From Deltaproteobacteria bacterium (GTDB lineage Bacteria > Myxococcota > Myxococcia > Myxococcales > SZAS-1), in NCBI GenBank assembly GCA_018266075.1, contig JAFEBB010000047.1:1-60344 (forward strand): a stretch of 60,344 nucleotides of DNA, read 5' to 3'. The notes below the pieces were generated by a model that was not told where the DNA came from, did not search any database, and saw only the letters and a list, made by a program, of their open reading frames with translations. Made by a program: the position numbers and the translations under genes. This document shows, piece after piece, positions 1 to 60,344 of the stretch. Numbering within the stretch: the stretch's first letter is position 1; every line of letters begins with the position of its first letter.

Positions 1-10
1 TGCGTCGTCA

Positions 11-26
11 CGTGCCTTCGGGCACG
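11..26. terminator. Small UUCG-loop hairpin downstream of the PEGA kinase
   Basis: A perfect 6-bp inverted repeat CGTGCC/GGCACG closes a TTCG tetraloop, a very stable RNA hairpin. It lies about 75 bases past the stop of the minus-strand kinase, in the first 100 bases of the window, where I see no convincing gene. There is no T-tract, so a terminator role is only a suggestion. It could also belong to a gene cut off by the left edge. Confidence 0.25.
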
Positions 27-101
27 CTCCTCCTCGCTCCTCGACCTCGCCGAAAGTTCCCGGCGCGATCCGAGGTCGCCCCAACCGATCTCTGGGCTAA
101 G

Positions 102-1796
102 TCAGGGCGACTTTCGACCGAGCTTGACCTGGACCTTCTGGTCCTTGCGAGCGCTCACGAACACGCGGCGATCCGCGGGCTCGTAGCCCGCGAGCTCGAA
201 GCGCATGTCGTAGGTGAGCCCGGGGCGCACGCGGACGCTCACTGGCGTGCTGCCAAACGAGCGCTTCTCCACACTCACCTCGGCGCCGGGCGGATCCGAC
301 TCGAGCCGCACGGAGACGATGGACGGATTGTCCGGGCCATCGTCCAACACAGCGGCGACACCGGCATCGCTCTCCCCTGCATCGACGACTTCAGCGACAC
401 CCGCGTCGACGGGATCGGCTGCGCCAGCATCGGCGCCGGCGTCGTTCGCTGCCGACGTGGTCGTCGACGCGAGCACGGTGGCGCCCGCGTCGTCATGCGC
501 CTCGAGCTGCGCTTGGACGGCCGCGGGCGGAAGCTCGTCCTGCTCCTGCTCGGCCTCGCGGTCCTGCGCTTCCTCTTCTGCGGACTGCGGCTGCGGATCG
601 GCCTGCGCTTCTTCGGCCGACGCCTGCGGACGCGACACGCGGAGCCAATCCGGGCTGTACAGCGCAAGCCCAAGCGACGAACCGGCGAGCAGCAGCACCA
701 CCGCGAACACGCGATCGCCGCGGAAGGGCTTCGCGGGCGCTTCCTTCAGCGCAGCGGGCGGCGGAGGCGGCGGGGCCTTGCGCGCGGAGAGCTCGTCGAG
801 CACCAGGTTTCCGTCGACGCTGAGGATCTGCGCGTCGCTCACCTCCATCGGCGGCAACGAGAGCTTGCCCACCGGCGTCAGCCCGGACTTCTGTGCCAGC
901 TCGCTCAGCCACTTCTTGAGCTCGGTTTGCCCCGCGGGCTCGAACGAAGTCCGCGCGAGCTTCTCGATGCGCTCGAGCATCTCTTCGGCGCTGGCGAAGC
1001 GCTCGTCGCGGTCGCGCTTCATCGCCTTGAGGATCAGGTTCGAGAGGTCGTTGTCCACGCCTTCGGCGGCTTCGTCTGGCGTGGTGAACCGCGCTTCCTT
1101 GGTGCGCAAGAGCGACTCGAGCTCGGTCTTCGCGTCGAAGGGCCGCTTGCCGGTGACCATCAGGTACAGCACACAGGCCAGGGAGAAGAGGTCGCTGCGG
1201 CCGTCGATGGGCTCGCCGTCGGCCTGCTCCGGCGACATGAAGCCCACCTTGCCCTTGATCATCCCGGTGACGGTGCGCTCGCGCTTCTCGGATGCGGTGG
1301 CGATGCCGAAGTCGGTGAGCTTCACCTCGCCTTGCTCTGAAACCAGAATGTTATGCGGGCTCACGTCGCGGTGGACGATGCCCAGGCTCTTGCCGCTCTT
1401 CGTCTTGCCGTGCGCGTAGGCGAGCGCGCGGCAGGCCTCGGCGGCGATGTGGAGGGCCAGGTTGTGGGGCAGCTTCACCCCGTGGGCCTGGGCCTCGCGG
1501 AGCACGCGGTCCAGGTCCCAGCCGTCGACGAGCTCCAGGATGAGGAAGTCGCGTCCGCCGGCGCTGCCCAGGTCGAGCACCTGCACGATGTTGCTGTGCG
1601 TGAGGCTCATGACGATGTGCGCTTCGTCGACGAGCTGGTTGCGGAAGCTGGGGTCGGCAGAGACCGCCGCGCGGATGGCCTTGATGACCACCGGTCGCGC
1701 GAAGCCCGCGGCGCCGTGCTGCATGCCCAGGTAGAGCTCGGCCATGCCGCCGTCGGCGAGCTTGCGCACCACGGTGTAGCGGCCAGCGCCAGGCAT
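102..1796 (-). CDS. Ser/Thr protein kinase, membrane-anchored, with C-terminal PEGA domain
   Basis: This is a eukaryote-like Hanks kinase of 564 residues. The kinase domain covers about residues 7-280: Gly loop LADGGMAELYLG, ATP-binding K39 (VVIKAI), catalytic H142-R143-D144 (VHRDVSPHN), D162-F163-G164 and the SPE of the activation segment near 188-190. A proline-rich stretch follows (342-348), then one transmembrane helix (about 363-380), an acidic linker rich in Asp-Ala-Gly, and a PEGA domain (about 497-564; SDPPGAEVSV...GYEP). This predicts a cytoplasmic kinase with the PEGA domain outside the membrane. It starts at an ATG and is the last gene of a same-strand run; 101 bases separate it from the cytochrome P460-like lipoprotein gene upstream. 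The substrate is not evident. Confidence 0.93.
   Translation of the reverse strand: MPGAGRYTVVRKLADGGMAELYLGMQHGAAGFARPVVIKAIRAAVSADPSFRNQLVDEAHIVMSLTHSNIVQVLDLGSAGGRDFLILELVDGWDLDRVLREAQAHGVKLPHNLALHIAAEACRALAYAHGKTKSGKSLGIVHRDVSPHNILVSEQGEVKLTDFGIATASEKRERTVTGMIKGKVGFMSPEQADGEPIDGRSDLFSLACVLYLMVTGKRPFDAKTELESLLRTKEARFTTPDEAAEGVDNDLSNLILKAMKRDRDERFASAEEMLERIEKLARTSFEPAGQTELKKWLSELAQKSGLTPVGKLSLPPMEVSDAQILSVDGNLVLDELSARKAPPPPPPAALKEAPAKPFRGDRVFAVVLLLAGSSLGLALYSPDWLRVSRPQASAEEAQADPQPQSAEEEAQDREAEQEQDELPPAAVQAQLEAHDDAGATVLASTTTSAANDAGADAGAADPVDAGVAEVVDAGESDAGVAAVLDDGPDNPSIVSVRLESDPPGAEVSVEKRSFGSTPVSVRVRPGLTYDMRFELAGYEPADRRVFVSARKDQKVQVKLGRKSP
1340..1353. repeat. Near-match of the TAAC-N6-GTTA palindrome (AAAC-CAGAAT-GTTA)
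   Basis: One mismatch to the recurrent palindrome. It lies in the kinase gene at the codons for His-Asn-Ile-Leu-Val, just after the catalytic HRD, and reads AAC-ATT-CTG-GTT on the coding strand. Confidence 0.4.
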
Positions 1797-1897
1797 GACC
1801 GACCGATATCAGCACACCCGCCCTGACCGGGCCAGCCGCGCGAGGGGGCGGACGCCCGGTCGAGAAGCTTTCAATGCCAATGTTCGGACGCGCCGAC

Positions 1898-2524
1898 TCA
1901 GTAGCTGGTGAGCCGCAGCGGCGCGGCGGCCTGGGAGCCGGCGTCGTCGACGGGCGTCTGAACGTTGTCGTTGGCCACAGCCTGGGTATGGCAGCCGTTG
2001 CAGTCGCCGTTGAGCGGGCCGTAGCCGGCGTTCGGAGGCGGGCCGCTGCCGCGCCAGCCGATGGTGGCACCCGCGTCGCCGATGCGGTTCAGGCCCATCC
2101 ATTCCCAGCCGTGCGCGCCGTGCATGTAGCCGCCATCCGGATAGCCGCCGTCGACGTCGGGGTTGAAGCCGCCGCCGCGTTTGACCATGGCGTCGATGGT
2201 GAGGCCCGCGTGGATGCCGAACGTCTGGCTCTCTTTCACGAAGATGGTGCCGAGCGGCCAGGTGGTGCTGCCGTGCGGCGGGAGCTGGTTCACGTAGACG
2301 TAGCGGGTGCCCTCGCCGGTATCGCCGTCGGGGATCGTGACGACGGTCCAGGTGAAGTAGTTCTCGATGTCGGACGTGACGGCCACGAACTCCGGGCCCG
2401 CGTCGACCGGTCCGGCGTCGGCGGGCCCAGCGTCGGTCACCTCGCCCGCATCGGTCGTGGGGTTCGACTTTCCGCTGCACGCGGCGACGAACACCACGCA
2501 CGCGCCAATCGCCAACCGCTTCAT
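1898..2524 (-). CDS. Exported lipoprotein with cytochrome P460-like domain (one haem c site)
   Basis: 208 residues. A lipobox ends at C16 (VFVAAC), so this is a predicted lipoprotein. A short Asp-Ala-Gly linker follows (about 23-41). The rest resembles cytochrome P460 family proteins: a PLGTIFVKES-like strand, a MVKRGGGFNPD segment, and near the C-terminus CNGCH followed by AVAND, the usual haem c attachment and tail of that family. It is the most downstream of four exported-protein genes (after 7481-5094, 5097-3121 and 3117-2569). The spacing of 44 bases from its upstream neighbour fits one transcript. The redox role is inferred from the haem motif; the substrate is unknown. Confidence 0.68.
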   Translation of the reverse strand: MKRLAIGACVVFVAACSGKSNPTTDAGEVTDAGPADAGPVDAGPEFVAVTSDIENYFTWTVVTIPDGDTGEGTRYVYVNQLPPHGSTTWPLGTIFVKESQTFGIHAGLTIDAMVKRGGGFNPDVDGGYPDGGYMHGAHGWEWMGLNRIGDAGATIGWRGSGPPPNAGYGPLNGDCNGCHTQAVANDNVQTPVDDAGSQAAAPLRLTSY

Positions 2525-2568
2525 GATCCCGCTCGCTTTCGACGGCCGGGGTCACTCTACCGCGCCGC

Positions 2569-3117
2569 TCAGAAGGCGAGGAACGCCTGCTCCACGTCGC
2601 CCGCGCCGCAGTCGACCGTCGCCGGCGCCGAGACGTGCAAGAGAATCTGAAGATTTCCGTGCGCCACGGGCGCCGAGGGCAAGCCCGAGACCTCGGTGAG
2701 CGTGAGCTCGAAGCTGCCGGCAGGCACGGCGAGATTTCCCGCGCTGTATTCGCAGCTCGTGGCGCCCACGGCGACGGCGCTCCAGGTTTCGAGCGTGGCG
2801 TCCGTGAAGTCGCCAGCAGTCGGCGCACTCCCGAGGTCCACCTTCACGCGCAGCTGCGCGCCCGCGACGCTCGAGCTTGCCGTCAGCTGCAAGAGCCAGT
2901 CGGTGCCGCTGGTGCCGCCGAGGCTGAGCGTGCCGCAGCCACTGGAGATCGCGGCCTGGTCGCTGAAGTTTCCGGAGAACGTGGCGCTGCACGCCGGCGG
3001 GCCGGCGTCGATGAGCGAGCCCGCGTCGGTGGGACCGGCGTCGCTGTCGTTGGACGCGCTGCCGCTGCAGCCCACGAGCGCGATCGCGATTCCGAAGGTG
3101 ATGGCGAGAGCGCGCAT
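2569..3117 (-). CDS. Putative lipoprotein, unknown function
   Basis: 182 residues with a lipobox ending at C17 (IALVGC) and a DAG-type linker (about residues 26-38). The rest (about 40-182) is rich in Ser, Thr, Leu and Val, looks beta-rich, and has four Cys that could form disulfides. I do not recognise the family. It starts 3 bases after the stop of the cytochrome/propeller gene, so it is almost certainly co-transcribed and may work with the cytochromes around it. Confidence 0.7.
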   Translation of the reverse strand: MRALAITFGIAIALVGCSGSASNDSDAGPTDAGSLIDAGPPACSATFSGNFSDQAAISSGCGTLSLGGTSGTDWLLQLTASSSVAGAQLRVKVDLGSAPTAGDFTDATLETWSAVAVGATSCEYSAGNLAVPAGSFELTLTEVSGLPSAPVAHGNLQILLHVSAPATVDCGAGDVEQAFLAF

Positions 3118-3120
3118 GGG

Positions 3121-5097
3121 TCAGAGCGACTTCAGGTACTCGACGAGGTTGTCCAGATCGTCGTCGCTGAGCGAGGCGGTGTTGCCCATGTGGCCGCGCG
3201 TCTGGATGAGCACGTCGTGCAAGGTCGCGGCGCTGCCGTCGTGCAGGTACGGCGCGGAGTCGTAGACGCCGGTGAGCGAGGGCGTGTCGAACATGCACGC
3301 CGCGCGCGGATCGCCGTTCACGTCCTCGTGCGCGACGTCGGGGAACAGGCCGGTGGTCACGCAGGTGCCCACGTCGTGCAGCACCACGTTGCCTGCGAGG
3401 TCGAGCGTGGGATTGCCGCTGCCGGAGTCGGTGTGGCGCGCGCCCGAGTGGCAGCCAATGCAGCCCACGTCCTGGCTGTGGAAGATGGCGTCGCCCGCGG
3501 CGACCTTCGCGGGATCGGTCGTCGGCGGGATGGGCGCGGGGATGCCGCCGTTCACGTACGCGGCGATGGCGTCGAGCATGGGCGCGAGCAGCGGGTCGTT
3601 GGGATCGAAGTGGCCGCCCTGCTCGACGTTGATCGTGTGCCAGTAGTCCTGCACCTTGTTTCGGTCCGCGGTGCGGAAGAGGAAGCCCGTGCCGATCATG
3701 CCGCCGGCGTTGGTGGGGGTGTCGCGCGGGCCCTGCTCGAAGAGCCAGGTGACCGCGTCGCTGCGGCCCTCGATGTGGCAGGTGGCGCACGCGACCCAGT
3801 GGTTGGTGGTGATGGGCGCTTCGTCGCTGTTGGCCGAGTAGAAGAGGTGCTGGCCCAGGCGAAGCTGCGCGGGCATCGGGTCGTTCGTGGTGAGCGAGAT
3901 GGGATCGCCGTCCACCGCGAGCGCGAGGTCGTCTCCTTCGCGGGTGAGCTGAATGACGGCCACGTCGAGCGTGTTGCGCTCCACGACATACGCGCGCGTG
4001 TCGTCCGGCGCGATCGCGATGCCCTCGGGCAGGTGGCCGGGAAGTGGGCGAAGCAGCGCGGCCTCGGTGTTGCGGTGGGTGTCGACGGCGAGAACGTCCT
4101 CGCTGTCGGCGTCGACCATGAGCGCGAAGTCGCCGTCGTGCGTGAACGCGAGCGCGCGCGGCCCGGACACGATGTCCGCGAGCGCGCCGTCGATGCCGGG
4201 CACATCCTGCGCGTCGGTGGAGAGCTGCTCCACGAGCGTGCCGTCCTGGTGCAGCACCGACAGCGTGGGAAACGCAGTCGACTCGAAGTCGAGCTCGGGC
4301 TGCGCCGTGTCGGTCCCGAGCATCATGTGCACCGTCCACAGGTCGCCGGTGCCGGGCTGCTCCGCGGCGTCGTAGATGCCGCGAACCTGGCCGTGTGCGA
4401 GCCGCTTGTCGCCCCGCGGCGGCACGTCCGGGACCGGCCACGTGGTCACCAGCGAGAAGCTGGATGGATCGATCAACGACACGCCCGGGCCCAGCAGGTG
4501 GGTCACGCGCAGCTCGCCGTCGGTCGACGCTGCGAGCGCCCAGGGCTTCCGCGGGACCGTCGCCGTGGCATCCAGCGTGAGCGAGCCGAGATCGATGCGA
4601 ACGACGCGATCGTCGTTGGAGCACGCGACATACGCATCCCGGCCATCGCTCGAGGCCAAGACGCCCGCGGGCTCGCTGCAGGTTGTTAACGAATCGGTGA
4701 TGTTTCCGGTGGCGACGTCGACCCGGTAGAGCTTGCCGCTGCGCTCGCCGGTGACGAGAACCGTCTTGCCGTCGGGCGTGAGCGCGAGCGCGCGGGGCAT
4801 GACCGAAGGCGTGAACTCGCCGCCATCGGTCGACGCGATCGGGTGCGCGCCGCTGAGCAGCACCTCGTGCGTGAGCTGACGCGTGGCGAGATCCACAATG
4901 GAGATCGAGTCGAGGTCCGGGTTGGCCACGAAGAGCGTGGCGCCGTCGGCCGAGAGCGCGACGGGGCCGGAGTGCGCCGCGATCGGCGTGGGCACCGGCG
5001 AGCCGGCGTCGGGAATCGGCGGCATGGACTTCGGCGGAGACTTGTCGCGGCAGCCGGCGATCAGCGCCAGGGCGAGCAGCAGAGCAGCGCGCCTCAT
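3121..5097 (-). CDS. Lipoprotein: YVTN-type beta-propeller plus di-haem cytochrome c peroxidase-like domain
   Basis: 658 residues from the ATG at 5097. That start gives a clean lipoprotein signal (lipobox IAGC, C16) and overlaps the TGA of the upstream gene as ATGA, which points to translational coupling. Residues about 45-390 carry repeated propeller strands (for example GPVALSADGATLFVANPDLDSISIVDLATRQL). The C-terminal part has two CxxCH haem sites, CATCH and CIGCH. Near the end is the FDTPSLTGVYDSAPYLHDGS segment typical of MauG/CcpA di-haem proteins. It is predicted to be a periplasmic or surface redox enzyme. Members of this superfamily act on H2O2 or on partner proteins; which applies here cannot be read from the sequence. 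Confidence 0.82.
   Translation of the reverse strand: MRRAALLLALALIAGCRDKSPPKSMPPIPDAGSPVPTPIAAHSGPVALSADGATLFVANPDLDSISIVDLATRQLTHEVLLSGAHPIASTDGGEFTPSVMPRALALTPDGKTVLVTGERSGKLYRVDVATGNITDSLTTCSEPAGVLASSDGRDAYVACSNDDRVVRIDLGSLTLDATATVPRKPWALAASTDGELRVTHLLGPGVSLIDPSSFSLVTTWPVPDVPPRGDKRLAHGQVRGIYDAAEQPGTGDLWTVHMMLGTDTAQPELDFESTAFPTLSVLHQDGTLVEQLSTDAQDVPGIDGALADIVSGPRALAFTHDGDFALMVDADSEDVLAVDTHRNTEAALLRPLPGHLPEGIAIAPDDTRAYVVERNTLDVAVIQLTREGDDLALAVDGDPISLTTNDPMPAQLRLGQHLFYSANSDEAPITTNHWVACATCHIEGRSDAVTWLFEQGPRDTPTNAGGMIGTGFLFRTADRNKVQDYWHTINVEQGGHFDPNDPLLAPMLDAIAAYVNGGIPAPIPPTTDPAKVAAGDAIFHSQDVGCIGCHSGARHTDSGSGNPTLDLAGNVVLHDVGTCVTTGLFPDVAHEDVNGDPRAACMFDTPSLTGVYDSAPYLHDGSAATLHDVLIQTRGHMGNTASLSDDDLDNLVEYLKSL
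4687..4700. repeat. Near-match of the TAAC-N6-GTTA palindrome (TAAC-GAATCG-GTGA)
   Basis: One mismatch. It lies in the propeller/cytochrome gene at the codons for Thr-Asp-Ser-Leu-Thr, where it includes a TTA leucine codon, rare in this window. Confidence 0.35.
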
Positions 5098-7481
5098 GGC
5101 TGCACCTTCACGACGTTGAGCGTGATCGAGTCCGCGAGCGCCGCGGGCAGGTGCGCGTCGTCGATCTCGGGCACGCAATCATGCTCGCGGTCGGACGTCG
5201 GCACGCGCGGCACGCCCGGAACGGCGACGTCGGCGAGGCTCCCAATCTCACCCGTGAGCGTGCGCTCGGCCATCTCCAATCCGCCGCGCGGCAAGCCCTG
5301 CACCACGTTCACGCACTCATCGGGCCAATCGACGATGCGGTTGTCATTCGCGTCGTCCCAGCCATTGAGCACGAGCTTGTTGAGCCGACCCACGCGCGAC
5401 TCGAGCTCCAGCGCGAGCGCGCCATTGCCCGGCCGCGAGGCCTCGAGCTCGTACATGTCCCGCAGCGTCGACTGCAGCAGCGCGAAGCGGAGCGGGGTGA
5501 ACGTCACGCTGGTCACGGGCGCGGGCGTCTGGCCGTAGAGCCGCGCGTTCGCGTCGTAGAAGGTCTGCTCGAGCCGCGCGTACACCGCGAGCGCGCGCGT
5601 GCGGTAGCGGGTGTCCCCGGTCGCGAGATACGCGGCGAAGAGCCCGCGGACAGCAGCTGTGTGCGAGTCGAGCAGGTCCTGATCATCGACGTGCGCGTTC
5701 TGTGCGACGTCCCAGCCGCTCCAGGCGCGTCCGGCCTCGTCGGTGAGGTGATTCAGCAACAGGTCGCCCTCGGCGCGGATGAGCACGCCCAGGCGCTGGG
5801 TGAACGTCTGCGAAGCGTCAGCCGCGTGCAGCGGTAGCGTGTCGAGCGGCGTGGTGGCCACGGCGGTATCGGGGGTGTTGTTCGAATACAGCTTCAGCTG
5901 AGACGAGAGCGCGCGCAGCGCGGTGCGCATTCCAATCAGCGCGTAGGCCGCGTCGATGGTGGAAGCCGTCGTGCCGCGCACCGGCGCGCCCGAGCCAAGC
6001 TGCACCGAATCCACGAGCACGCCGGATTGCGGATCGCGATGGATGCGATCGAGATCCACCAAGGCCACGCGAATCATGGCCAGCGCGCGATCGTGAAGCG
6101 TGGGTTCGCCGTCGGCGAGCTGGTCGTCGGCAGGGAAGGGGTCGCCGTCGAAGTAGACCAGCGCGGGCTGCGAGCCGCCGACGTCGAGGTTGGTGGTGTC
6201 GGTGAGCGCGTAGAACGTGCCGTAGCCCGCGGCCATGCCCGAGAGATCGAGCAGGTCGCTGTCGGCCGAAGCGAGCGCGTAGCTCGGCCGCGGAAAGCCG
6301 CTCGAGTCGCTCGACTCGGTCACGCGGATGGCGCTCGGGAACCAGCGCAGCGGAGCCGTTTCGTCGTAGGCGAGTGCGTCGCTCAAGCTCGCGAACCCGG
6401 AGAGCGTGGAGCCGTCGGCCGTCGTCAGCCTGGTGAGCCACTCTTCGGCGCGGTTGTCGACCTCGAGGATGAACATCGCCGCCTGAAAGCCCTCGATGCG
6501 GCTCGAGCCGAGGAACGTTCCGGCCGCGAGCGGCGCGCCCGTGTCGTCCTCGGCGACGATGCTGTTCCCGAGCGCGCCCACGTTGCCGAGGTCGGTGCTT
6601 GCCACGCTGCTCGCGGCGGCTTCGGTCGCGTCGTGCATCACCTGCAGGTAGTTGATGGTCCAGAGCCCGTACTTCCACGCGCTGAAGCCGTCGGCGCCGG
6701 GCGTGATCGTGGGATCGATCTGTGAGGCGCGGTCGCGCAAATGGAGGGTGCTCGCGTCGCACTCGTAGTCGGCGCACAGCAGCTGCCCGCCCGCGCCCGG
6801 GTCGTCGTCGCTGGTGATGGAGCAGGAGAGGGCGACGTCGCCGGTGGGATCGATCGTCGGGTCGAAACTCTTGAATGCGTGCAGCGTGGGCCAGATGCCC
6901 GGCCAGCCCAGCGGCGTGCCCGCATCCGGCTCGAAGACGAACGCGCCCGCGGCGTTGCTCTCCTGGCTGAACTTCCACATCAGCGCGCCCAGTCGCGTCA
7001 CCGAATCGGGCCCGCCGCCGCCATCCGGGCTCACCAGCGGCGCGAACAGCAGCGAGGTGCCCGCGCCCGACTCGAGCGCCACCATGTTCATGGGCTGCTT
7101 CGAGTATTCGTACGACTCGACGCCCGAGGAGAAGCCGGGCAGGTCGATCCACGGGCCACCCGAGAGCGGCGAGGTATCAAAATACAAATCTGCGGGCAGG
7201 TGATCGCGGCTGTAGTTGGTGAGCACGCGGCCCATGGCCTCGGCAAACGGCTCGCCGGAGAGCTGCATCTCCGCGCCGGCCAGGAAGTGCTCGCGCGTGG
7301 TGAAGCGCGTGTCCACGTCGCCGGCGACGATCTTCACGGACTGTGAACCGGCGTCGACCGGCGTGACGCCACCATCGACGGGCGGTGCCGCGGGCGCCTT
7401 CGAGCTCCGACAGCCCACCGGTAGCAGGCCGAGCACCACGAGGGCGGGGAGCGCGCGGAGAGCAGAGCGAAGGCGGTGCAT
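5094..7481 (-). CDS. Large putative lipoprotein, first gene of the cytochrome operon, unknown function
   Basis: 795 residues with a lipobox ending at C24 (LLPVGC) and a short DGG/DAG linker. I do not recognise the family. The central and C-terminal parts contain runs such as YRTRALAVYARLEQTFYDANARLYG, reminiscent of helical-toroid repeats of sugar-processing proteins. That is a weak resemblance only. The gene starts at an ATG 12 bases from the edge of a Fur-box-like palindrome, and its stop overlaps the ATG of the cytochrome gene. Context makes it a likely partner or scaffold for the di-haem protein, perhaps under metal control. Confidence 0.72.
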   Translation of the reverse strand: MHRLRSALRALPALVVLGLLPVGCRSSKAPAAPPVDGGVTPVDAGSQSVKIVAGDVDTRFTTREHFLAGAEMQLSGEPFAEAMGRVLTNYSRDHLPADLYFDTSPLSGGPWIDLPGFSSGVESYEYSKQPMNMVALESGAGTSLLFAPLVSPDGGGGPDSVTRLGALMWKFSQESNAAGAFVFEPDAGTPLGWPGIWPTLHAFKSFDPTIDPTGDVALSCSITSDDDPGAGGQLLCADYECDASTLHLRDRASQIDPTITPGADGFSAWKYGLWTINYLQVMHDATEAAASSVASTDLGNVGALGNSIVAEDDTGAPLAAGTFLGSSRIEGFQAAMFILEVDNRAEEWLTRLTTADGSTLSGFASLSDALAYDETAPLRWFPSAIRVTESSDSSGFPRPSYALASADSDLLDLSGMAAGYGTFYALTDTTNLDVGGSQPALVYFDGDPFPADDQLADGEPTLHDRALAMIRVALVDLDRIHRDPQSGVLVDSVQLGSGAPVRGTTASTIDAAYALIGMRTALRALSSQLKLYSNNTPDTAVATTPLDTLPLHAADASQTFTQRLGVLIRAEGDLLLNHLTDEAGRAWSGWDVAQNAHVDDQDLLDSHTAAVRGLFAAYLATGDTRYRTRALAVYARLEQTFYDANARLYGQTPAPVTSVTFTPLRFALLQSTLRDMYELEASRPGNGALALELESRVGRLNKLVLNGWDDANDNRIVDWPDECVNVVQGLPRGGLEMAERTLTGEIGSLADVAVPGVPRVPTSDREHDCVPEIDDAHLPAALADSITLNVVKVQP

Positions 7482-7492
7482 GGGCTTTCAAC

Positions 7493-7519
7493 TGAAAATG
7501 ATTCTGCGAATCAATATCA
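7493..7519. promoter_or_regulatory. Fur-box-like inverted repeat upstream of the lipoprotein/cytochrome operon
   Basis: Two 12-base arms, TGAAAATGATTC and GAATCAATATCA, flank a TGC centre and match at 10 of 12 positions. The half-site TGA(A/T)AATGATT is close to the known Fur consensus (GATAATGAT and its mirror). The site stands out as AT-rich and lies 12-38 bases upstream of the ATG at 7481, where a bound repressor would block initiation. A related Fur-family regulator (Zur, PerR, Mur) is equally possible. Confidence 0.5.
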
Positions 7520-7633
7520 AAATCACGCGCCGGTCAAGCGACATCATGCCCCGGACGGGCGAGGAGCCGAATGGCCCCTCGGGCCGCGCGGTTCGCCTTG
7601 ACGGAGAAAGAGGGCGAATCGTAAGTCCACGCC

Positions 7634-8557
7634 ATGACCTCGCACCTGTTGGGGACCGAAGGGCTCGCGCGCGAGGAGCTTGTGGCGCTGCTCGACCACG
7701 CCAAGCTCTGCAAGGCGCTCCTGACTCAGCCCGCGGGCAAGGTGCAGACGCTGCGAGGCAAGCTGGTGGTGAACCTCTTCTTCGAGGCCTCCACGCGCAC
7801 GCGCACCAGCTTCGAGATCGCGGCCAAGAAGCTCGCCGCCGACGCCGTGAACTGGACGAGCTCCGGCTCCAGCACCAGCAAGGGCGAGACGCTCTTCGAC
7901 ACCGTGAAGAACATCGAGGCCATGGGCCCCGACGCCATCGTCATTCGCCACGCGGCGAGCGGGGCGGCGCACCTGGTCTCCCAGCGCGTGCAGTGCGCCG
8001 TGGTCAATGCCGGCGACGGTGCCCATGAGCACCCGACCCAGGCGCTGCTCGACGCGTTCACGCTGCGCGAGCGCTGGGGCTCGCTCGAGGGCCGCACGGT
8101 GGCCATCGTCGGCGACATCGCTCACTCACGCGTGGCGCGCTCGAACATCTACGCGCTGCGCGCGCTGGGCGCGAAGGTGCGCGTGTGCGGGCCGCCCACG
8201 CTGATGCCGCGCGGCATCGAGGCGCTGGGCTGCATGGCGACGACGTCCTTGGCCAAGGCGCTCGAGGGCGCCGACGCCGCGATGATGCTGCGCATCCAGC
8301 TCGAGCGCATCGGCGATTCGCGGTTCCCGACCACGCGCGAGTACAGCAAGCTCTTCGGGCTGGGGCTGAAGAACGTGCAGCTCCTGCCCGAGCACGCGCT
8401 CATCCTGCATCCCGGGCCGATCAACCGGGGCGTGGAGCTCGCGCCGGAGGTGGCGGACGGCCCGCGCTCGGTGATCCTCGACCAGGTCGAAAACGGCGTG
8501 GCCGTGCGCATGGCCGTGCTCCACAAGCTCGTGGCGCCGACCGTCGCGCTCGCTTAA
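7634..8557 (+). CDS. pyrB: Aspartate carbamoyltransferase, catalytic subunit
   Basis: 307 residues, the normal length for the family. The enzyme condenses carbamoyl phosphate and L-aspartate in pyrimidine synthesis. The carbamoyl-phosphate motif FFEASTRTRTSFE (about 49-61), the HPTQALLD motif and the HPGPINRGVE segment near the C-terminus are all present. It starts at an ATG with a weak ribosome site, divergent from the lipoprotein operon. No pyrI or pyrC is adjacent. The window also holds carB, which makes the carbamoyl phosphate, about 6.5 kb away. Confidence 0.95.
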   Translation: MTSHLLGTEGLAREELVALLDHAKLCKALLTQPAGKVQTLRGKLVVNLFFEASTRTRTSFEIAAKKLAADAVNWTSSGSSTSKGETLFDTVKNIEAMGPDAIVIRHAASGAAHLVSQRVQCAVVNAGDGAHEHPTQALLDAFTLRERWGSLEGRTVAIVGDIAHSRVARSNIYALRALGAKVRVCGPPTLMPRGIEALGCMATTSLAKALEGADAAMMLRIQLERIGDSRFPTTREYSKLFGLGLKNVQLLPEHALILHPGPINRGVELAPEVADGPRSVILDQVENGVAVRMAVLHKLVAPTVALA

Positions 8558-8568
8558 CCAAAGGGTTA
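8555..8568. repeat. TAAC-N6-GTTA palindrome joining two convergent stop codons
   Basis: An exact copy (spacer CAAAGG) within the longer palindrome TTAACC-AAAG-GGTTAA at 8554-8569. The TAA stop of pyrB (8555-8557) and the TAA stop of the convergent gene (8566-8568, read on the minus strand) are its two ends. Confidence 0.6.
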
Positions 8569-9063
8569 AGGCTGCAGCTCGAACGGGCCGATCTCGTCGC
8601 TCGAGGATTCTCGGCCCACGCGATAGCTCAGGCCCTCCACGCGGACGAGCTGGGAGAGCGGCACGTCCCAGTAGTCGGCGCTGTCGAGGTCCACGCGGAG
8701 CAGCGCGAGATCGGGATCGTCGACGCCGTCGCGGAAGTAGTCGGCCAGCTCGGGCTTCCAGAGCTCGGCCATGCGGGCCTTGTCGTGCACCAGCTCCGCG
8801 TCGCCGCTCAGGGAGACGAAGGTGCTGCTGCGCTCGTCGGCGTAGGTGATGTTCACCTTGGGCTCGAGGGCCACGTCCTGCACCTTGCCGCTCGAGGCCG
8901 AGGTGAAGAACCAGACCGTGCCGTCCTCCTGGAGCTCGGGGGCCAGCATGGGCCGCGAGCGGACGGCACCGTCCTGGTCCACGGTGGTGAGCATGGCCGT
9001 GGTGATGCCGTCGATGAGGACGGCCAGCTTGGCCAGCTTGGGGTTGTCGCGCAGGTCGCTCAT
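8566..9063 (-). CDS. PNPOx-fold (general stress protein 26-like) flavin-binding protein
   Basis: 165 residues from the ATG at 9063. The sequence (AMLTTVDQDGAVRSRPM, DGTVWFFTSASSGKV, TFVSLSGDAEL, ALLRVDLDSADYWD) matches the pyridoxamine 5'-phosphate oxidase-like split-barrel family of general stress proteins, which bind FMN or related cofactors. A real biochemical role cannot be read off. Longer upstream reading would enter the promoter region of the divergent rlmN, so the ATG is preferred. It converges on pyrB, with the stops only 8 bases apart. Confidence 0.85.
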   Translation of the reverse strand: MSDLRDNPKLAKLAVLIDGITTAMLTTVDQDGAVRSRPMLAPELQEDGTVWFFTSASSGKVQDVALEPKVNITYADERSSTFVSLSGDAELVHDKARMAELWKPELADYFRDGVDDPDLALLRVDLDSADYWDVPLSQLVRVEGLSYRVGRESSSDEIGPFELQP

Positions 9064-9174
9064 GGCAGGCTCCCTCGCGCGTACCGTACGCACCCGGATT
9101 TGGGGCGGCACCCCTCGAGCAAGCGGGCGCCGTGGCGAAGCGCCTCGGAGCCGGGTTACAAGGCAGGGAAGTCC

Positions 9175-10281
9175 ATGCCCAAGCTCGTCCTGCCCAAGAT
9201 CGATCTGCGCGGAATGCCGCTGCCGGAGCTCACCGCGCACCTGGCGCAGCTGGGCGAGCCGGCGTACCGCGCCAAGCAGCTCTACGGCTGGATCCACAAG
9301 AAGTACGCGCGCGCCTTCGCCGACATGACGGACCTGCCCAAGGCCCTGCGCACGAAGCTCGAGGAGACGTGCCAGCTCGGCTCGCTCGCCAAGGACCTGG
9401 AGCAGCGCTCAGTCGACGGCACCATCAAGTACCGGTGGAAGACGGCCGACGGCGAGCTCATCGAGTCCGTCTACATGCCCAACGAGGACCGCCAGACGCT
9501 CTGCGTCTCCACGCAGGTGGGCTGCGCCATGGGCTGCAAGTTCTGCATGACCGCGACGCTCGGGCTCAAGCGGCACCTCACGCCGGGCGAGATCTGCGAC
9601 CAGGTCTACGCGGTGAACGCGGAGCTGCGCGCGGCCGGGGCCACGGTCGAGCGGCCGCTCACCAACCTGGTGTTCATGGGCATGGGCGAGCCGCTGCACA
9701 ACTTCGAGAACTTGAAGACGGCGCTCTCGCTCCTGGAATCTGCCGAGGGCTGCAACTTCTCGCACCGGCACATCACGGTCTCCACCGTGGGCCTGGTGCC
9801 GATGATCGAGCGCTTCGGCGCGGAGACCGACGTGAAGCTGGCCATCTCGCTGAACGCGTCGAATGACGAGCAGCGCAGCGCGGTGATGCCGGTGAACAAG
9901 AAGTGGCCCATCGCGGATCTGATGGAGGCGTGCAAGAAGTTCCCGCTGCGGCAAGGGCGGCGCATCACCTTCGAGTACGTGCTGCTCAAGGGCGTCAACG
10001 ACACCGACGAGGACGCCGAGCGGCTTGCCAAGCTCATGCAAGGCGTGCCCGCGAAGGTGAACCTGATCCCCTACAACGACAACCCGGGGCTCGGCTTCCA
10101 CAGCGTGGGCGAGCAGCGCGCCGAGGAGTTCCGGGCGATCCTCGCGAAGTCGAATGTATTTGCCGCCATCCGCAAGAACCGCGGGCGCGACATCGCCGCG
10201 GCGTGCGGGCAGCTCGCGAACATCGAGAAGAAGAAGCTGGTGGTGCTCGACATCCCCGATGATGTGAAGGCGCTGGATTGA
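9175..10281 (+). CDS. rlmN: Dual-specificity 23S rRNA/tRNA adenosine C2-methyltransferase RlmN
   Basis: 368 residues. This radical SAM enzyme methylates C2 of A2503 in 23S rRNA and A37 of some tRNAs. The radical SAM triad is C117, C121, C124 (CAMGCKFC). The second catalytic Cys is C344 in RNRGRDIAAACGQL. GMGEP, LISLNA-like and LIPYN motifs are in place. The ATG at 9175 is preceded by a GGGAAG ribosome site. Its TGA stop overlaps the TTG start of the next gene, so the two are probably translated together. Confidence 0.97.
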   Translation: MPKLVLPKIDLRGMPLPELTAHLAQLGEPAYRAKQLYGWIHKKYARAFADMTDLPKALRTKLEETCQLGSLAKDLEQRSVDGTIKYRWKTADGELIESVYMPNEDRQTLCVSTQVGCAMGCKFCMTATLGLKRHLTPGEICDQVYAVNAELRAAGATVERPLTNLVFMGMGEPLHNFENLKTALSLLESAEGCNFSHRHITVSTVGLVPMIERFGAETDVKLAISLNASNDEQRSAVMPVNKKWPIADLMEACKKFPLRQGRRITFEYVLLKGVNDTDEDAERLAKLMQGVPAKVNLIPYNDNPGLGFHSVGEQRAEEFRAILAKSNVFAAIRKNRGRDIAAACGQLANIEKKKLVVLDIPDDVKALD

Positions 10282-11258
10282 ACGCGCTTCCCATCATCGA
10301 CGTCTCACCGCTGGTGAATGGCGCCGATGCCTCGCGCGTCGCGCGCGAGCTGGATCGCGCGTGTCGCGAGCTGGGCTTCTTCTACGTGGTGGGCCACGGC
10401 GTCGACGAGAAGCTGCAAGCGGAGCTCGAGCGGCTCTCGCGCGCGTTCTTCGCGCTTCCCGAACCTGAGAAATCCAAGGTCGCGATGGCTCGCGGCGGGC
10501 GCGCGTGGCGCGGCTGGTTTCCGCTCGGCGGCGAGCTCACCAGCGGTCGGCCAGATCTGAAAGAGGGCATCTACTTCGGCCAGGAGCTCGGTCCGGACGA
10601 TCCGCGCGTCCGCGCCGGACTACCGCTTCACGGCCCGAATCTGTTTCCCGAGCTGGCTGGCTTTCGCGAGGCCGTGCTCGCCTACATGCAAGCCGTCGCC
10701 AAGCTCGGACACACGCTGATGCGCGGGCTCGCGCTCGGGCTGCAGCTGCCGCCCGACTTCTTCGACGAGAGCCTGCGCGAACCCACCGTGCTCTTCCGCA
10801 TCTTCAACTACCCGAGCGATCCGCAAGCTGCGTCGAGCGAGCGCTGGGGCGTGGGCGAGCACACCGACTACGGCGTGCTCACGCTGCTCAAGCAAGATGA
10901 TTGCGGAGGTCTGCAAGTTCGCACGCCCTCGGGCTGGCTCGAGGCGCCACCCATTGCGAACGCCTTCGTGTGCAACCTCGGCGACATGCTCGAGCGGATG
11001 ACCGGCGGGCTCTACAGGTCGACGCCGCACCGCGTTTGCAACGTGGCCGGCCGCGATCGGCTCTCGTGGCCGCTCTTCTTCGACCCCAGCTGGGACGCGC
11101 CCGTGCGCCCCATCGCCATCCCCGAGGCCGCGCGCGTGCAGGGCGACCGCAGCGAGCGCTGGGACGGAAAGAGCGTCTTCGATTTTCGCGGAACCTACGG
11201 CGAGTACTTGCTCGGCAAGGTGAGCAAGGTCTTCCCCGAGCTGGCGACGAAACTCTAG
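10278..11258 (+). CDS. 2-oxoglutarate/Fe(II)-dependent oxygenase, isopenicillin-N-synthase-like
   Basis: 326 residues from a TTG that overlaps the rlmN stop (TTGA). The N-terminal half carries the DIOX_N pattern (PIIDVSPL, RELGFFYVVGHGV). The iron ligands are H195, D197 (GEHTDYG) and H251 (STPHRV). R261-x-S263 (RLSWPLFF) is the 2-oxoglutarate-binding pair. All key residues are intact, so it should be an active oxygenase. The substrate is unknown; relatives act on gibberellin, flavonoid or antibiotic precursors, or on ethylene formation. Its TAG stop shares a CTAG palindrome with the stop of the convergent gene. Confidence 0.9.
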   Translation: MNALPIIDVSPLVNGADASRVARELDRACRELGFFYVVGHGVDEKLQAELERLSRAFFALPEPEKSKVAMARGGRAWRGWFPLGGELTSGRPDLKEGIYFGQELGPDDPRVRAGLPLHGPNLFPELAGFREAVLAYMQAVAKLGHTLMRGLALGLQLPPDFFDESLREPTVLFRIFNYPSDPQAASSERWGVGEHTDYGVLTLLKQDDCGGLQVRTPSGWLEAPPIANAFVCNLGDMLERMTGGLYRSTPHRVCNVAGRDRLSWPLFFDPSWDAPVRPIAIPEAARVQGDRSERWDGKSVFDFRGTYGEYLLGKVSKVFPELATKL

Positions 11259-12121
11259 AGCGGCGTGATGCTCAGGTTGTCGTACGCGACGGTGGCCTCG
11301 TACGCGGAGAACCCGAAGCGGTCGTGGTGCTTGCCGCCGAGCGGGTACTTGTCGTTCACGTCGTAGATGGTCTGGCCGTTCACGCTCCAGGTGAGCCGGC
11401 CGCCCTTGCGCTCGATGCGCATGTGGTACGTCTCGTTGGGCATGCCGCGGATGTCGCCGCGGTCCATGCGCCAGCCCGAGCTCGGCCCGAGCGTGCCGTT
11501 CTGCCAGAGCTCGTCCATCGTCCGGCCCGCGACCTGCGCCTGCTTCGGGTCGGCGCTGGAGACGGCGCGGCCGCTGCCGTCGAACACGATGCCGCCCTCG
11601 TCCTGCCGGATGAGCGAGGTGCCTCGAACGGGCGAGTTCATGTAGGGCGCCAGCGCGGAGAAGTAGAAGCTGTAGCCGGTGCCGTGGTTCTGGCCGTCGC
11701 CGAAGATCTCGAAGCGGACGTCGACCTCGGGCGAGAGCGGCCGGGCGTCGAACTCCACCACCACGTCGTGCGGCAGGGCCGCCTGCAGCCAGGCCGCGTT
11801 CTGGTGCGAGCCGTTCACGTAGAGCTGCCCGTCGACGATGCGCCAGTCGCCGCCCTGGTACCAGTAGTTCGGGCCCAGCTCCGCGCGGTTGAAGTCGTCG
11901 ATGAACGGCATCTGCGTGACGGTGACCGGGTTCTCGCCGATCACGTGGCGGACCAGGTAGTGCAGCACCGGAAGGTTCGCGAGCAGGATGAGCGCGCCGA
12001 TGAAGATGCGGCCGCGCTTGTCGAGGTCCTTGAGCGGGGCGAAGAGCGGCGGGGCAGCGCCGGGATCAGGCAGGTTGACCAACGCCGGGGCGTCGGGAGT
12101 GCGGCTGGCTTCGCGGACCAT
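11255..12121 (-). CDS. Membrane-anchored protein with LamG/DUF1080-like lectin fold
   Basis: 288 residues. A cytoplasmic N-terminus is followed by one transmembrane segment (about 38-60, GRIFIGALILLANLPVLHYLV) and a domain of about 215 residues, presumably outside the membrane. Its strands (FIDDFNRAELGPNYWYQGGDWRIVDGQLYV, VEFDARPL, YHMRIERKGGRLTWSVNGQTIYDV, FGFSAYEATVAYDNLSI) follow the pattern of concanavalin-like LamG/3-keto-disaccharide hydrolase domains. It probably binds glycans. No catalytic residues can be assigned with confidence. Its stop overlaps that of the convergent oxygenase by 4 bases. Confidence 0.72.
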   Translation of the reverse strand: MVREASRTPDAPALVNLPDPGAAPPLFAPLKDLDKRGRIFIGALILLANLPVLHYLVRHVIGENPVTVTQMPFIDDFNRAELGPNYWYQGGDWRIVDGQLYVNGSHQNAAWLQAALPHDVVVEFDARPLSPEVDVRFEIFGDGQNHGTGYSFYFSALAPYMNSPVRGTSLIRQDEGGIVFDGSGRAVSSADPKQAQVAGRTMDELWQNGTLGPSSGWRMDRGDIRGMPNETYHMRIERKGGRLTWSVNGQTIYDVNDKYPLGGKHHDRFGFSAYEATVAYDNLSITPL

Positions 12122-12442
12122 CGAGCTTCCTCACCGTTTTCGCGGCCGCATCCATGCCAGAACTGCCGCCCCACGTCACGCGCGATGCGAGGCGGCAGCG
12201 AGACCCGGGAGGCCGCGGGACAGGCCAGGAACAGCGCAGCTTTCGCGCAATTCCGAAGGCGGGGGCCGGAGTGCCGCCCGGCCGTTGGGCCGTGCGGCAA
12301 GCGTGGGGCGCGCGGGTTTCCCAGCTCTGACCGGGACGCGAGCGTACTTGGGGAACGGTGACGGTGACTGGGGAAAGGGAAACGGGCTCAAAGCGCTCGT
12401 GACCCTGAACGAACAACGAGCCAGCAACGGCGATGGGGCGGA
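12122..12442. other. Intergenic stretch without a recognisable gene
   Basis: About 320 bases between two minus-strand genes. It contains a short imperfect GGTGAC tandem near 12359-12371 and GA-rich sequence after it (around 12373-12390). I see no tRNA-like fold, no strong terminator and no small gene with a ribosome site. It presumably holds the promoter of the membrane-anchored protein. Confidence 0.5.
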
Positions 12443-13576
12443 CTAGCTGCGCAGCGTGTTGGGACGCAGCAGGTAGACCGCTTCCTCGCCCGTGAAGCTG
12501 TCGAGCGTCTCCGCGCGCACGTGCGCCGTGTCCGTGCCGGCCTGCGCACAGTCGACCGTGCCCTGCGTCGCGTAGTTGTTCGCCGTCACCACGCGCGTGT
12601 GCCCGCCGTCGGCCGTGTCGCTGCCAGGGTGGTTCACGATGATGAGGTCGCCCGGCCGCGCCACCTTGAGCAGCGCGTCGATCTGCGCCTGCGCCTGGTC
12701 CGGCGTCATCTTGCCCGGCCACACCTCGCCCAGCTTCGTCAACGGCGCGTTCGGACCCATGCTGTAGTTCGGGATCTCAATCGCGATCGGGTAGCTGCCA
12801 CCCGGGTACGTCGGCGGCTTCGCGCCACCCGCGTAGAGCGAGTCCAGCCCGAAGAGGTTGCACTTCCAGTGGTTGGTCGCGCCCAGCGGCGTCGTGCCCG
12901 GGTTCTTGTTGCCGGGGATGTTCGGGTTGGGGCTCTTCCACGTGCCCGCCACGCCGTAGTCCGGCCCGCGCTTGGCGATGAGGTCCAGCGCCGCCTGCGC
13001 GATCTTCGCGCCGTCAGGGCGCGGCTTGCTCACGGTCACGTTGCCCACGTCCGGCGGCGGCAGCGTGTACAGCGCCTCCTCCATCGCCATCGCCGTGTTC
13101 TGGTCGATCGAGCCGGTCACGGGGAGCCCATTGTTCTTCTGGAAGGCGCTCACCGCGTCGCGCGTCTGGCCGCCGTAGCTGCCATCGGCGCCGCTCGCGA
13201 GGGCGTACTCCGGGTGCCCGCCGCGGCTCGCCAGCGCGTCCAGCGTCTCTTGATAGAGCTTCACCGCCGCATCACCCGAAGGCGTCGACGTCGACAGCGA
13301 CCTCTGCCCACTCAGCACCGCCGCGCTCGCCGCGTCATCACCCAGCGAGCGAATCGGCGCGCCGATGGTGATCGTCTGGCCCACGCTCTTGCCCAGGTTG
13401 ACGAGCGGCTTGCCCACGCCGGCCTGGAACAGGTCGCCGAAGCGATCCGCGAGCAGCTTGAGCTCAGAGGGCTGCACCTGCCCGGCCTGCACCGCGGCCT
13501 TCAGCTGCGTCATCTCATCGGCGGAGAGCTTGCCGTCGGAGAGCAGCTTGCGGACGGTCGGGGAGATCGAAGGCAT
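12443..13576 (-). CDS. Peptidoglycan-binding protein with possible NlpC/CHAP-like cysteine peptidase domain
   Basis: 377 residues with no signal peptide. The N-terminal 70 residues are helical (DGKLSADEMTQLKAAVQAG). Residues about 105-170 form a PG_binding_1 domain (VKLYQETLDAL...DGSYGGQTRDAVSAFQKNNGLPVTGSIDQNT). The C-terminal region has a conserved-looking Cys in TNHWKCNLFGLDSLYAGG (C239) and a His in GGHTRVVTAN (H326), arranged as in NlpC/P60 or CHAP cell-wall peptidases. The peptidase assignment is an inference from that pair. With no signal peptide it may leave the cell by a non-Sec route or act on lysis. Confidence 0.75.
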   Translation of the reverse strand: MPSISPTVRKLLSDGKLSADEMTQLKAAVQAGQVQPSELKLLADRFGDLFQAGVGKPLVNLGKSVGQTITIGAPIRSLGDDAASAAVLSGQRSLSTSTPSGDAAVKLYQETLDALASRGGHPEYALASGADGSYGGQTRDAVSAFQKNNGLPVTGSIDQNTAMAMEEALYTLPPPDVGNVTVSKPRPDGAKIAQAALDLIAKRGPDYGVAGTWKSPNPNIPGNKNPGTTPLGATNHWKCNLFGLDSLYAGGAKPPTYPGGSYPIAIEIPNYSMGPNAPLTKLGEVWPGKMTPDQAQAQIDALLKVARPGDLIIVNHPGSDTADGGHTRVVTANNYATQGTVDCAQAGTDTAHVRAETLDSFTGEEAVYLLRPNTLRS

Positions 13577-13642
13577 GGTGAACCTCGTGGGTGCGCAGTT
13601 GTCGCACCCAGTCTGCCAGAAGTTGCTAGTACAAGTTGACGA

Positions 13643-14011
13643 TTACCCCGAGTGGGCCAGCGCCAGCAGCACCGCGGCGATGAACGCGGGAATCCCCTGC
13701 ACCAGCAGGATGCGCATGCTGACGGTGACGCCGCCCACGATGGCCGCGACGATCACGCAGCCCAGGAAGAACGCGCGCACCGGCACCAGGAACGGCGGCT
13801 CCGCCAGGATTCCCCAGACCAGCCCCGCGACCAGGAACAGGTTGTAGACGCCCTGGTTCTTGGCAAGCGGCGCGGTGGTCTCGGCCTTGGCCGCGTCCAT
13901 GCGGAACGTCTTCAGCCCGAGAGGCCTCTGCCAGAGGATCGCTTCGAGCACGAAGAAGTAGACGTGCTCGAGCGCAGAGATGGCAGTGAAGATCGTGGAG
14001 ACGAGGAGCAT
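13643..14011 (-). CDS. DUF1304 family integral membrane protein
   Basis: 122 residues with four predicted transmembrane helices. The pattern EHVYFFVLEAILWQ near the N-terminus, followed by F..NQGVYNLFLVAGL, is characteristic of DUF1304. Function is unknown. It lies 27 bases downstream of the carB stop on the same strand, so it may be read through from the arginine operon. Confidence 0.82.
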   Translation of the reverse strand: MLLVSTIFTAISALEHVYFFVLEAILWQRPLGLKTFRMDAAKAETTAPLAKNQGVYNLFLVAGLVWGILAEPPFLVPVRAFFLGCVIVAAIVGGVTVSMRILLVQGIPAFIAAVLLALAHSG

Positions 14012-14038
14012 GCGCGCACGCTAGCACGCACGCTCTCG

Positions 14039-17296
<3,258 letters not shown>

Positions 17297-17305
17297 GGTT
17301 TCCGA

Positions 17306-18211
17306 TCAGCCGAGCAGGAGCTGCTCGAGCAGCGCCTTCTGCACGTGCATGCGGTTCTCGGCCTCTTCGAACACCACCGAGCGCGGGCCGTCGATGACTT
17401 CCGCAGCAATCTCTTCGCCGCGGTGCGCGGGCAGGCAGTGCAGCACGGGTGCGGTGGGCTTGGCGAAGTTGAGGAGCGCGTTGTCGAGCGTGAAGCCCTT
17501 GAAGGCCTCCAGGCGGCGCGCGGTCTCGGCCTCCTGGCCCATGCTGGTCCACACATCGGTGATGACGACGTCCGCACCGGCCACGGCCTCGCGCGGATCG
17601 GCGAAGACGCGCGTCCAATTGCCGGCCTGGTCGAGATCGCCCTGCGGCGGGCGGAAGTCGTTGGGCGCGCCGAGGTGCAGCTCGAACTCGAAGAGCCGCG
17701 ACGCCTCGACGAACGAGCGCGCCATGTTGCTCGCGCCGTCGCCCACGAAAGCGATCTTCTTGCCCGCGACGCCGCCGAGCTTCTCCTCGATCGTGAACAA
17801 ATCGGTTAAAACCTGCACCGGGTGGCCGCCGTCGCTGAGGCCGTTGATGACGGGCACGGTGGCGGTCTTGGCGAAGGTCTCGAGGCGATCATCGCCGTGC
17901 GTGCGGAACACGACCGCGTCGGCGTAGCCCGAGAGCACCTTGGCGGTGTCGGTGAGCGGCTCGCCGCGGTTGAGCTGGCTCTGGCTCATCGGCAAGTCGA
18001 TCGCGTGGCCGCCGAGCTGGAACATCGCGGCCTCGAACGAGAGGCGCGTGCGCGTGGAGGCCTTCTCGAAGAGCAGCACCAGCGTCTTGCCCAAGAGCGT
18101 GCTGTCGATGCGGTTGGCCTTGCGACGGCGCTTGAGCTCGTGGGTGCGGTCGAAGAGCTTGCGGTATTCGGCGGGCGAGCGATCGCGGAGCTTCAGAAAG
18201 TCACGCTTCAA
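17306..18211 (-). CDS. argF: Ornithine carbamoyltransferase
   Basis: 301 residues. It converts ornithine and carbamoyl phosphate to citrulline. The carbamoyl-phosphate loop FEKASTRTRLSFE, HPVQVLTD, the ornithine-side DVWTSMGQE loop and the catalytic HCLPAHRGEE motif are all present. The SMGQE and HCLP signatures separate it from aspartate carbamoyltransferase. Its start overlaps the 3' end of argH by 11 bases and its stop is 9 bases before carB, so it sits inside a tight operon next to the source of its substrate. Confidence 0.97.
   Translation of the reverse strand: MKRDFLKLRDRSPAEYRKLFDRTHELKRRRKANRIDSTLLGKTLVLLFEKASTRTRLSFEAAMFQLGGHAIDLPMSQSQLNRGEPLTDTAKVLSGYADAVVFRTHGDDRLETFAKTATVPVINGLSDGGHPVQVLTDLFTIEEKLGGVAGKKIAFVGDGASNMARSFVEASRLFEFELHLGAPNDFRPPQGDLDQAGNWTRVFADPREAVAGADVVITDVWTSMGQEAETARRLEAFKGFTLDNALLNFAKPTAPVLHCLPAHRGEEIAAEVIDGPRSVVFEEAENRMHVQKALLEQLLLG
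17795..17808. repeat. Near-match of the TAAC-N6-GTTA palindrome (GAAC-AAATCG-GTTA)
   Basis: One mismatch. It falls on the Val-Leu-Thr-Asp-Leu-Phe codons of argF and contains a TTA leucine codon. Confidence 0.4.
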
Positions 18212-19649
18212 GGTTCGTCTCCTTCAGTGAGTCGAAGAGGTTCTGCAAGCGCGGCACGCCGAGCGCGAGCTTCTGCGCGCGCGCCGCGGCCGAGCGAAGG
18301 TCATCGAGCTGCTTCTGCACCGCGTTCGGTCCCGTGCCTCCCGGGACCTCCTTGCGAGCCACGGCGCCCTCGGGTTGCGCCGCCGCGAGCACCTGCGCGT
18401 CGAAGCGCGGATCAATCTCCTGCGCAATCGCGAGCGTCACTTGCGAGAGCGGCAGTCCGCGCTCCTGGCACTTGCGCACGAGCGTCCCGACCGCCTGGTA
18501 CGCGGTGCGGAAGGGGAGGCCGCGCTGCACGAGCGCCTCGGCGAGATCCGTCGCCTGCGCGTAGCCGCTCGATGCTGCTTCCTTGCAGCGCTCACGATCG
18601 AAGCGCACGTGACCGAGCCCGAGGTCGAGCATCTGCAGCACGCCGCGCGCGAGCGGGCCGGTGGCGAGCAGCGGCGCGCGATCTTCCTGCAGGTCGCGGT
18701 TGTAGCCGCCGGGCAGGCCTTTGGTCGTGACGAGCAGCGCGGTGAGATTTCCGATGGCCGCGCCGGTCTTGCCGCGGATGAGCTCGAAGATGTCGGGGTT
18801 GCGCTTCTGCGGCATCATGCTCGAGCCGCACGCGACCTGGCCGTCGAGCTGCGCGAAGGCGAATTCACTGGTGGTGAAGTCCACGAAGTCCGTGGCGATG
18901 CGGCTCGCGTGGTTCAAGCAGCGCGCGGTGGCGTAGGCGAGGTCGAGCGCGAAGTCGCGATCGCCCACGGTGTCCATGCCGTTCGCGGTCAGCTTGGAGA
19001 AGCCGAGCAGCTCGCGCGTGATGTGGCGATCGATCGGCAGCGACGTTCCCGAAATCGCGCCCACTCCGAGCGGCAGCGCGTCGACCGACTCGAGCACGAA
19101 CGCGAACGCGTCCACATCTCGCGCGAACATCGCGCCGTAGCCCGCGAGCAGGTAGCCGAGCGAAACCGGCTGCGCGCGCTGGCGATGCGTGTACGCGGGA
19201 ATGAGCGTGTCGCGCTCTTCTGCCGCGAGCGTGCACAGGTGCTCGAGCAGTCCGCCGAGCGCGTTCAGGATCTCGGCGGTCTGCTCGCGGACGTGCAGCC
19301 GCAGATCGAGCGCGACCTGATCGTTTCGCGAGCGCGCGGTGTGCAAGCGGCCGGACACGTCGCCGAGGTCGCGCGCGAGCGCGCCCTCGACGGCCATGTG
19401 CACGTCTTCTTCATCAATCGGCTGCCAAGCGCCCGACGCCGCCGCGCTCCAGATCTTCACCAGCCCTGCGCGGAGCTGCGCCGCGTCGTTCTTCGACACG
19501 ATCCCCCGACGCGCGAGCATCGTGAGGTGAGCGAGGCTGCCCACCAGGTCCTCGCGCAGGAGCGCGCGGTCCAGGTTGAGCGAGCTGGTGAAGGCGAGCA
19601 CTTCGGGCAGGAGCCCGCGGTCGCCGGCGGCGTCGGTCTTGGCGATCAC
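18201..19649 (-). CDS. argH: Argininosuccinate lyase
   Basis: 482 residues from a GTG. It splits argininosuccinate into arginine and fumarate. The fumarase/ASL signature GSSMMPQKRNPD, containing the catalytic Ser loop, is intact, as are THRQRAQP and the N-terminal VHMAVEGAL...GRLHTARSRNDQVALD segment. It starts 3 bases after argG. The slightly long N-terminus is ordinary for the family. Confidence 0.97.
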   Translation of the reverse strand: MIAKTDAAGDRGLLPEVLAFTSSLNLDRALLREDLVGSLAHLTMLARRGIVSKNDAAQLRAGLVKIWSAAASGAWQPIDEEDVHMAVEGALARDLGDVSGRLHTARSRNDQVALDLRLHVREQTAEILNALGGLLEHLCTLAAEERDTLIPAYTHRQRAQPVSLGYLLAGYGAMFARDVDAFAFVLESVDALPLGVGAISGTSLPIDRHITRELLGFSKLTANGMDTVGDRDFALDLAYATARCLNHASRIATDFVDFTTSEFAFAQLDGQVACGSSMMPQKRNPDIFELIRGKTGAAIGNLTALLVTTKGLPGGYNRDLQEDRAPLLATGPLARGVLQMLDLGLGHVRFDRERCKEAASSGYAQATDLAEALVQRGLPFRTAYQAVGTLVRKCQERGLPLSQVTLAIAQEIDPRFDAQVLAAAQPEGAVARKEVPGGTGPNAVQKQLDDLRSAAARAQKLALGVPRLQNLFDSLKETNLEA

Positions 19650-19652
19650 GAC

Positions 19653-20845
<1,193 letters not shown>

Positions 20846-20849
<4 letters not shown>

Positions 20850-21331
20850 TGCTGTGTGCCTTTCTGAAAGAGCTTCTTGAACTTCAGGGTGAGCTTGCCC
20901 GCCGCGTGGTGCTTCGACGGGGCAACGAAGATCGCGTCGTCGCCGGCGAGGGTGCCGAGCACGTCCGCGAGCCGCGCGGTGTCGATGGCGAGCGCCACGG
21001 CCGAGGCCGCGCCGGGTCGCGTGCGGATGACGACCAGCGAGCCGTTGTCGTCGACGCTGATCACCATCTCTGCAAAGCCGGCGAGCGTCTCCTCGGCGGG
21101 CGCCATCGCGACAGGTGCCTCGGGCAATTCGTATGCGGTACCGCCGCCGGGCCGCGACGCACGACGCGCACCGAGCTTGGCCAGATCGCGCGAGAGCGTG
21201 GCCTGGGTCACGTCGTAGCGGTCCTTCGCGAGGAGCTCGCGGAGCTCCTCCTGGGTCGCCACTTCGCGGGTGGTGATGAGCGCGCGGATGAGCTCGCGGC
21301 GCGCGTGGGTGTCGTCGTGGGCCATGCGCAT
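20846..21331 (-). CDS. argR: Arginine repressor ArgR
   Basis: 161 residues, the usual size. The N-terminal winged-helix part (RRELIRALITTREVATQEELRELLAKDRYDVTQATLSRDLAKLGARR) and the C-terminal hexamerisation/arginine-binding domain (VVIRTRPGAASAVALAIDTARLADVLGTLAGDDAIFVA, with the GDD motif) are both recognisable. It lies inside the operon it should control, 2 bases after argJ-argB and overlapping argG. That predicts autoregulation through an operator upstream of argC. A second in-frame ATG two codons in is an alternative start. Confidence 0.95.
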
Positions 21332-21333
21332 GG

Positions 21334-23427
21334 TCAGTTCAGGGTGATGAGCGTGCCGACGCCGCGGTCGGTGAAGAGCTCCGCGATCACGCTGTGTGGC
21401 GTGCGCCCGTCGATGACGTGCACCCGCTCCACGTTGTTCTGCAGAGCCTTGAGGATCGACTGGGTCTTCACCTTCATGCCGCCGCTGATCGAGTCGCCCG
21501 CGAGCTGCTTCTCGAGGTCGCGCGCGCTGAGCTCGGAGACGAGCTCGCCGCGGTCGAGGATGCCGGCCACGTCGGTCAGGTAGATGAGCTTGCTGGCGCC
21601 GACGGCGATCGCGACCTCGGCCGCAGCCTGGTCGGCGTTGATGTTGTAGCTCGCGCCGTCTTCGCCCAGGCCCACCGGCGAGACCACCGGCACGTAGCCC
21701 TGCGAGAGCAGCATCTCCAAAACATTCTTGTTAACACTGGTGATCTCGCCCACCTGGCCGAGGTCGCGCCCGTGATCGGCCACGAGCTTGCGGGCGCGGA
21801 GGAGGGCGCCGTCCTTGCCGCTGAGGCCGATGGCGTGGGCGCCGTCCTGGTTGAGCAGCGTCACCAGCTCGGTGTTCACCTGGCCGGTGAGCACCATCTC
21901 CACCACCTTCACGTCGCTGGCGCTGGTCACTCGCACGCCGTCGATGAACTCGGGCTTGCCGCCGCCGAGCTGCTCGAGCGTCCGGCTGATCTCCGGGCCG
22001 CCGCCGTGGACCACGATGGGCTGCAGGCCCACGCTCTTCAGCAGCTTGATGTCCTCGCAGAAGCTCTTCTTGAGCGACTCCTTGAGCATCGCCGCGCCGC
22101 CGTACTTCACCACGCAGCGCTTGCCCGCGAACTTGCTGATGTACGAGAGCGCCTCCACCAGCAGCGTGCGCTTGAAGGTCGGGCTGTAGTTGGTGAGCCG
22201 GTCGTCCTTGGCCACTCCGCCGTCGGGCGTCTGCACGATGAGCGAGGTGTAGTCGGCGTTGATCTTCACGTAGTCGTAGCTGAGGTCGCAGCCCCACGCG
22301 GTCGCCTGCGCGTCGCCCTCGGCGAGCTTCACCTCGACGAGGACTTGAGGGCCGCGCATGCGGCTCTTGAGCGTGGACGCGTCGGCGAGCGCGGGTGCGC
22401 CATTCTGGAAAACGTCCAGGCCCTGGATGCGGACGTGGGCCTTCTGCGGATCGAGCGAGAAGCCCTGCGAGCCCGCGCGCGCGCCCACGGTAGCGAGGAT
22501 GCGGCCCCAGTTCGGATCGGCGCCGAACATCGCGGCCTTCACCAGCGACGAACCAGCGATGGCCTTCGCCACATCGCGCGCGATCTCCACGGTCGGCGCG
22601 CCGGCCAGCTTCACCTCGAGGAGCTTGGTCGCGCCTTCGCCGTCAGCGGCGATCTCGCGCGCGAGCTCCTCGCAGAGCGAGTTGAGCGCGTTGCTGAAGG
22701 CGGTGAACGCAGGCCCCGGGTCGACGATGGGCGCGTTCTGCGCCTGGCCGTTCGCCATCGCGAACACGGCGTCGTTGGTGCTCATGTCGCCGTCGACGGT
22801 GAGGCTGTTGAAGCTGCCGCCCATCGCATTGCGCAGCGCGAGGTCGAGGAGCTGCGGCGAGATGGCGCAGTCGGTGGTGACCACGGCGATCATCGTCGCG
22901 AGCTGCGGCGCGATCATGCCCGAGCCCTTGCAGATGGCGGCGAGCGTCACGTCCTTGCCGCCCACGACGACCGTGCGCGCGGCCATCTTGATGCGCGTGT
23001 CGGTGGTCATGATGGCCTCGGCCGCGGCCTGCGGCGCGATCGAGAGCGCACCGACCAGCGCGGGCGCGGCGTTCACGAGCTTCTCCACCGGCATGCGCAC
23101 GCCGATGACGCCCGTCGACGCGCTCAACACCGACGCGGCCGGCACATCCAACGCCTTGGCGACCGCGCCGCACGCCACCTTCACGTCCTCGAGGCCGATG
23201 GGGCCGGTGAGGGCGTTCGCGTTGCCGCTGTTGATGACCACCGCGCGCACGTTGGAGGCGGGCAGGCGCTGCTCCGCGTCGATGACGGGCGCGGCCTTGG
23301 CCAGGTTCTGGGTGAAGCAGCCGGCGGCGGCGGCGGGGAAGTCGCTCACCACGAGCGCGAGGTCGCGGCGGGTGGGCTTGATGCCCGCGTGCGTGCCGGA
23401 GAAGCGGAAGCCGATGGGGGTCTTCAT
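21334..23427 (-). CDS. argJ/argB: Fused ornithine acetyltransferase (ArgJ) - N-acetylglutamate kinase (ArgB)
   Basis: 697 residues in one uninterrupted frame. Residues 1 to about 400 are ArgJ, including the self-cleavage region KGSGMIAPQLATMI with A177-T178 as the expected processing bond and T178 as nucleophile, and ending in the usual YDYVKINADY. After a short join, residues about 418-697 are a complete ArgB: KYGGAAM, VVHGGGPEIS, the NINAD motif and C-terminal GVGTLITLN. ArgJ moves acetyl from N-acetylornithine to glutamate; ArgB phosphorylates the product. The start overlaps argC by 4 bases. I see no internal stop or clear internal start at the join, so I read it as a real fusion. Confidence 0.93.
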   Translation of the reverse strand: MKTPIGFRFSGTHAGIKPTRRDLALVVSDFPAAAAGCFTQNLAKAAPVIDAEQRLPASNVRAVVINSGNANALTGPIGLEDVKVACGAVAKALDVPAASVLSASTGVIGVRMPVEKLVNAAPALVGALSIAPQAAAEAIMTTDTRIKMAARTVVVGGKDVTLAAICKGSGMIAPQLATMIAVVTTDCAISPQLLDLALRNAMGGSFNSLTVDGDMSTNDAVFAMANGQAQNAPIVDPGPAFTAFSNALNSLCEELAREIAADGEGATKLLEVKLAGAPTVEIARDVAKAIAGSSLVKAAMFGADPNWGRILATVGARAGSQGFSLDPQKAHVRIQGLDVFQNGAPALADASTLKSRMRGPQVLVEVKLAEGDAQATAWGCDLSYDYVKINADYTSLIVQTPDGGVAKDDRLTNYSPTFKRTLLVEALSYISKFAGKRCVVKYGGAAMLKESLKKSFCEDIKLLKSVGLQPIVVHGGGPEISRTLEQLGGGKPEFIDGVRVTSASDVKVVEMVLTGQVNTELVTLLNQDGAHAIGLSGKDGALLRARKLVADHGRDLGQVGEITSVNKNVLEMLLSQGYVPVVSPVGLGEDGASYNINADQAAAEVAIAVGASKLIYLTDVAGILDRGELVSELSARDLEKQLAGDSISGGMKVKTQSILKALQNNVERVHVIDGRTPHSVIAELFTDRGVGTLITLN
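21720..21733. repeat. Near-match of the TAAC-N6-GTTA palindrome (AAAC-ATTCTT-GTTA)
   Basis: One mismatch. It lies in the ArgB half of the fusion at Ser-Val-Asn-Lys-Asn-Val-Leu, in the phase AAC-AAG-AAT-GTT. Confidence 0.4.
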
Positions 23428-24464
23428 GGATTGAACGCCCGGAGGCCCAGGAGACCGGTGGTCTCCTCGAGGCCCAGCATGAGGTTGAGGTTCTGCACCG
23501 CTTGACCGGCGGCGCCCTTCACGAGGTTGTCGATGGCGGAGGTGACGACGAGCGAATCGCCGCTGACCGAGGCTCCGATGAGGCAGCGGTTGGTGCCGAC
23601 GACGGCCTTCAACCCGACTTCATCCGCCGAGCCCAGCACGCGCACGAACGGCTCACCTGCATAAGCGTGTGCATATTCATTCATGACGGCCCCGGCGTCG
23701 ACTCCGGGAGCCAGCCGCGCGTGGCAGGTGGCGAGGATGCCGCGCTTGAGGGGCAACAGGTGCGCGGTGAACGTCACATTGGCGTCGCCGAGCACCTGGC
23801 TGATCTCCGGCGTGTGCTGGTGGCGCAGGACCTTGTATGCGCGGAAGTCGGACTCGATCTCGCCGAAGCTGAACTCCTCGGTCGCCTTGCGGCCGGCGCC
23901 GGTGACACCCGAGCACGCGTCGATGATCAGCCGATCATTCGCGAGCAGCTTGGCGTTGAGCAGCGGCGCGAGGGCCAGCGTGGCCGCGGTCGGGAAGCAG
24001 CCCGGGTTCGCGACGAGCTTCGCCGAGCGGATCGCGTCGCGCTGACGCTCGGGCTGCCCGTAGATCGCTTCTCCGAGGAGATTTCGCGAGGTGTGCGCGA
24101 AGCCGTAGTGGAGCGGGTACAGCGCCGCGTCGGTCAGGCGGAACGCGCCGGACAGGTCCACCACCCTCACGCCACGCGCGAGCAGCTTGGGCGCGAGCTC
24201 CAGCGAGGCCTCGGCCGGCGTCGCCAGAAGGACGGCGTCCAGCCCGCCCACGAAGGCGTCGGCGTTGGCGAGCGGCGAATAGCGGAGCCGGCCGAGCGCG
24301 CCGTCGAGCTGCAGCCGCTTCTCCACGGTCTCGCCCACCCAGCGGTCGCTCGCGAGCAGCTTGAGCTCCACGTTGGGGTGGTTGGCCAGGATGCGCGTGA
24401 GCTCCACGCCCGAGTAGCCCGAGGCCCCGATGACGCCCACTGCATGTCGCGTTTGGGTATGCAT
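23424..24464 (-). CDS. argC: N-acetyl-gamma-glutamyl-phosphate reductase
   Basis: 346 residues. It reduces N-acetylglutamyl phosphate with NADPH. The N-terminal Rossmann motif GVIGASGYSGVELTR (10-24) and catalytic C156 in ANPGCFPTA are present. It is the first gene of the operon and overlaps the argJ-argB fusion by 4 bases. The ATG at 24464 lies inside a 12-bp palindrome and lacks a good ribosome site. A GTG eight codons later is a possible alternative. Confidence 0.95.
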   Translation of the reverse strand: MHTQTRHAVGVIGASGYSGVELTRILANHPNVELKLLASDRWVGETVEKRLQLDGALGRLRYSPLANADAFVGGLDAVLLATPAEASLELAPKLLARGVRVVDLSGAFRLTDAALYPLHYGFAHTSRNLLGEAIYGQPERQRDAIRSAKLVANPGCFPTAATLALAPLLNAKLLANDRLIIDACSGVTGAGRKATEEFSFGEIESDFRAYKVLRHQHTPEISQVLGDANVTFTAHLLPLKRGILATCHARLAPGVDAGAVMNEYAHAYAGEPFVRVLGSADEVGLKAVVGTNRCLIGASVSGDSLVVTSAIDNLVKGAAGQAVQNLNLMLGLEETTGLLGLRAFNP

Positions 24465-24498
24465 GCGCGCGCATAGGTATGCGATGCGTATGCATACG
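24458..24498. promoter_or_regulatory. Palindrome-rich operator region upstream of argC (candidate ArgR sites)
   Basis: Two perfect 12-bp palindromes, ATGCGCGCGCAT (24463-24474) and CGTATGCATACG (24487-24498), lie 24 bases apart among several copies of TATGC(A/G). The first covers the argC start codon. ArgR sites are typically paired, roughly palindromic 18-bp boxes near the promoter or start. The base sequence here differs from the E. coli box, so this is a positional argument. The region is also the divergent promoter for the small gene at 24581. Confidence 0.4.
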
Positions 24499-24580
24499 TC
24501 AAGTGGGATCCGGATCGAATCGCGATCTTTTCGTCAGACGCGCGCGCGCCCTCCGTCACATGCGCCCATGGAGGTGGCCC

Positions 24581-24736
24581 ATGTGGACGGAATGGTTGCG
24601 CCGGCTCGCGTTCGCGGGCCCGGCCCAGGAGACGCGCGAGCTGAAGGCGCGTCCCAAGCTGGTGGTGGTGAAGGAGAAGAAGCTGGAGGTCGCGCCGGAG
24701 ATGGTGCGGCCGCAGCTGATGCGGTTTCTTGGCTGA
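24581..24736 (+). CDS. Small basic protein of 51 residues, unknown function
   Basis: The ATG at 24581 is preceded by GGAGGTG (24570-24576), one of the strongest ribosome sites in the window, at ideal distance. The product is 51 residues: an aromatic amphipathic start (MWTEWLRRLAF), then a Lys/Arg/Val-rich middle (KLVVVKEKKLEV) and a short helix. There is no signal peptide and no known family. It is transcribed divergently from argC and ends 33 bases from the convergent enolase gene. Real expression is an inference from the ribosome site and codon use. Confidence 0.55.
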   Translation: MWTEWLRRLAFAGPAQETRELKARPKLVVVKEKKLEVAPEMVRPQLMRFLG

Positions 24737-24769
24737 GCGCAGGGGCGGGTTGATTCCGCCCGGCGTTCG

Positions 24770-26137
<1,368 letters not shown>

Positions 26138-26252
26138 TCATTTCACGGGGCAAAACAGTTGGCTCGGCCGACCGTAAATGCCTTGCTGCAACTTCGTCAC
26201 ACAACTTTCTGCCAGTCATGGGGACAATGTAGGTATTCCACGCGAGGCCCTC

Positions 26253-27188
26253 GTGAGCTCCACCACCGTGAAGAACGCCATCCTCACCGCGCTGCAGACC
26301 CCGAAGGGTCGCGCGGAGATCAGCAAGGCCGAGGCGCAGGCCATCACGAAGGCGGCGACTGCGGGCGCGGGCTCGGCGAGCAAGGTCACCGCCGACGAGG
26401 CGCGGCTAATTGGCCAGCTCCTGAACCAGGACAGCTTCGAGGGCGGGCCCGCCAAGTACACGCTCACCGCGCCGGCGAAGCAGGTGCTCGAGCAGTTCGC
26501 GGTGTCGCAGCACCTGCCGTACGGCTCGAACGCGGGCACGCTCGCGGGGCAGCTCAGCGCCGTGGTCGACGCCGCGAACCTCGCGTGGGTCACGCCGCTG
26601 ACCCAGGCGCCGTCGACCCGCTCGCTGCTCCCGATTCCGCTGAACGACGCGTCCTTCAACCTGCCGGCGCGCGAGGCCTACGTGAACCCCTCGAGCGGGC
26701 AGTTCTATGTGAAGCAGGGCAGCGGCAAGAGCGCGCAGTGGTTCGGCCCGATGGCGATTCCGGGCTCGGATGCGCACGCCGCGCAGAACTCGGCGCTGCT
26801 CGCGACGCTCAACTCGGCCGTGAAGGGCATGGACCTCTTGAGCGAGGGCGACTTCGGCTGGGACGCGGTGCTGCTCTCCGGCGCCGGCACCTCGAAGCCG
26901 ACCGCCGATGACTTCTCGAAGGCGCTGGGGCTGCCTGCGGGGACGCCGGTCGAGGTGGATGACGCGGACGACTGGTTCGCCAACCGCACCGGCATCGACC
27001 CGGGCGCCGACGACGACTTCTCCAAGCAGCAGAGCGCGCAGTACGCCTCGGTGAAGGCGCTGCTCTCGCAGAACCTCACCGACATCCAGGTCTTCCGCAC
27101 CGGCACCATCGACGTGGGCACGTACATCGTGGGTCGCACGCCGAACGGCGATCTCGTGGGCATCCACTCGACGGCCGTGGAGACCTGA
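26253..27188 (+). CDS. Protein with C-terminal nuclease A inhibitor (NuiA)-like domain
   Basis: 311 residues from a GTG that follows a GCGAGG ribosome site; earlier ATGs give an unlikely leader. The N-terminal third is helical (EISKAEAQAITKAATAG...KVTADEARLIGQLLNQ). The middle (about 100-190) is unassigned. From about 188 to the end the sequence follows the NuiA pattern: LLSEGDFGWDAVLLSG near its start and DIQVFRTGTIDVGTYIVGRTPNGDLVGIHSTAVET at the end. NuiA of Anabaena inhibits the nuclease NucA. No nuclease gene is adjacent and there is no signal peptide. The inhibitory role is inferred by fold; many NuiA-like domains have no proven target. Confidence 0.75.
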   Translation: MSSTTVKNAILTALQTPKGRAEISKAEAQAITKAATAGAGSASKVTADEARLIGQLLNQDSFEGGPAKYTLTAPAKQVLEQFAVSQHLPYGSNAGTLAGQLSAVVDAANLAWVTPLTQAPSTRSLLPIPLNDASFNLPAREAYVNPSSGQFYVKQGSGKSAQWFGPMAIPGSDAHAAQNSALLATLNSAVKGMDLLSEGDFGWDAVLLSGAGTSKPTADDFSKALGLPAGTPVEVDDADDWFANRTGIDPGADDDFSKQQSAQYASVKALLSQNLTDIQVFRTGTIDVGTYIVGRTPNGDLVGIHSTAVET

Positions 27189-27213
27189 TTCGCGCACGGT
27201 CCTGAAGCACTTC

Positions 27214-27242
27214 GGCCCGGCCGCACGAGCGGACCGGGCCGA
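27214..27242. terminator. GC-rich hairpin between convergent genes
   Basis: CGGCCCGG pairs with CCGGGCCG and CCGC with GCGG across a one-base bulge, giving a 12-bp stem around an ACGA loop. It lies between the stops at 27188 (+) and 27266 (-), so it can serve both directions. No T-tract follows. Confidence 0.6.
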
Positions 27243-27265
27243 GTCGTCTGCTGGCTTGGCGTGAT

Positions 27266-28024
27266 CTACTTCCGGCGCACCAGCACGGTGGTGATGTTGT
27301 CGGTGCCGCCGTTGGCATTGGCGGCGTCGACGATCACCTTGGCGCACGAGCCCAGGTTCTGGGTCGAGGCCATGATCTGCTGGAGCTGGTCGTCCTTGAT
27401 GAGGCCGTGGACGCCGTCGCAGCAGAGCATCATCACGTCGCCGGGCTGCATGTCCACGCGGCGCACGTCGGGCTTCACCGTCTCGCTGGGGCCCATGGCG
27501 CGGGTGATGACGTTCTTGTACTGGAACGAATCCACCTCGGCCGGGCTGAGCTTGCCCGCGCGGATCATCTCGCTGATGAGCGAGTGATCCTCGGTCACCT
27601 GGCTGAGCTTGCCGTTGTGGAAGAGGTACGCGCGCGAGTCGCCCGTCCAGCCGACGAAGGTCTCGGTGGCGGTCATCCACAGCACCACGCCGGTGGTGCC
27701 CATGTTCTTGCGCTTGGCGTCCTGCTCGGCGGCCTCGCGGATGCGGCGGTTGGCGAGCCGCATGGCCACGTTGATGCGGCCTTCGAAGTCGTCCTGGCCG
27801 CGGTCGGGTTTGTAGGGCCAGGTGCCTTCGGGGTCGCGCTGGCAGCCCTCGAAGAACTCGGCCATGGTCTGCGCGGCGATGCCCGCGGCGACCTCACCCG
27901 CGGAGTGGCCGCCCATGCCGTCGCACACGATGAAGAGCCCCAGATCCTCGCGGATGAGGAAGACGTCTTCGTTGTGGGTGCGCTTGCGTCCGACGTCGGT
28001 CGCGCCAGCGGATTCCCAGTGCAT
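27266..28024 (-). CDS. PP2C-family Ser/Thr protein phosphatase
   Basis: 252 residues from the ATG at 28024, preceded by AAGG at good distance; a GTG at 28042 is the alternative. Metal-binding motifs of the PPM family are present in order: RKRTHNEDVF, VCDGMGGHSAGE, WTGDSRAYLF, LCCDGVHGL and a final GGTDNITTVLV. It is a soluble enzyme and probably reverses phosphorylation by Hanks kinases such as the two in this window, although none is adjacent. Confidence 0.95.
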   Translation of the reverse strand: MHWESAGATDVGRKRTHNEDVFLIREDLGLFIVCDGMGGHSAGEVAAGIAAQTMAEFFEGCQRDPEGTWPYKPDRGQDDFEGRINVAMRLANRRIREAAEQDAKRKNMGTTGVVLWMTATETFVGWTGDSRAYLFHNGKLSQVTEDHSLISEMIRAGKLSPAEVDSFQYKNVITRAMGPSETVKPDVRRVDMQPGDVMMLCCDGVHGLIKDDQLQQIMASTQNLGSCAKVIVDAANANGGTDNITTVLVRRK

Positions 28025-28370
28025 TTCAGCCTTGTGATCCACGAAGGGCGGGCTCCAGGTGTTTACCGGACTTCACGCAGGCGCACGAGCGCCGGTTGTA
28101 TCGGGGCCTGGTTGGGGCGTCAATAACACTCGGAAAGGGGGCTCGGTTGCTCGCTCGCTGGCTCGCGTGGCTGGTGGCTGGTGGTTGGTGGCTCGTTCGG
28201 GTTGAGCCCGATCAATCTGGCCCGCTCGCTGGTCCCGGCGACCGGTTCCCGAGCACCCGCCCGTCGCGCTCCACGGGGAACACCGCCAGGTTGAACACCG
28301 AGCTCCCTTCCGCGCGGGAGACGCGTGAAAGGGAAGGGTGGCGAATGGGGTTTCCGTGGCCCCGAGCACC
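28025..28370. other. Intergenic region with simple GGCTGGT repeats
   Basis: About 345 bases with no gene that I can support. It contains an imperfect run of GGCTGGTG-like units (about 28157-28193) and one copy of a dispersed palindromic element (28302-28355). The phosphatase promoter must lie at its left end. Confidence 0.55.
28302..28355 (+). repeat. Dispersed intergenic element, copy A
   Basis: Shares GCTCCCTTCC, GAGACG, GAAAGG-AGGG and ATGGGGTTTC, in the same order and orientation, with 50642-50686. The arms CCCTTCC and GGGAAGGG can pair. This resembles the degenerate CTCCCTTC/GAAGGG palindromes spread between genes in many GC-rich bacteria. Confidence 0.5.
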
Positions 28371-28402
28371 AAAAAAAAACGCCAGGCATCGCTGCCTGGC
28401 GT
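28371..28402 (-). terminator. Rho-independent terminator after tRNA-Glu
   Basis: Read on the minus strand, ACGCCAGGCA pairs perfectly with TGCCTGGCGT around a 4-base loop, and nine T residues follow at once. This is the best intrinsic terminator in the window and ends the lipoprotein-like gene / tRNA-Gln / tRNA-Glu unit. Confidence 0.92.
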
Positions 28403-28409
28403 TCGCTCA

Positions 28410-28481
28410 TGACCCCGGAGGGAATCGAACCCTCGCTTCCGGCGTGAGAGGCCAGCGTCCTAACCGCTAGACGACGGGGCC
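28410..28481 (-). tRNA. tRNA-Glu (anticodon CTC)
   Basis: The minus strand folds into a full cloverleaf. The acceptor arms are GGCCCCG and CGGGGTC with discriminator A. The D arm contains AGCGGTTAGGA, the anticodon arm CTGGC-CTCTCAC-GCCGG gives anticodon CTC, and the T loop is GGTTCGATTCC. The 3' CCA is not encoded. It lies 80 bases after tRNA-Gln and 8 bases before the terminator. Confidence 0.96.
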
Positions 28482-28560
28482 ACAGCTCTCACAAAAACGC
28501 GCCCCTTCTAGTTGCTTCCGGTTTGGGCGTCAACCCACTCCGGCGTCGAGGCGAATGAAG

Positions 28561-28634
28561 TGGCTGGGGGACTAGGATTCGAACCTAGATAAACGGAGTC
28601 AGAGTCCGTTGTCCTGCCGTTAGACGATCCCCCA
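28561..28634 (-). tRNA. tRNA-Gln (anticodon CTG)
   Basis: The minus strand folds into a cloverleaf: acceptor arms TGGGGGA and TCCCCCA, anticodon arm ACGGA-CTCTGAC-TCCGT with anticodon CTG, and T arm CTAGGTTCGAATCCTAG. The 3' CCA appears encoded (TGG at 28561-28563 on the plus strand), unlike its tRNA-Glu neighbour. It starts 17 bases after the stop of the upstream protein gene. Confidence 0.96.
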
Positions 28635-28651
28635 GCATTGGAATGCTGGTC

Positions 28652-29044
28652 CTACTTGCTGCCCTTCTCCTTCTTTCCGCTCTTCTTCGGCGCCGCCTGC
28701 TCCTCCTTGGCGATGATGAAGATGCGAACTTCCTTGTCCTTCTCGTAGACGTTGAACCCCTCGTAGCCTGACTTGGGATCCACCGCCTCGAAGTGCATCG
28801 CCCGGATGCCCGGCTGGTTCACGATCGCCTTGCGAGGAATGCCCTTGTACGTCTTGTCGAAGAACTTGAGCGTGTCCTCGTAGGAGTCCGAAGCGCGGTA
28901 CCGGTTCTCACCCACCTCCTGAACGCCGCTGGGGAGAATCAGCCCGTGGGCGCGAGTTGCTGCTGCCTGCGCCACCGCCGGCGCGAGCACCAAGCACGCG
29001 ACGGCCAACGCAAACGGGCGCGACTTATACGAACCGGGTTTCAT
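28652..29044 (-). CDS. Small exported protein, unknown function
   Basis: 130 residues from the ATG at 29044. A Sec signal peptide (about 1-28, ending AQAAA) is followed by a compact domain (YRASDSYEDTLKFFDKTYKG...GFNVYEKDKEVRIFIIAK) and a lysine-rich tail (PKKSGKKEKGSK). I do not recognise the family. Only 17 bases separate its stop from tRNA-Gln, so the gene and both tRNAs may share one transcript. Confidence 0.78.
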   Translation of the reverse strand: MKPGSYKSRPFALAVACLVLAPAVAQAAATRAHGLILPSGVQEVGENRYRASDSYEDTLKFFDKTYKGIPRKAIVNQPGIRAMHFEAVDPKSGYEGFNVYEKDKEVRIFIIAKEEQAAPKKSGKKEKGSK

Positions 29045-29119
29045 GGTGTCAAGGTTCACGACCCGGCCTCCAAAGTCAATCCAATCCGGCAGATCGCACA
29101 CTCGCACGGCCCGCAATTC

Positions 29120-29137
29120 GTTAACCGAGCGGTTAAC
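29120..29137. promoter_or_regulatory. Perfect 18-bp palindrome GTTAAC-CGAGCG-GTTAAC between divergent genes
   Basis: Contains an exact TAAC-N6-GTTA core (29122-29135) with both arms extended to GTTAAC. It is one of only two exact copies outside coding sequence and not at a stop-codon junction; the other lies in the 53.2-kb REP element. It is centred 84 bases upstream of the minus-strand start (29044) and 91 bases upstream of the plus-strand start (29219), so it could act as an operator. Its recurrence elsewhere argues for a genome-wide motif. Confidence 0.55.
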
Positions 29138-29218
29138 GATTCGGCGCGCTTGTCCCGCAACCGCCGAGGTGCATTGATCGTCGACCGTTGGGCAATCGGC
29201 GTTTTCCCGGGAGGGGCG

Positions 29219-31393
29219 ATGCGCGTCGGATCTGCGGCAGGACTGGTGCTGGCGGCGATGGGCATGTGGGGTTGCTCGGGCAACTCCGGCAGCAGCGGCT
29301 CGTCCGGCGGCGCGACGACGACGTCCACCGCCTCGACGACCTCGGCGACGACTTCCAGCGCGGCGTCGTCCACGGGCTCGACCACCGGCAGCAGCGCGTC
29401 CTCCACGAGCTCGACGTCGTCCACGGGCACGTCGTCGTCGAGCAGCGGCACGTCGACCACCACCACGACCACGGGCGGCTCGAGCGGCAGCACCGGCAAC
29501 GATGCAGGTTCGCCTGTGACCACGCAGCAGGACGTGGGCGTCGACGGCGGCACGGTGGTCACCGACGGCGGCGTGGAGCTCGACATCCCCGCAGGCGCGG
29601 TGGACTCGAACACCCCCATCACCGTGACCGAGGACGCGGCCCCGGCGCCTGCAGGCTACCCGGCGCAGTCGTCGCTCTACGCGTTCGGCCCCGACGGCAC
29701 CGTCTTCGCGCACCCGGTCGACGTGTCGCTGCCGCTGCCCAACGGCGTCTCGACCGCGGCCATCTACTGGAGCCGCGTGGTCGAGGACGGCGGCACCATC
29801 TACGACAACATCGGCGGCACGGTCGCGAACGGCAAGGTCAGCGCGCAGGTGGTGCACTTCAGCTCGGGCTTCGTGGGCGACCCGGCGACGTCGCGCACGG
29901 TGAGCGGCTCGCAGGTGGTGACCTACAAGACGCCCGAGCGCATCTACAACGTGCCCCAGGATTTCAGCGCGACCGCGGTGAACGCGCTCATCCCCAACGA
30001 CGCAGGCAGCTACGACATCTACCCGGGCTACGGCACCGACGCGGGCACCTTCGCCATCCCCGGTGTTCCCAACGGCAGCTACCTCTTGCAGACGGGGAAC
30101 CTGTTCGCCTGGACGAGCGAGTCGGCCATCGACATGGGCTACTTCCAGGTCGGCCGGCCGAACCTGGTGCCCCTCACGCAGGCCGGCACGACGCTCACCT
30201 TCAACGCCACGAACCTGCAGCCCTGGGACTCGAACAACGGCTGGCTGGAGCTCCTCGCGCCCGACGACAACAGCTGGTACTTCCTCATCTCGCCGTTCGA
30301 TCCTGCGAACTCGCCGGTCTCCGGCGTTCCCGATGCGGGCGACACCGCGCTGGTGAACTTCAGCATCGACATGACCGCGCCGTACTGGGGCAACTTCCCC
30401 AACGCCTCGCTCATCCAGGGCTCGCTCGGCGACACGGTGACGCTCGGTCAGCTCAGCTCGGTCACCAACGACGGCGGCTTCACCTACCAGGCCATGGTGG
30501 CCACGCTGGATCCGGCGCCGTTCGACGAAGTGGCCGGCGGCAACGTGAACGTCTCGGGCGCGTTCGTGCAGGCCAGCCCCACCAACGAGATCGACGTGAC
30601 CCTGGACGTGCCCGCGTTCCGGCCTTACCTGGTGATTGACCTCGCGGATGGCGGCGAGCAGTCCACCGCAGGGCCGGCCGACGTGATTCGCAACTTCGAT
30701 CAGGTGGGCAACTTCGTCTCCGCGGGGCTCTCGGCGCAGCAGGGCTTCGATCTGCAAGGCGCGCCCGGCGGCACCGAGGACGGCGTCTTCAGTGCCACCT
30801 CCGACTTCTGCATCTTCAACGTGAACCTCGACGCGCCCGTCACGCGGAGCGGCCCCATGGACTACGCGCTCCCGCTGAACGGCGCCTGGGGCCCGTTCGC
30901 GGGCTGGAGCTTCACCATGTGGGGCCTGTACCAGGTGCCCGGCTCGACGGGCGGGCGCATCATCCATGGCGCGGGCATGTGGGGGAACGAGACGGTGCCC
31001 GCGCAGGCGAGCATCACCATCGAGCCGACGATCTCGCTGGTGCAGAACGCGACCATCAACGGCGTGGACTTCTACGCCGGCCAGCCGAGCATCGGGCTCA
31101 CCCCGACCTTCACCTGGAGCGCGCCTGCGCTGGGCACGCCCACGCGCTACGATCTCACGGTGGTGGAATGGACCGTCGACGCCAGCGGCCAGTCGCAATA
31201 CGCGTATGCGAACGACCTCTACACCACCAACACGTCCATCACGCTCCCGGCTGGCGTGCTGCAGACGGGGCACTACTACTCGTTCGAGCTCGCCGCGCAG
31301 ATCGAGACGTATCCCACGCCCACGCAAGCGCCGTTGCGCGGCGGCCTGCCCAGCGGTGGCTCGATGATCATGAGCGAGCTGCTCACGCCCTGA
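29219..31393 (+). CDS. Large lipoprotein with Ser/Thr-rich linker and ZU5-like domain
   Basis: 724 residues. The ATG at 29219 follows a GGGAGGGG ribosome site, and a lipobox ends at C19 (MGMWGC). Residues about 20-95 are almost only Ser, Thr and Gly, a stalk. Then comes a ZU5-like segment (GVELDIPAGAVDSNTPITVTE...FGPDGTVFAHPVDVSLPLP, about 120-190), followed by beta-rich repeats including QPSIGLTPTFTWSAP. It is predicted to sit on the cell surface or outer membrane. No catalytic motif was seen. It ends directly against the stop of the convergent CPBP gene. Confidence 0.8.
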   Translation: MRVGSAAGLVLAAMGMWGCSGNSGSSGSSGGATTTSTASTTSATTSSAASSTGSTTGSSASSTSSTSSTGTSSSSSGTSTTTTTTGGSSGSTGNDAGSPVTTQQDVGVDGGTVVTDGGVELDIPAGAVDSNTPITVTEDAAPAPAGYPAQSSLYAFGPDGTVFAHPVDVSLPLPNGVSTAAIYWSRVVEDGGTIYDNIGGTVANGKVSAQVVHFSSGFVGDPATSRTVSGSQVVTYKTPERIYNVPQDFSATAVNALIPNDAGSYDIYPGYGTDAGTFAIPGVPNGSYLLQTGNLFAWTSESAIDMGYFQVGRPNLVPLTQAGTTLTFNATNLQPWDSNNGWLELLAPDDNSWYFLISPFDPANSPVSGVPDAGDTALVNFSIDMTAPYWGNFPNASLIQGSLGDTVTLGQLSSVTNDGGFTYQAMVATLDPAPFDEVAGGNVNVSGAFVQASPTNEIDVTLDVPAFRPYLVIDLADGGEQSTAGPADVIRNFDQVGNFVSAGLSAQQGFDLQGAPGGTEDGVFSATSDFCIFNVNLDAPVTRSGPMDYALPLNGAWGPFAGWSFTMWGLYQVPGSTGGRIIHGAGMWGNETVPAQASITIEPTISLVQNATINGVDFYAGQPSIGLTPTFTWSAPALGTPTRYDLTVVEWTVDASGQSQYAYANDLYTTNTSITLPAGVLQTGHYYSFELAAQIETYPTPTQAPLRGGLPSGGSMIMSELLTP

Positions 31394-32182
31394 TCAGCCG
31401 TGGTGCAGCACGCCCGCTCGGTGCGCGCCGGCGAAGAGGTCCATCGCCAGCGCCACCAGGCCGTGCAACGCCGCGCCGTACCACATCGATCGCGTGCGCC
31501 AGGCGAGGGCGCCCAGCGCCAGTCCCGCGAGAATCGAGCCGTACGCCTCGAGCTCGGGCTTGCCGGTGTGCATCAGCGAGAACGGCAGCGCCTGGAGGAC
31601 GATGGCCAGTCCCGGCCCGAGCCGCGGCGCGAGGCCGAAGAGCATCCACCCGCGGAAGATGAACTCCCAGGCGATGAAGTAGGCCAGGTAGCCGAGCTCG
31701 TAGACGATGAGCAGCCGCCAGCTCGAGAGCGCATCGGCGCAGAACGGGTATTGCTGATTGAAGGCGGGGCTCCTCGCGGCGATGGCCACGATGGGCACCA
31801 TCAGCGCGAGCAGACCGAGACTCACTTTCAATCCGAGCCGCCAGTCGCCAACGCCGAGGCCGAGCTCACGCGCCGACGGGCCGCCCGCGAGCTTGCTCAC
31901 GAGCAGCGGAATCAGCAGCAGCAGCACGAACGCGGTGCCGAACCACCACACGTGCGAGATGACCGAGTCCGCGTGGCTCGCGAGGTGGAGGTGCGGGCGC
32001 AGCTTGGCGTCGAAGAAGCCGGTGGAGCCCTCGTAGCTCGAGACCAGCAGGTCGAGCGCGGCGACCACGATGACGATCAAGCTCGTGCGATCGAGCCCCG
32101 GAAAGAGCGCGGCCAGGCGTTCGCCGAGCGTGGGCGCGCGCGCGACGGGCGCAGCGAGCGCGTCCTGGCCCTCGGGCATCAT
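31394..32182 (-). CDS. CPBP-family intramembrane protein (CAAX protease-like)
   Basis: 262 residues with about seven hydrophobic segments. The conserved CPBP motifs appear as WEFIFRGW (first Glu of the usual EExxxR replaced by Trp, second Glu and Arg kept), the PFSLMH histidine motif and a final H in ALHGLV. Known members cut or modify membrane proteins; the altered first motif leaves activity open. It overlaps the gltX stop by 4 bases, so both are probably translated from one message. Confidence 0.82.
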   Translation of the reverse strand: MMPEGQDALAAPVARAPTLGERLAALFPGLDRTSLIVIVVAALDLLVSSYEGSTGFFDAKLRPHLHLASHADSVISHVWWFGTAFVLLLLIPLLVSKLAGGPSARELGLGVGDWRLGLKVSLGLLALMVPIVAIAARSPAFNQQYPFCADALSSWRLLIVYELGYLAYFIAWEFIFRGWMLFGLAPRLGPGLAIVLQALPFSLMHTGKPELEAYGSILAGLALGALAWRTRSMWYGAALHGLVALAMDLFAGAHRAGVLHHG

Positions 32183-33603
32183 CCGATCTTGGCGATCGCG
32201 GCCTCGAGCCGCTTCAGCGACTCCTCGCGGCCGATGAGGCAGACCGTGTCACCGATGCCCGGGCTGACCGTGCCGCCCGTGACGGCCACGCGCAGCGGCT
32301 GGGCCACCTTGCCCATGCCCACGCTGGCCTTCTCGGAGATCTCCTTCACCCAGCCGTCGACAGTAGCCGCGTCGATCGCGGGCGTGGTCTTCAGCTTCTC
32401 CTGCACGGCGAGCAGGTGCGGCTTCGAATCCGCGGTGAGGAACTTGGTGGCGGCCTTCTCGTCGAAGGTGACGCCGCCGGGCTTCAAATACGGCGCGGCC
32501 TTCTCGGCCATCTCCTTGAGCGACGCGGCGCGCTCGCGGAACGCCTTCACCGCGAGCTGGAGCTGCGCGTCGGTGGCGGTGATGCCCAGCTCGGTCACGA
32601 ACGGCTTGAGCTCATTCGCGACACGCTCCACGGGCAGCGTCTTCAGCCACTGCTCGTTGATCCACTTGAGCTTCGCGGGATCCCACACGCCGGACGTGTT
32701 GCCCACGTGGTCGAAGTCGAACCACTGGGTCATCTGCTCGCGCGAGATGACCTCGTCGTTCCCGTGGCTCCAGCCCAGCCGCACGATGTAGTTCAGCAGC
32801 GCCTCGGGGAGGATGCCCTCCTTCTTGTGGAGCATCACGTCCGCCTCGGGGTGGAGGCGCTTGGAGAGCTTCTCGCGGTTGGGCCCGAGGATGAGCGGCA
32901 GGTGCGCGAACTTGGGCGGCGTCCAGCCGAGCGCCTGGTACAGCATGAGCTGCGGGAAGGTGGAGTTGATGTGCTCCTGACCGCGGACCACCAGCGTGAT
33001 GTCCATCAGGTGGTCATCGAGCACGCAGCCGTAGTTGTAGAGCGGGATGCCGTCGGCGCGGAGCATCACCCAGTCGTCGAGGTCGTCGTAGGTCTTGGTG
33101 ATCTGACCGTTAACCAAATCGTTAAAGCCGACCGAGCCCTCGGTGCTGGGCATCTTGAAGCGCACCACGAACGGCTTGTCGGGCTGGTCGGTGCGGTTGC
33201 GGCAGGTGCCCTCGTACTTGTACTGGCGCTTCTGCTTCTCGGCGACCTCGCGGCGCGCCTTGAGCTCCTCCATGGTGCAGTAGCAGCGGTACGCCTTGCC
33301 GGCGGCGATGAGCTGGTCCGCGTGCTTCTTGTAGGTGTCCACGCGCTCGGTCTGGAAGTACGGGCCGAAGGGGCCGCCCTTGCCGGGGCCCTCGTCCCAG
33401 TCGATGCCCAGCCAGGTGAGGCCGTCGAGGATGGCTTGCACGCTCGCTTGCGTGGAGCGCTCGCGGTCAGTGTCCTCCATGCGGAGGATGAACTTGCCGC
33501 CGAAGCGGCGGGCGTAGAGCCAGTTGAAGAGCGCGGTGCGGGCCCCGCCGATGTGCAGGTAGCCGGTGGGCGAGGGCGCGAAGCGGACGCGAGGGGCGGT
33601 CAT
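32179..33603 (-). CDS. gltX: Glutamyl-tRNA synthetase
   Basis: 474 residues from the ATG at 33603; a TTG six codons upstream is less likely, because the family starts just before VRFAPSPTG. The class I signatures are HIGG ([13 protein letters not shown]) and KLSKR. The C-terminal anticodon-binding half is complete. It charges tRNA-Glu and, in bacteria lacking GlnRS, also tRNA-Gln. tRNA-Glu and tRNA-Gln genes lie 3.5-5 kb away. Confidence 0.97.
33111..33124. repeat. TAAC-N6-GTTA palindrome inside gltX
   Basis: An exact copy (spacer CAAATC) at Phe-Asn-Asp-Leu-Val-Asn. The codons TTT-AAC-GAT-TTG-GTT-AAC form a strikingly AT-rich island in a GC-rich gene. Confidence 0.55.
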
Positions 33604-33728
33604 GGGCGGAGCGGATAACAAGGCGGGCGGGGGCGGTCAACGGACGAAGCGTTGCTCGCGGCGCGTGCAGGCGAGCTGGGCTAACCTCGAGCGATCTGGA
33701 TCCTGACGCGCGCGACACGGGAGCCTGA

Positions 33729-34478
33729 ATGGACGCGCTCACCGCCCTTCACGACCGCGTGATTGCCCAGCCCCGCAATGATGACGCCCGCCTTCGCTAC
33801 GCCGCGGCGTTGCGGCCCACCGATCCCGCGCGCGCGGAGTTCATCGTGCTGCAGGTGGAGTACTCCAAGGCGAAGCGCACCGGTGCGTCCGTCCCCGATA
33901 CGTACGTGCGCCGCCAGGTGCTCTACGACACGCACCGCGCCGAGTGGTCGGCCGAGCTGGAGTCGCTGGGCGTCTCGAGCCAGTTCCTGCGCGGCTTCCC
34001 GGAGTGGATCTTCGCCGACGCCGCGAGGTTCCTGGCCATCGCCGACGAGCTCTACCGCCGCGCGCCGGTGCTGCACCTCACGCTCACGGGCGTGAAGCCG
34101 ATGGCCGCAGCGCTCTTCGAGTCACCGCACCTGGCGCGAATTCTCACGATGGATCTCTCGCGAAACGAGCTGGGCGACGCTGAGGCCAAGTTGATCGCGG
34201 AGTCGTCGCGGCTGGGGGCGCTGCAGTGGCTCGACCTCGCCCAGAACCAGATCGGCATGCGGGGCCTGGAGGCGCTCGCGGCGTCGACGAAGCTGCCGCA
34301 CGTGGACTACCTCGGCTTCGGCTCGAACCTCGTCGACGATCCCACGCCACCGCACGCCGACGAGTACGACGTCGACTCGCCCGTGGCGGTGGAGCTGCAG
34401 CGGCGCTTCGGGCCGCGCGCGTGGCTCTCGGCGAGGCCGCGGGCGAATTGGCCGCCGTATCGTGAGTACATCGCATAG
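33729..34478 (+). CDS. TIGR02996-domain protein with leucine-rich repeats
   Basis: 249 residues; the ATG is preceded by GGGAGC. The N-terminus ([23 protein letters not shown]...[17 protein letters not shown]) matches the TIGR02996 repeat-companion domain, common in myxobacteria and planctomycetes. The second half has ribonuclease-inhibitor-type LRR units ([41 protein letters not shown]). There is no signal peptide, so it is a cytoplasmic protein-binding protein of unknown partner. Confidence 0.85.
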
Positions 34479-34573
34479 GTAGCGCGCGGCTCGACGCCCG
34501 ATTGCACGAGGCACCGCCATACTTTTCGCGGTACCTTGCATGCGCGCACGCGAGCGAGCGCCAAGGAGTGGAA

Positions 34574-36319
34574 ATGCGGTCCATCGGTTCGGCAGCGTTG
34601 GTGTTGGCGTGTCTCGGCGTGGGGGCGTGCAGCAGCGGTGGCAAGGCGAGCTCGTCGAGCAGCTCGGGCACGACGGGATCGACGGGCACCACCACTTCGA
34701 CGTCGTCCACCTCGTCGACCAGCTCCACCTCCTCGACGAGCTCCACTGCGAGCAGCTCCAGCTCGTCCACGTCGAGCAGCTCCAGCAGCAGCAGCTCCAC
34801 GGGCACGTCGTCGTCGAGCGGTTCGGGCTCCGGCTCCACCGGCTCGGGCTCCGTGACGGGCTCCAGCTCCGGCAGCAGCAGCGGCTCGAGCACCGGCGGC
34901 CTCAGCTACGACAGCTTCTGCAACCAGGCCGAGCCGCAGCTCTGCAATTTCCTCACCCAGTGCCAGGTCATCGCGAGCGGCGCCGACTGCTCGGCCACGC
35001 TCACGCAGCTCGCGGGCCCGCTCAGCGTCATCCCGGCCTTCGCCTGCGGCGGAGACAACCCGGGCAAGGTCGACGGCGGCACCGTCGCGTTCTCGGTCAC
35101 CGACGCACAGAGCTGCCTCGACCTCTTCGCCGACGCGGGCTGCAGCGGCGTCGACCTCTCGAGCGTGGCGAACGCGTGCTCCGCGGTGCGCATCCTCCGT
35201 GGCAGCGCGCCCCTCGGCGGCGCCTGTCAGTACGGCAGCGATTGCGCCACGCTGGATGCGGGCGCGGGCGTCTACGCGTTCCAGCCCTCGTGCGCCAACG
35301 ACTACAGCACGGTGAGCTGCGGCGGCGTCTGCACGCTCGGCGGAAACGTGGGCGATTCGTGTGCCGGCAGCAACCCGGCCTGCGCGCCCGACCAGGGCTA
35401 CTGCGGCCCCCTCACCGGCTTCCCCGATGGCGGCTCCGACGCGTTCTGTCTGCCCTACGTGGTCGAGGGCGCGGCCTGCAACGCGGCGGCGCCGTGCGAT
35501 CCGCGCTTCGACTACTGCACCGACCCGAACGACACGTTCAACCAGTGCGTGCCGTTCGTGGCCGACGGCGGCGCCTGCAGCCTGGCCTCGTGCAACCAGG
35601 GCACGTTCTCGTGCGCGTGCCCGGAGTTCACCTCGACCTGCGTGGACGACGGCACGGGCAACGGCTACTGCCAGCCCGTCTTCGCGGGCCAGGTGTGCGA
35701 CCCGACCGCGAGCTCGTCTTGCGGCGGCAGCGGGCTCTCGTGCGCCAACGTCGCCCTCTCGGACGGCGGCAGCGGCAACTACTGCTTCACCACGAGCTAC
35801 CAGGCCGGCGCGCCCTGCGACGCCTTCAATCACTGCGACGGCTACTTCACGACCTGCAGCGATCCCGTCTCGGGCATCTGCGTGCTGCGCGGCGTGGGCG
35901 ATCCCTGTAACGCGGGCTCGGGGACCGGCGGCTGCTTCGCGACCTACAGCCCGTTCGGCAGCGGCGTCGCGGGCCTGGCCTGTGTCGCCATCGACGGCGG
36001 TGGTGGAGTCTGCACGCCGGCCACGCAAGATGGCGGCGCATGCGCGGCCTCGACCGACTGCGACCTGGGCCTGTTCTGCAGCCAGGGCGCCTGCGTGCCG
36101 CAGGGCACCATCGGCGCATCGTGCGATCCCACGGCAAGCGTTCCTTGCCAGGGCAGCTTCTGCGCGGCCTTCGGCGACGGCGGCGGCGTGTGCACGGCCT
36201 CGAAGGCCGTCGGCGACGTGTGCGATCCCAGCGCGACGGGCGCGGTTTGCGCGAACGAGGGCTTCTGCGGCAACACCCCCGACGGCGGTTCGATCTGCTA
36301 CTCGCAGGTCTGCGACTAG
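34574..36319 (+). CDS. Cys-rich lipoprotein with long Ser/Thr/Gly stalk
   Basis: 581 residues. The ATG at 34574 follows AAGGAGTGG. A lipobox ends at C19 (GVGAC). Residues about 20-112 form a Ser/Thr/Gly stalk encoded by low-complexity DNA. The rest carries many cysteines in repeating Cys-rich units with DGG turns (for example GGACAASTDCDLGLFCSQGACVPQGTIGASCD), typical of large myxobacterial surface lipoproteins. No enzyme motif was seen. A hairpin follows the stop. Confidence 0.78.
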   Translation: MRSIGSAALVLACLGVGACSSGGKASSSSSSGTTGSTGTTTSTSSTSSTSSTSSTSSTASSSSSSTSSSSSSSSSTGTSSSSGSGSGSTGSGSVTGSSSGSSSGSSTGGLSYDSFCNQAEPQLCNFLTQCQVIASGADCSATLTQLAGPLSVIPAFACGGDNPGKVDGGTVAFSVTDAQSCLDLFADAGCSGVDLSSVANACSAVRILRGSAPLGGACQYGSDCATLDAGAGVYAFQPSCANDYSTVSCGGVCTLGGNVGDSCAGSNPACAPDQGYCGPLTGFPDGGSDAFCLPYVVEGAACNAAAPCDPRFDYCTDPNDTFNQCVPFVADGGACSLASCNQGTFSCACPEFTSTCVDDGTGNGYCQPVFAGQVCDPTASSSCGGSGLSCANVALSDGGSGNYCFTTSYQAGAPCDAFNHCDGYFTTCSDPVSGICVLRGVGDPCNAGSGTGGCFATYSPFGSGVAGLACVAIDGGGGVCTPATQDGGACAASTDCDLGLFCSQGACVPQGTIGASCDPTASVPCQGSFCAAFGDGGGVCTASKAVGDVCDPSATGAVCANEGFCGNTPDGGSICYSQVCD

Positions 36320-36324
36320 AACCC

Positions 36325-36380
36325 GTTTCAAGCCCCTGCGTCCAAGCCCGCCGGCTGGGTCACCGGCGGGGGCTTGAAAC
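36325..36380. terminator. Bidirectional terminator with nested, competing hairpins
   Basis: The outer arms GTTTCAAGCCCC (36325-36336) and GGGGCTTGAAAC (36369-36380) are perfectly complementary over 12 bp. An inner stem CCCGCCGG/CCGGCGGG (36347-36354, 36363-36370) shares bases with the right arm, so the two folds overlap at the arm edge. A second CAAGCCC can also pair with the right arm. It lies between convergent stops at 36319 and 36383. Confidence 0.8.
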
Positions 36381-36382
36381 GC

Positions 36383-36970
36383 TCACGCCTCCCGGGCCGC
36401 CTTCAGCGCACGGCCCCACCAGAGCAGCTGGTCGATCATCAGCGTGGCCTTGGGCTTCACGGGCTCGAAGAGCGCCGGGTCTATGGGCGTGGGCAGGCGT
36501 ACCGTGGCCATGAAGATGTCGCCGGGGATGTGCACGCCCGCCTGAACCGGCGCCATCTGCAGCTCGATCACCACCTGCCGCAGCTGCTCGATCGCGCGCG
36601 CACCGCCCACGCCGCCGTAGCCCACGAAGCCCACCGGCTTCTTGGCCCACTCGGGATAGAGCACGTCGAAGGCGTTCTTCAGCACCGCGGTGTAGCCGTG
36701 GTTGTACTCGGCGGCGGTGAACACGAACGCGTCAGCCGAGGCGACCTTGTCGGCCCACTTCTGCACCGCCTCGTTGGCGTACTTGCCGTCGCCGCGAGCG
36801 GGCGAGCGGGCGTCGTCGAAGAAGGGCAGGGCGAAGTCGCGCAGGTCCACCAGCTCGACTTCGACATTCGCGCGCGTGGAAAGCTCGCTCTGAATCCACT
36901 TCGCCGGCTTCTCGCCGTAGCGGCCCTGTCGCGTGCTGCCGATGACCACGAGGATCTTCAGTGGCTTCAT
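36383..36970 (-). CDS. NADPH-dependent FMN reductase family protein
   Basis: 195 residues. The N-terminal FMN-phosphate loop GSTRQGRYGEK (11-21) and the EYNHGYTAVLKNAFDVL segment match the flavodoxin-like SsuE/ChrR/azoreductase group. It likely reduces quinones, azo compounds or flavin with NAD(P)H. It lies 84 bases downstream of the DoxX-like gene on the same strand; with the divergent LysR gene this makes a typical small redox-response locus. Confidence 0.92.
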   Translation of the reverse strand: MKPLKILVVIGSTRQGRYGEKPAKWIQSELSTRANVEVELVDLRDFALPFFDDARSPARGDGKYANEAVQKWADKVASADAFVFTAAEYNHGYTAVLKNAFDVLYPEWAKKPVGFVGYGGVGGARAIEQLRQVVIELQMAPVQAGVHIPGDIFMATVRLPTPIDPALFEPVKPKATLMIDQLLWWGRALKAAREA

Positions 36971-37054
36971 GGTGTCGTGCTCCGAGGTTCGCGCGAAAAT
37001 ATGGTCGCTCGACGCCGGAGCGTCGAGCGAATCGACCGATGGAGCGCGGCTGGG

Positions 37055-37480
37055 CTACGCCGGCTGCGCCACGCCCGGCACGCGCGCGTTGCTCTTCGAC
37101 TCGCTCGTGTTCGACGCCAGCTTCCGCGACGCCGGCCGCAGCGCCCACGAGGTCGCCACGATCGCGAGGATCACCAGCGGCGTGATGATCTTGCCCGCGC
37201 CGTCACCCGAGGCCGCGTGCGAGAAGGTCGCGCCGGTGAGATCGAAGGCCATGCCCGCGTAGGCCCACTCCTTCAGCCTCGCGAAGCCCGGCGCCAGGAT
37301 CGCCACGCCGCCGAGGAACTTCCACACGCCGAGGATGAGCGCGAAGTACAGCGGGTAGCCGAGGTGGCTCATGCCAGCCTGGACGTCAGCGTTGCGGCTG
37401 GCGTCCATGACGCCGCCCGAGAGGAAGGCCAGCGCCACCAGGCCCGTGGTGATCCAGTAGCCAATGTTCTTGCCGTTCAT
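37055..37480 (-). CDS. DoxX-like integral membrane protein
   Basis: 141 residues from the ATG at 37480, preceded by AAGGAG at good distance; longer frames upstream lack support. Four transmembrane helices, GYWITTGLVALAFLSGGVMD and YPLYFALILGVWKFLGGVAILAPG match the DoxX/DUF4149-like group of small membrane proteins linked to thiol or quinone redox balance. It is followed by the FMN reductase and is divergent from the LysR gene. Confidence 0.88.
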   Translation of the reverse strand: MNGKNIGYWITTGLVALAFLSGGVMDASRNADVQAGMSHLGYPLYFALILGVWKFLGGVAILAPGFARLKEWAYAGMAFDLTGATFSHAASGDGAGKIITPLVILAIVATSWALRPASRKLASNTSESKSNARVPGVAQPA

Positions 37481-37568
37481 GTGCGTGCTCCTTGAGGGGT
37501 GGGGCCATGTGTAAGCCCGGAGGCGATGCGCACAACGTGCAACAATGGGAGTCATTCGCTACAAATTG

Positions 37569-37580
37569 GTCCATATGGAC
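37569..37580. promoter_or_regulatory. Perfect palindrome GTCCATATGGAC over the LysR start codon
   Basis: A 12-bp perfect palindrome that contains the preferred ATG (37575) of the LysR gene. The 94-base divergent region 37481-37574 also has GCAC-AAC-GTGC near 37532-37542. LysR regulators usually bind such sites between themselves and their divergent targets and repress their own gene, so this is a candidate autoregulatory site. Confidence 0.35.
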
Positions 37581-38507
37581 AACAACCCCGTCGAGACCTC
37601 GGAGCTGCTGGCCTTCACCCAGACGGTGAACGGCAAGTCCGTCACCCGCGCCGCTGCCGAATTGGGCGTGCCCCGAGCCACCATCAGCCGACGCCTGGCG
37701 CGGCTGGAGAAGCGTTTGGGAACGCGGCTCCTCCGCCGAACGACCCGAAGCCTGGCGCTCACCGACGCGGGCGAGGCGTTCTACAAGCACGCGCGCATCG
37801 TCCTCGACGCAGTGGAAGAGGCCGAATCCAGCCTGCGCCACGGCGACGACGCCATCCGCGGAAATCTTCGCGTCTCGGTGCCGCCCATCAGCGACCCGAG
37901 CTTCTTCGCCATGATCTGCGCCTTCGCGAAGAAGCACCCCGCGTTGAAGGTGCACGTGCACGCCTCGAGCGAGCTCGTCGATCTGCAGCGCGGCGGCTAC
38001 GACGTCGTCATCCGCGCCAGCCAGGAGCTGGAGCCGGGACTGGTGGCGCGCACGCTCGCGCGCGCGTCGCTCGTTGCGGTGGCGGCGGCGAAGTACCTCG
38101 ATGAGCACGGCACGCCGAAGACCGTCCGGGATCTGCGCAACCACCAGTGCCTGATGGGCTTCGGCAAGGGGGAGACGCCGCAGTCGCATTGGCCCACGAC
38201 GAGCGGCAGCAAGGTGCACGTCGAGGGCACCTTCTTCTCCAGCGACATCGCGCTGCTCCGCGACGCCGCCATCCGCGGGCTGGGCATCGCCTTGCTGCCG
38301 ACCATGACGGTGCACTCCCAGCTCGAGCGCGGCGAGCTGCTACAGGTGCTGCCGGGCGTCATCGGCGCGGAGTCGCGCGTGGTCATCGCCTATCCCGAGC
38401 GCGAGTTCGTGCCGCCCGCAGTGCGCGCCTTCGTGGACGCCGTGGTCCCCTGGGCCGAGCGCGAGCTCACCGGCAGCGCCTGCACCGGCCAGCACAAGAA
38501 GCGCTGA
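37575..38507 (+). CDS. LysR-family transcriptional regulator
   Basis: 310 residues from the ATG at 37575; an ATG ten codons upstream is possible, but family members start close to ELLAF. The helix-turn-helix (VTRAAAELGVPRATISRRLARLEKRLGTRLLRRTTRSLALTDAG) is canonical for the LTTR subgroup that controls quinone or nitroreductase genes. The C-terminal substrate-binding domain (RGNLRVSVPP onward) is complete. It is divergent from DoxX/FMN reductase, which are its likely targets. Confidence 0.93.
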   Translation: MDNNPVETSELLAFTQTVNGKSVTRAAAELGVPRATISRRLARLEKRLGTRLLRRTTRSLALTDAGEAFYKHARIVLDAVEEAESSLRHGDDAIRGNLRVSVPPISDPSFFAMICAFAKKHPALKVHVHASSELVDLQRGGYDVVIRASQELEPGLVARTLARASLVAVAAAKYLDEHGTPKTVRDLRNHQCLMGFGKGETPQSHWPTTSGSKVHVEGTFFSSDIALLRDAAIRGLGIALLPTMTVHSQLERGELLQVLPGVIGAESRVVIAYPEREFVPPAVRAFVDAVVPWAERELTGSACTGQHKKR

Positions 38508-38598
38508 AGCCGACAAGCCGGTGTCGACGACTACGCTTGCACTTGGCGTGCACCTGTCGCGTTTGGTATCGGGCCCGTCCGTCTGCCCGGGAGCGACC

Positions 38599-40572
38599 AT
38601 GCGCAGGACCTTCATTCTCACGGCTTTGCTGAGCCTCGCCGCCTGCGGGAGCTCGACGAAGCCCGCCGGCAAGGGCGCCTCGTGCGGAGCGTCGCAGGGC
38701 TGCGCGGATGGCCTCACCTGCCACGCGGGGGTCTGCGTCGACGCGAGCACCAGCGGCGGCGACGGCTCGGACACGGGCGCGAACGGCGCCAATGGCACGA
38801 ACGGTTCGAACGGCTCGACCGCTTCGAGCACGGACGGCACCAGCTCCGGCTCGAGCGGCACGACCGGGTCGCCGACCAGCGGCTCGAGCTCGGCGACCAA
38901 CGGCACGTCCACGTCGTCCACGAGCACCAACGGCACGACGACGTCGCCGACGACCGGCAGCTCGGGCACCGCCGCGACGACGTCCACCTCGACGTCGTCA
39001 ACCAGCTCCACCAACGGCAGCACGGGCACCAGCGGCGGCTGCGGCTCCTGCAACACGCCGCCCGACGAATGCCACGCCACCATTGGCACCTGCCAGAGCG
39101 GCCAGTGCGTCTACGACTTCATCGAGGGCGCGAGCTGCGACGACGGCAACCCCTGCACCATCCAGGACACCTGCCACGCGGGCGCGTGCGCGGGCTCGCC
39201 CATGGTCTGCGACACGCCTCCCGCGGCGCAGTGCAACGGCAGCCAGCTCGCGACGTATGACGCCTCCGGCGTGTGCCAGGGCGGCCGCTGCGTCTACACG
39301 CCGCAGTCCGTGAGCTGCGGCACCGGCGGCTGCTCGAACGGCGCCTGCCAGACGGATCCGTGCGGCAGCATCACCTGCAACCAGCCGCCGTCGGTCTGCT
39401 TCACCAACAGCGGAACGTGCAGCCAGGGCTCGTGCAGCTACGGCTACGCCGACGGCGCCACCTGCGACGATGGCGACGCCTGCACCACCAACGACTCCTG
39501 CGACACCGGCGTCTGCCGCGGCACGCCCAAGGCCTGCGTGAACCCGCCCGCGAACACCTGCCAGGACGCGAACACCGCCAAGATCTACAGCGCCAGTGGC
39601 TCTTGCTCCGCGGGCAACTGCAGCTACACCTACAACTTCGTCACCTGCGCGGCGGGCTGCAGCGGTGCCGGCCTCTGCAACGGCAGCGGCTGGACCAAGA
39701 TGACCAGCAACGCCAACGCGGATCTCCACTCGGCCTGGGGCACGAGCGCGAGCGACGTCTGGGTGGGCGGCGCGAACGGCACGTTGCTGCACTGGAACGG
39801 CGCGCAGTGGTCGGCGAAGAGCTCCGGCGTCACCGGCGACATCGTCAGCATCAACGGCACCGCCTCGAACAACATCTTCGCCGTGGCCTCCGACCACAAC
39901 TACTACGGCTCACTCATCCACTACGACGGAACCAGCTGGTCGAGCATCGGCGGGCAGTACCCGCTGGGCAACTACTTCGACATGACCTACGCGGCGGCCG
40001 TGGTCGCCGTGGGCCCCAGCGAGGCCTACGTGGGCGGCGACAGCGCGCTGCTCCACGCGTACCCGGACGGCGGCCTGAGCCAGGTCAACGTCGGCACACA
40101 GGGCAGCTACTACCTCGAGTCGTACGAGGGGGGCGGCGGCTGGAACCTTGGCAACGGGCACATCTGGTTCTCGCTCGGCTACGTCTGGGACTGGGACGGC
40201 TCGCAGCTCACCGAGGCCGGCGGCGCCTACGGCAGCGGCCCGATCTGGGCGGTCGATCCGAGCCACGTGTACACAGCGCAAAACGGCAACGTGAACTTCT
40301 GGAACGGCTCCACCTGGACGCTCCTCAACACCGGCCTCAGCGGCAACGTCACCGGCGTCTGGGGCACGTCGTCGACGCGCGTCTTCGCCTCGGCCGCGTA
40401 CGATCCGTATCCATCAGGCGCGTCGAGCGGCTTCGTGCTCCTCTGGGACGGCTCCGGCTGGACCCAGCAGACCCTGCCCGCGAACACGCTCGGCCTGCGC
40501 ACCATCTACGCCGCGCCCACGGGCGAGGTCTTCGCCGCCGGCGACACGGGGACCATCCTCAAGGGTCCGTAG
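38599..40572 (+). CDS. Cys-rich lipoprotein with C-terminal propeller-type repeats
   Basis: 657 residues from the ATG at 38599, with a lipobox ending at C16 (LSLAAC). It has a Ser/Thr/Gly stalk (about 50-145) and a Cys-rich central part with repeats such as GASCDDGNPCTIQDTCHAGACAG and GATCDDGDACTTNDSCDTGVCRG. The C-terminal third has tandem beta units (AWGTSASDVWVGGANGTLLHWNGAQWS, YDGTSWSSIGG), a propeller pattern frequent in myxobacterial surface proteins. No catalytic motif was seen; adhesion or binding is inferred from architecture. Confidence 0.82.
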   Translation: MRRTFILTALLSLAACGSSTKPAGKGASCGASQGCADGLTCHAGVCVDASTSGGDGSDTGANGANGTNGSNGSTASSTDGTSSGSSGTTGSPTSGSSSATNGTSTSSTSTNGTTTSPTTGSSGTAATTSTSTSSTSSTNGSTGTSGGCGSCNTPPDECHATIGTCQSGQCVYDFIEGASCDDGNPCTIQDTCHAGACAGSPMVCDTPPAAQCNGSQLATYDASGVCQGGRCVYTPQSVSCGTGGCSNGACQTDPCGSITCNQPPSVCFTNSGTCSQGSCSYGYADGATCDDGDACTTNDSCDTGVCRGTPKACVNPPANTCQDANTAKIYSASGSCSAGNCSYTYNFVTCAAGCSGAGLCNGSGWTKMTSNANADLHSAWGTSASDVWVGGANGTLLHWNGAQWSAKSSGVTGDIVSINGTASNNIFAVASDHNYYGSLIHYDGTSWSSIGGQYPLGNYFDMTYAAAVVAVGPSEAYVGGDSALLHAYPDGGLSQVNVGTQGSYYLESYEGGGGWNLGNGHIWFSLGYVWDWDGSQLTEAGGAYGSGPIWAVDPSHVYTAQNGNVNFWNGSTWTLLNTGLSGNVTGVWGTSSTRVFASAAYDPYPSGASSGFVLLWDGSGWTQQTLPANTLGLRTIYAAPTGEVFAAGDTGTILKGP

Positions 40573-40661
40573 CGCGCGCACCTCGTCGCACAACGTCGGA
40601 CGGGGGCTCGCGCGAGCCCTCGCTCCTTCGCTAGGCTTCTGGGCGTTCCCTGGAGGCCGAC

Positions 40662-41036
40662 ATGCGCCGGATCGCCGTGGCTGTGCTGCTCGCGGGTGTG
40701 CTCGCTTCGTCGCAGGCGCTCGCCGAGGACTACCACTACCAGCCCGGCCTCCACGCCGATCCGTTCAAGGCACCGCAGACCGCGCCCGCGCCCGAGACGT
40801 GCGACGGTCAGCCCTGCGTGGACCCGATGGAGTACAAGCTCACGGCGATCGTCAGCGGCAGCTCGCGCCCCATCGCCATGATCGAAGACAGCAAGGGGGA
40901 ATCGACGATCCTCAAGCCCGGCGACTTCGTGGGCCGCCACCGCGTCGAGGCCATCCGCAGCGACCGCGTCGTCTTCACCACCGTGCGCGTGACGCCTTCG
41001 GGCCCGGTGAAGGTCAGCCGCGAGCTGAAGCTGTAG
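40662..41036 (+). CDS. PilP-like periplasmic protein
   Basis: 124 residues. A signal peptide (about 1-21) is followed by DPFKAP, a linker with a Cys pair (CDGQPC), then the short beta domain YKLTAIVSGSSRPIAMIEDSKGESTILKPGDFVGRHRVEAIRSDRVVF. This follows the pattern of PilP, the inner-membrane-associated lipoprotein of type IV pilus assembly, and of GspC homology regions. No other pilus gene is nearby and there is no lipobox, so it is a stand-alone relative whose role is uncertain. Confidence 0.72.
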   Translation: MRRIAVAVLLAGVLASSQALAEDYHYQPGLHADPFKAPQTAPAPETCDGQPCVDPMEYKLTAIVSGSSRPIAMIEDSKGESTILKPGDFVGRHRVEAIRSDRVVFTTVRVTPSGPVKVSRELKL

Positions 41037-41155
41037 CGCTCGCTCGTCAGCTTCAACTTTTCGACAGAGGGAACTTCAGGACGGGAGCGGTGTTTCCGCT
41101 TCGCCGCGCGCTCGCGTTGGCGTAGGAAAGCACGCCCTTAACCGGAGGCACCCTC

Positions 41156-42553
41156 GTGGCAAACCCCATCCTGCTCGGCGCCCTGGCGGTGCTGGCCGCC
41201 GGCGCTCCGCCCGTGAGCGGCGCCGCTCCCGCTGCCCAGCCCGCCGCCAGCGAGCCCCAGCTCAAGTTCGAGAAGTACCAGCTCCCCAACGGCCTCACCG
41301 TGATCCTCTCCGAGGATCACCGGCTGCCTCAGGTCGCCGTCGACATCTGGTACCACGTCGGCGCCGCCAACCAGTCGCCCGGCAAGAGCGGCTTCGCACA
41401 CCTCTTCGAGCACATGATGTTCTCGGGCGCGAAGCACATCGGGCCGCAGCCCTTCAAGATCCTCGAGGGCATTGGCACCCAGGCCGGCGCCATGGCCAAC
41501 GGGACCACCAACTTCGATCGCACCAACTACTTCGAGGTGGTGCCCTCCAACGAGCTGCCCACGGCGCTCTGGCTGGAGAGCGACCGCATGGCCTTCCTGC
41601 TCGACACGCTCGACGAGAAGAAGCTCAAGGTGCAGCGCGACGTCGTCAGCAACGAGCGCCGCCAGAGCTACGAGAACCGGCCCTACGGCACCGCCCAGCT
41701 CAAGCTCTGCGACGAGCTCTATCCCAAGCCGCACCCGTACTACGACTGCGTGATCGGCACGATCGAGGAGATCCAGGGCGCGTCGATGGACGACCTCAAG
41801 GGCTTCTTCCGCTCCTTCTACACGCCCAACAACGCCTCGCTGACCATCGTCGGCGACTTCAAGCCCGAGGAAGTGAAGCCGATCGTCGAGAAGTACTTCG
41901 GCCCGATCCAGAAGGGCCCCGAGGTGAAGCGCCCCGACGTGCCCAGCCCGACGTTCGACAAGCCGGTCGAGGCGACGGTTGACGACCACAACATCGACGC
42001 CCCGCGGCTCTCCTTCGTGTGGCACGGCGTGAAGCCGTACACCGACGACGAGGCCGCAGGCGACGTGCTCGCGCAGCTCCTCGGCACCGGCAAGACCAGC
42101 CGGCTCTACAAGACGCTGGTGTTCGACAAGCAGGTTGCGGCCGAGGTCGAGGCCGCGGACGTCGCGCTGGGTTTGGGCGGCTTCTTCACCATCGACGTCA
42201 CCGCGAACCAGGGTCACACCGTCGCCGAGCTGCGGCCGCTGGTGCAGGCCATCCTCGATGACGTGCGCCAGAACGGCGTGAAGCCCGAGGAGGTCGAGCG
42301 CGCCAAGCGCAACATCCTCGCGGGCCAGCTGCGCGGCCTGGAGCGCATCGGCGGCTTCGGTGGCAAGGCCGACCTGCTCAACGCCTACCAGACGTACACC
42401 GGCGATCCCGGCTTCCTCAGCAAGGACCTCGCGCGCTACCGCGCGGTGACGCCGGAAGCGGTGAAGGCCTTCGCCAACAAGTACCTCCCCGACGATCACC
42501 GGATGGTGATGGACGTCGAGCCCGCCGCGAAGACCACCGCGGCCGCCAAGTAG
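41156..42553 (+). CDS. M16-family zinc metallopeptidase (active subunit)
   Basis: 465 residues from a GTG preceded by CCGGAGG. An Ala-rich signal peptide is followed by the M16 domain. The inverted zinc motif HxxEH is intact (H82-L-F-E85-H86) and the distal Glu lies in ERRQSYENRPYG. A second M16 domain covers the C-terminal half. It is predicted to degrade or process peptides in the periplasm, together with the inactive partner encoded 18 bases downstream. Confidence 0.95.
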   Translation: MANPILLGALAVLAAGAPPVSGAAPAAQPAASEPQLKFEKYQLPNGLTVILSEDHRLPQVAVDIWYHVGAANQSPGKSGFAHLFEHMMFSGAKHIGPQPFKILEGIGTQAGAMANGTTNFDRTNYFEVVPSNELPTALWLESDRMAFLLDTLDEKKLKVQRDVVSNERRQSYENRPYGTAQLKLCDELYPKPHPYYDCVIGTIEEIQGASMDDLKGFFRSFYTPNNASLTIVGDFKPEEVKPIVEKYFGPIQKGPEVKRPDVPSPTFDKPVEATVDDHNIDAPRLSFVWHGVKPYTDDEAAGDVLAQLLGTGKTSRLYKTLVFDKQVAAEVEAADVALGLGGFFTIDVTANQGHTVAELRPLVQAILDDVRQNGVKPEEVERAKRNILAGQLRGLERIGGFGGKADLLNAYQTYTGDPGFLSKDLARYRAVTPEAVKAFANKYLPDDHRMVMDVEPAAKTTAAAK

Positions 42554-42571
42554 CGCCAGGAGACCACGACC

Positions 42572-44134
42572 ATGAACCGCAAGATCACGATTGGCCTGGT
42601 GCTGGGCGCGCTCGTCGGTTGCGCCAGCTCGAAGCCCGAACAGAAGCCCACCACGCCCGCGCCGGTCGCGCAGACGCCGCCGCCCGCGCCGCCGCCGCCG
42701 AGCACGCCCGACGCCGAGTTCCGCGCCAAGAAGCCCGAGCCGCTCGCTGCCACGCCGCACTTCGACGCGCCCGTCCCCGTGGAGAAGAAGCTCAAGAACG
42801 GGCTCACGGTGCTCATCACCGAGAACCACCAGGTGCCGCTGGTCGTGGCGGAGCTGGTCGTGAAGACCGGCACTGACGGCAACCCCGTCAGCCAGCCCGG
42901 CCTCGCCGAGTTCACCGCGGCGATGATGGATGAGGGCACCAAGAAGCGCTCGGCGACGGAGCTGGCCGAGCAGCTCGAGAACCTCGCCGCGGAGCTCGCG
43001 GTGAACAGCGCGCAGGACAGTACGCGCGTGCACCTCAACTGCCTCACCGAGACGCTGCCCCAGGCGCTGGACCTCATGTCCGACGTGGCCTTGCACCCTG
43101 CGTTCAAGCAGGCCGACGTCGATCGCGTGAAGAAGAGCTACCTCACCGAGCTGGCGCAGCGCATGGCCACGCCGCAGTTCCTGGCGCTGAACGCCACCAA
43201 CCGAGCGCTCTACGGGCCGAACCATCCCTGGGGCCAGCCCGTGAACGGCACGCCGGAGGCGGTGGGCAAGCTCGGGCCGAAGGATCTGTCGAAGTGGCAC
43301 GACACGTACTTCGTGCCCGGCAACGCGGTGCTGAGCATCTCCGGCGACGTGAAGGCCGACGCGCTCATGCCCGTGCTCGAGAAGCAGTTCGGCGCGTGGA
43401 AGGGCAAGGCGCCCGCGAAGAAGGCGGCGGCGCTCGCGGCCATCAAGCCGCAGCGGCACATCGAGGTGGTGGATCACCCGGGCTCGCAGTCGGTCGTCGT
43501 CGTGGCGCAACGCATGCTGAGCGCCAACGATCCGGACGTGGTGCCCTTCAAGACCGCCAACTACATCCTCGGCGGGCTCTTCTCGAGCCGGCTCAACCTG
43601 AACCTCCGCGAGGACAAGGCCTACAGCTACGGCGTGCGCTCGACGCTCCAGATGAACGACAAGACGGGCGTCTTCATCACCCAGGGCAACATCATCGCGG
43701 TGCACACGCCCGAGGCGATCACCGAGATGGAGAAGGAGTACGACCGCTTCGCCACCGGCGAGGTGACCGCCGATGAGCTCGCCGCGGCCAAGAGTGCGTA
43801 CACGCGAAGCTTGCCCTCGCAGCTCGAGACCAACGACGCGGTCGCCACCTCGATGGGCACGCTGGTGCTCCAGGGCCTGCCGCTCGACTACTACGCCAAG
43901 CTGCCGGAGAAGGTGGCCGCGGTGAACGCCGCCGACGTCGCGCGCGTGGCCAAGAAGTACATCACCCCGGCGAGCTGGCCGGTGGTCGTGGTCGGGCCGT
44001 ACGGCAGCCAGACCGACAAGCTCACCGCGCTCAACCTGGGCACCGTGGCCGTGGAGCCGCCGCCGGGCACGCCTGCTGCGCCGGCCAAGGGCGCGCCGCC
44101 GGCCTCGAAGGCGCCGGTCGCCAAGTCGAAGTAG
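42572..44134 (+). CDS. M16-family lipoprotein lacking the zinc motif (partner subunit)
   Basis: 520 residues. A lipobox ends at C17 (GALVGC), followed by a Pro/Ala-rich spacer (about 25-48). It has two M16 domains (NGLTVLITENHQVPLVVAELVVKTG...). At the place of HxxEH the sequence is GLAEFTAAMMDEG, so zinc cannot be bound in the usual way. M16B enzymes often work as pairs of one catalytic and one R/Y-bearing non-catalytic subunit; the 18-base spacing supports that here. The lipid anchor would tether the pair to a membrane. Confidence 0.93.
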   Translation: MNRKITIGLVLGALVGCASSKPEQKPTTPAPVAQTPPPAPPPPSTPDAEFRAKKPEPLAATPHFDAPVPVEKKLKNGLTVLITENHQVPLVVAELVVKTGTDGNPVSQPGLAEFTAAMMDEGTKKRSATELAEQLENLAAELAVNSAQDSTRVHLNCLTETLPQALDLMSDVALHPAFKQADVDRVKKSYLTELAQRMATPQFLALNATNRALYGPNHPWGQPVNGTPEAVGKLGPKDLSKWHDTYFVPGNAVLSISGDVKADALMPVLEKQFGAWKGKAPAKKAAALAAIKPQRHIEVVDHPGSQSVVVVAQRMLSANDPDVVPFKTANYILGGLFSSRLNLNLREDKAYSYGVRSTLQMNDKTGVFITQGNIIAVHTPEAITEMEKEYDRFATGEVTADELAAAKSAYTRSLPSQLETNDAVATSMGTLVLQGLPLDYYAKLPEKVAAVNAADVARVAKKYITPASWPVVVVGPYGSQTDKLTALNLGTVAVEPPPGTPAAPAKGAPPASKAPVAKSK

Positions 44135-44202
44135 GCCGCCGGCCCGAAAGAGCCGCGACAGATCAAGCAGCGGTTGAACGTCCGGGCGCGGAGCGTTACC
44201 GG

Positions 44203-44996
44203 ATGGGCATGGCCCTGGACGTCCAGCCTGCGCTCTTCGTCTCGCACGGCTCGCCGCTGCTCGCGCTCGACACGGGCGCGTATGCGGCGGCCCTCCGTCG
44301 CTTTTCGGGGAGCGTGCGGCCGAGCGCCATCGCGGTCATCTCGGCGCACTGGCTCTCGCGCGAGGGGCTCTTCGTCACCTCGAGCGGGCGCCCGGAGACG
44401 CTCTACGACTTCGGCGGCTTTCCGCGCGCGCTCTACGAGCTGAGCTACCCCGCGCGCGGTGCGCGGGAGCTGGCGCGGCGCATCGTGGACAAGCTGAGCG
44501 CTATGGGACTGTCCGCGGTTCCTAAGCGACGCGCGGGCTCGATCACGGCGCGTGGATTCCGCTTCGCCTGGGCTGGCCCGAGGCGAACGTGCCGGTGCTG
44601 CAGCTCTCGTTGCCGCGGGAGCTCGGACCGGAGCGGCTCTTGTCGCTCGGACGCGCGCTTCGATCCCTGCGCGAGGAGGGCGTGCTGCTCGTGGGAAGCG
44701 GCGGCGTCGTCCACAACCTGCGCGCGCTGCAGCCCGATGACGCGCCCGTCGATCCCCGCGCCAAGGCCTTCGACGACTGGTTCGCGCAGAAGCTCGACAA
44801 GCTCGACATCGAATCGCTCGCGCTCTGGCCGCGCGCGCCCGAGGCCGACTTCGCGGTGCCCACGCCGGAGCACCTGGCGCCGGTGTTCGTGGTGCTCGGC
44901 GCGCGACGTGAGGACGATCGAGTCGAGACCGTGTTCCAGGGCTTTCAGCACGGCTCGCTCTCGCTTCGCACGTTCGCGCTGCGCTCGTCGGCGTAG
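44203..44996 (+). pseudogene. LigB-type extradiol (DODA-like) dioxygenase, broken by a frameshift
   Basis: The N-terminal part (from the ATG at 44203: LFVSHGSPLLALD, ISAHWLSREG, YDFGGFPRALYELSYPA) and the C-terminal part (GLDHGAWIPLRLGWPEANVPVLQLSLPREL...VLLVGSGGVVHNL) are one family but in different frames. The break falls in the short GC run CGACGCGCGGG at 44527-44537. Removing one CG pair restores Arg-Arg-Gly-Leu-Asp-His-Gly, the family motif. All metal-binding His positions survive. It is a recent mutation, slippage-controlled expression, or a sequencing error. Confidence 0.85.
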
Positions 44997-45005
44997 ACTG
45001 CGCCC

Positions 45006-45833
45006 ATGGCCAATCCGTGGCTCACGCGGCGGGTGCTGAACTACGCGCACCAGGGTGGGACGCTCGAGGCGCCGTCGAGCACGCTCTACGCGCTGCACCG
45101 CGCGCTGGACGTCGGCGCGACCGCGCTCGAGCTCGACGTGCACCAGACGCGCGACGGCCACTTGATCGTCGCGCACGACACCACCGTCGATCGGCTCACG
45201 GATGGATCGGGTCCAATCTGCGAGCTGGAGCTGGCCCAGCTGCTTGCGCTCGACGCGGCCCATCGCTTCGCCTTCGAGGACAAGCCGAACGCGTTCCCAT
45301 TTCGCGGGCGCGGGCCAAAGGACGCCGAGTTCCGCATGCCGACCGTGGACGCGGTGCTCGAAGCATTTCCGAAGACGTTCCTGAACTTCGACGTGAAGTC
45401 CGGAGCGGACAACGCGCCCGCGTGTGCGCGCGCGCTCGCGCGGAAGCTGAAGCCGCACGCCGATCGGGTGATCGTCGCGTCGTTCGATGACACGCTCACC
45501 GACGTTGTCCGCGACGAGGTGCACGAGCTCGGCACGTCAATTGGGACGCTGGGCGCGATGGCAGTGTGGCAAGCGGTGAGCGAAGGCGCGCCGTTCCCGG
45601 AGTTGCCGCACGTGGCGCTTCAGCTGCCGTCGAAGTTCGAAGGCGCCGAGGTCATCACGGCCGAGCTGGTCGCGCGCGCGCACGAGGCGGGCTTGCCCGT
45701 GCACGCGTGGACCATCAACGACGCGGCGGAGATGGAGCGGCTGCTCACGCTCGATGTCGACGGGCTGATCTCAGATCGGCCGAGCGTGGTGGCGAAGGTG
45801 CTCGAGAAGTCAGGCAAGGGGTATCGGCGCTAG
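45006..45833 (+). CDS. Glycerophosphodiester phosphodiesterase
   Basis: 275 residues. It hydrolyses glycerophosphodiesters to glycerol 3-phosphate and an alcohol. The GDPD motifs are AHQGGTLEAPSSTLYAL (the first HRG appears as HQG), ELDVHQTRDGHLIVAHDTTVDRLTDGSG and the C-terminal VHAWTINDAAEMERLL. There is no signal peptide. Its TAG stop lies inside the left unit of the REP-like element that follows. Confidence 0.92.
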   Translation: MANPWLTRRVLNYAHQGGTLEAPSSTLYALHRALDVGATALELDVHQTRDGHLIVAHDTTVDRLTDGSGPICELELAQLLALDAAHRFAFEDKPNAFPFRGRGPKDAEFRMPTVDAVLEAFPKTFLNFDVKSGADNAPACARALARKLKPHADRVIVASFDDTLTDVVRDEVHELGTSIGTLGAMAVWQAVSEGAPFPELPHVALQLPSKFEGAEVITAELVARAHEAGLPVHAWTINDAAEMERLLTLDVDGLISDRPSVVAKVLEKSGKGYRR

Positions 45834-45908
45834 GAAGCGCCTCCCACATACCCGCTTGCACCAACCCAGTTGGTGAACTTGTTTCTGTGGGAGGCGCTTC
45901 CCAGCGCC
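45826..45908. repeat. BIME-like element, copy 1: two inverted REP-like units
   Basis: The left unit (45826-45848) is GGCGC-TAGGAA-GCGCC plus the tail TCCCACA. The right unit (45886-45908) is TGTGGGA plus GGCGC-TTCCCA-GCGCC. Each unit forms its own 5-bp hairpin, and the two units are inverted repeats (22 of 23 positions). Between them is CACCAAC-CCA-GTTGGTG. The element lies between convergent genes, and its left loop supplies the TAG stop of the GDPD gene. It is likely also a two-way transcript end. Confidence 0.85.
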
Positions 45909-45914
45909 GACGAG

Positions 45915-47501
45915 CTAACTCGCCTTCCACATCGCCTCGATCGGCGAGCCCGCGCCCACGCGTTCGATCTTCTTCTCCGGGTTCGCGCTCGCGTGCCGCA
46001 GGATCCAGAACACGGTCTCGACATCGTCGGTGCCCGCGGCCTTGGCGACGTCACTCAGGCTCATCGCCTTGCCAGGGTTCGCACGCAGCGCACCGAAGAC
46101 CTTGCCAGCCAGCGCGAGCACCGCCGCGGCGGCCTTCTTGCCCGCCTCCACGCCCGGCTGGTGGTACGCGTTGATGTTCACCAGCGACGCGTAGAAGCCC
46201 ACGGTCCGCTCGTAGAGCGCGATGAGCTTGCCCACGGTCGCCGGCGAGACCTCATCGAGCGTCACGGTGATCGACTCGCGGCCGCTCTCGGCCAGCGCGC
46301 GCCGCGTGCCTTGCAAGAAGCCCGAGAGGTAATCGCCACTGGTCACGCCCGGCTCCACCTCGAGCGGCGCGCGCGCACCATCGCGATCGCGGAGGACTTC
46401 GATAAACGTAACAAAGAAGTTATTCAGGCCGTCGCGGAGCTGCTGCACGTACGCGTGCTGATCCGTGGAGCCCTTGTTGCCGTAGACGGCGATGCCCTGG
46501 AACACGTCCTTGCCGGAGAGGTCCTGGCGCTTGCCCAGCGACTCCATCACCAGCTGCTGCAGGTAGCGGCTGAAGAGCTCGAGCCGGTCCTTGTACGGCA
46601 GGACCACCATGTCCTTCTTGCCCTGGCCGCCCGTGGCGCTGAACCACGCGGCAGCCAGCAGCGCCGCCGGGTTGTTGCGCGTGTCCTTGCGGCGCGTGGC
46701 CTCGTCCATGGCGCGCGCGCCCGCGAGCATGGCGTCGATGTCGAGTCCCTGGAGCGCTGCGGGCAAGAGGCCGACCGCGCTGAGCTCGCTGGTGCGGCCG
46801 CCGACCCAGTCCCACATCGGAAAGCGCGCGAGGAACTTGTTCTTCACGGCGAAGGTGTCGAGCTCGCTGCCGTCGCCGGTGACGGCCACCGCGTGCGCGC
46901 CGAAGTCGAGGCCCAAGCGCTGGTACTGCGCGGCGGCCTCGAGCATGCCGTTGCGCGTCTCCTTGGTGCCGCCGGACTTCGAAATCACGACGGTGAGCGT
47001 CTCGGGCAGCTTGTCGCCGAGGGCGTCGAACACGCGATCCATGCCGTCGGGATCGGTGTTGTCGAGGAAGTAGGGCTTCATGCGATCGCCGGCGGAGGTC
47101 AGCGACGCGGCCACGAACTCCGGGCCGAGCGCCGAGCCGCCGATGCCGACCACGAGCACGTGGGTGAAGCGCGCCGCGCGCTGCGGACGGATCTTGCCGG
47201 CGTGCACCGCGTCCGCGAAGGCGTGGATGCGCGCGTTGGTCTCGGTGATGGCCTTGCGCAGCTCGGGCTGCGGCGCGAGCTCGGGCGCGCGGAGCCAGTA
47301 GTGGCCCACCATGCGCTTCTCGTCGGGGTTGGCGATGGCGCCGGCCTCGAGCTCGGCCATGGCGGCGTAGGCCTTCTGCAAGCGCGGCTCGAGCTCGGCG
47401 AAGAAGCCGTCGGAGAACTGCACGCGGCTGATGTCGAGCGAGAGGCCCAGCTTCTCGTCGGTGAAGAGGTGGCTCTTGAATCTTTCGAACAGTCCGGACA
47501 T
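45915..47501 (-). CDS. pgi: Glucose-6-phosphate isomerase
   Basis: 528 residues. It interconverts glucose 6-phosphate and fructose 6-phosphate. The sugar-phosphate SIS motifs [13 protein letters not shown] and [16 protein letters not shown], and the [29 protein letters not shown] segment with its catalytic residues, are present. This GST-D-QHAY form belongs to the bacterial pgi group of about 530-550 residues. The minus-strand stop lies 6 bases outside the REP-like element. Confidence 0.95.
46409..46422. repeat. TAAC-N6-GTTA palindrome inside pgi
   Basis: An exact copy (spacer AAAGAA) at Leu-Asn-Asn-Phe-Phe-Val-Thr-Phe. Coding phase AAC-TTC-TTT-GTT, preceded by AAT and followed by ACG-TTT. 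Confidence 0.55.
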
Positions 47502-47567
47502 GCGCCCTCCGCGCTTGGGGCATCTGGTCTAGCGGAGATCGGCGTGCGGGAGGAAGCGATTCTGCGC

Positions 47568-49166
47568 TCAGAGCTTCAGCAACGCCTCGCGACGCAACCC
47601 TGCGGCTTCGTATCCGCGCTCAATTGCCGCAGCGATCGCACCGGGGCTCGCGAGAATGCCGCGCACCGTGCTGCAACCGGTCACCGAGCGAATGGTCTCC
47701 ATCAACCGCTTCGGCTCGGGCTCGGCCATCGCGACCAGAATCGTCGACGCATCTGCAGCAATGGGAATCGCGCGCAAGCGCTCGGCCCAGGCACGTGGCA
47801 GACGCTTGAGCAGCAAGGGCGGCAGCGGCAGCGCAGCGAGCTCGAGATCGGAGAGCAGAATCAGTCCTGTCTCGAGCGCCACGCGCGCCAGCGTTCCCGG
47901 ACGCGCGGTGTCGGGCTCGCTCCGCGACTCTCGCGCGCGCGTGAGCTCATCGCGTAGCCGCGCTTGCAAGGCATCGATGTCGATGGGCGGCCCGTCGAGT
48001 GTGAACGCGTGCGCGGGCGTGGGGCTGTCCGCAGGCGGTTCGAGCTCGAAGGCGTGCGCCGGCGTCGGCGACTCGGGGAGCGGCTCTTGCTCGCCCGGCG
48101 CCGGCGTGGGCGACTCGAGCCGCGCGGGGAACGACTTCGCAGGCGTGGGCGAGTCCTGTCGCACGGGCGGCGGCGTGGGAAGGGGCTCGGTCTCCCAGGG
48201 CACGTCGGGCGGCTTCGCGGGCGCGAGCGCGGGCTCGGTCTGCGCGCGTGCGTCGTTCTTCGGCGGCGGTGGTTCACCGTTCAGGACGTCGAGCGGCGAG
48301 CGCCAGTCGGGCAGGGCGTGTCGAAGGAGCGCGGCCACCTGCGGCTTGCCCACCGGCGCGGCGAACTCGACCAGCGCCTCGAGCGCTTCGTGCGCGTGCG
48401 CCAGGCGCCTGTCGGGATCCGGCTGCAAGAGCTGCACGACGATGCGCCACAAGCCCGGCGGCGCGAGCTCCGGCTTCTCGAGCTGCTTCGGTTGAAAGCG
48501 CAGGAGCGCGGAGAGCGCAGCTTGCTCGTCGTCGCTGGCGAAGAGCGGCCCGCCCTGGAGCAGCTCCGCGAGCAAGAGCCCGAGCTGGAACAGGTCGCTG
48601 CGAACGTCGGCGGGCGCGCCCTGCAGCGTCTCCGGCGCGACGTGACCTGCCTGTCCACGCAGCTCGCCCGTGGTGCGAATGGCGCCCGCCGGCTCGGCGA
48701 TGCCGAAGTCGCCCAGCTTCACCTGGCCGGTTCGACTCAGGAGGATGTTCGACGCGGTGACGTCGCCATGCACGGTCGGCGGCCGCGCGGCATGGACGTG
48801 CGAGAGCCCGCCCGCGATCTCGCGACAGAGGTACGCGGCCATCGCCGGTGAGAGCGGCCGACCGTTGCGCGCCTGCTGCACCTGCGCGAGCGAGACGCCT
48901 TCCACGAGCTCCATCAACAAGCACGGCCGCTCGTTGATCTGCACGAGGTCGAGCGCGCGCACGAGGTTGGGATGCTGGAGCGGCAGCCAGAGCGCGGCCT
49001 CGGTGCGGAGCAGGGCGTCGATGCGCGGGTCGGCGTCCTTGCGGCCGCGCTTGAGCACCACCGGCGCGTCCTGGCCTTCGACGCGCGCGAGGTAGAGCTC
49101 GGCCATGCCCCCCACGGCGAGCCTGCTCAGAAGTTCGAGCTGCAAACACGGCCTCCCGGCGCCCAC
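47568..49166 (-). CDS. Ser/Thr protein kinase fused to a MshEN (GspE N-terminal)-like domain
   Basis: 532 residues from a GTG. The start MGAGR resembles MPGAGR of the kinase at 102-1796; a TTG seven codons later has the better ribosome site (GGGAGG). Kinase domain about 10-275: VGGMAELYLA, K39, H133-G134-D135 (HGD instead of HRD), D153-F-G, catalytic core otherwise intact. The Pro-rich linker (about 300-400) repeats (D/E)SPTPA four times. Residues about 425-530 resemble the MshEN/T2SSE-N fold (ETGLILLSDLELAAL, LKRLPRAWAERLRAIPI, ILVAMAEPEPKRLMETIRSVTG). No transmembrane segment. MshEN domains bind c-di-GMP in some ATPases, so a nucleotide-responsive kinase is possible. Confidence 0.85.
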   Translation of the reverse strand: MGAGRPCLQLELLSRLAVGGMAELYLARVEGQDAPVVLKRGRKDADPRIDALLRTEAALWLPLQHPNLVRALDLVQINERPCLLMELVEGVSLAQVQQARNGRPLSPAMAAYLCREIAGGLSHVHAARPPTVHGDVTASNILLSRTGQVKLGDFGIAEPAGAIRTTGELRGQAGHVAPETLQGAPADVRSDLFQLGLLLAELLQGGPLFASDDEQAALSALLRFQPKQLEKPELAPPGLWRIVVQLLQPDPDRRLAHAHEALEALVEFAAPVGKPQVAALLRHALPDWRSPLDVLNGEPPPPKNDARAQTEPALAPAKPPDVPWETEPLPTPPPVRQDSPTPAKSFPARLESPTPAPGEQEPLPESPTPAHAFELEPPADSPTPAHAFTLDGPPIDIDALQARLRDELTRARESRSEPDTARPGTLARVALETGLILLSDLELAALPLPPLLLKRLPRAWAERLRAIPIAADASTILVAMAEPEPKRLMETIRSVTGCSTVRGILASPGAIAAAIERGYEAAGLRREALLKL

Positions 49167-49389
49167 GCCCCGTCGATGCTAACGCGTTGCGGCTTTCGTG
49201 CCTCGACCAAGAATGAACGCCAACGGCAGCTCGCTCGGGAATCGACGGAGCAGGCATTCCGAAATAAGAATCGAGGCATCCACCGGGTGACGTCGCGGTG
49301 GCCGGGCGATTGCACTGAGCTCGTCCGGCGGTCAGCCTTCGCACCAGGCACCGGTCTGCGGAAAAAACTGCGCATCGAACGCCCCTGCG

Positions 49390-49899
49390 ATGTCCCTCCC
49401 TTCGAACGAGCACATCGCCGGGCTGTACACGCGGTTCGGCGCCGCGCTCACGCGGGCGGGTCGACGCATCTTGCGCGACGCCGCCGAGGTGGACGACGTG
49501 GTCCAGGAGGCCTTCTGCCATTACTGCGAGCACGCCTCCGGCCTGCGCGAGCCGGCCGCGGCGTTCGCCTATTTGAAGCGGTCGGTGATGAACCTCTGCT
49601 TCAACCGCATCAAGGGCGGCCGCGCCGAAGCGACGGATCCCACCGACGCGCTCTTCGCCGCGCTGCCTGCGCCGGATCGCTCGGGTCAGTCGGAGGCGCG
49701 GAATCGCTTGTCGCTGCTGCTCGCGGGCATGGATGAAGAGATGCTGTCGATTGGCGCGCTGTACCACCTCGATGGCCTCACGCAGGAAGAGATCGCCGAG
49801 GCGCTCGACCTCTCGCGGCGCACGGTGGGCAAGAAGCTCGCGGTCTTCGACGAACGCGTTCAGAAGCGGGCCGCGCGGCTGGAAGGAGAGGGCGGATGA
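49390..49899 (+). CDS. ECF-type RNA polymerase sigma factor
   Basis: 169 residues. Region 2 (LTRAGRRILRDAAEVDDVVQEAFCHYCEH, YLKRSVMNLCFNRIKGGR) and region 4 (MDEEMLSIGALYHLDGLTQEEIAEALDLSRRTVGKKLAVFDERVQKR) are both present with a short linker, the standard group IV layout. Its stop overlaps the ATG of the anti-sigma gene (ATGA). I could not find a convincing self-recognised promoter in the 220 bases upstream. Confidence 0.93.
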   Translation: MSLPSNEHIAGLYTRFGAALTRAGRRILRDAAEVDDVVQEAFCHYCEHASGLREPAAAFAYLKRSVMNLCFNRIKGGRAEATDPTDALFAALPAPDRSGQSEARNRLSLLLAGMDEEMLSIGALYHLDGLTQEEIAEALDLSRRTVGKKLAVFDERVQKRAARLEGEGG

Positions 49900-50627
49900 G
49901 CGAACACCTCTCGGAGCACGTGCTCGAGCGCAAGGCGCTGGGCCTGTTGGACGGCGACCGCGCGCGAAATGCGGAGGCGCACCTCTCGGGTTGCGACGCG
50001 TGTCGCGCGAAGCTGACCGCGATGGAGAAGGAGCAGACCGACTTCGCCGCGAGCAAGGACGCCAACCTCTTCGCGCGGCGCGTGCTGGCGCGGGTGGAGA
50101 ACGCGAAGCCGGCGAGTCCGAAGTTCCGCTGGTCGTGGATTGCGGGGCTGCTCGCGCCGGCGATGGCGGTGGCGGTGCTCCTGCTCGTGCGGCCCACGAA
50201 GCCCAACGACGACTACCTGGGCGTGAAGGGCAACGTGCACATGGAGCTGCTCACCCCGCAGGGAAAGCTCGCGGACGGCGCAGTGGTCCATCCCGGCGAC
50301 GCGCTGCGGTTCTCGGTGAGCGCGCCCAAGGCCGGGTCGCTGCTCATCCTGAGCCTGAACGAGCGCGGCGAGGTGTTTGCGTACTACCCGCTGCAAGGCG
50401 CGGAGTCGTCGCCGCTGGGTGCGGGCGCAGGTCAGGTGCTGCCGGGAAGCGTGGTGCTCGATTCGACGCTGGGTCACGAGCGGTTCTACATGCTCTTCAC
50501 CGAGCGGCCGGTCGCTGTGGCCGATGTCGAGAGCGCGGTGCATGCCGCGCACACCACGTGGAAGGACGCGGAGCTGCCGGTGCATGGCGACCAGGCGTCG
50601 GTGTTGACGGAGAAGGTGACGAAGTAG
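49896..50627 (+). CDS. Anti-sigma factor with zinc-finger motif and DUF4384-like outer domain
   Basis: 243 residues. The N-terminal cytoplasmic part has H-x3-C-x2-C (HLSGCDAC, about 29-36), the zinc motif of ZAS anti-sigma factors. One transmembrane helix follows (about 77-98, WIAGLLAPAMAVAVLLLV). The outer part (KLADGAVVHPGDALRFSVSAPKAGSLLILSLNERGEVFAYYPLQG) resembles DUF4384, a sensory or binding domain. It should hold the upstream sigma factor until a signal in the periplasm is felt. The target genes may include the secreted proteases downstream. Confidence 0.88.
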   Translation: MSEHLSEHVLERKALGLLDGDRARNAEAHLSGCDACRAKLTAMEKEQTDFAASKDANLFARRVLARVENAKPASPKFRWSWIAGLLAPAMAVAVLLLVRPTKPNDDYLGVKGNVHMELLTPQGKLADGAVVHPGDALRFSVSAPKAGSLLILSLNERGEVFAYYPLQGAESSPLGAGAGQVLPGSVVLDSTLGHERFYMLFTERPVAVADVESAVHAAHTTWKDAELPVHGDQASVLTEKVTK

Positions 50628-50641
50628 TCGAAACCCACTGC

Positions 50642-50686
50642 GCTCCCTTCCCGCGTGAGACGGAGAAAGGCAGGGGATGGGGTTTC
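50642..50686 (+). repeat. Dispersed intergenic element, copy B
   Basis: Shares GCTCCCTTCC, GAGACG, GAAAGG-AGGG and ATGGGGTTTC in order with 28302-28355, with one internal gap. It lies in the 117 bases between the anti-sigma gene and the first protease gene. Confidence 0.5.
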
Positions 50687-50744
50687 GCGAAACGGGGAAG
50701 GCCCTTTCGCGACGACCCACCTGATCTGCGCTAGCGTTCCCCTC

Positions 50745-51665
50745 GTGCATCGGCTGATCCCGTGGGGGCTCATCCTGGCGGCGCTCACGGCGCCCGCCGC
50801 AGCCCACGCCTTCGCCCGCACGACCTCCGGTGGAAGCACCGACGGCGGCGCGTGCCTCTACTGGGGCCCGCGCTCGGTGCACTACGTCATCAACTCCGCG
50901 GGCCTCTCCGGCTGGACGCCCCAAGCGCTCAAGGCCTCGGTCGAAGCGGGCTTCGACGCTTGGATGAACTGGGACTGCTCCGACTTCACCTACGTCGACG
51001 ACGGCACCACCGACTCGCAGCAGGTCGGCTACAACCGCTCGCTCGCTTCGCAGCCCATGCTCGCGCCGGATCTCACCAACGAGCACCTGGTCGTCTTCCG
51101 GCAGCAGGCGTGCTCCGCGGTCGTGCCCTCGGGCGATGACTGCCTCGATCCTGCGAACGCCGACTGCGACAACAAGTACGGCTGCTGGGACGACACGGTC
51201 GACACCAGCGGCGACGTGCTCGCCTTCACCCTCGTCACCAGCGAGACGACGAGCGGACGCATCCTCGACGCGGACACGGCCTTCGACGCCGTCGACTTCC
51301 AGTTCCGCGACCTCGTCACCAGCCGCTGCGACGACAACATCGATCCGTCCGCGTGCGCCGACTTGCAGAACACCATGGCCCACGAGTCCGGCCACTTCCT
51401 CGGCCTCGCCCACTCGGACGACATCAACGCCACGATGTACTACCGCGTCACCATGGACGGCGAGACGCTCAAGCGCGACCTCGACGACGACGACGTCGCT
51501 GGCCTCTGCGCCATCTACCCCTGGGGCGCGCCGCCCGTGACCTGCGCGCCCGCCCAGGAAGACGACGTCTACGCCCAAGGCTGCAGCTGCGACTCCGACA
51601 GCTCGCTCGTCTTCTGGACGCTGCTCCCGCTGGCTCGCGTCGCCAAACGCCGGCGCGTTCATTAG
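50745..51665 (+). CDS. Secreted matrixin-like metalloprotease with MYXO-CTERM-type tail (first copy)
   Basis: 306 residues from a GTG that gives a good signal peptide (about 1-23); earlier in-frame starts would not. The zinc motif HExxHxxGxxH is complete (H213-E-S-G-H217-F-L-G-L-A-H223) and the Met-turn follows (ATMYY). There are several paired Cys. The C-terminus is a Cys cluster (GCSC), a hydrophobic stretch and Arg-rich RVAKRRRVH, the layout of myxosortase-processed MYXO-CTERM proteins. It is likely surface-anchored. A paralogue follows two genes later. Confidence 0.88.
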   Translation: MHRLIPWGLILAALTAPAAAHAFARTTSGGSTDGGACLYWGPRSVHYVINSAGLSGWTPQALKASVEAGFDAWMNWDCSDFTYVDDGTTDSQQVGYNRSLASQPMLAPDLTNEHLVVFRQQACSAVVPSGDDCLDPANADCDNKYGCWDDTVDTSGDVLAFTLVTSETTSGRILDADTAFDAVDFQFRDLVTSRCDDNIDPSACADLQNTMAHESGHFLGLAHSDDINATMYYRVTMDGETLKRDLDDDDVAGLCAIYPWGAPPVTCAPAQEDDVYAQGCSCDSDSSLVFWTLLPLARVAKRRRVH

Positions 51666-51676
51666 GATCAAACGCG

Positions 51677-52246
51677 ATGCGCACGTCTCTCGGAATTCTT
51701 GCGACGCTTCTGGTGCTCGCCCTCGCCGCGCCCGCGCGCGCGTCGGTGGCCATGGCGATGTCCGTCGAGGACATGACCGACAAGGCCGACCTCATCGTCC
51801 GCGGCAAGGTGCTCTCCCAAGAGTCGCAGTGGACGCGCGCGGGACGCATCGTGACCACCGTGCACGTTGCGGTCGACGCCGGGCTCAAGGGACAGGCGCC
51901 GCAGACCATCGACGTCGAGCACCGCGGCGGTCACGTGGGCAAGATCGCGCAGCAGGTGGAGGGCGAGGTCTCCTTCACCGATGGCGAAGAGGTGCTGCTC
52001 TTCTTGAAGCCGCGCGCGGGGAGCACCACGCGCTTCGGCGTCGTCGGGCTCGGTCAGGGCAAGTTCCACATCGAGCGCAGCGCGACCCGCGTCATCGCCA
52101 AGCAGAAGCTCGACGGCCTTGGCCTCGTGCAGAAGCCGGGCGGCCCCATCGACGACAACCAGAAGGGTGACACGCTCTCGCTCGACGAGCTCCAATCGCG
52201 CGTGACCGCGCAGCTCCATCGCAGCGCTGCGCCGGTGAAGCCGTGA
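51677..52246 (+). CDS. Exported protein between the two proteases, unknown function
   Basis: 189 residues from the ATG at 51677. A clear signal peptide (about 1-23, ending ARAS) is followed by one beta-rich domain (DKADLIVRGKVLSQESQWT, IVTTVHVAVDAGLKGQ, VSFTDGEEVLLFLKPRAG). The pattern resembles small exported proteins found next to matrixin genes in myxobacteria. It is possibly an inhibitor or chaperone of the proteases, but that rests on position only. Its TGA overlaps the GTG of the second protease gene, so the two are coupled. Confidence 0.8.
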   Translation: MRTSLGILATLLVLALAAPARASVAMAMSVEDMTDKADLIVRGKVLSQESQWTRAGRIVTTVHVAVDAGLKGQAPQTIDVEHRGGHVGKIAQQVEGEVSFTDGEEVLLFLKPRAGSTTRFGVVGLGQGKFHIERSATRVIAKQKLDGLGLVQKPGGPIDDNQKGDTLSLDELQSRVTAQLHRSAAPVKP

Positions 52247-53163
52247 AGCGCGCGAGTTGGTTCTTGGCGCTAGGGCTCGTGATGCACGCGGAGCTCGCGC
52301 AGGCGTTCGTGCGCACGCACGTCGATCCCAACGACAACTCCAGCCCGTGCCTCTTCTGGGGCCGTCGCACCGTGCCCTTTCACCTGAACGCGCAGGGCAT
52401 GAACCACGGCGACAACGACGCGGGCTTCGCGGCGCTGCGGCTCTCGCTGCAGCAGTGGACCGACGTCGATTGCTCGGACTTCGTCTACCAGGACCAGGGC
52501 TTCAGCGACGATCGCATGGTGAGCTTCAACCGCGCGCTCCTCGATCAGCCGATGCTCGTGGAGGACGTGACGCCGTTCAACAACATCATGTTCCGCGACC
52601 GGTCTTGCTCGGACGTCGTGCCCGCCAACGACGCCTGCGCGAGCACCACCAACAACGACTGCATGAACCTCTACGACTGCTGGGACTACGGCTCCGGCGT
52701 CATCGCCCTCACCACCACCACGTACAACTTCGAGACCGGCGAGATCTTCGACGCCGACATCGAGCTCAACGAGGCCGAGTTCCCGTTCACCACGGCCGAC
52801 CCGTATCCCGATGGCGGCGACGTCTGCGGCACCCTTGGCGCCAATCCCTTGAGCTGTGTGGGCACGGACTTGCGAAACACGGTCACGCACGAGTCGGGTC
52901 ACATGCTCGGGCTCGGCCACTCCGCCGACGTGCACGCGACCATGTTTGCGTCGGCGAACACCGGCGAGACCAGCAAGCGCGACCTCGCGGATGACGACAT
53001 CGCCGGCATCTGCGCCATCTATCCCACGGGGTTGAAGGCGCAGACCTGCGGCGACGCACCGCCGACGAACAAGGGCTGCGGGTGTGGTTCGGCTGAGGGA
53101 GCGACGCTGTTGCCGCTTGCTCTGGGTGGCTGGCTCGCGCGGCGACGCAGGAATCGGGGCTAG
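52243..53163 (+). CDS. Secreted matrixin-like metalloprotease with MYXO-CTERM-type tail (second copy)
   Basis: 306 residues, the same length and plan as the protein at 50745, so a tandem duplicate that has diverged. Signal peptide (about 1-21), zinc motif H216-E-S-G-H220-M-L-G-L-G-H226, Met-turn ATMFAS. The C-terminus is classic: GCGCGSAEGATLLPLALGGWLARRRRNRG, that is Cys motif, hydrophobic helix and Arg cluster. Its stop TAG is provided by the REP-like element at 53156. Confidence 0.9.
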   Translation: MKRASWFLALGLVMHAELAQAFVRTHVDPNDNSSPCLFWGRRTVPFHLNAQGMNHGDNDAGFAALRLSLQQWTDVDCSDFVYQDQGFSDDRMVSFNRALLDQPMLVEDVTPFNNIMFRDRSCSDVVPANDACASTTNNDCMNLYDCWDYGSGVIALTTTTYNFETGEIFDADIELNEAEFPFTTADPYPDGGDVCGTLGANPLSCVGTDLRNTVTHESGHMLGLGHSADVHATMFASANTGETSKRDLADDDIAGICAIYPTGLKAQTCGDAPPTNKGCGCGSAEGATLLPLALGGWLARRRRNRG

Positions 53164-53247
53164 GAAGCCCCTCCCACATCCGAATTAACTCAGTGGTTAA
53201 TAATCCAATTTGTTCGAGTGGGTTTGTGGGAGGCGCTTCCCAGCGCC
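53156..53247. repeat. BIME-like element, copy 2: two inverted REP-like units
   Basis: The left unit (53156-53178) is GGGGC-TAGGAA-GCCCC plus TCCCACA. The right unit (53225-53247) is TGTGGGA plus GGCGC-TTCCCA-GCGCC, identical to copy 1. Against copy 1 the left stem changed on both sides (C to G and G to C), so the hairpin is kept. Between the units lie a TAAC-N6-GTTA palindrome and an AT-rich stretch. It again sits between convergent genes, and its loop supplies the upstream stop codon. Confidence 0.85.
53186..53199. repeat. TAAC-N6-GTTA palindrome in the centre of the REP-like element
   Basis: An exact copy (spacer TCAGTG), extended to ATTAAC/GTTAAT. It lies in the loop region between the two REP-like units of copy 2. 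Copy 1 has a different palindrome at the same place. Confidence 0.5.
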
Positions 53248-53251
53248 GACC

Positions 53252-54805
53252 TCAACCTGCCAACACCGGCGCCGGCTTCTTCCCCAGCGCGTTCATGCCC
53301 GCGTAGTACACGCCGCCCGCGACAAAGAAGCCCACGAACCACGCGAACACGTACAGCCAGTGCAGGAACGAGGGGATCGGGCCCACGAGCTTCACCTGCT
53401 CCAGGAAGCCGGGCACGTTCGGCAGGATGCCGATGAACATCGCGCCCACGGCGATCCAGTTGATGCCGCCGAACTGACCGGCGCCGCGATAGAGCTCGGG
53501 CACGTCGAGCTGCTTCTTCCGCAGCACCCAGTAGTCCACCACCATGATGCCGGCGATGGGGCCGAGCAGCGCGCTGTAGCCGATGAGCCAATCGATGACG
53601 CCGTGGCTCACCAGCTTCCACGGCAGCATCGCCGCGCCCACGATGGCGGTGATGAGCCCGCCCATCTCGAAGCTGATCTTCTTGGGCGCGAGGTTGGCGA
53701 TGTCGTTGGCCGGCGACACCACGTTCGCCGCGATGTTCACGCTCACGGTCGCCACGCCCACGCCGAACACGGAGATCAGCGCGACCAGGAGCCGCGTGCC
53801 GCCCGAGGCGAGCAGCGGATCGTGCAGCGTGCCCACCGGCGTCGGCGAGGTGATGGCCGCGAGGATCTTCACCGGATCCCAGAGCGCATCCGCAGGCATG
53901 CCCAGCAGCACCTCCTTCGCGGCCGAGGTGATGATCACCGCCATCAGCGAGAAGGCGAGCATCGTCGTGGGCAGGCCTAGCGTCTGGCCGAGCATCTGCT
54001 CGCGCTGGCCTTTGCCGAAGCGGGTGAAGTCCGGGATGTTGAGCGCGAGCGTGCTCCAGAAACCCACCACGCCGGTCATCCAGGGGAAGAACGCGAGGAA
54101 GAACTCGCCCGCAGTGTTGAACTTGCTCGGCGCCGAGAGCAGCGCACCGAAGCCGTGCGCCGCGGACACGAGCCACACGAGCAGGATACCGGCCATCACC
54201 AGGACCAGCGGCGCGGCCCAGTTCTCGAACACGCGCACGGTGTTCATGCCCTTGAAGATGATCCACACGTTCACTGCCCAGAACATGGCGAAGGCGATGA
54301 AGTGGGGCAGGGGATAGCCCACGATGGCCAGGCCGCCGCCGAGCGTCTCCCAGCCCGGCCACACGGTGGAGATGAGGGCGCTCACGCCCTCGCCGCCGAA
54401 GTAGCAGTTGATGCCGAACCAGCCGCACGCGACGACCGCGCGCAGCATGGCCGGGATGTTCGCGCCCATCACGCCGAAGGAGCTGCGCGCGAGCACGGGG
54501 AACGGCACGCCGTACTGCGTGCCCGGGTGCGCGTTGAGCAGGATGGGAACGAGCACCAGCCCCGTGCCCACGCCGATGGTGAGCAGGGCCTGCCACCAGT
54601 TCATCCCCGAGCCCACGATGCCGCCCGCGAGCGAGTAGGTGGGGATGCAGTGGCACATGCTGATCCACAGCGCGGCGAAGGCGTAGGTGTTCCAGGTGCG
54701 ATGCGACTGCGGCACCGGCGCGAGATCGTCCGAGTAGAACGGGCTCTCCACCACGTCGGACGGGAGCGTCTTGCGGGCCTCAGCGGCGTAGGCAGCGTCG
54801 TGCAT
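53252..54805 (-). CDS. NCS1-family nucleobase:cation symporter
   Basis: 517 residues with about twelve transmembrane helices. The N-terminus (SDDLAPVPQSHRTWNTYAFAALWISMCHCIPTYSLAGGIV) and QYGVPFPVLARSSFGVMGANIPAMLRAVVACGWFGI match the NCS1 group that takes up uracil, hydantoins or allantoin with Na+ or H+. The gene lies 12 bases after a small gene in the preT-preA run, so a pyrimidine or hydantoin is the likely substrate. It converges on the protease operon with a REP-like element between. Confidence 0.93.
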   Translation of the reverse strand: MHDAAYAAEARKTLPSDVVESPFYSDDLAPVPQSHRTWNTYAFAALWISMCHCIPTYSLAGGIVGSGMNWWQALLTIGVGTGLVLVPILLNAHPGTQYGVPFPVLARSSFGVMGANIPAMLRAVVACGWFGINCYFGGEGVSALISTVWPGWETLGGGLAIVGYPLPHFIAFAMFWAVNVWIIFKGMNTVRVFENWAAPLVLVMAGILLVWLVSAAHGFGALLSAPSKFNTAGEFFLAFFPWMTGVVGFWSTLALNIPDFTRFGKGQREQMLGQTLGLPTTMLAFSLMAVIITSAAKEVLLGMPADALWDPVKILAAITSPTPVGTLHDPLLASGGTRLLVALISVFGVGVATVSVNIAANVVSPANDIANLAPKKISFEMGGLITAIVGAAMLPWKLVSHGVIDWLIGYSALLGPIAGIMVVDYWVLRKKQLDVPELYRGAGQFGGINWIAVGAMFIGILPNVPGFLEQVKLVGPIPSFLHWLYVFAWFVGFFVAGGVYYAGMNALGKKPAPVLAG

Positions 54806-54817
54806 GGCGGTGTGTCC

Positions 54818-55282
54818 CTAGGGCTTCCAGGTCATCCCGAGGTCTGTGGTGGTGGCGAGCACCGCGTCATCAACGCTCTGCATGGAGGGGTCGGGGAGGT
54901 CCGACGCGCTGAATGTGGCGGAGCGCTTCCCGTCGCTGAGCTCGTACTGGTAGCTCAAAGGGTGCGAGCTCCTGCTGTTGTTCACGTGCTTCCCGTCGAG
55001 CGTCCACCACGACGTCTTCTCGAGCCGCGCCCAAAGCGCCTTCATCTGCTCGGCCGACAGCCGCTTTGTCTCCTTGGGGTCGTCGGGACTCAGCTTGAGG
55101 CCGTGCGGGTAGAGATAGGTCGCCTTGCCCGAGCCGTCGCGCTTCTGGACGATGATGAGCTCCCGCGACGAGGGAGAAGAGCCCAGCCGTCCTTGGGTCA
55201 GGTGGATCGACGGCGGCGGGGAGCGCTTGCCTGGCTGCGTGGGCGCGCCCGCCAACACCAGCACCACCAGGGCGGCCACCAT
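54818..55282 (-). CDS. Small exported protein inside the pyrimidine-catabolism operon, unknown function
   Basis: 154 residues from the ATG at 55282, which overlaps the preA stop (TGATG). A short hydrophobic signal (about 1-13, VAALVVLVLAGAP) is followed by a domain with YLYPHGLKLSPDDPKETKRLSAEQMKALWARLEKTSWWTLDGKH and a beta-rich second half. I do not recognise the family. The position between preA and the transporter suggests co-expression, but nothing in the sequence links it to pyrimidines. Confidence 0.68.
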   Translation of the reverse strand: MVAALVVLVLAGAPTQPGKRSPPPSIHLTQGRLGSSPSSRELIIVQKRDGSGKATYLYPHGLKLSPDDPKETKRLSAEQMKALWARLEKTSWWTLDGKHVNNSRSSHPLSYQYELSDGKRSATFSASDLPDPSMQSVDDAVLATTTDLGMTWKP

Positions 55283-56598
55283 CACGCGCGCTCGATGTTC
55301 TTGTTCGCGTGGCCGGGCTTGATGGCGATGCCCTTCTCCTGCACCTCGCGCCACGAGAGCTTCTGGGTCTCGCCGTCCATGCGGACCATGGAGATGCAGC
55401 CCGGCGACGGACACACGAGGCTGCAGAGGTTGCAGCCCACGCACTCCTCGTCGACGATCTCCGGGTACGCCTTGCCGCCGCGGGCCTGATCGGGAACGAG
55501 CTTGATGGCCTGGTGGGCGCCGTCGTCGCAGGCGACGAAGCACAGGTTGCAGTTGATGCACTTGTCCTTATCGACGCGGGCCAGGACCTTGTAGTTCATG
55601 TCCAGGTTGCCCCAGTCGGTCACCGCGGCTGCGCTCTTACCCACGAGCTGCTTGGGGCTGGTCATGCCCTTTTCGCGCAGGTAGTTGGTGAGGCCGTCGA
55701 TGAGGTCCTCGACGATGCGGTAGCCGTAGTGCATGACCGCGGTGCACACCTGCACGCTGGTGGAGCCGAGGAGCATGAACTCCACGGCGTCGCGCCAGGT
55801 CTCCACGCCACCGATGCCGCTGATGGGGATGTGCTTGGTCTCCTTGTCGCGCGCGAGCTCGCCCACCATGTTCAGCGCGATGGGCTTCACCGCCGGACCG
55901 CAGTAGCCGCCGTGTGCGGCCATGCCGTTCACCATCGGGTACGGCATGAAGGTGTCGACGTCCACGCCCATCACGGAGTTGATGGTGTTGATGAGCGAGA
56001 GGCCATCGGCGCCGCCCTTCACGGCCGCGCGCCCGGGCGGGAGGATCGAGCCCACGTTCGGCGTGAGCTTCACCAGCACAGGCACCTTGGCCACCTCCTT
56101 CACCCACTCGGTGACCATGCAGGTGTACTCGGGCACCTGGCCCATGGCCGAGCCCATGCCGCGCTCGCTCATGCCGTGCGGACAGCCGAAGTTGAGCTCG
56201 ATGCCATCGGCGCCCGAGTCGTTGGTGCGCTTGACGATCTCGTGCCAGGCGTCGCGCTTCGACTCCACCATCAAGCTCGCGATCACCGCGTGCGTGGGGA
56301 AGCGCTTCTTGCACTTCTCGATCTCTTTGAAGTTCGTCTCGATGGGCCGGTCGGTGATGAGCTCGATGTTGTTGAGCCCGATCATCTTGCTGCCGCGATA
56401 GTCGAGCGTGGCGAGGCGCGAGCTCACGTTCACGATGGGCTGGCCGATCGTCTTCCACACCGCGCCGCCCCAGCCGGCCTCGAACGCGCGCTCCACCATC
56501 GAGCCCATGTTGGTGGGCGGCGCGCTGGCGAGCCAGAACGGGTTGGGGCTGATGATGCCGCCGGTGTTGGTGGTGAGGTCGATGACGGAGTTCTTCAT
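55282..56598 (-). CDS. preA: NAD-dependent dihydropyrimidine dehydrogenase, PreA subunit
   Basis: 438 residues from the ATG at 56598, preceded by AGGTG at good distance; a GTG three codons upstream is the alternative. With PreT it reduces uracil and thymine to the 5,6-dihydro forms. The N-terminal FMN barrel resembles dihydroorotate dehydrogenase, with active-site Cys in ELNFGCPHGMSERGMG. Near the C-terminus are two 4Fe-4S motifs, CINCNLCFVAC and CVGCNLCSLVC. It starts 9 bases after the preT stop. Confidence 0.96.
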   Translation of the reverse strand: MKNSVIDLTTNTGGIISPNPFWLASAPPTNMGSMVERAFEAGWGGAVWKTIGQPIVNVSSRLATLDYRGSKMIGLNNIELITDRPIETNFKEIEKCKKRFPTHAVIASLMVESKRDAWHEIVKRTNDSGADGIELNFGCPHGMSERGMGSAMGQVPEYTCMVTEWVKEVAKVPVLVKLTPNVGSILPPGRAAVKGGADGLSLINTINSVMGVDVDTFMPYPMVNGMAAHGGYCGPAVKPIALNMVGELARDKETKHIPISGIGGVETWRDAVEFMLLGSTSVQVCTAVMHYGYRIVEDLIDGLTNYLREKGMTSPKQLVGKSAAAVTDWGNLDMNYKVLARVDKDKCINCNLCFVACDDGAHQAIKLVPDQARGGKAYPEIVDEECVGCNLCSLVCPSPGCISMVRMDGETQKLSWREVQEKGIAIKPGHANKNIERA

Positions 56599-56607
56599 GG
56601 CGGGCAC

Positions 56608-57912
56608 CTAGGCGACCTTCGAGTTGGCAGCAGCGCCGTTGAGCTTCTTGTGGATGCCGCGCGCGGCGGCCTTGCCACCGGCCACGGCGTCGACGGCTTC
56701 CTTGCCGCCGTTCACGCAGTCGCCGCCTGCGAAGTACTTGGGGTTGGAGGTCTGGAACTCGGCGTTCACCACCACGCGGCCCTTGTCGTCGAGCGCCACC
56801 TGGGGGAAGCCCTTCAAGAACTCGGCGCGCTTCGCCTGGCCGATGGCCTTGATGACCATGTCGCACTCGAGGGTCAGCTCGGCGCCGGTCTGCGCGTTCT
56901 TGCAGACGAGCTTCTCCGCCTTGCCGTTGCCCTCGATGCGCACCGGCGACGCGTGGAAGTAGAAGTCGCAGCCCATCGACTTGCCGATCTCGTACTCGTA
57001 GTCGTACGCGGGCATGTCGTCCTCGCCCTTGCGGTACACGATGGCGCTGCGCTCGGCGCCGAGGCGCTTGGCCTGGGTCACGGCGTCGATGGCGGTGTTG
57101 CCCGCGCCGATCACCAGCACGCGCTTGCCGACCTTCACATCGGCCGGCTTCTTGGTCTTCAGCTCTTCGATGAAGGTGAGCGCGTCGACCACGCCCGGCA
57201 GATCCTCGCCGGGGATGCCGAGCTTCTGGGTCGCGCCCAGGCCCACGCCGATGAAGATGGCGTCGAAGTCCTTCTCCAGCTCGGCCAGCGGCACGTCCTT
57301 GCCCACGTGCGTGTTCTGCTTGAAGTGCACACCGAGCTGCTCGAGCAGCTTGGCCTCGGCGATCGCGAAGTCGGTGTTGATCTTGTACTGGGCCATTGCG
57401 TACGTGTTCAGGCCGCCCGGCTGTGCGCGGTCGTCGAACACGGTGACCGAGTAGCCGAGGATCGCGAGCTCCGCCGCGCAGCCCAGTCCGGCAGGCCCGC
57501 CGCCGATGATCGCCACCTTCTTGCCCGTGGCCTTGCCGGCCTCGAAGAGCTGGATGTCGCGCTCCATCACGTGGTCGGTGGCCACGCGCTGCAGCCGGCC
57601 GATCTCGATGGGCGAGTGCTGCAGCGAGTTGTGCACGCAGGCGCCTTCGCAGAGCGCCTCCACCGGGCACACGCGCGCGCACGAGCCGCCGAGGATGTTG
57701 CTCTCGAAGATCACCCGCGCCGAGCCGACCAGGTTGCCGCTGGCGATCTTCTTGATGAACGCCGGCACGTCGATGTGCGTGGGGCAGGCGCGGGTGCAGG
57801 GCGCGTCGTAGCAGTAGAGGCAGCGGTTCGCCTCGCGGAGCGCCTCCGGCATGGTCATCGCCGGGTGGAGTTCCTTGAAGGGGCCGTCGGTGAGCACGGG
57901 CAGCTTGGCCAT
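56608..57912 (-). CDS. preT: NAD-dependent dihydropyrimidine dehydrogenase, PreT subunit
   Basis: 434 residues from the ATG at 57912, preceded by GGAG; a GTG five codons upstream is the alternative. It is a GltD-like flavoprotein: N-terminal Cys clusters for Fe-S (CLYCYDAPCTRACP, GGSCARVCPVEALCEGAC), the FAD motif VAIIGGGPAGLGCAAELA, the NAD motif VLVIGAGNTAIDAV and a C-terminal FAGGDCVNGG. It passes electrons between NAD(H) and PreA. It is the first gene of preT-preA-unknown-NCS1. Confidence 0.96.
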   Translation of the reverse strand: MAKLPVLTDGPFKELHPAMTMPEALREANRCLYCYDAPCTRACPTHIDVPAFIKKIASGNLVGSARVIFESNILGGSCARVCPVEALCEGACVHNSLQHSPIEIGRLQRVATDHVMERDIQLFEAGKATGKKVAIIGGGPAGLGCAAELAILGYSVTVFDDRAQPGGLNTYAMAQYKINTDFAIAEAKLLEQLGVHFKQNTHVGKDVPLAELEKDFDAIFIGVGLGATQKLGIPGEDLPGVVDALTFIEELKTKKPADVKVGKRVLVIGAGNTAIDAVTQAKRLGAERSAIVYRKGEDDMPAYDYEYEIGKSMGCDFYFHASPVRIEGNGKAEKLVCKNAQTGAELTLECDMVIKAIGQAKRAEFLKGFPQVALDDKGRVVVNAEFQTSNPKYFAGGDCVNGGKEAVDAVAGGKAAARGIHKKLNGAAANSKVA

Positions 57913-57924
57913 GTCGACTCCGTC

Positions 57925-57940
57925 CACTCTAAAGAGAGTG
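57925..57940. promoter_or_regulatory. Inverted repeat CACTCT-AAAG-AGAGTG upstream of preT
   Basis: A perfect 6+6 inverted repeat 12 bases upstream of the preT ATG, in a gap of only 78 bases. It is a candidate operator. No base T-tract suggests termination. Confidence 0.4.
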
Positions 57941-57943
57941 CGG

Positions 57944-57974
57944 AAAACGAAAACCCCCGCCGAGCAGGCAGGGG
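57944..57974 (-). terminator. Intrinsic terminator downstream of the aminotransferase
   Basis: On the minus strand CCCC-T-GCC pairs with GGC-GGGG around TGCTC, followed by TTTTCGTTTT. It ends the aminotransferase transcript and separates it from preT, so preT should have its own promoter. Confidence 0.75.
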
Positions 57975-57990
57975 CAGGTGAGTTCGTCTG

Positions 57991-59289
57991 CTACGCGGTG
58001 GCGCTCTCGCCGAGCGACTCGCCGAGGATCTTCAGCGCGTCATCGACGTCGCCCTTGGTGGCGATCATCGGGGGCGCGATGCGCATCACGTTGCCGTAGA
58101 GGCCGCCCTTGCCGATGAGCAGGCCGCGCTTGCGCGTGGCCTCCATCAGGCGGTTGGCGCCCTGGGGATCCGGCTCCTTCGTCTTGCGGTCCTTCACCAG
58201 CTCGAGGGCCTGCATCAGGCCCATGCCGCGCACTTCGCCGATCTGCGTGAAGCGCTCGGCCAGCGCGTTGAGGCCGTCGCGCAGGTAGCCGCCCACGACC
58301 TTCGAGTTCTCCACGAGCCGCTCGTTCTCGATCACCGAGAGGGTCGCGAGCGCCTGGATCATCGACACCGGGTTCCCGCCGAACGTGGCGATCGACGAGT
58401 AGGTCTGCTTGTCGGCGAGCTCGGCCTTGGCCATGGTGGCGCCCACCGGAGCGCCGTTGGCGATGCCCTTGGCGAAGCTCATGATGTCGGGCGTGACGCC
58501 GTAGTTGTCGATGCCCCACATGTGATTGCCGGTGCGGCCAAAGCCGGTCTGCACCTCGTCGGCGATGAAGAGGCCGCCGTACTTCTTGATGATGGGCACC
58601 GCGACCTGGAAGTACTCCTTCGGCGGCGTGATGAAGCCGCCGACGCCCATGATCGGCTCGGCGATGAAGCAGGCCACCGCGCCCGAGGTCTCGGTCTGGA
58701 TGAGCGTCTCGATGTCCTTGGCGCAGCGCATCTCGCAGCTCGGATAGGTGAGCCCGAAGTCGCAGCGGTAGCAGTACGGCGCGTGCGCGTGCTTGATGCC
58801 CGGGATCTCGCTGCCGCGCGGGCGGTAGCTCTTGTGGCCCATCATGTTCAGGGCGGTGGCGGTGCGGCCGCCGTAGCTGTGGCGCAGCGCGATCATGTCC
58901 TGCGCGCCGGTGGCGACCTTGGCGGTGAGGATGCTGGTCTCGTTCGCCTCGGAGCCCGACGAGGTGAACATCAGCTTCCAGCCGGCCGGGTGGGCAGGCG
59001 CGAGGCTGGCCATCTTCTCGGCCATGCGGACGATGGGCTCGGTGGGGTAGAGCGTGGACACGTGCCCGAGCGTGCGGAGCTGCGCCGCGGTCTCTTCCAC
59101 GACCTTCGGGTTGCAGTGGCCGACGGACACCGTGAGGATGCCGGCGAAGAAGTCGAGGTACTTCTTGCCCTCGCTGTCCCACACGCTCATGCCCTGGGCT
59201 TTCACGGGCACCAGCGACTCGGAGTAGAAGTTCGAGACGTTGGGGAACAGGAACTGCTTGTGCTTGGCGCGAATGGTGTTGGCGTCCAC
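57991..59289 (-). CDS. Class III PLP aminotransferase, probably beta-alanine/beta-aminoisobutyrate-type
   Basis: 432 residues from a GTG at 59289 preceded by AGGGG; the frame is open 18 codons further but without a ribosome site. Class III markers: FTSSGSEANE, ALRHSYGGRTATALN, IADEVQTGFGRTG and the PLP-lysine segment SFAKGIANGAPVG. The extra Cys-containing insertion (YCYRCDFGLTYPSCEMRCAKD) is typical of the AGXT2-like group. Next to preA/preT and an NCS1 transporter it most likely removes the amino group of beta-alanine or beta-aminoisobutyrate. An ArgD-like role is less likely, because it is unlinked to the arg operon. Confidence 0.88.
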   Translation of the reverse strand: MDANTIRAKHKQFLFPNVSNFYSESLVPVKAQGMSVWDSEGKKYLDFFAGILTVSVGHCNPKVVEETAAQLRTLGHVSTLYPTEPIVRMAEKMASLAPAHPAGWKLMFTSSGSEANETSILTAKVATGAQDMIALRHSYGGRTATALNMMGHKSYRPRGSEIPGIKHAHAPYCYRCDFGLTYPSCEMRCAKDIETLIQTETSGAVACFIAEPIMGVGGFITPPKEYFQVAVPIIKKYGGLFIADEVQTGFGRTGNHMWGIDNYGVTPDIMSFAKGIANGAPVGATMAKAELADKQTYSSIATFGGNPVSMIQALATLSVIENERLVENSKVVGGYLRDGLNALAERFTQIGEVRGMGLMQALELVKDRKTKEPDPQGANRLMEATRKRGLLIGKGGLYGNVMRIAPPMIATKGDVDDALKILGESLGESATA

Positions 59290-59349
59290 GCGGAAACCCC
59301 TATGAAGTAACGAGAAGTGGGGCACCCTAGCAGAGGCTGTCACATGGCC

Positions 59350-60344
59350 TCAACGGAGCGGCGCGTCGAAGTGAGCGACGAAGCGCCCTTCATCTCCGAG
59401 TGAACGCTGGTCGTTCCACGCGATCGAGGGCGGGTCGCATCTCGGCAGGGATGCGTCTTCGACGACGCTGCCTTCCTGGCTGACCCAGACCGTGCGTTCA
59501 GGCCGAACCTTCAGCGCATCTTCAACGGCGGCGGGCACTTGGCGAACCAGCGGGGCTCGTTCGACGAGAAGCCGTGCCTCATGACCGATGACTTCCGGGT
59601 CGAAGGACATCAAGGCAGCTCCCACTGAGACAACCGTGCCGTCGACGGTGACGACCGAGGCTCCCAGGCTCTGGGCGAGGCGGTCGTCTGTGATGACCGT
59701 GCGGTCGAGAGCGATGAAGGCAAGGTCGAAGGCGACGACCGCAGCGTCGACGCTGATGACGTTGCGGTCGAGGGCGATGAAGGCACGGTCGAAGGCGACG
59801 ACCGCAGCGTCCACGCTGATGACCGTGCGGTCGAGGGCGACGACCGCACCTCCCAAGGTGGCGACCGCAAGGTCATCGGTGATGACCTCGTCTTCGTCTC
59901 CGTGGGCGACGCGGTCATCACCTTCGACCGCGAGGTCGTCTCTGTTGACCGAAGGTTCATTTGTCTCGAGGCCAGGTTCATCAGGCTCGAGCTCACCTTG
60001 CTGGGACACGGTCAGAGATTCGGATGAGAAACCCGCAGGTTCCAAGGCGACGAGCCGCGCAGCCAAATCGGCAAGGGTGCGTCCCGCGTCGACGAGAGCG
60101 TCATCGGCGTCGTGCGGGGTGCCCACCAGCTTGGGCTTGCCTGTGTGATCGAGCGGCTGATGGTCCAGCAAGACGAACGAGCTCGCGGTGGCCCGTTGCG
60201 GAGCGCCCAGCAAGCTCTGCGGACGACCTTCACCAATCTGCTGATTGTCCAGCGAGTCTTGGGGATTGAAGCGATCAAGCTGCAGAGCATCCAGCAAGCT
60301 TGGCGGACGACCTTCATCAAGCTGCAGACCGTCCAGCAAGCTTG
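59350..60344 (-). CDS. Putative heptad-repeat protein, open to the right edge (partial)
   Basis: The minus-strand frame is open from its stop at 59350 to the window end, at least 330 codons, with no sure start. The C-terminal 75 residues (VIGHEARLLVERAPLVRQVPAAVEDALKV...) are non-repetitive. Before them come about 18 seven-residue units of the type xVVAFDR/xFIALDR/xVISVDA. In this stretch the frame has the strongest third-position G/C of the frames I compared. Further toward the edge the third-position bias fades, and a plus-strand frame looks better. No family was recognised. Confidence 0.45.
   Translation of the reverse strand, partial: SLLDGLQLDEGRPPSLLDALQLDRFNPQDSLDNQQIGEGRPQSLLGAPQRATASSFVLLDHQPLDHTGKPKLVGTPHDADDALVDAGRTLADLAARLVALEPAGFSSESLTVSQQGELEPDEPGLETNEPSVNRDDLAVEGDDRVAHGDEDEVITDDLAVATLGGAVVALDRTVISVDAAVVAFDRAFIALDRNVISVDAAVVAFDLAFIALDRTVITDDRLAQSLGASVVTVDGTVVSVGAALMSFDPEVIGHEARLLVERAPLVRQVPAAVEDALKVRPERTVWVSQEGSVVEDASLPRCDPPSIAWNDQRSLGDEGRFVAHFDAPLR
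59629..60344. repeat. Tandem repeat region, 21-bp period with 63-bp and 42-bp higher-order units
   Basis: About 59690-59860 repeats 21-bp units; the string GACGACCGCAGCGTC recurs exactly 63 bases apart (59734, 59797). From 60208 the unit is 42 bp: CAGCAAGCT/CAGCGAGTC starts at 60208, 60250, 60292 and 60334. All periods are multiples of 21, so every open frame on both strands shows a 7-residue periodicity. The array continues past the window. Confidence 0.85.

Follow-up and report, generated by a model that had tools for sequence, protein, structure and literature searches.

Four adjacent genes (P1 to P4, Table 1) in the window, the whole 60,344-nucleotide stretch of DNA that was analysed, appear to form a Fur-repressed operon for surface or periplasmic iron handling that would be induced by iron limitation, with P1 and P2 taking the role played elsewhere by imelysin and DHOR; we give this reading, drawn from sequence, a probability of about one half. 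The first-pass annotation had described four adjacent exported proteins on one strand with coupled starts, and the open reading frames bear this out: the stop codon of P1 overlaps the start of P2 in an ATGA (5094-5097), and gaps of 3 nt and 44 nt separate P2 from P3 and P3 from P4, respectively. Lipobox-like ends are found in P2 (IAGC16), P3 (LVGC17) and P4 (VAAC16), and the candidate lipid site of P1 (PVGC24) is atypical. The operon contains three CxxCH motifs in total, two in P2 (437 and 546) and one in P4 (175). Scans around the operon returned no promoter and no clear terminator. The host genome is that of a soil bacterium.

Table 1. The four genes and the upstream palindrome, in window coordinates.
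Feature	Coordinates	Strand	Description
P1	5094..7481	-	795 aa, ORF; exported, probable lipoprotein
P2	3121..5097	-	658 aa, ORF; lipoprotein, YncE/lactonase-type beta-propeller plus di-haem CCP/DHOR-type domain
P3	2569..3117	-	182 aa, ORF; lipoprotein, predicted small all-beta
P4	1898..2524	-	208 aa, ORF; cytochrome P460-like lipoprotein
Fur-box-type palindrome	7493..7519	-	12+3+12 inverted repeat, 5' of P1

A repeat finder recovered the palindrome that had been noticed upstream of P1 (7493-7504 and 7508-7519, 10/12 complementary, 3-nt loop), but its distance to the P1 ATG is 11 nt and not the 12 bases first given. The 21-base core of this palindrome occurs once in the window, where 0 occurrences are expected, and the repeat matches the 7-1-7 Fur pattern at 10/12 positions in two overlapping registers. 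Searching for the palindrome upstream of other genes, as had been proposed, revealed few counterparts: a related Fur-type pattern of 27 bases, with up to 3 mismatches allowed, is present at only 4 places in the organism's own 7.84-Mb genome, and the reversed-pattern control at 0. The best Fur-type sites in this genome precede an FTR1 iron permease (PF03239, 1e-18) and a porin, and because the few counterparts stand before these genes it is very probable that the palindrome represents a Fur box. Indeed, the operon shares its predicted promoter box with known iron genes, as members of a Fur regulon do, and two FUR-family regulators are encoded in the genome. One further site (C16) lay inside called ORFs and was dropped.

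Fur-type control, suggested in the first-pass annotation, is also indicated by P1 loci of other genomes: predicted boxes stand at the head of P1 operons in L016 copy a, L017 and L039, which represent three further lineages and, with the window, four in all. Conservation of the palindrome appears partial: 4 of 19 P1 copies, window included, have a Fur-like box, and the other 15 show none in the 300 bp before P1; such a site is found in 0.4% of random 300-bp windows from the same loci. These 15 boxless copies have no site of at least 10/12 elsewhere in the available locus DNA, for which several contigs are short, with the exception of L016 copy b, whose locus contains the box of copy a. Across the related loci a 7-1-7 pattern scan revealed 12 sites of at least 10/12, including those of L026-L028, loci that were picked for their boxes, and one in L038 that is unlinked to P1; the numbers expected in the whole set by first-order Markov simulation are 3.4 at 10/12 or better and 0.4 at 11/12 or better. 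A stricter consensus scan, requiring 17/24 of the palindrome seen in the window, was negative in the related loci. Any p-value for L017 and L039 would be post hoc, because there the choice of operon lead gene followed recognition of the box. The count of 19 leaves out L021, which has a partial P1 at the end of a contig; L001-L003, L029-L033, L041 and L042 duplicate counted copies or are parts of them, L004 and L040 are one and the same copy, and neither the weak L005 (G029) and L035 (G160) nor the distant L034 and L036-L038 (G046) were counted as P1 copies.

Genome comparison indicates that P1 belongs with P2 in a genuine unit, because P2 orthologues are confined to the five clear carriers of P1 among 195 genomes: exactly these 5 score above 370 bits, and the next best P2-like score in any other genome is 161.8. 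Similarly, when 8 loci are compared, the identities of P1 and those of P2 rise and fall together (r=0.95). This strict co-occurrence upholds the operon proposed at first pass, as does a distant relative (L039) with all four genes together, in the order P4-P1-P2-P3, behind a Fur-like box. The expectation that all four would stay together in relatives was confirmed for P1-P2 but not for P3 and P4, which are often missing (found beside P1 in 5/20 and 3/20 copies, respectively). In L017, one operon comprises P1, P2 and a porin related to the one behind a Fur box in the own genome, and FTR1 is present in four of the five P1 genomes but was not found in G155, a genome with all four genes. Other P1-P2 cassettes (L011, L013, L016, L018 and L019) contain c2, a membrane protein whose match to TMEM260 is weak, and in most cases c3, a PRK07208-type flavoprotein. 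Since many cassettes have such proteins in place of a box, P1-P2 may serve more widely, and such neighbours suggest work on glycan or lipid.

P1 had been described as lacking a recognisable family and has no match in Pfam, in NCBIfam or among PDB sequences; judged by its sequence, it is a new family. Four Cys are invariant, as are Trp 269 and Trp 708 in an 18-row alignment. Structure prediction, which had been proposed for both unfamiliar proteins, yielded an AF2 model of P1 (pLDDT 82.3, pTM 0.87) whose predicted fold is an (alpha/alpha)6 toroid, with a best match of Z 17.6 and rmsd 2.9 over 344 residues and many families tied. On this model P1 has the same fold as toroid enzymes (AGE, GH105, GH76), and its best matches are cellobiose 2-epimerases, GH105 and GH76. 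These folds, the c2 and c3 cassettes, and a distant P1 relative near a BcsZ-like protein in G046 would all suit a P1-P2 core that acts on surface glycan or glycolipid, in which P2 would be an oxidase, P1 a toroidal glycoside hydrolase or epimerase-like protein, and iron control a local addition. We consider this unlikely, even if it survives best of the alternatives, given that the P1 toroid matches many unrelated enzymes, and also a DsbH-like protein, equally well, that carbohydrate family HMMs miss P1, and that four lineages have box-led operons. The candidacy of P1 as an imelysin was rejected, since hhalign gave 1.2% over 22 signal-peptide columns and GxHxxE is absent.

The domains of P2 were assigned with Pfam/NCBIfam, a PDB profile search and alignment with P1-linked orthologues. 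Its second haem domain resembles the C-terminal haem domain of DHOR (hhalign 98.4%, 1e-14), a likeness that is restricted to this domain and to the profile level, P2 itself having no match to Pfam DHOR/DUF1111 (PF06537). The haem domains also match the MbnH family (TIGR04039) at 2.1e-13, though with 50.1 bits against a cut-off of 362.85. MbnH oxidises residues of MbnP, and the two resemble the present pair in being a di-haem enzyme and an exported partner under metal control. P2 might likewise be a maturase of the MauG/MbnH type, using hydrogen peroxide to oxidise residues of P1 (or P3), with the mature partner then binding a metal such as copper or iron, and both the equal pace of change in P1 and P2 and the two invariant tryptophans of P1 would fit such a role. 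It is nevertheless rather improbable: the box belongs to the iron type, neither P1 nor P3 matches the MbnP family in NCBIfam, and P2 has a propeller, which MbnH is not known to have. The propeller and di-haem domain of hydrazine synthase beta/gamma are both among the best PDB matches of P2, but the HMM scores (47-63 bits) are far from the cut-offs (560-1250) and no alpha subunit was recognised in the operon. P2 also matches di-haem cytochrome c peroxidases, and a peroxidase that counters oxidative stress under iron limitation, assisted by the other proteins, can be envisaged, but its constant partner is P1 and no stress gene was recognised beside P1-P2 in the loci read, which makes this quite doubtful.

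P3, likewise described as without a family, found no usable one in Pfam/NCBIfam, where a single NCBIfam row scored 6.7 bits. Relatives adjoin P1 in L006, L007, L012 and L039. It has four Cys after the lipid Cys; an MbnP-type four-Cys identity was without NCBIfam support. The AF2 model (pLDDT 72.5) predicts a small all-beta protein with weak fold matches, nothing falling below Foldseek E 0.45 and the VIA Z scores to LpqH (8.4) and Ail (8.1) being near chance level. No MbnP, imelysin or P460 structure is among the matches listed for the P1 and P3 models, an absence that excludes nothing.

P4 scores 19.7 bits against Pfam cytochrome P460 (PF16694), below the gathering cut-off of 27, and its relatives score 19.3-24.5 bits. 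A profile built from 12 relatives of P4 finds cytochrome P460 structures at 2.3e-4; the CxxCH is invariant, and lysine 97, of a GTxxVK motif and present in 11/12 rows, lies opposite the GAILVK lysine of 6hiu, which we take to be the haem cross-linking lysine, so the cross-link in P4 is putative. In genomes lacking P1, the usual setting of P4 is an operon behind a box, which it shares with imelysin and a di-haem protein of the DHOR kind. Of 8 other P4 loci, 6 have the arrangement DHOR-imelysin-P4 (L067 reads imelysin-DHOR-P4-porin) and 6 have a box of at least 10/12. Imelysin is encoded in 8 of the 10 genomes with P4 above 90 bits, and the two without it are the two with P4 beside P1-P2, a complementarity that rests on these two genomes. 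G023 contains P1-P2, P4 and imelysin-DHOR, all on separate contigs. No imelysin (PF09375) was found in the own genome, where the DHOR gene (C86) adjoins a KatG-like ORF (read from sequence) and has no box. This link to imelysin/DHOR operons, absent from the first-pass annotation, favours iron handling over electron transfer. Neither the outer-surface electron transfer nor the cofactor maturation first proposed found support in an operon whose haem-attachment motifs number only three and which lacks a multihaem cytochrome. An extracellular electron-transfer conduit is highly improbable: c-type haem motifs in lipoproteins and the porin inside the L017 operon speak for it, but the relatives read also lack a multihaem cytochrome and the P2 haem domain is of the peroxidase/DHOR kind.

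In the iron-handling reading that we prefer, the repression by Fur that we infer would be lifted when iron is short, and iron would be the substrate of proteins presumably placed at the outer surface. P1-P2 would be the counterpart of the imelysin and DHOR (DUF1111) pair of other Myxococcota, with labour perhaps divided between P2 as the redox enzyme and P1 as its large partner, which would bind iron or an iron-bearing ligand or be the target of P2. P4 would serve as an accessory in either version, and P3 would be a small lipoprotein peculiar to one P1-P2 lineage. Iron may enter through the Fur-controlled porin and reach the cytoplasm through the Fur-controlled FTR1 permease.

Fur-regulated operons of imelysin and di-haem proteins are an established kind of iron-uptake system, including P. 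aeruginosa PA4370-PA4373, IrpA and EfeUOB relatives with imelysin and DUF1111/DHOR, and the biochemical functions of imelysin and its partner are described as poorly understood (PMC3143127). Like these operons, the one described here combines a Fur-type box, exported proteins, and a large partner with a di-haem peroxidase-type protein; a porin and relatives of P4 are found with either kind. Unlike them, it has no imelysin, P1 having another predicted fold without GxHxxE, P2 has an added propeller, and P3 is extra. A literature search found nothing joining imelysin with P460, and nothing that combines FTR1, cytochrome c, iron permease and beta-propeller. More tentatively, and at somewhat less than even odds, P1 may represent a new extracytoplasmic iron-handling toroid family that with P2 has non-homologously replaced imelysin-DHOR, the core of a widespread iron-uptake system, beside the same P460-like protein. 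The Fur regulon of Myxococcota is hardly mapped, and that of M. xanthus had not been identified according to PMC9738627. If our reading is true, an unrelated pair would fill the operon slot of imelysin and its partner while the P460-like companion and the type of box stayed the same, and one could then ask what chemistry the two versions share.

The four reading frames and the palindrome that the first-pass annotation had placed here were confirmed, at the same positions, by ORF and inverted-repeat finding. An ATGA overlap joins the genes of the exported protein P1 and the propeller/di-haem lipoprotein P2, followed by gaps of 3 nt before the lipoprotein P3 and a further 44 nt before the cytochrome P460-like lipoprotein P4. 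P2, P3 and P4 carry ordinary lipoboxes, that of P1 is an atypical PVGC, and CxxCH motifs number two in P2 and one in P4. The palindrome, TGAAAATGATTC-3-GAATCAATATCA, ends 11 nt upstream of the P1 ATG, and 114 nt past its far end starts a divergent gene that reads as ATCase-like.

Coordinates of the features discussed (L-numbers denote related loci)
Feature	Location	Strand
P1, 795 aa	window	minus
P2, 658 aa	window	minus
P3, 182 aa	window	minus
P4, 208 aa	window	minus
Inverted repeat, 12+3+12	window, 7493..7519	
174-aa membrane-protein ORF	L028:4858-5412	
P3 paralogue	L061:6003-6587	
P1-P3 beside a TonB-like gene	L006:4537-7803	
Distant P1 relative	L038:5683-9326	

A 27-base Fur-type pattern derived from this palindrome was scanned over the 7.84-Mb genome of the organism with at most three mismatches, and returned four sites; a reversed-pattern control returned none. 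Apart from the palindrome itself, one site lies where the gene begins for an FTR1 iron permease of 661 residues that also has a cytochrome c domain (PF03239, 1.1e-18), another where a porin of 445 residues begins (PF07396, 1.2e-5), and the last ends 3 nt upstream of the ORF of a 174-aa membrane protein (C10). With such sites also at the permease and porin starts, this palindrome very likely represents a Fur box. The genome encodes two FUR-family proteins, and we infer that Fur itself acts there.

Our related-locus search found 16 P1 loci, all labelled Myxococcota or 'Deltaproteobacteria' MAGs. Among 195 genomes of the phylum, seven matched P1: five clearly (the organism's own, G000, with G003, G019, G023 and G155), one distantly (G046) and one marginally (G160). 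The G046 protein, from another part of the phylum, has 659 residues at 26% identity, and a nearby protein gives a BcsZ-like match. P2-like propeller/di-haem proteins are widespread, with matches in 182 of the 195 genomes, but only the five clear P1 genomes have any above 370 bits, some of these being contig-end fragments; the best elsewhere is 161.8 bits. Pairwise identities of P1 and P2 run parallel across eight loci (r = 0.95). P3 is confined to G000 and G155 within the set. After removal of duplicates, 20 P1 copies remained (the window, L006-L020 with two in L016, partial L021, L039 and L040), with P2 at the same locus in 12 (L016 counted once), P3 in five and P4 in three. The expectation that all four genes stay together holds in L039 (G155), where they share one strand in the order P4-P1-P2-P3, but not for P3 and P4 at most loci. 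In L006, P1-P3 adjoin a TonB-like gene, an ExbD/TolR-type gene and, as we read the sequence, an ORF for an outer-membrane beta-barrel together with an ExbB-like gene. A weak P3 paralogue in the organism's genome (C45) directly follows an apparent ZIP-family-like metal transporter.

Requiring at least 10 of 12 positions of a 7-1-7 Fur pattern, which 0.4% of random 300-bp windows from the same loci reach, we found boxes at four of 19 P1 copies, namely the window, L016 copy a, L017 (before a porin leading the operon) and L039 (before the lead gene, P4), but none at the other 15. The lead genes of L017 and L039 were picked only after the box was seen.

Searches of Pfam, NCBIfam and the PDB turned up no sequence relative of P1 (a lone PDB row, at E 0.16, looks like chance). 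The AF2 model of P1 (pLDDT 82.3, pTM 0.87) is a predicted (alpha/alpha)6 toroid matching cellobiose 2-epimerase (Z 17.6), GH105 (17.1), a DsbH-like protein (15.2) and GH76 (about 14); what these share is a fold and does not indicate a function. An 18-row alignment shows four invariant cysteines (220, 241, 723 and 769), numerous invariant acidic residues and an equally invariant NGWDD...EC segment that could be a calcium loop. P1 was also considered as an imelysin and rejected, being unrelated by comparison. The P3 model is all-beta at moderate confidence (pLDDT 72.5), with weak fold matches. P4 is P460-like by sequence: a profile of 12 relatives matches cytochrome P460 structures at 2.3e-4, and its GTxxVK lysine aligns with the corresponding lysine of 6hiu; in cytochrome P460 this lysine forms the haem cross-link.

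P4 relatives occur in 14 of the 195 genomes. At eight P4 loci read outside P1 operons (L053, L059, L065-L070), imelysin and a DUF1111 di-haem protein (DHOR) directly precede P4 in six, and a Fur-like box of at least 10/12 is present in six (L069 scores 9, L059 has none), that of L070 about 200 nt upstream of the called start. The order DHOR, imelysin, P460-like lipoprotein recurs, mostly box-led, in the Myxococcota loci L065, L066, L068, L069 and L070. In L067 imelysin comes first, and a porin related to the organism's Fur-box porin follows P4. Imelysin occurs in 91 of the 195 genomes, G023 included, and was not found there in G000, G003, G019 or G155. Among ten genomes with P4 above 90 bits, the only two without it are those where P4 sits next to P1-P2; simple arithmetic, uncorrected for phylogeny, puts the odds of such a pattern arising by chance at 1 in 45. 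DHOR was not found in G155, G003 or G019, and G000 has one elsewhere; the second haem domain of P2 can be aligned to the DHOR haem domain (98.4%). Operons under Fur control that combine imelysin with a di-haem peroxidase have already been described, with a function that is unsettled (PMC3143127). Our literature search found no paper joining 'imelysin' and 'P460'.

Gene order, boxes, co-occurrence and the presence of P4 and a porin in imelysin/DHOR loci as well are observed directly; iron-regulated expression and an iron-related role of the operon we infer with fair confidence. Far more tentatively, P2 might carry out redox chemistry on iron or on P1, P1 might be a binding partner or the partner acted on, and FTR1 and the porin might complete an iron route. 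That FTR1 was not found in G155 counts against the iron reading.

Also weighing against an iron role are five P1-P2 cassettes (L011, L013, L016 copy b, L018 and L019) that include a membrane protein and, in four, a PRK07208-type flavoprotein, and at which no box was found. The P1-P2 pair could therefore serve some broader function, one that certain lineages brought under iron control. A second type of P1-P2 cassette can be recognised in L011, L016, L018 and L019 and partly in L013 and L017: the flavoprotein comes first, then P1, the membrane protein, which matches TMEM260 weakly, and finally P2, with L017 adding a cupredoxin-like-looking ORF.
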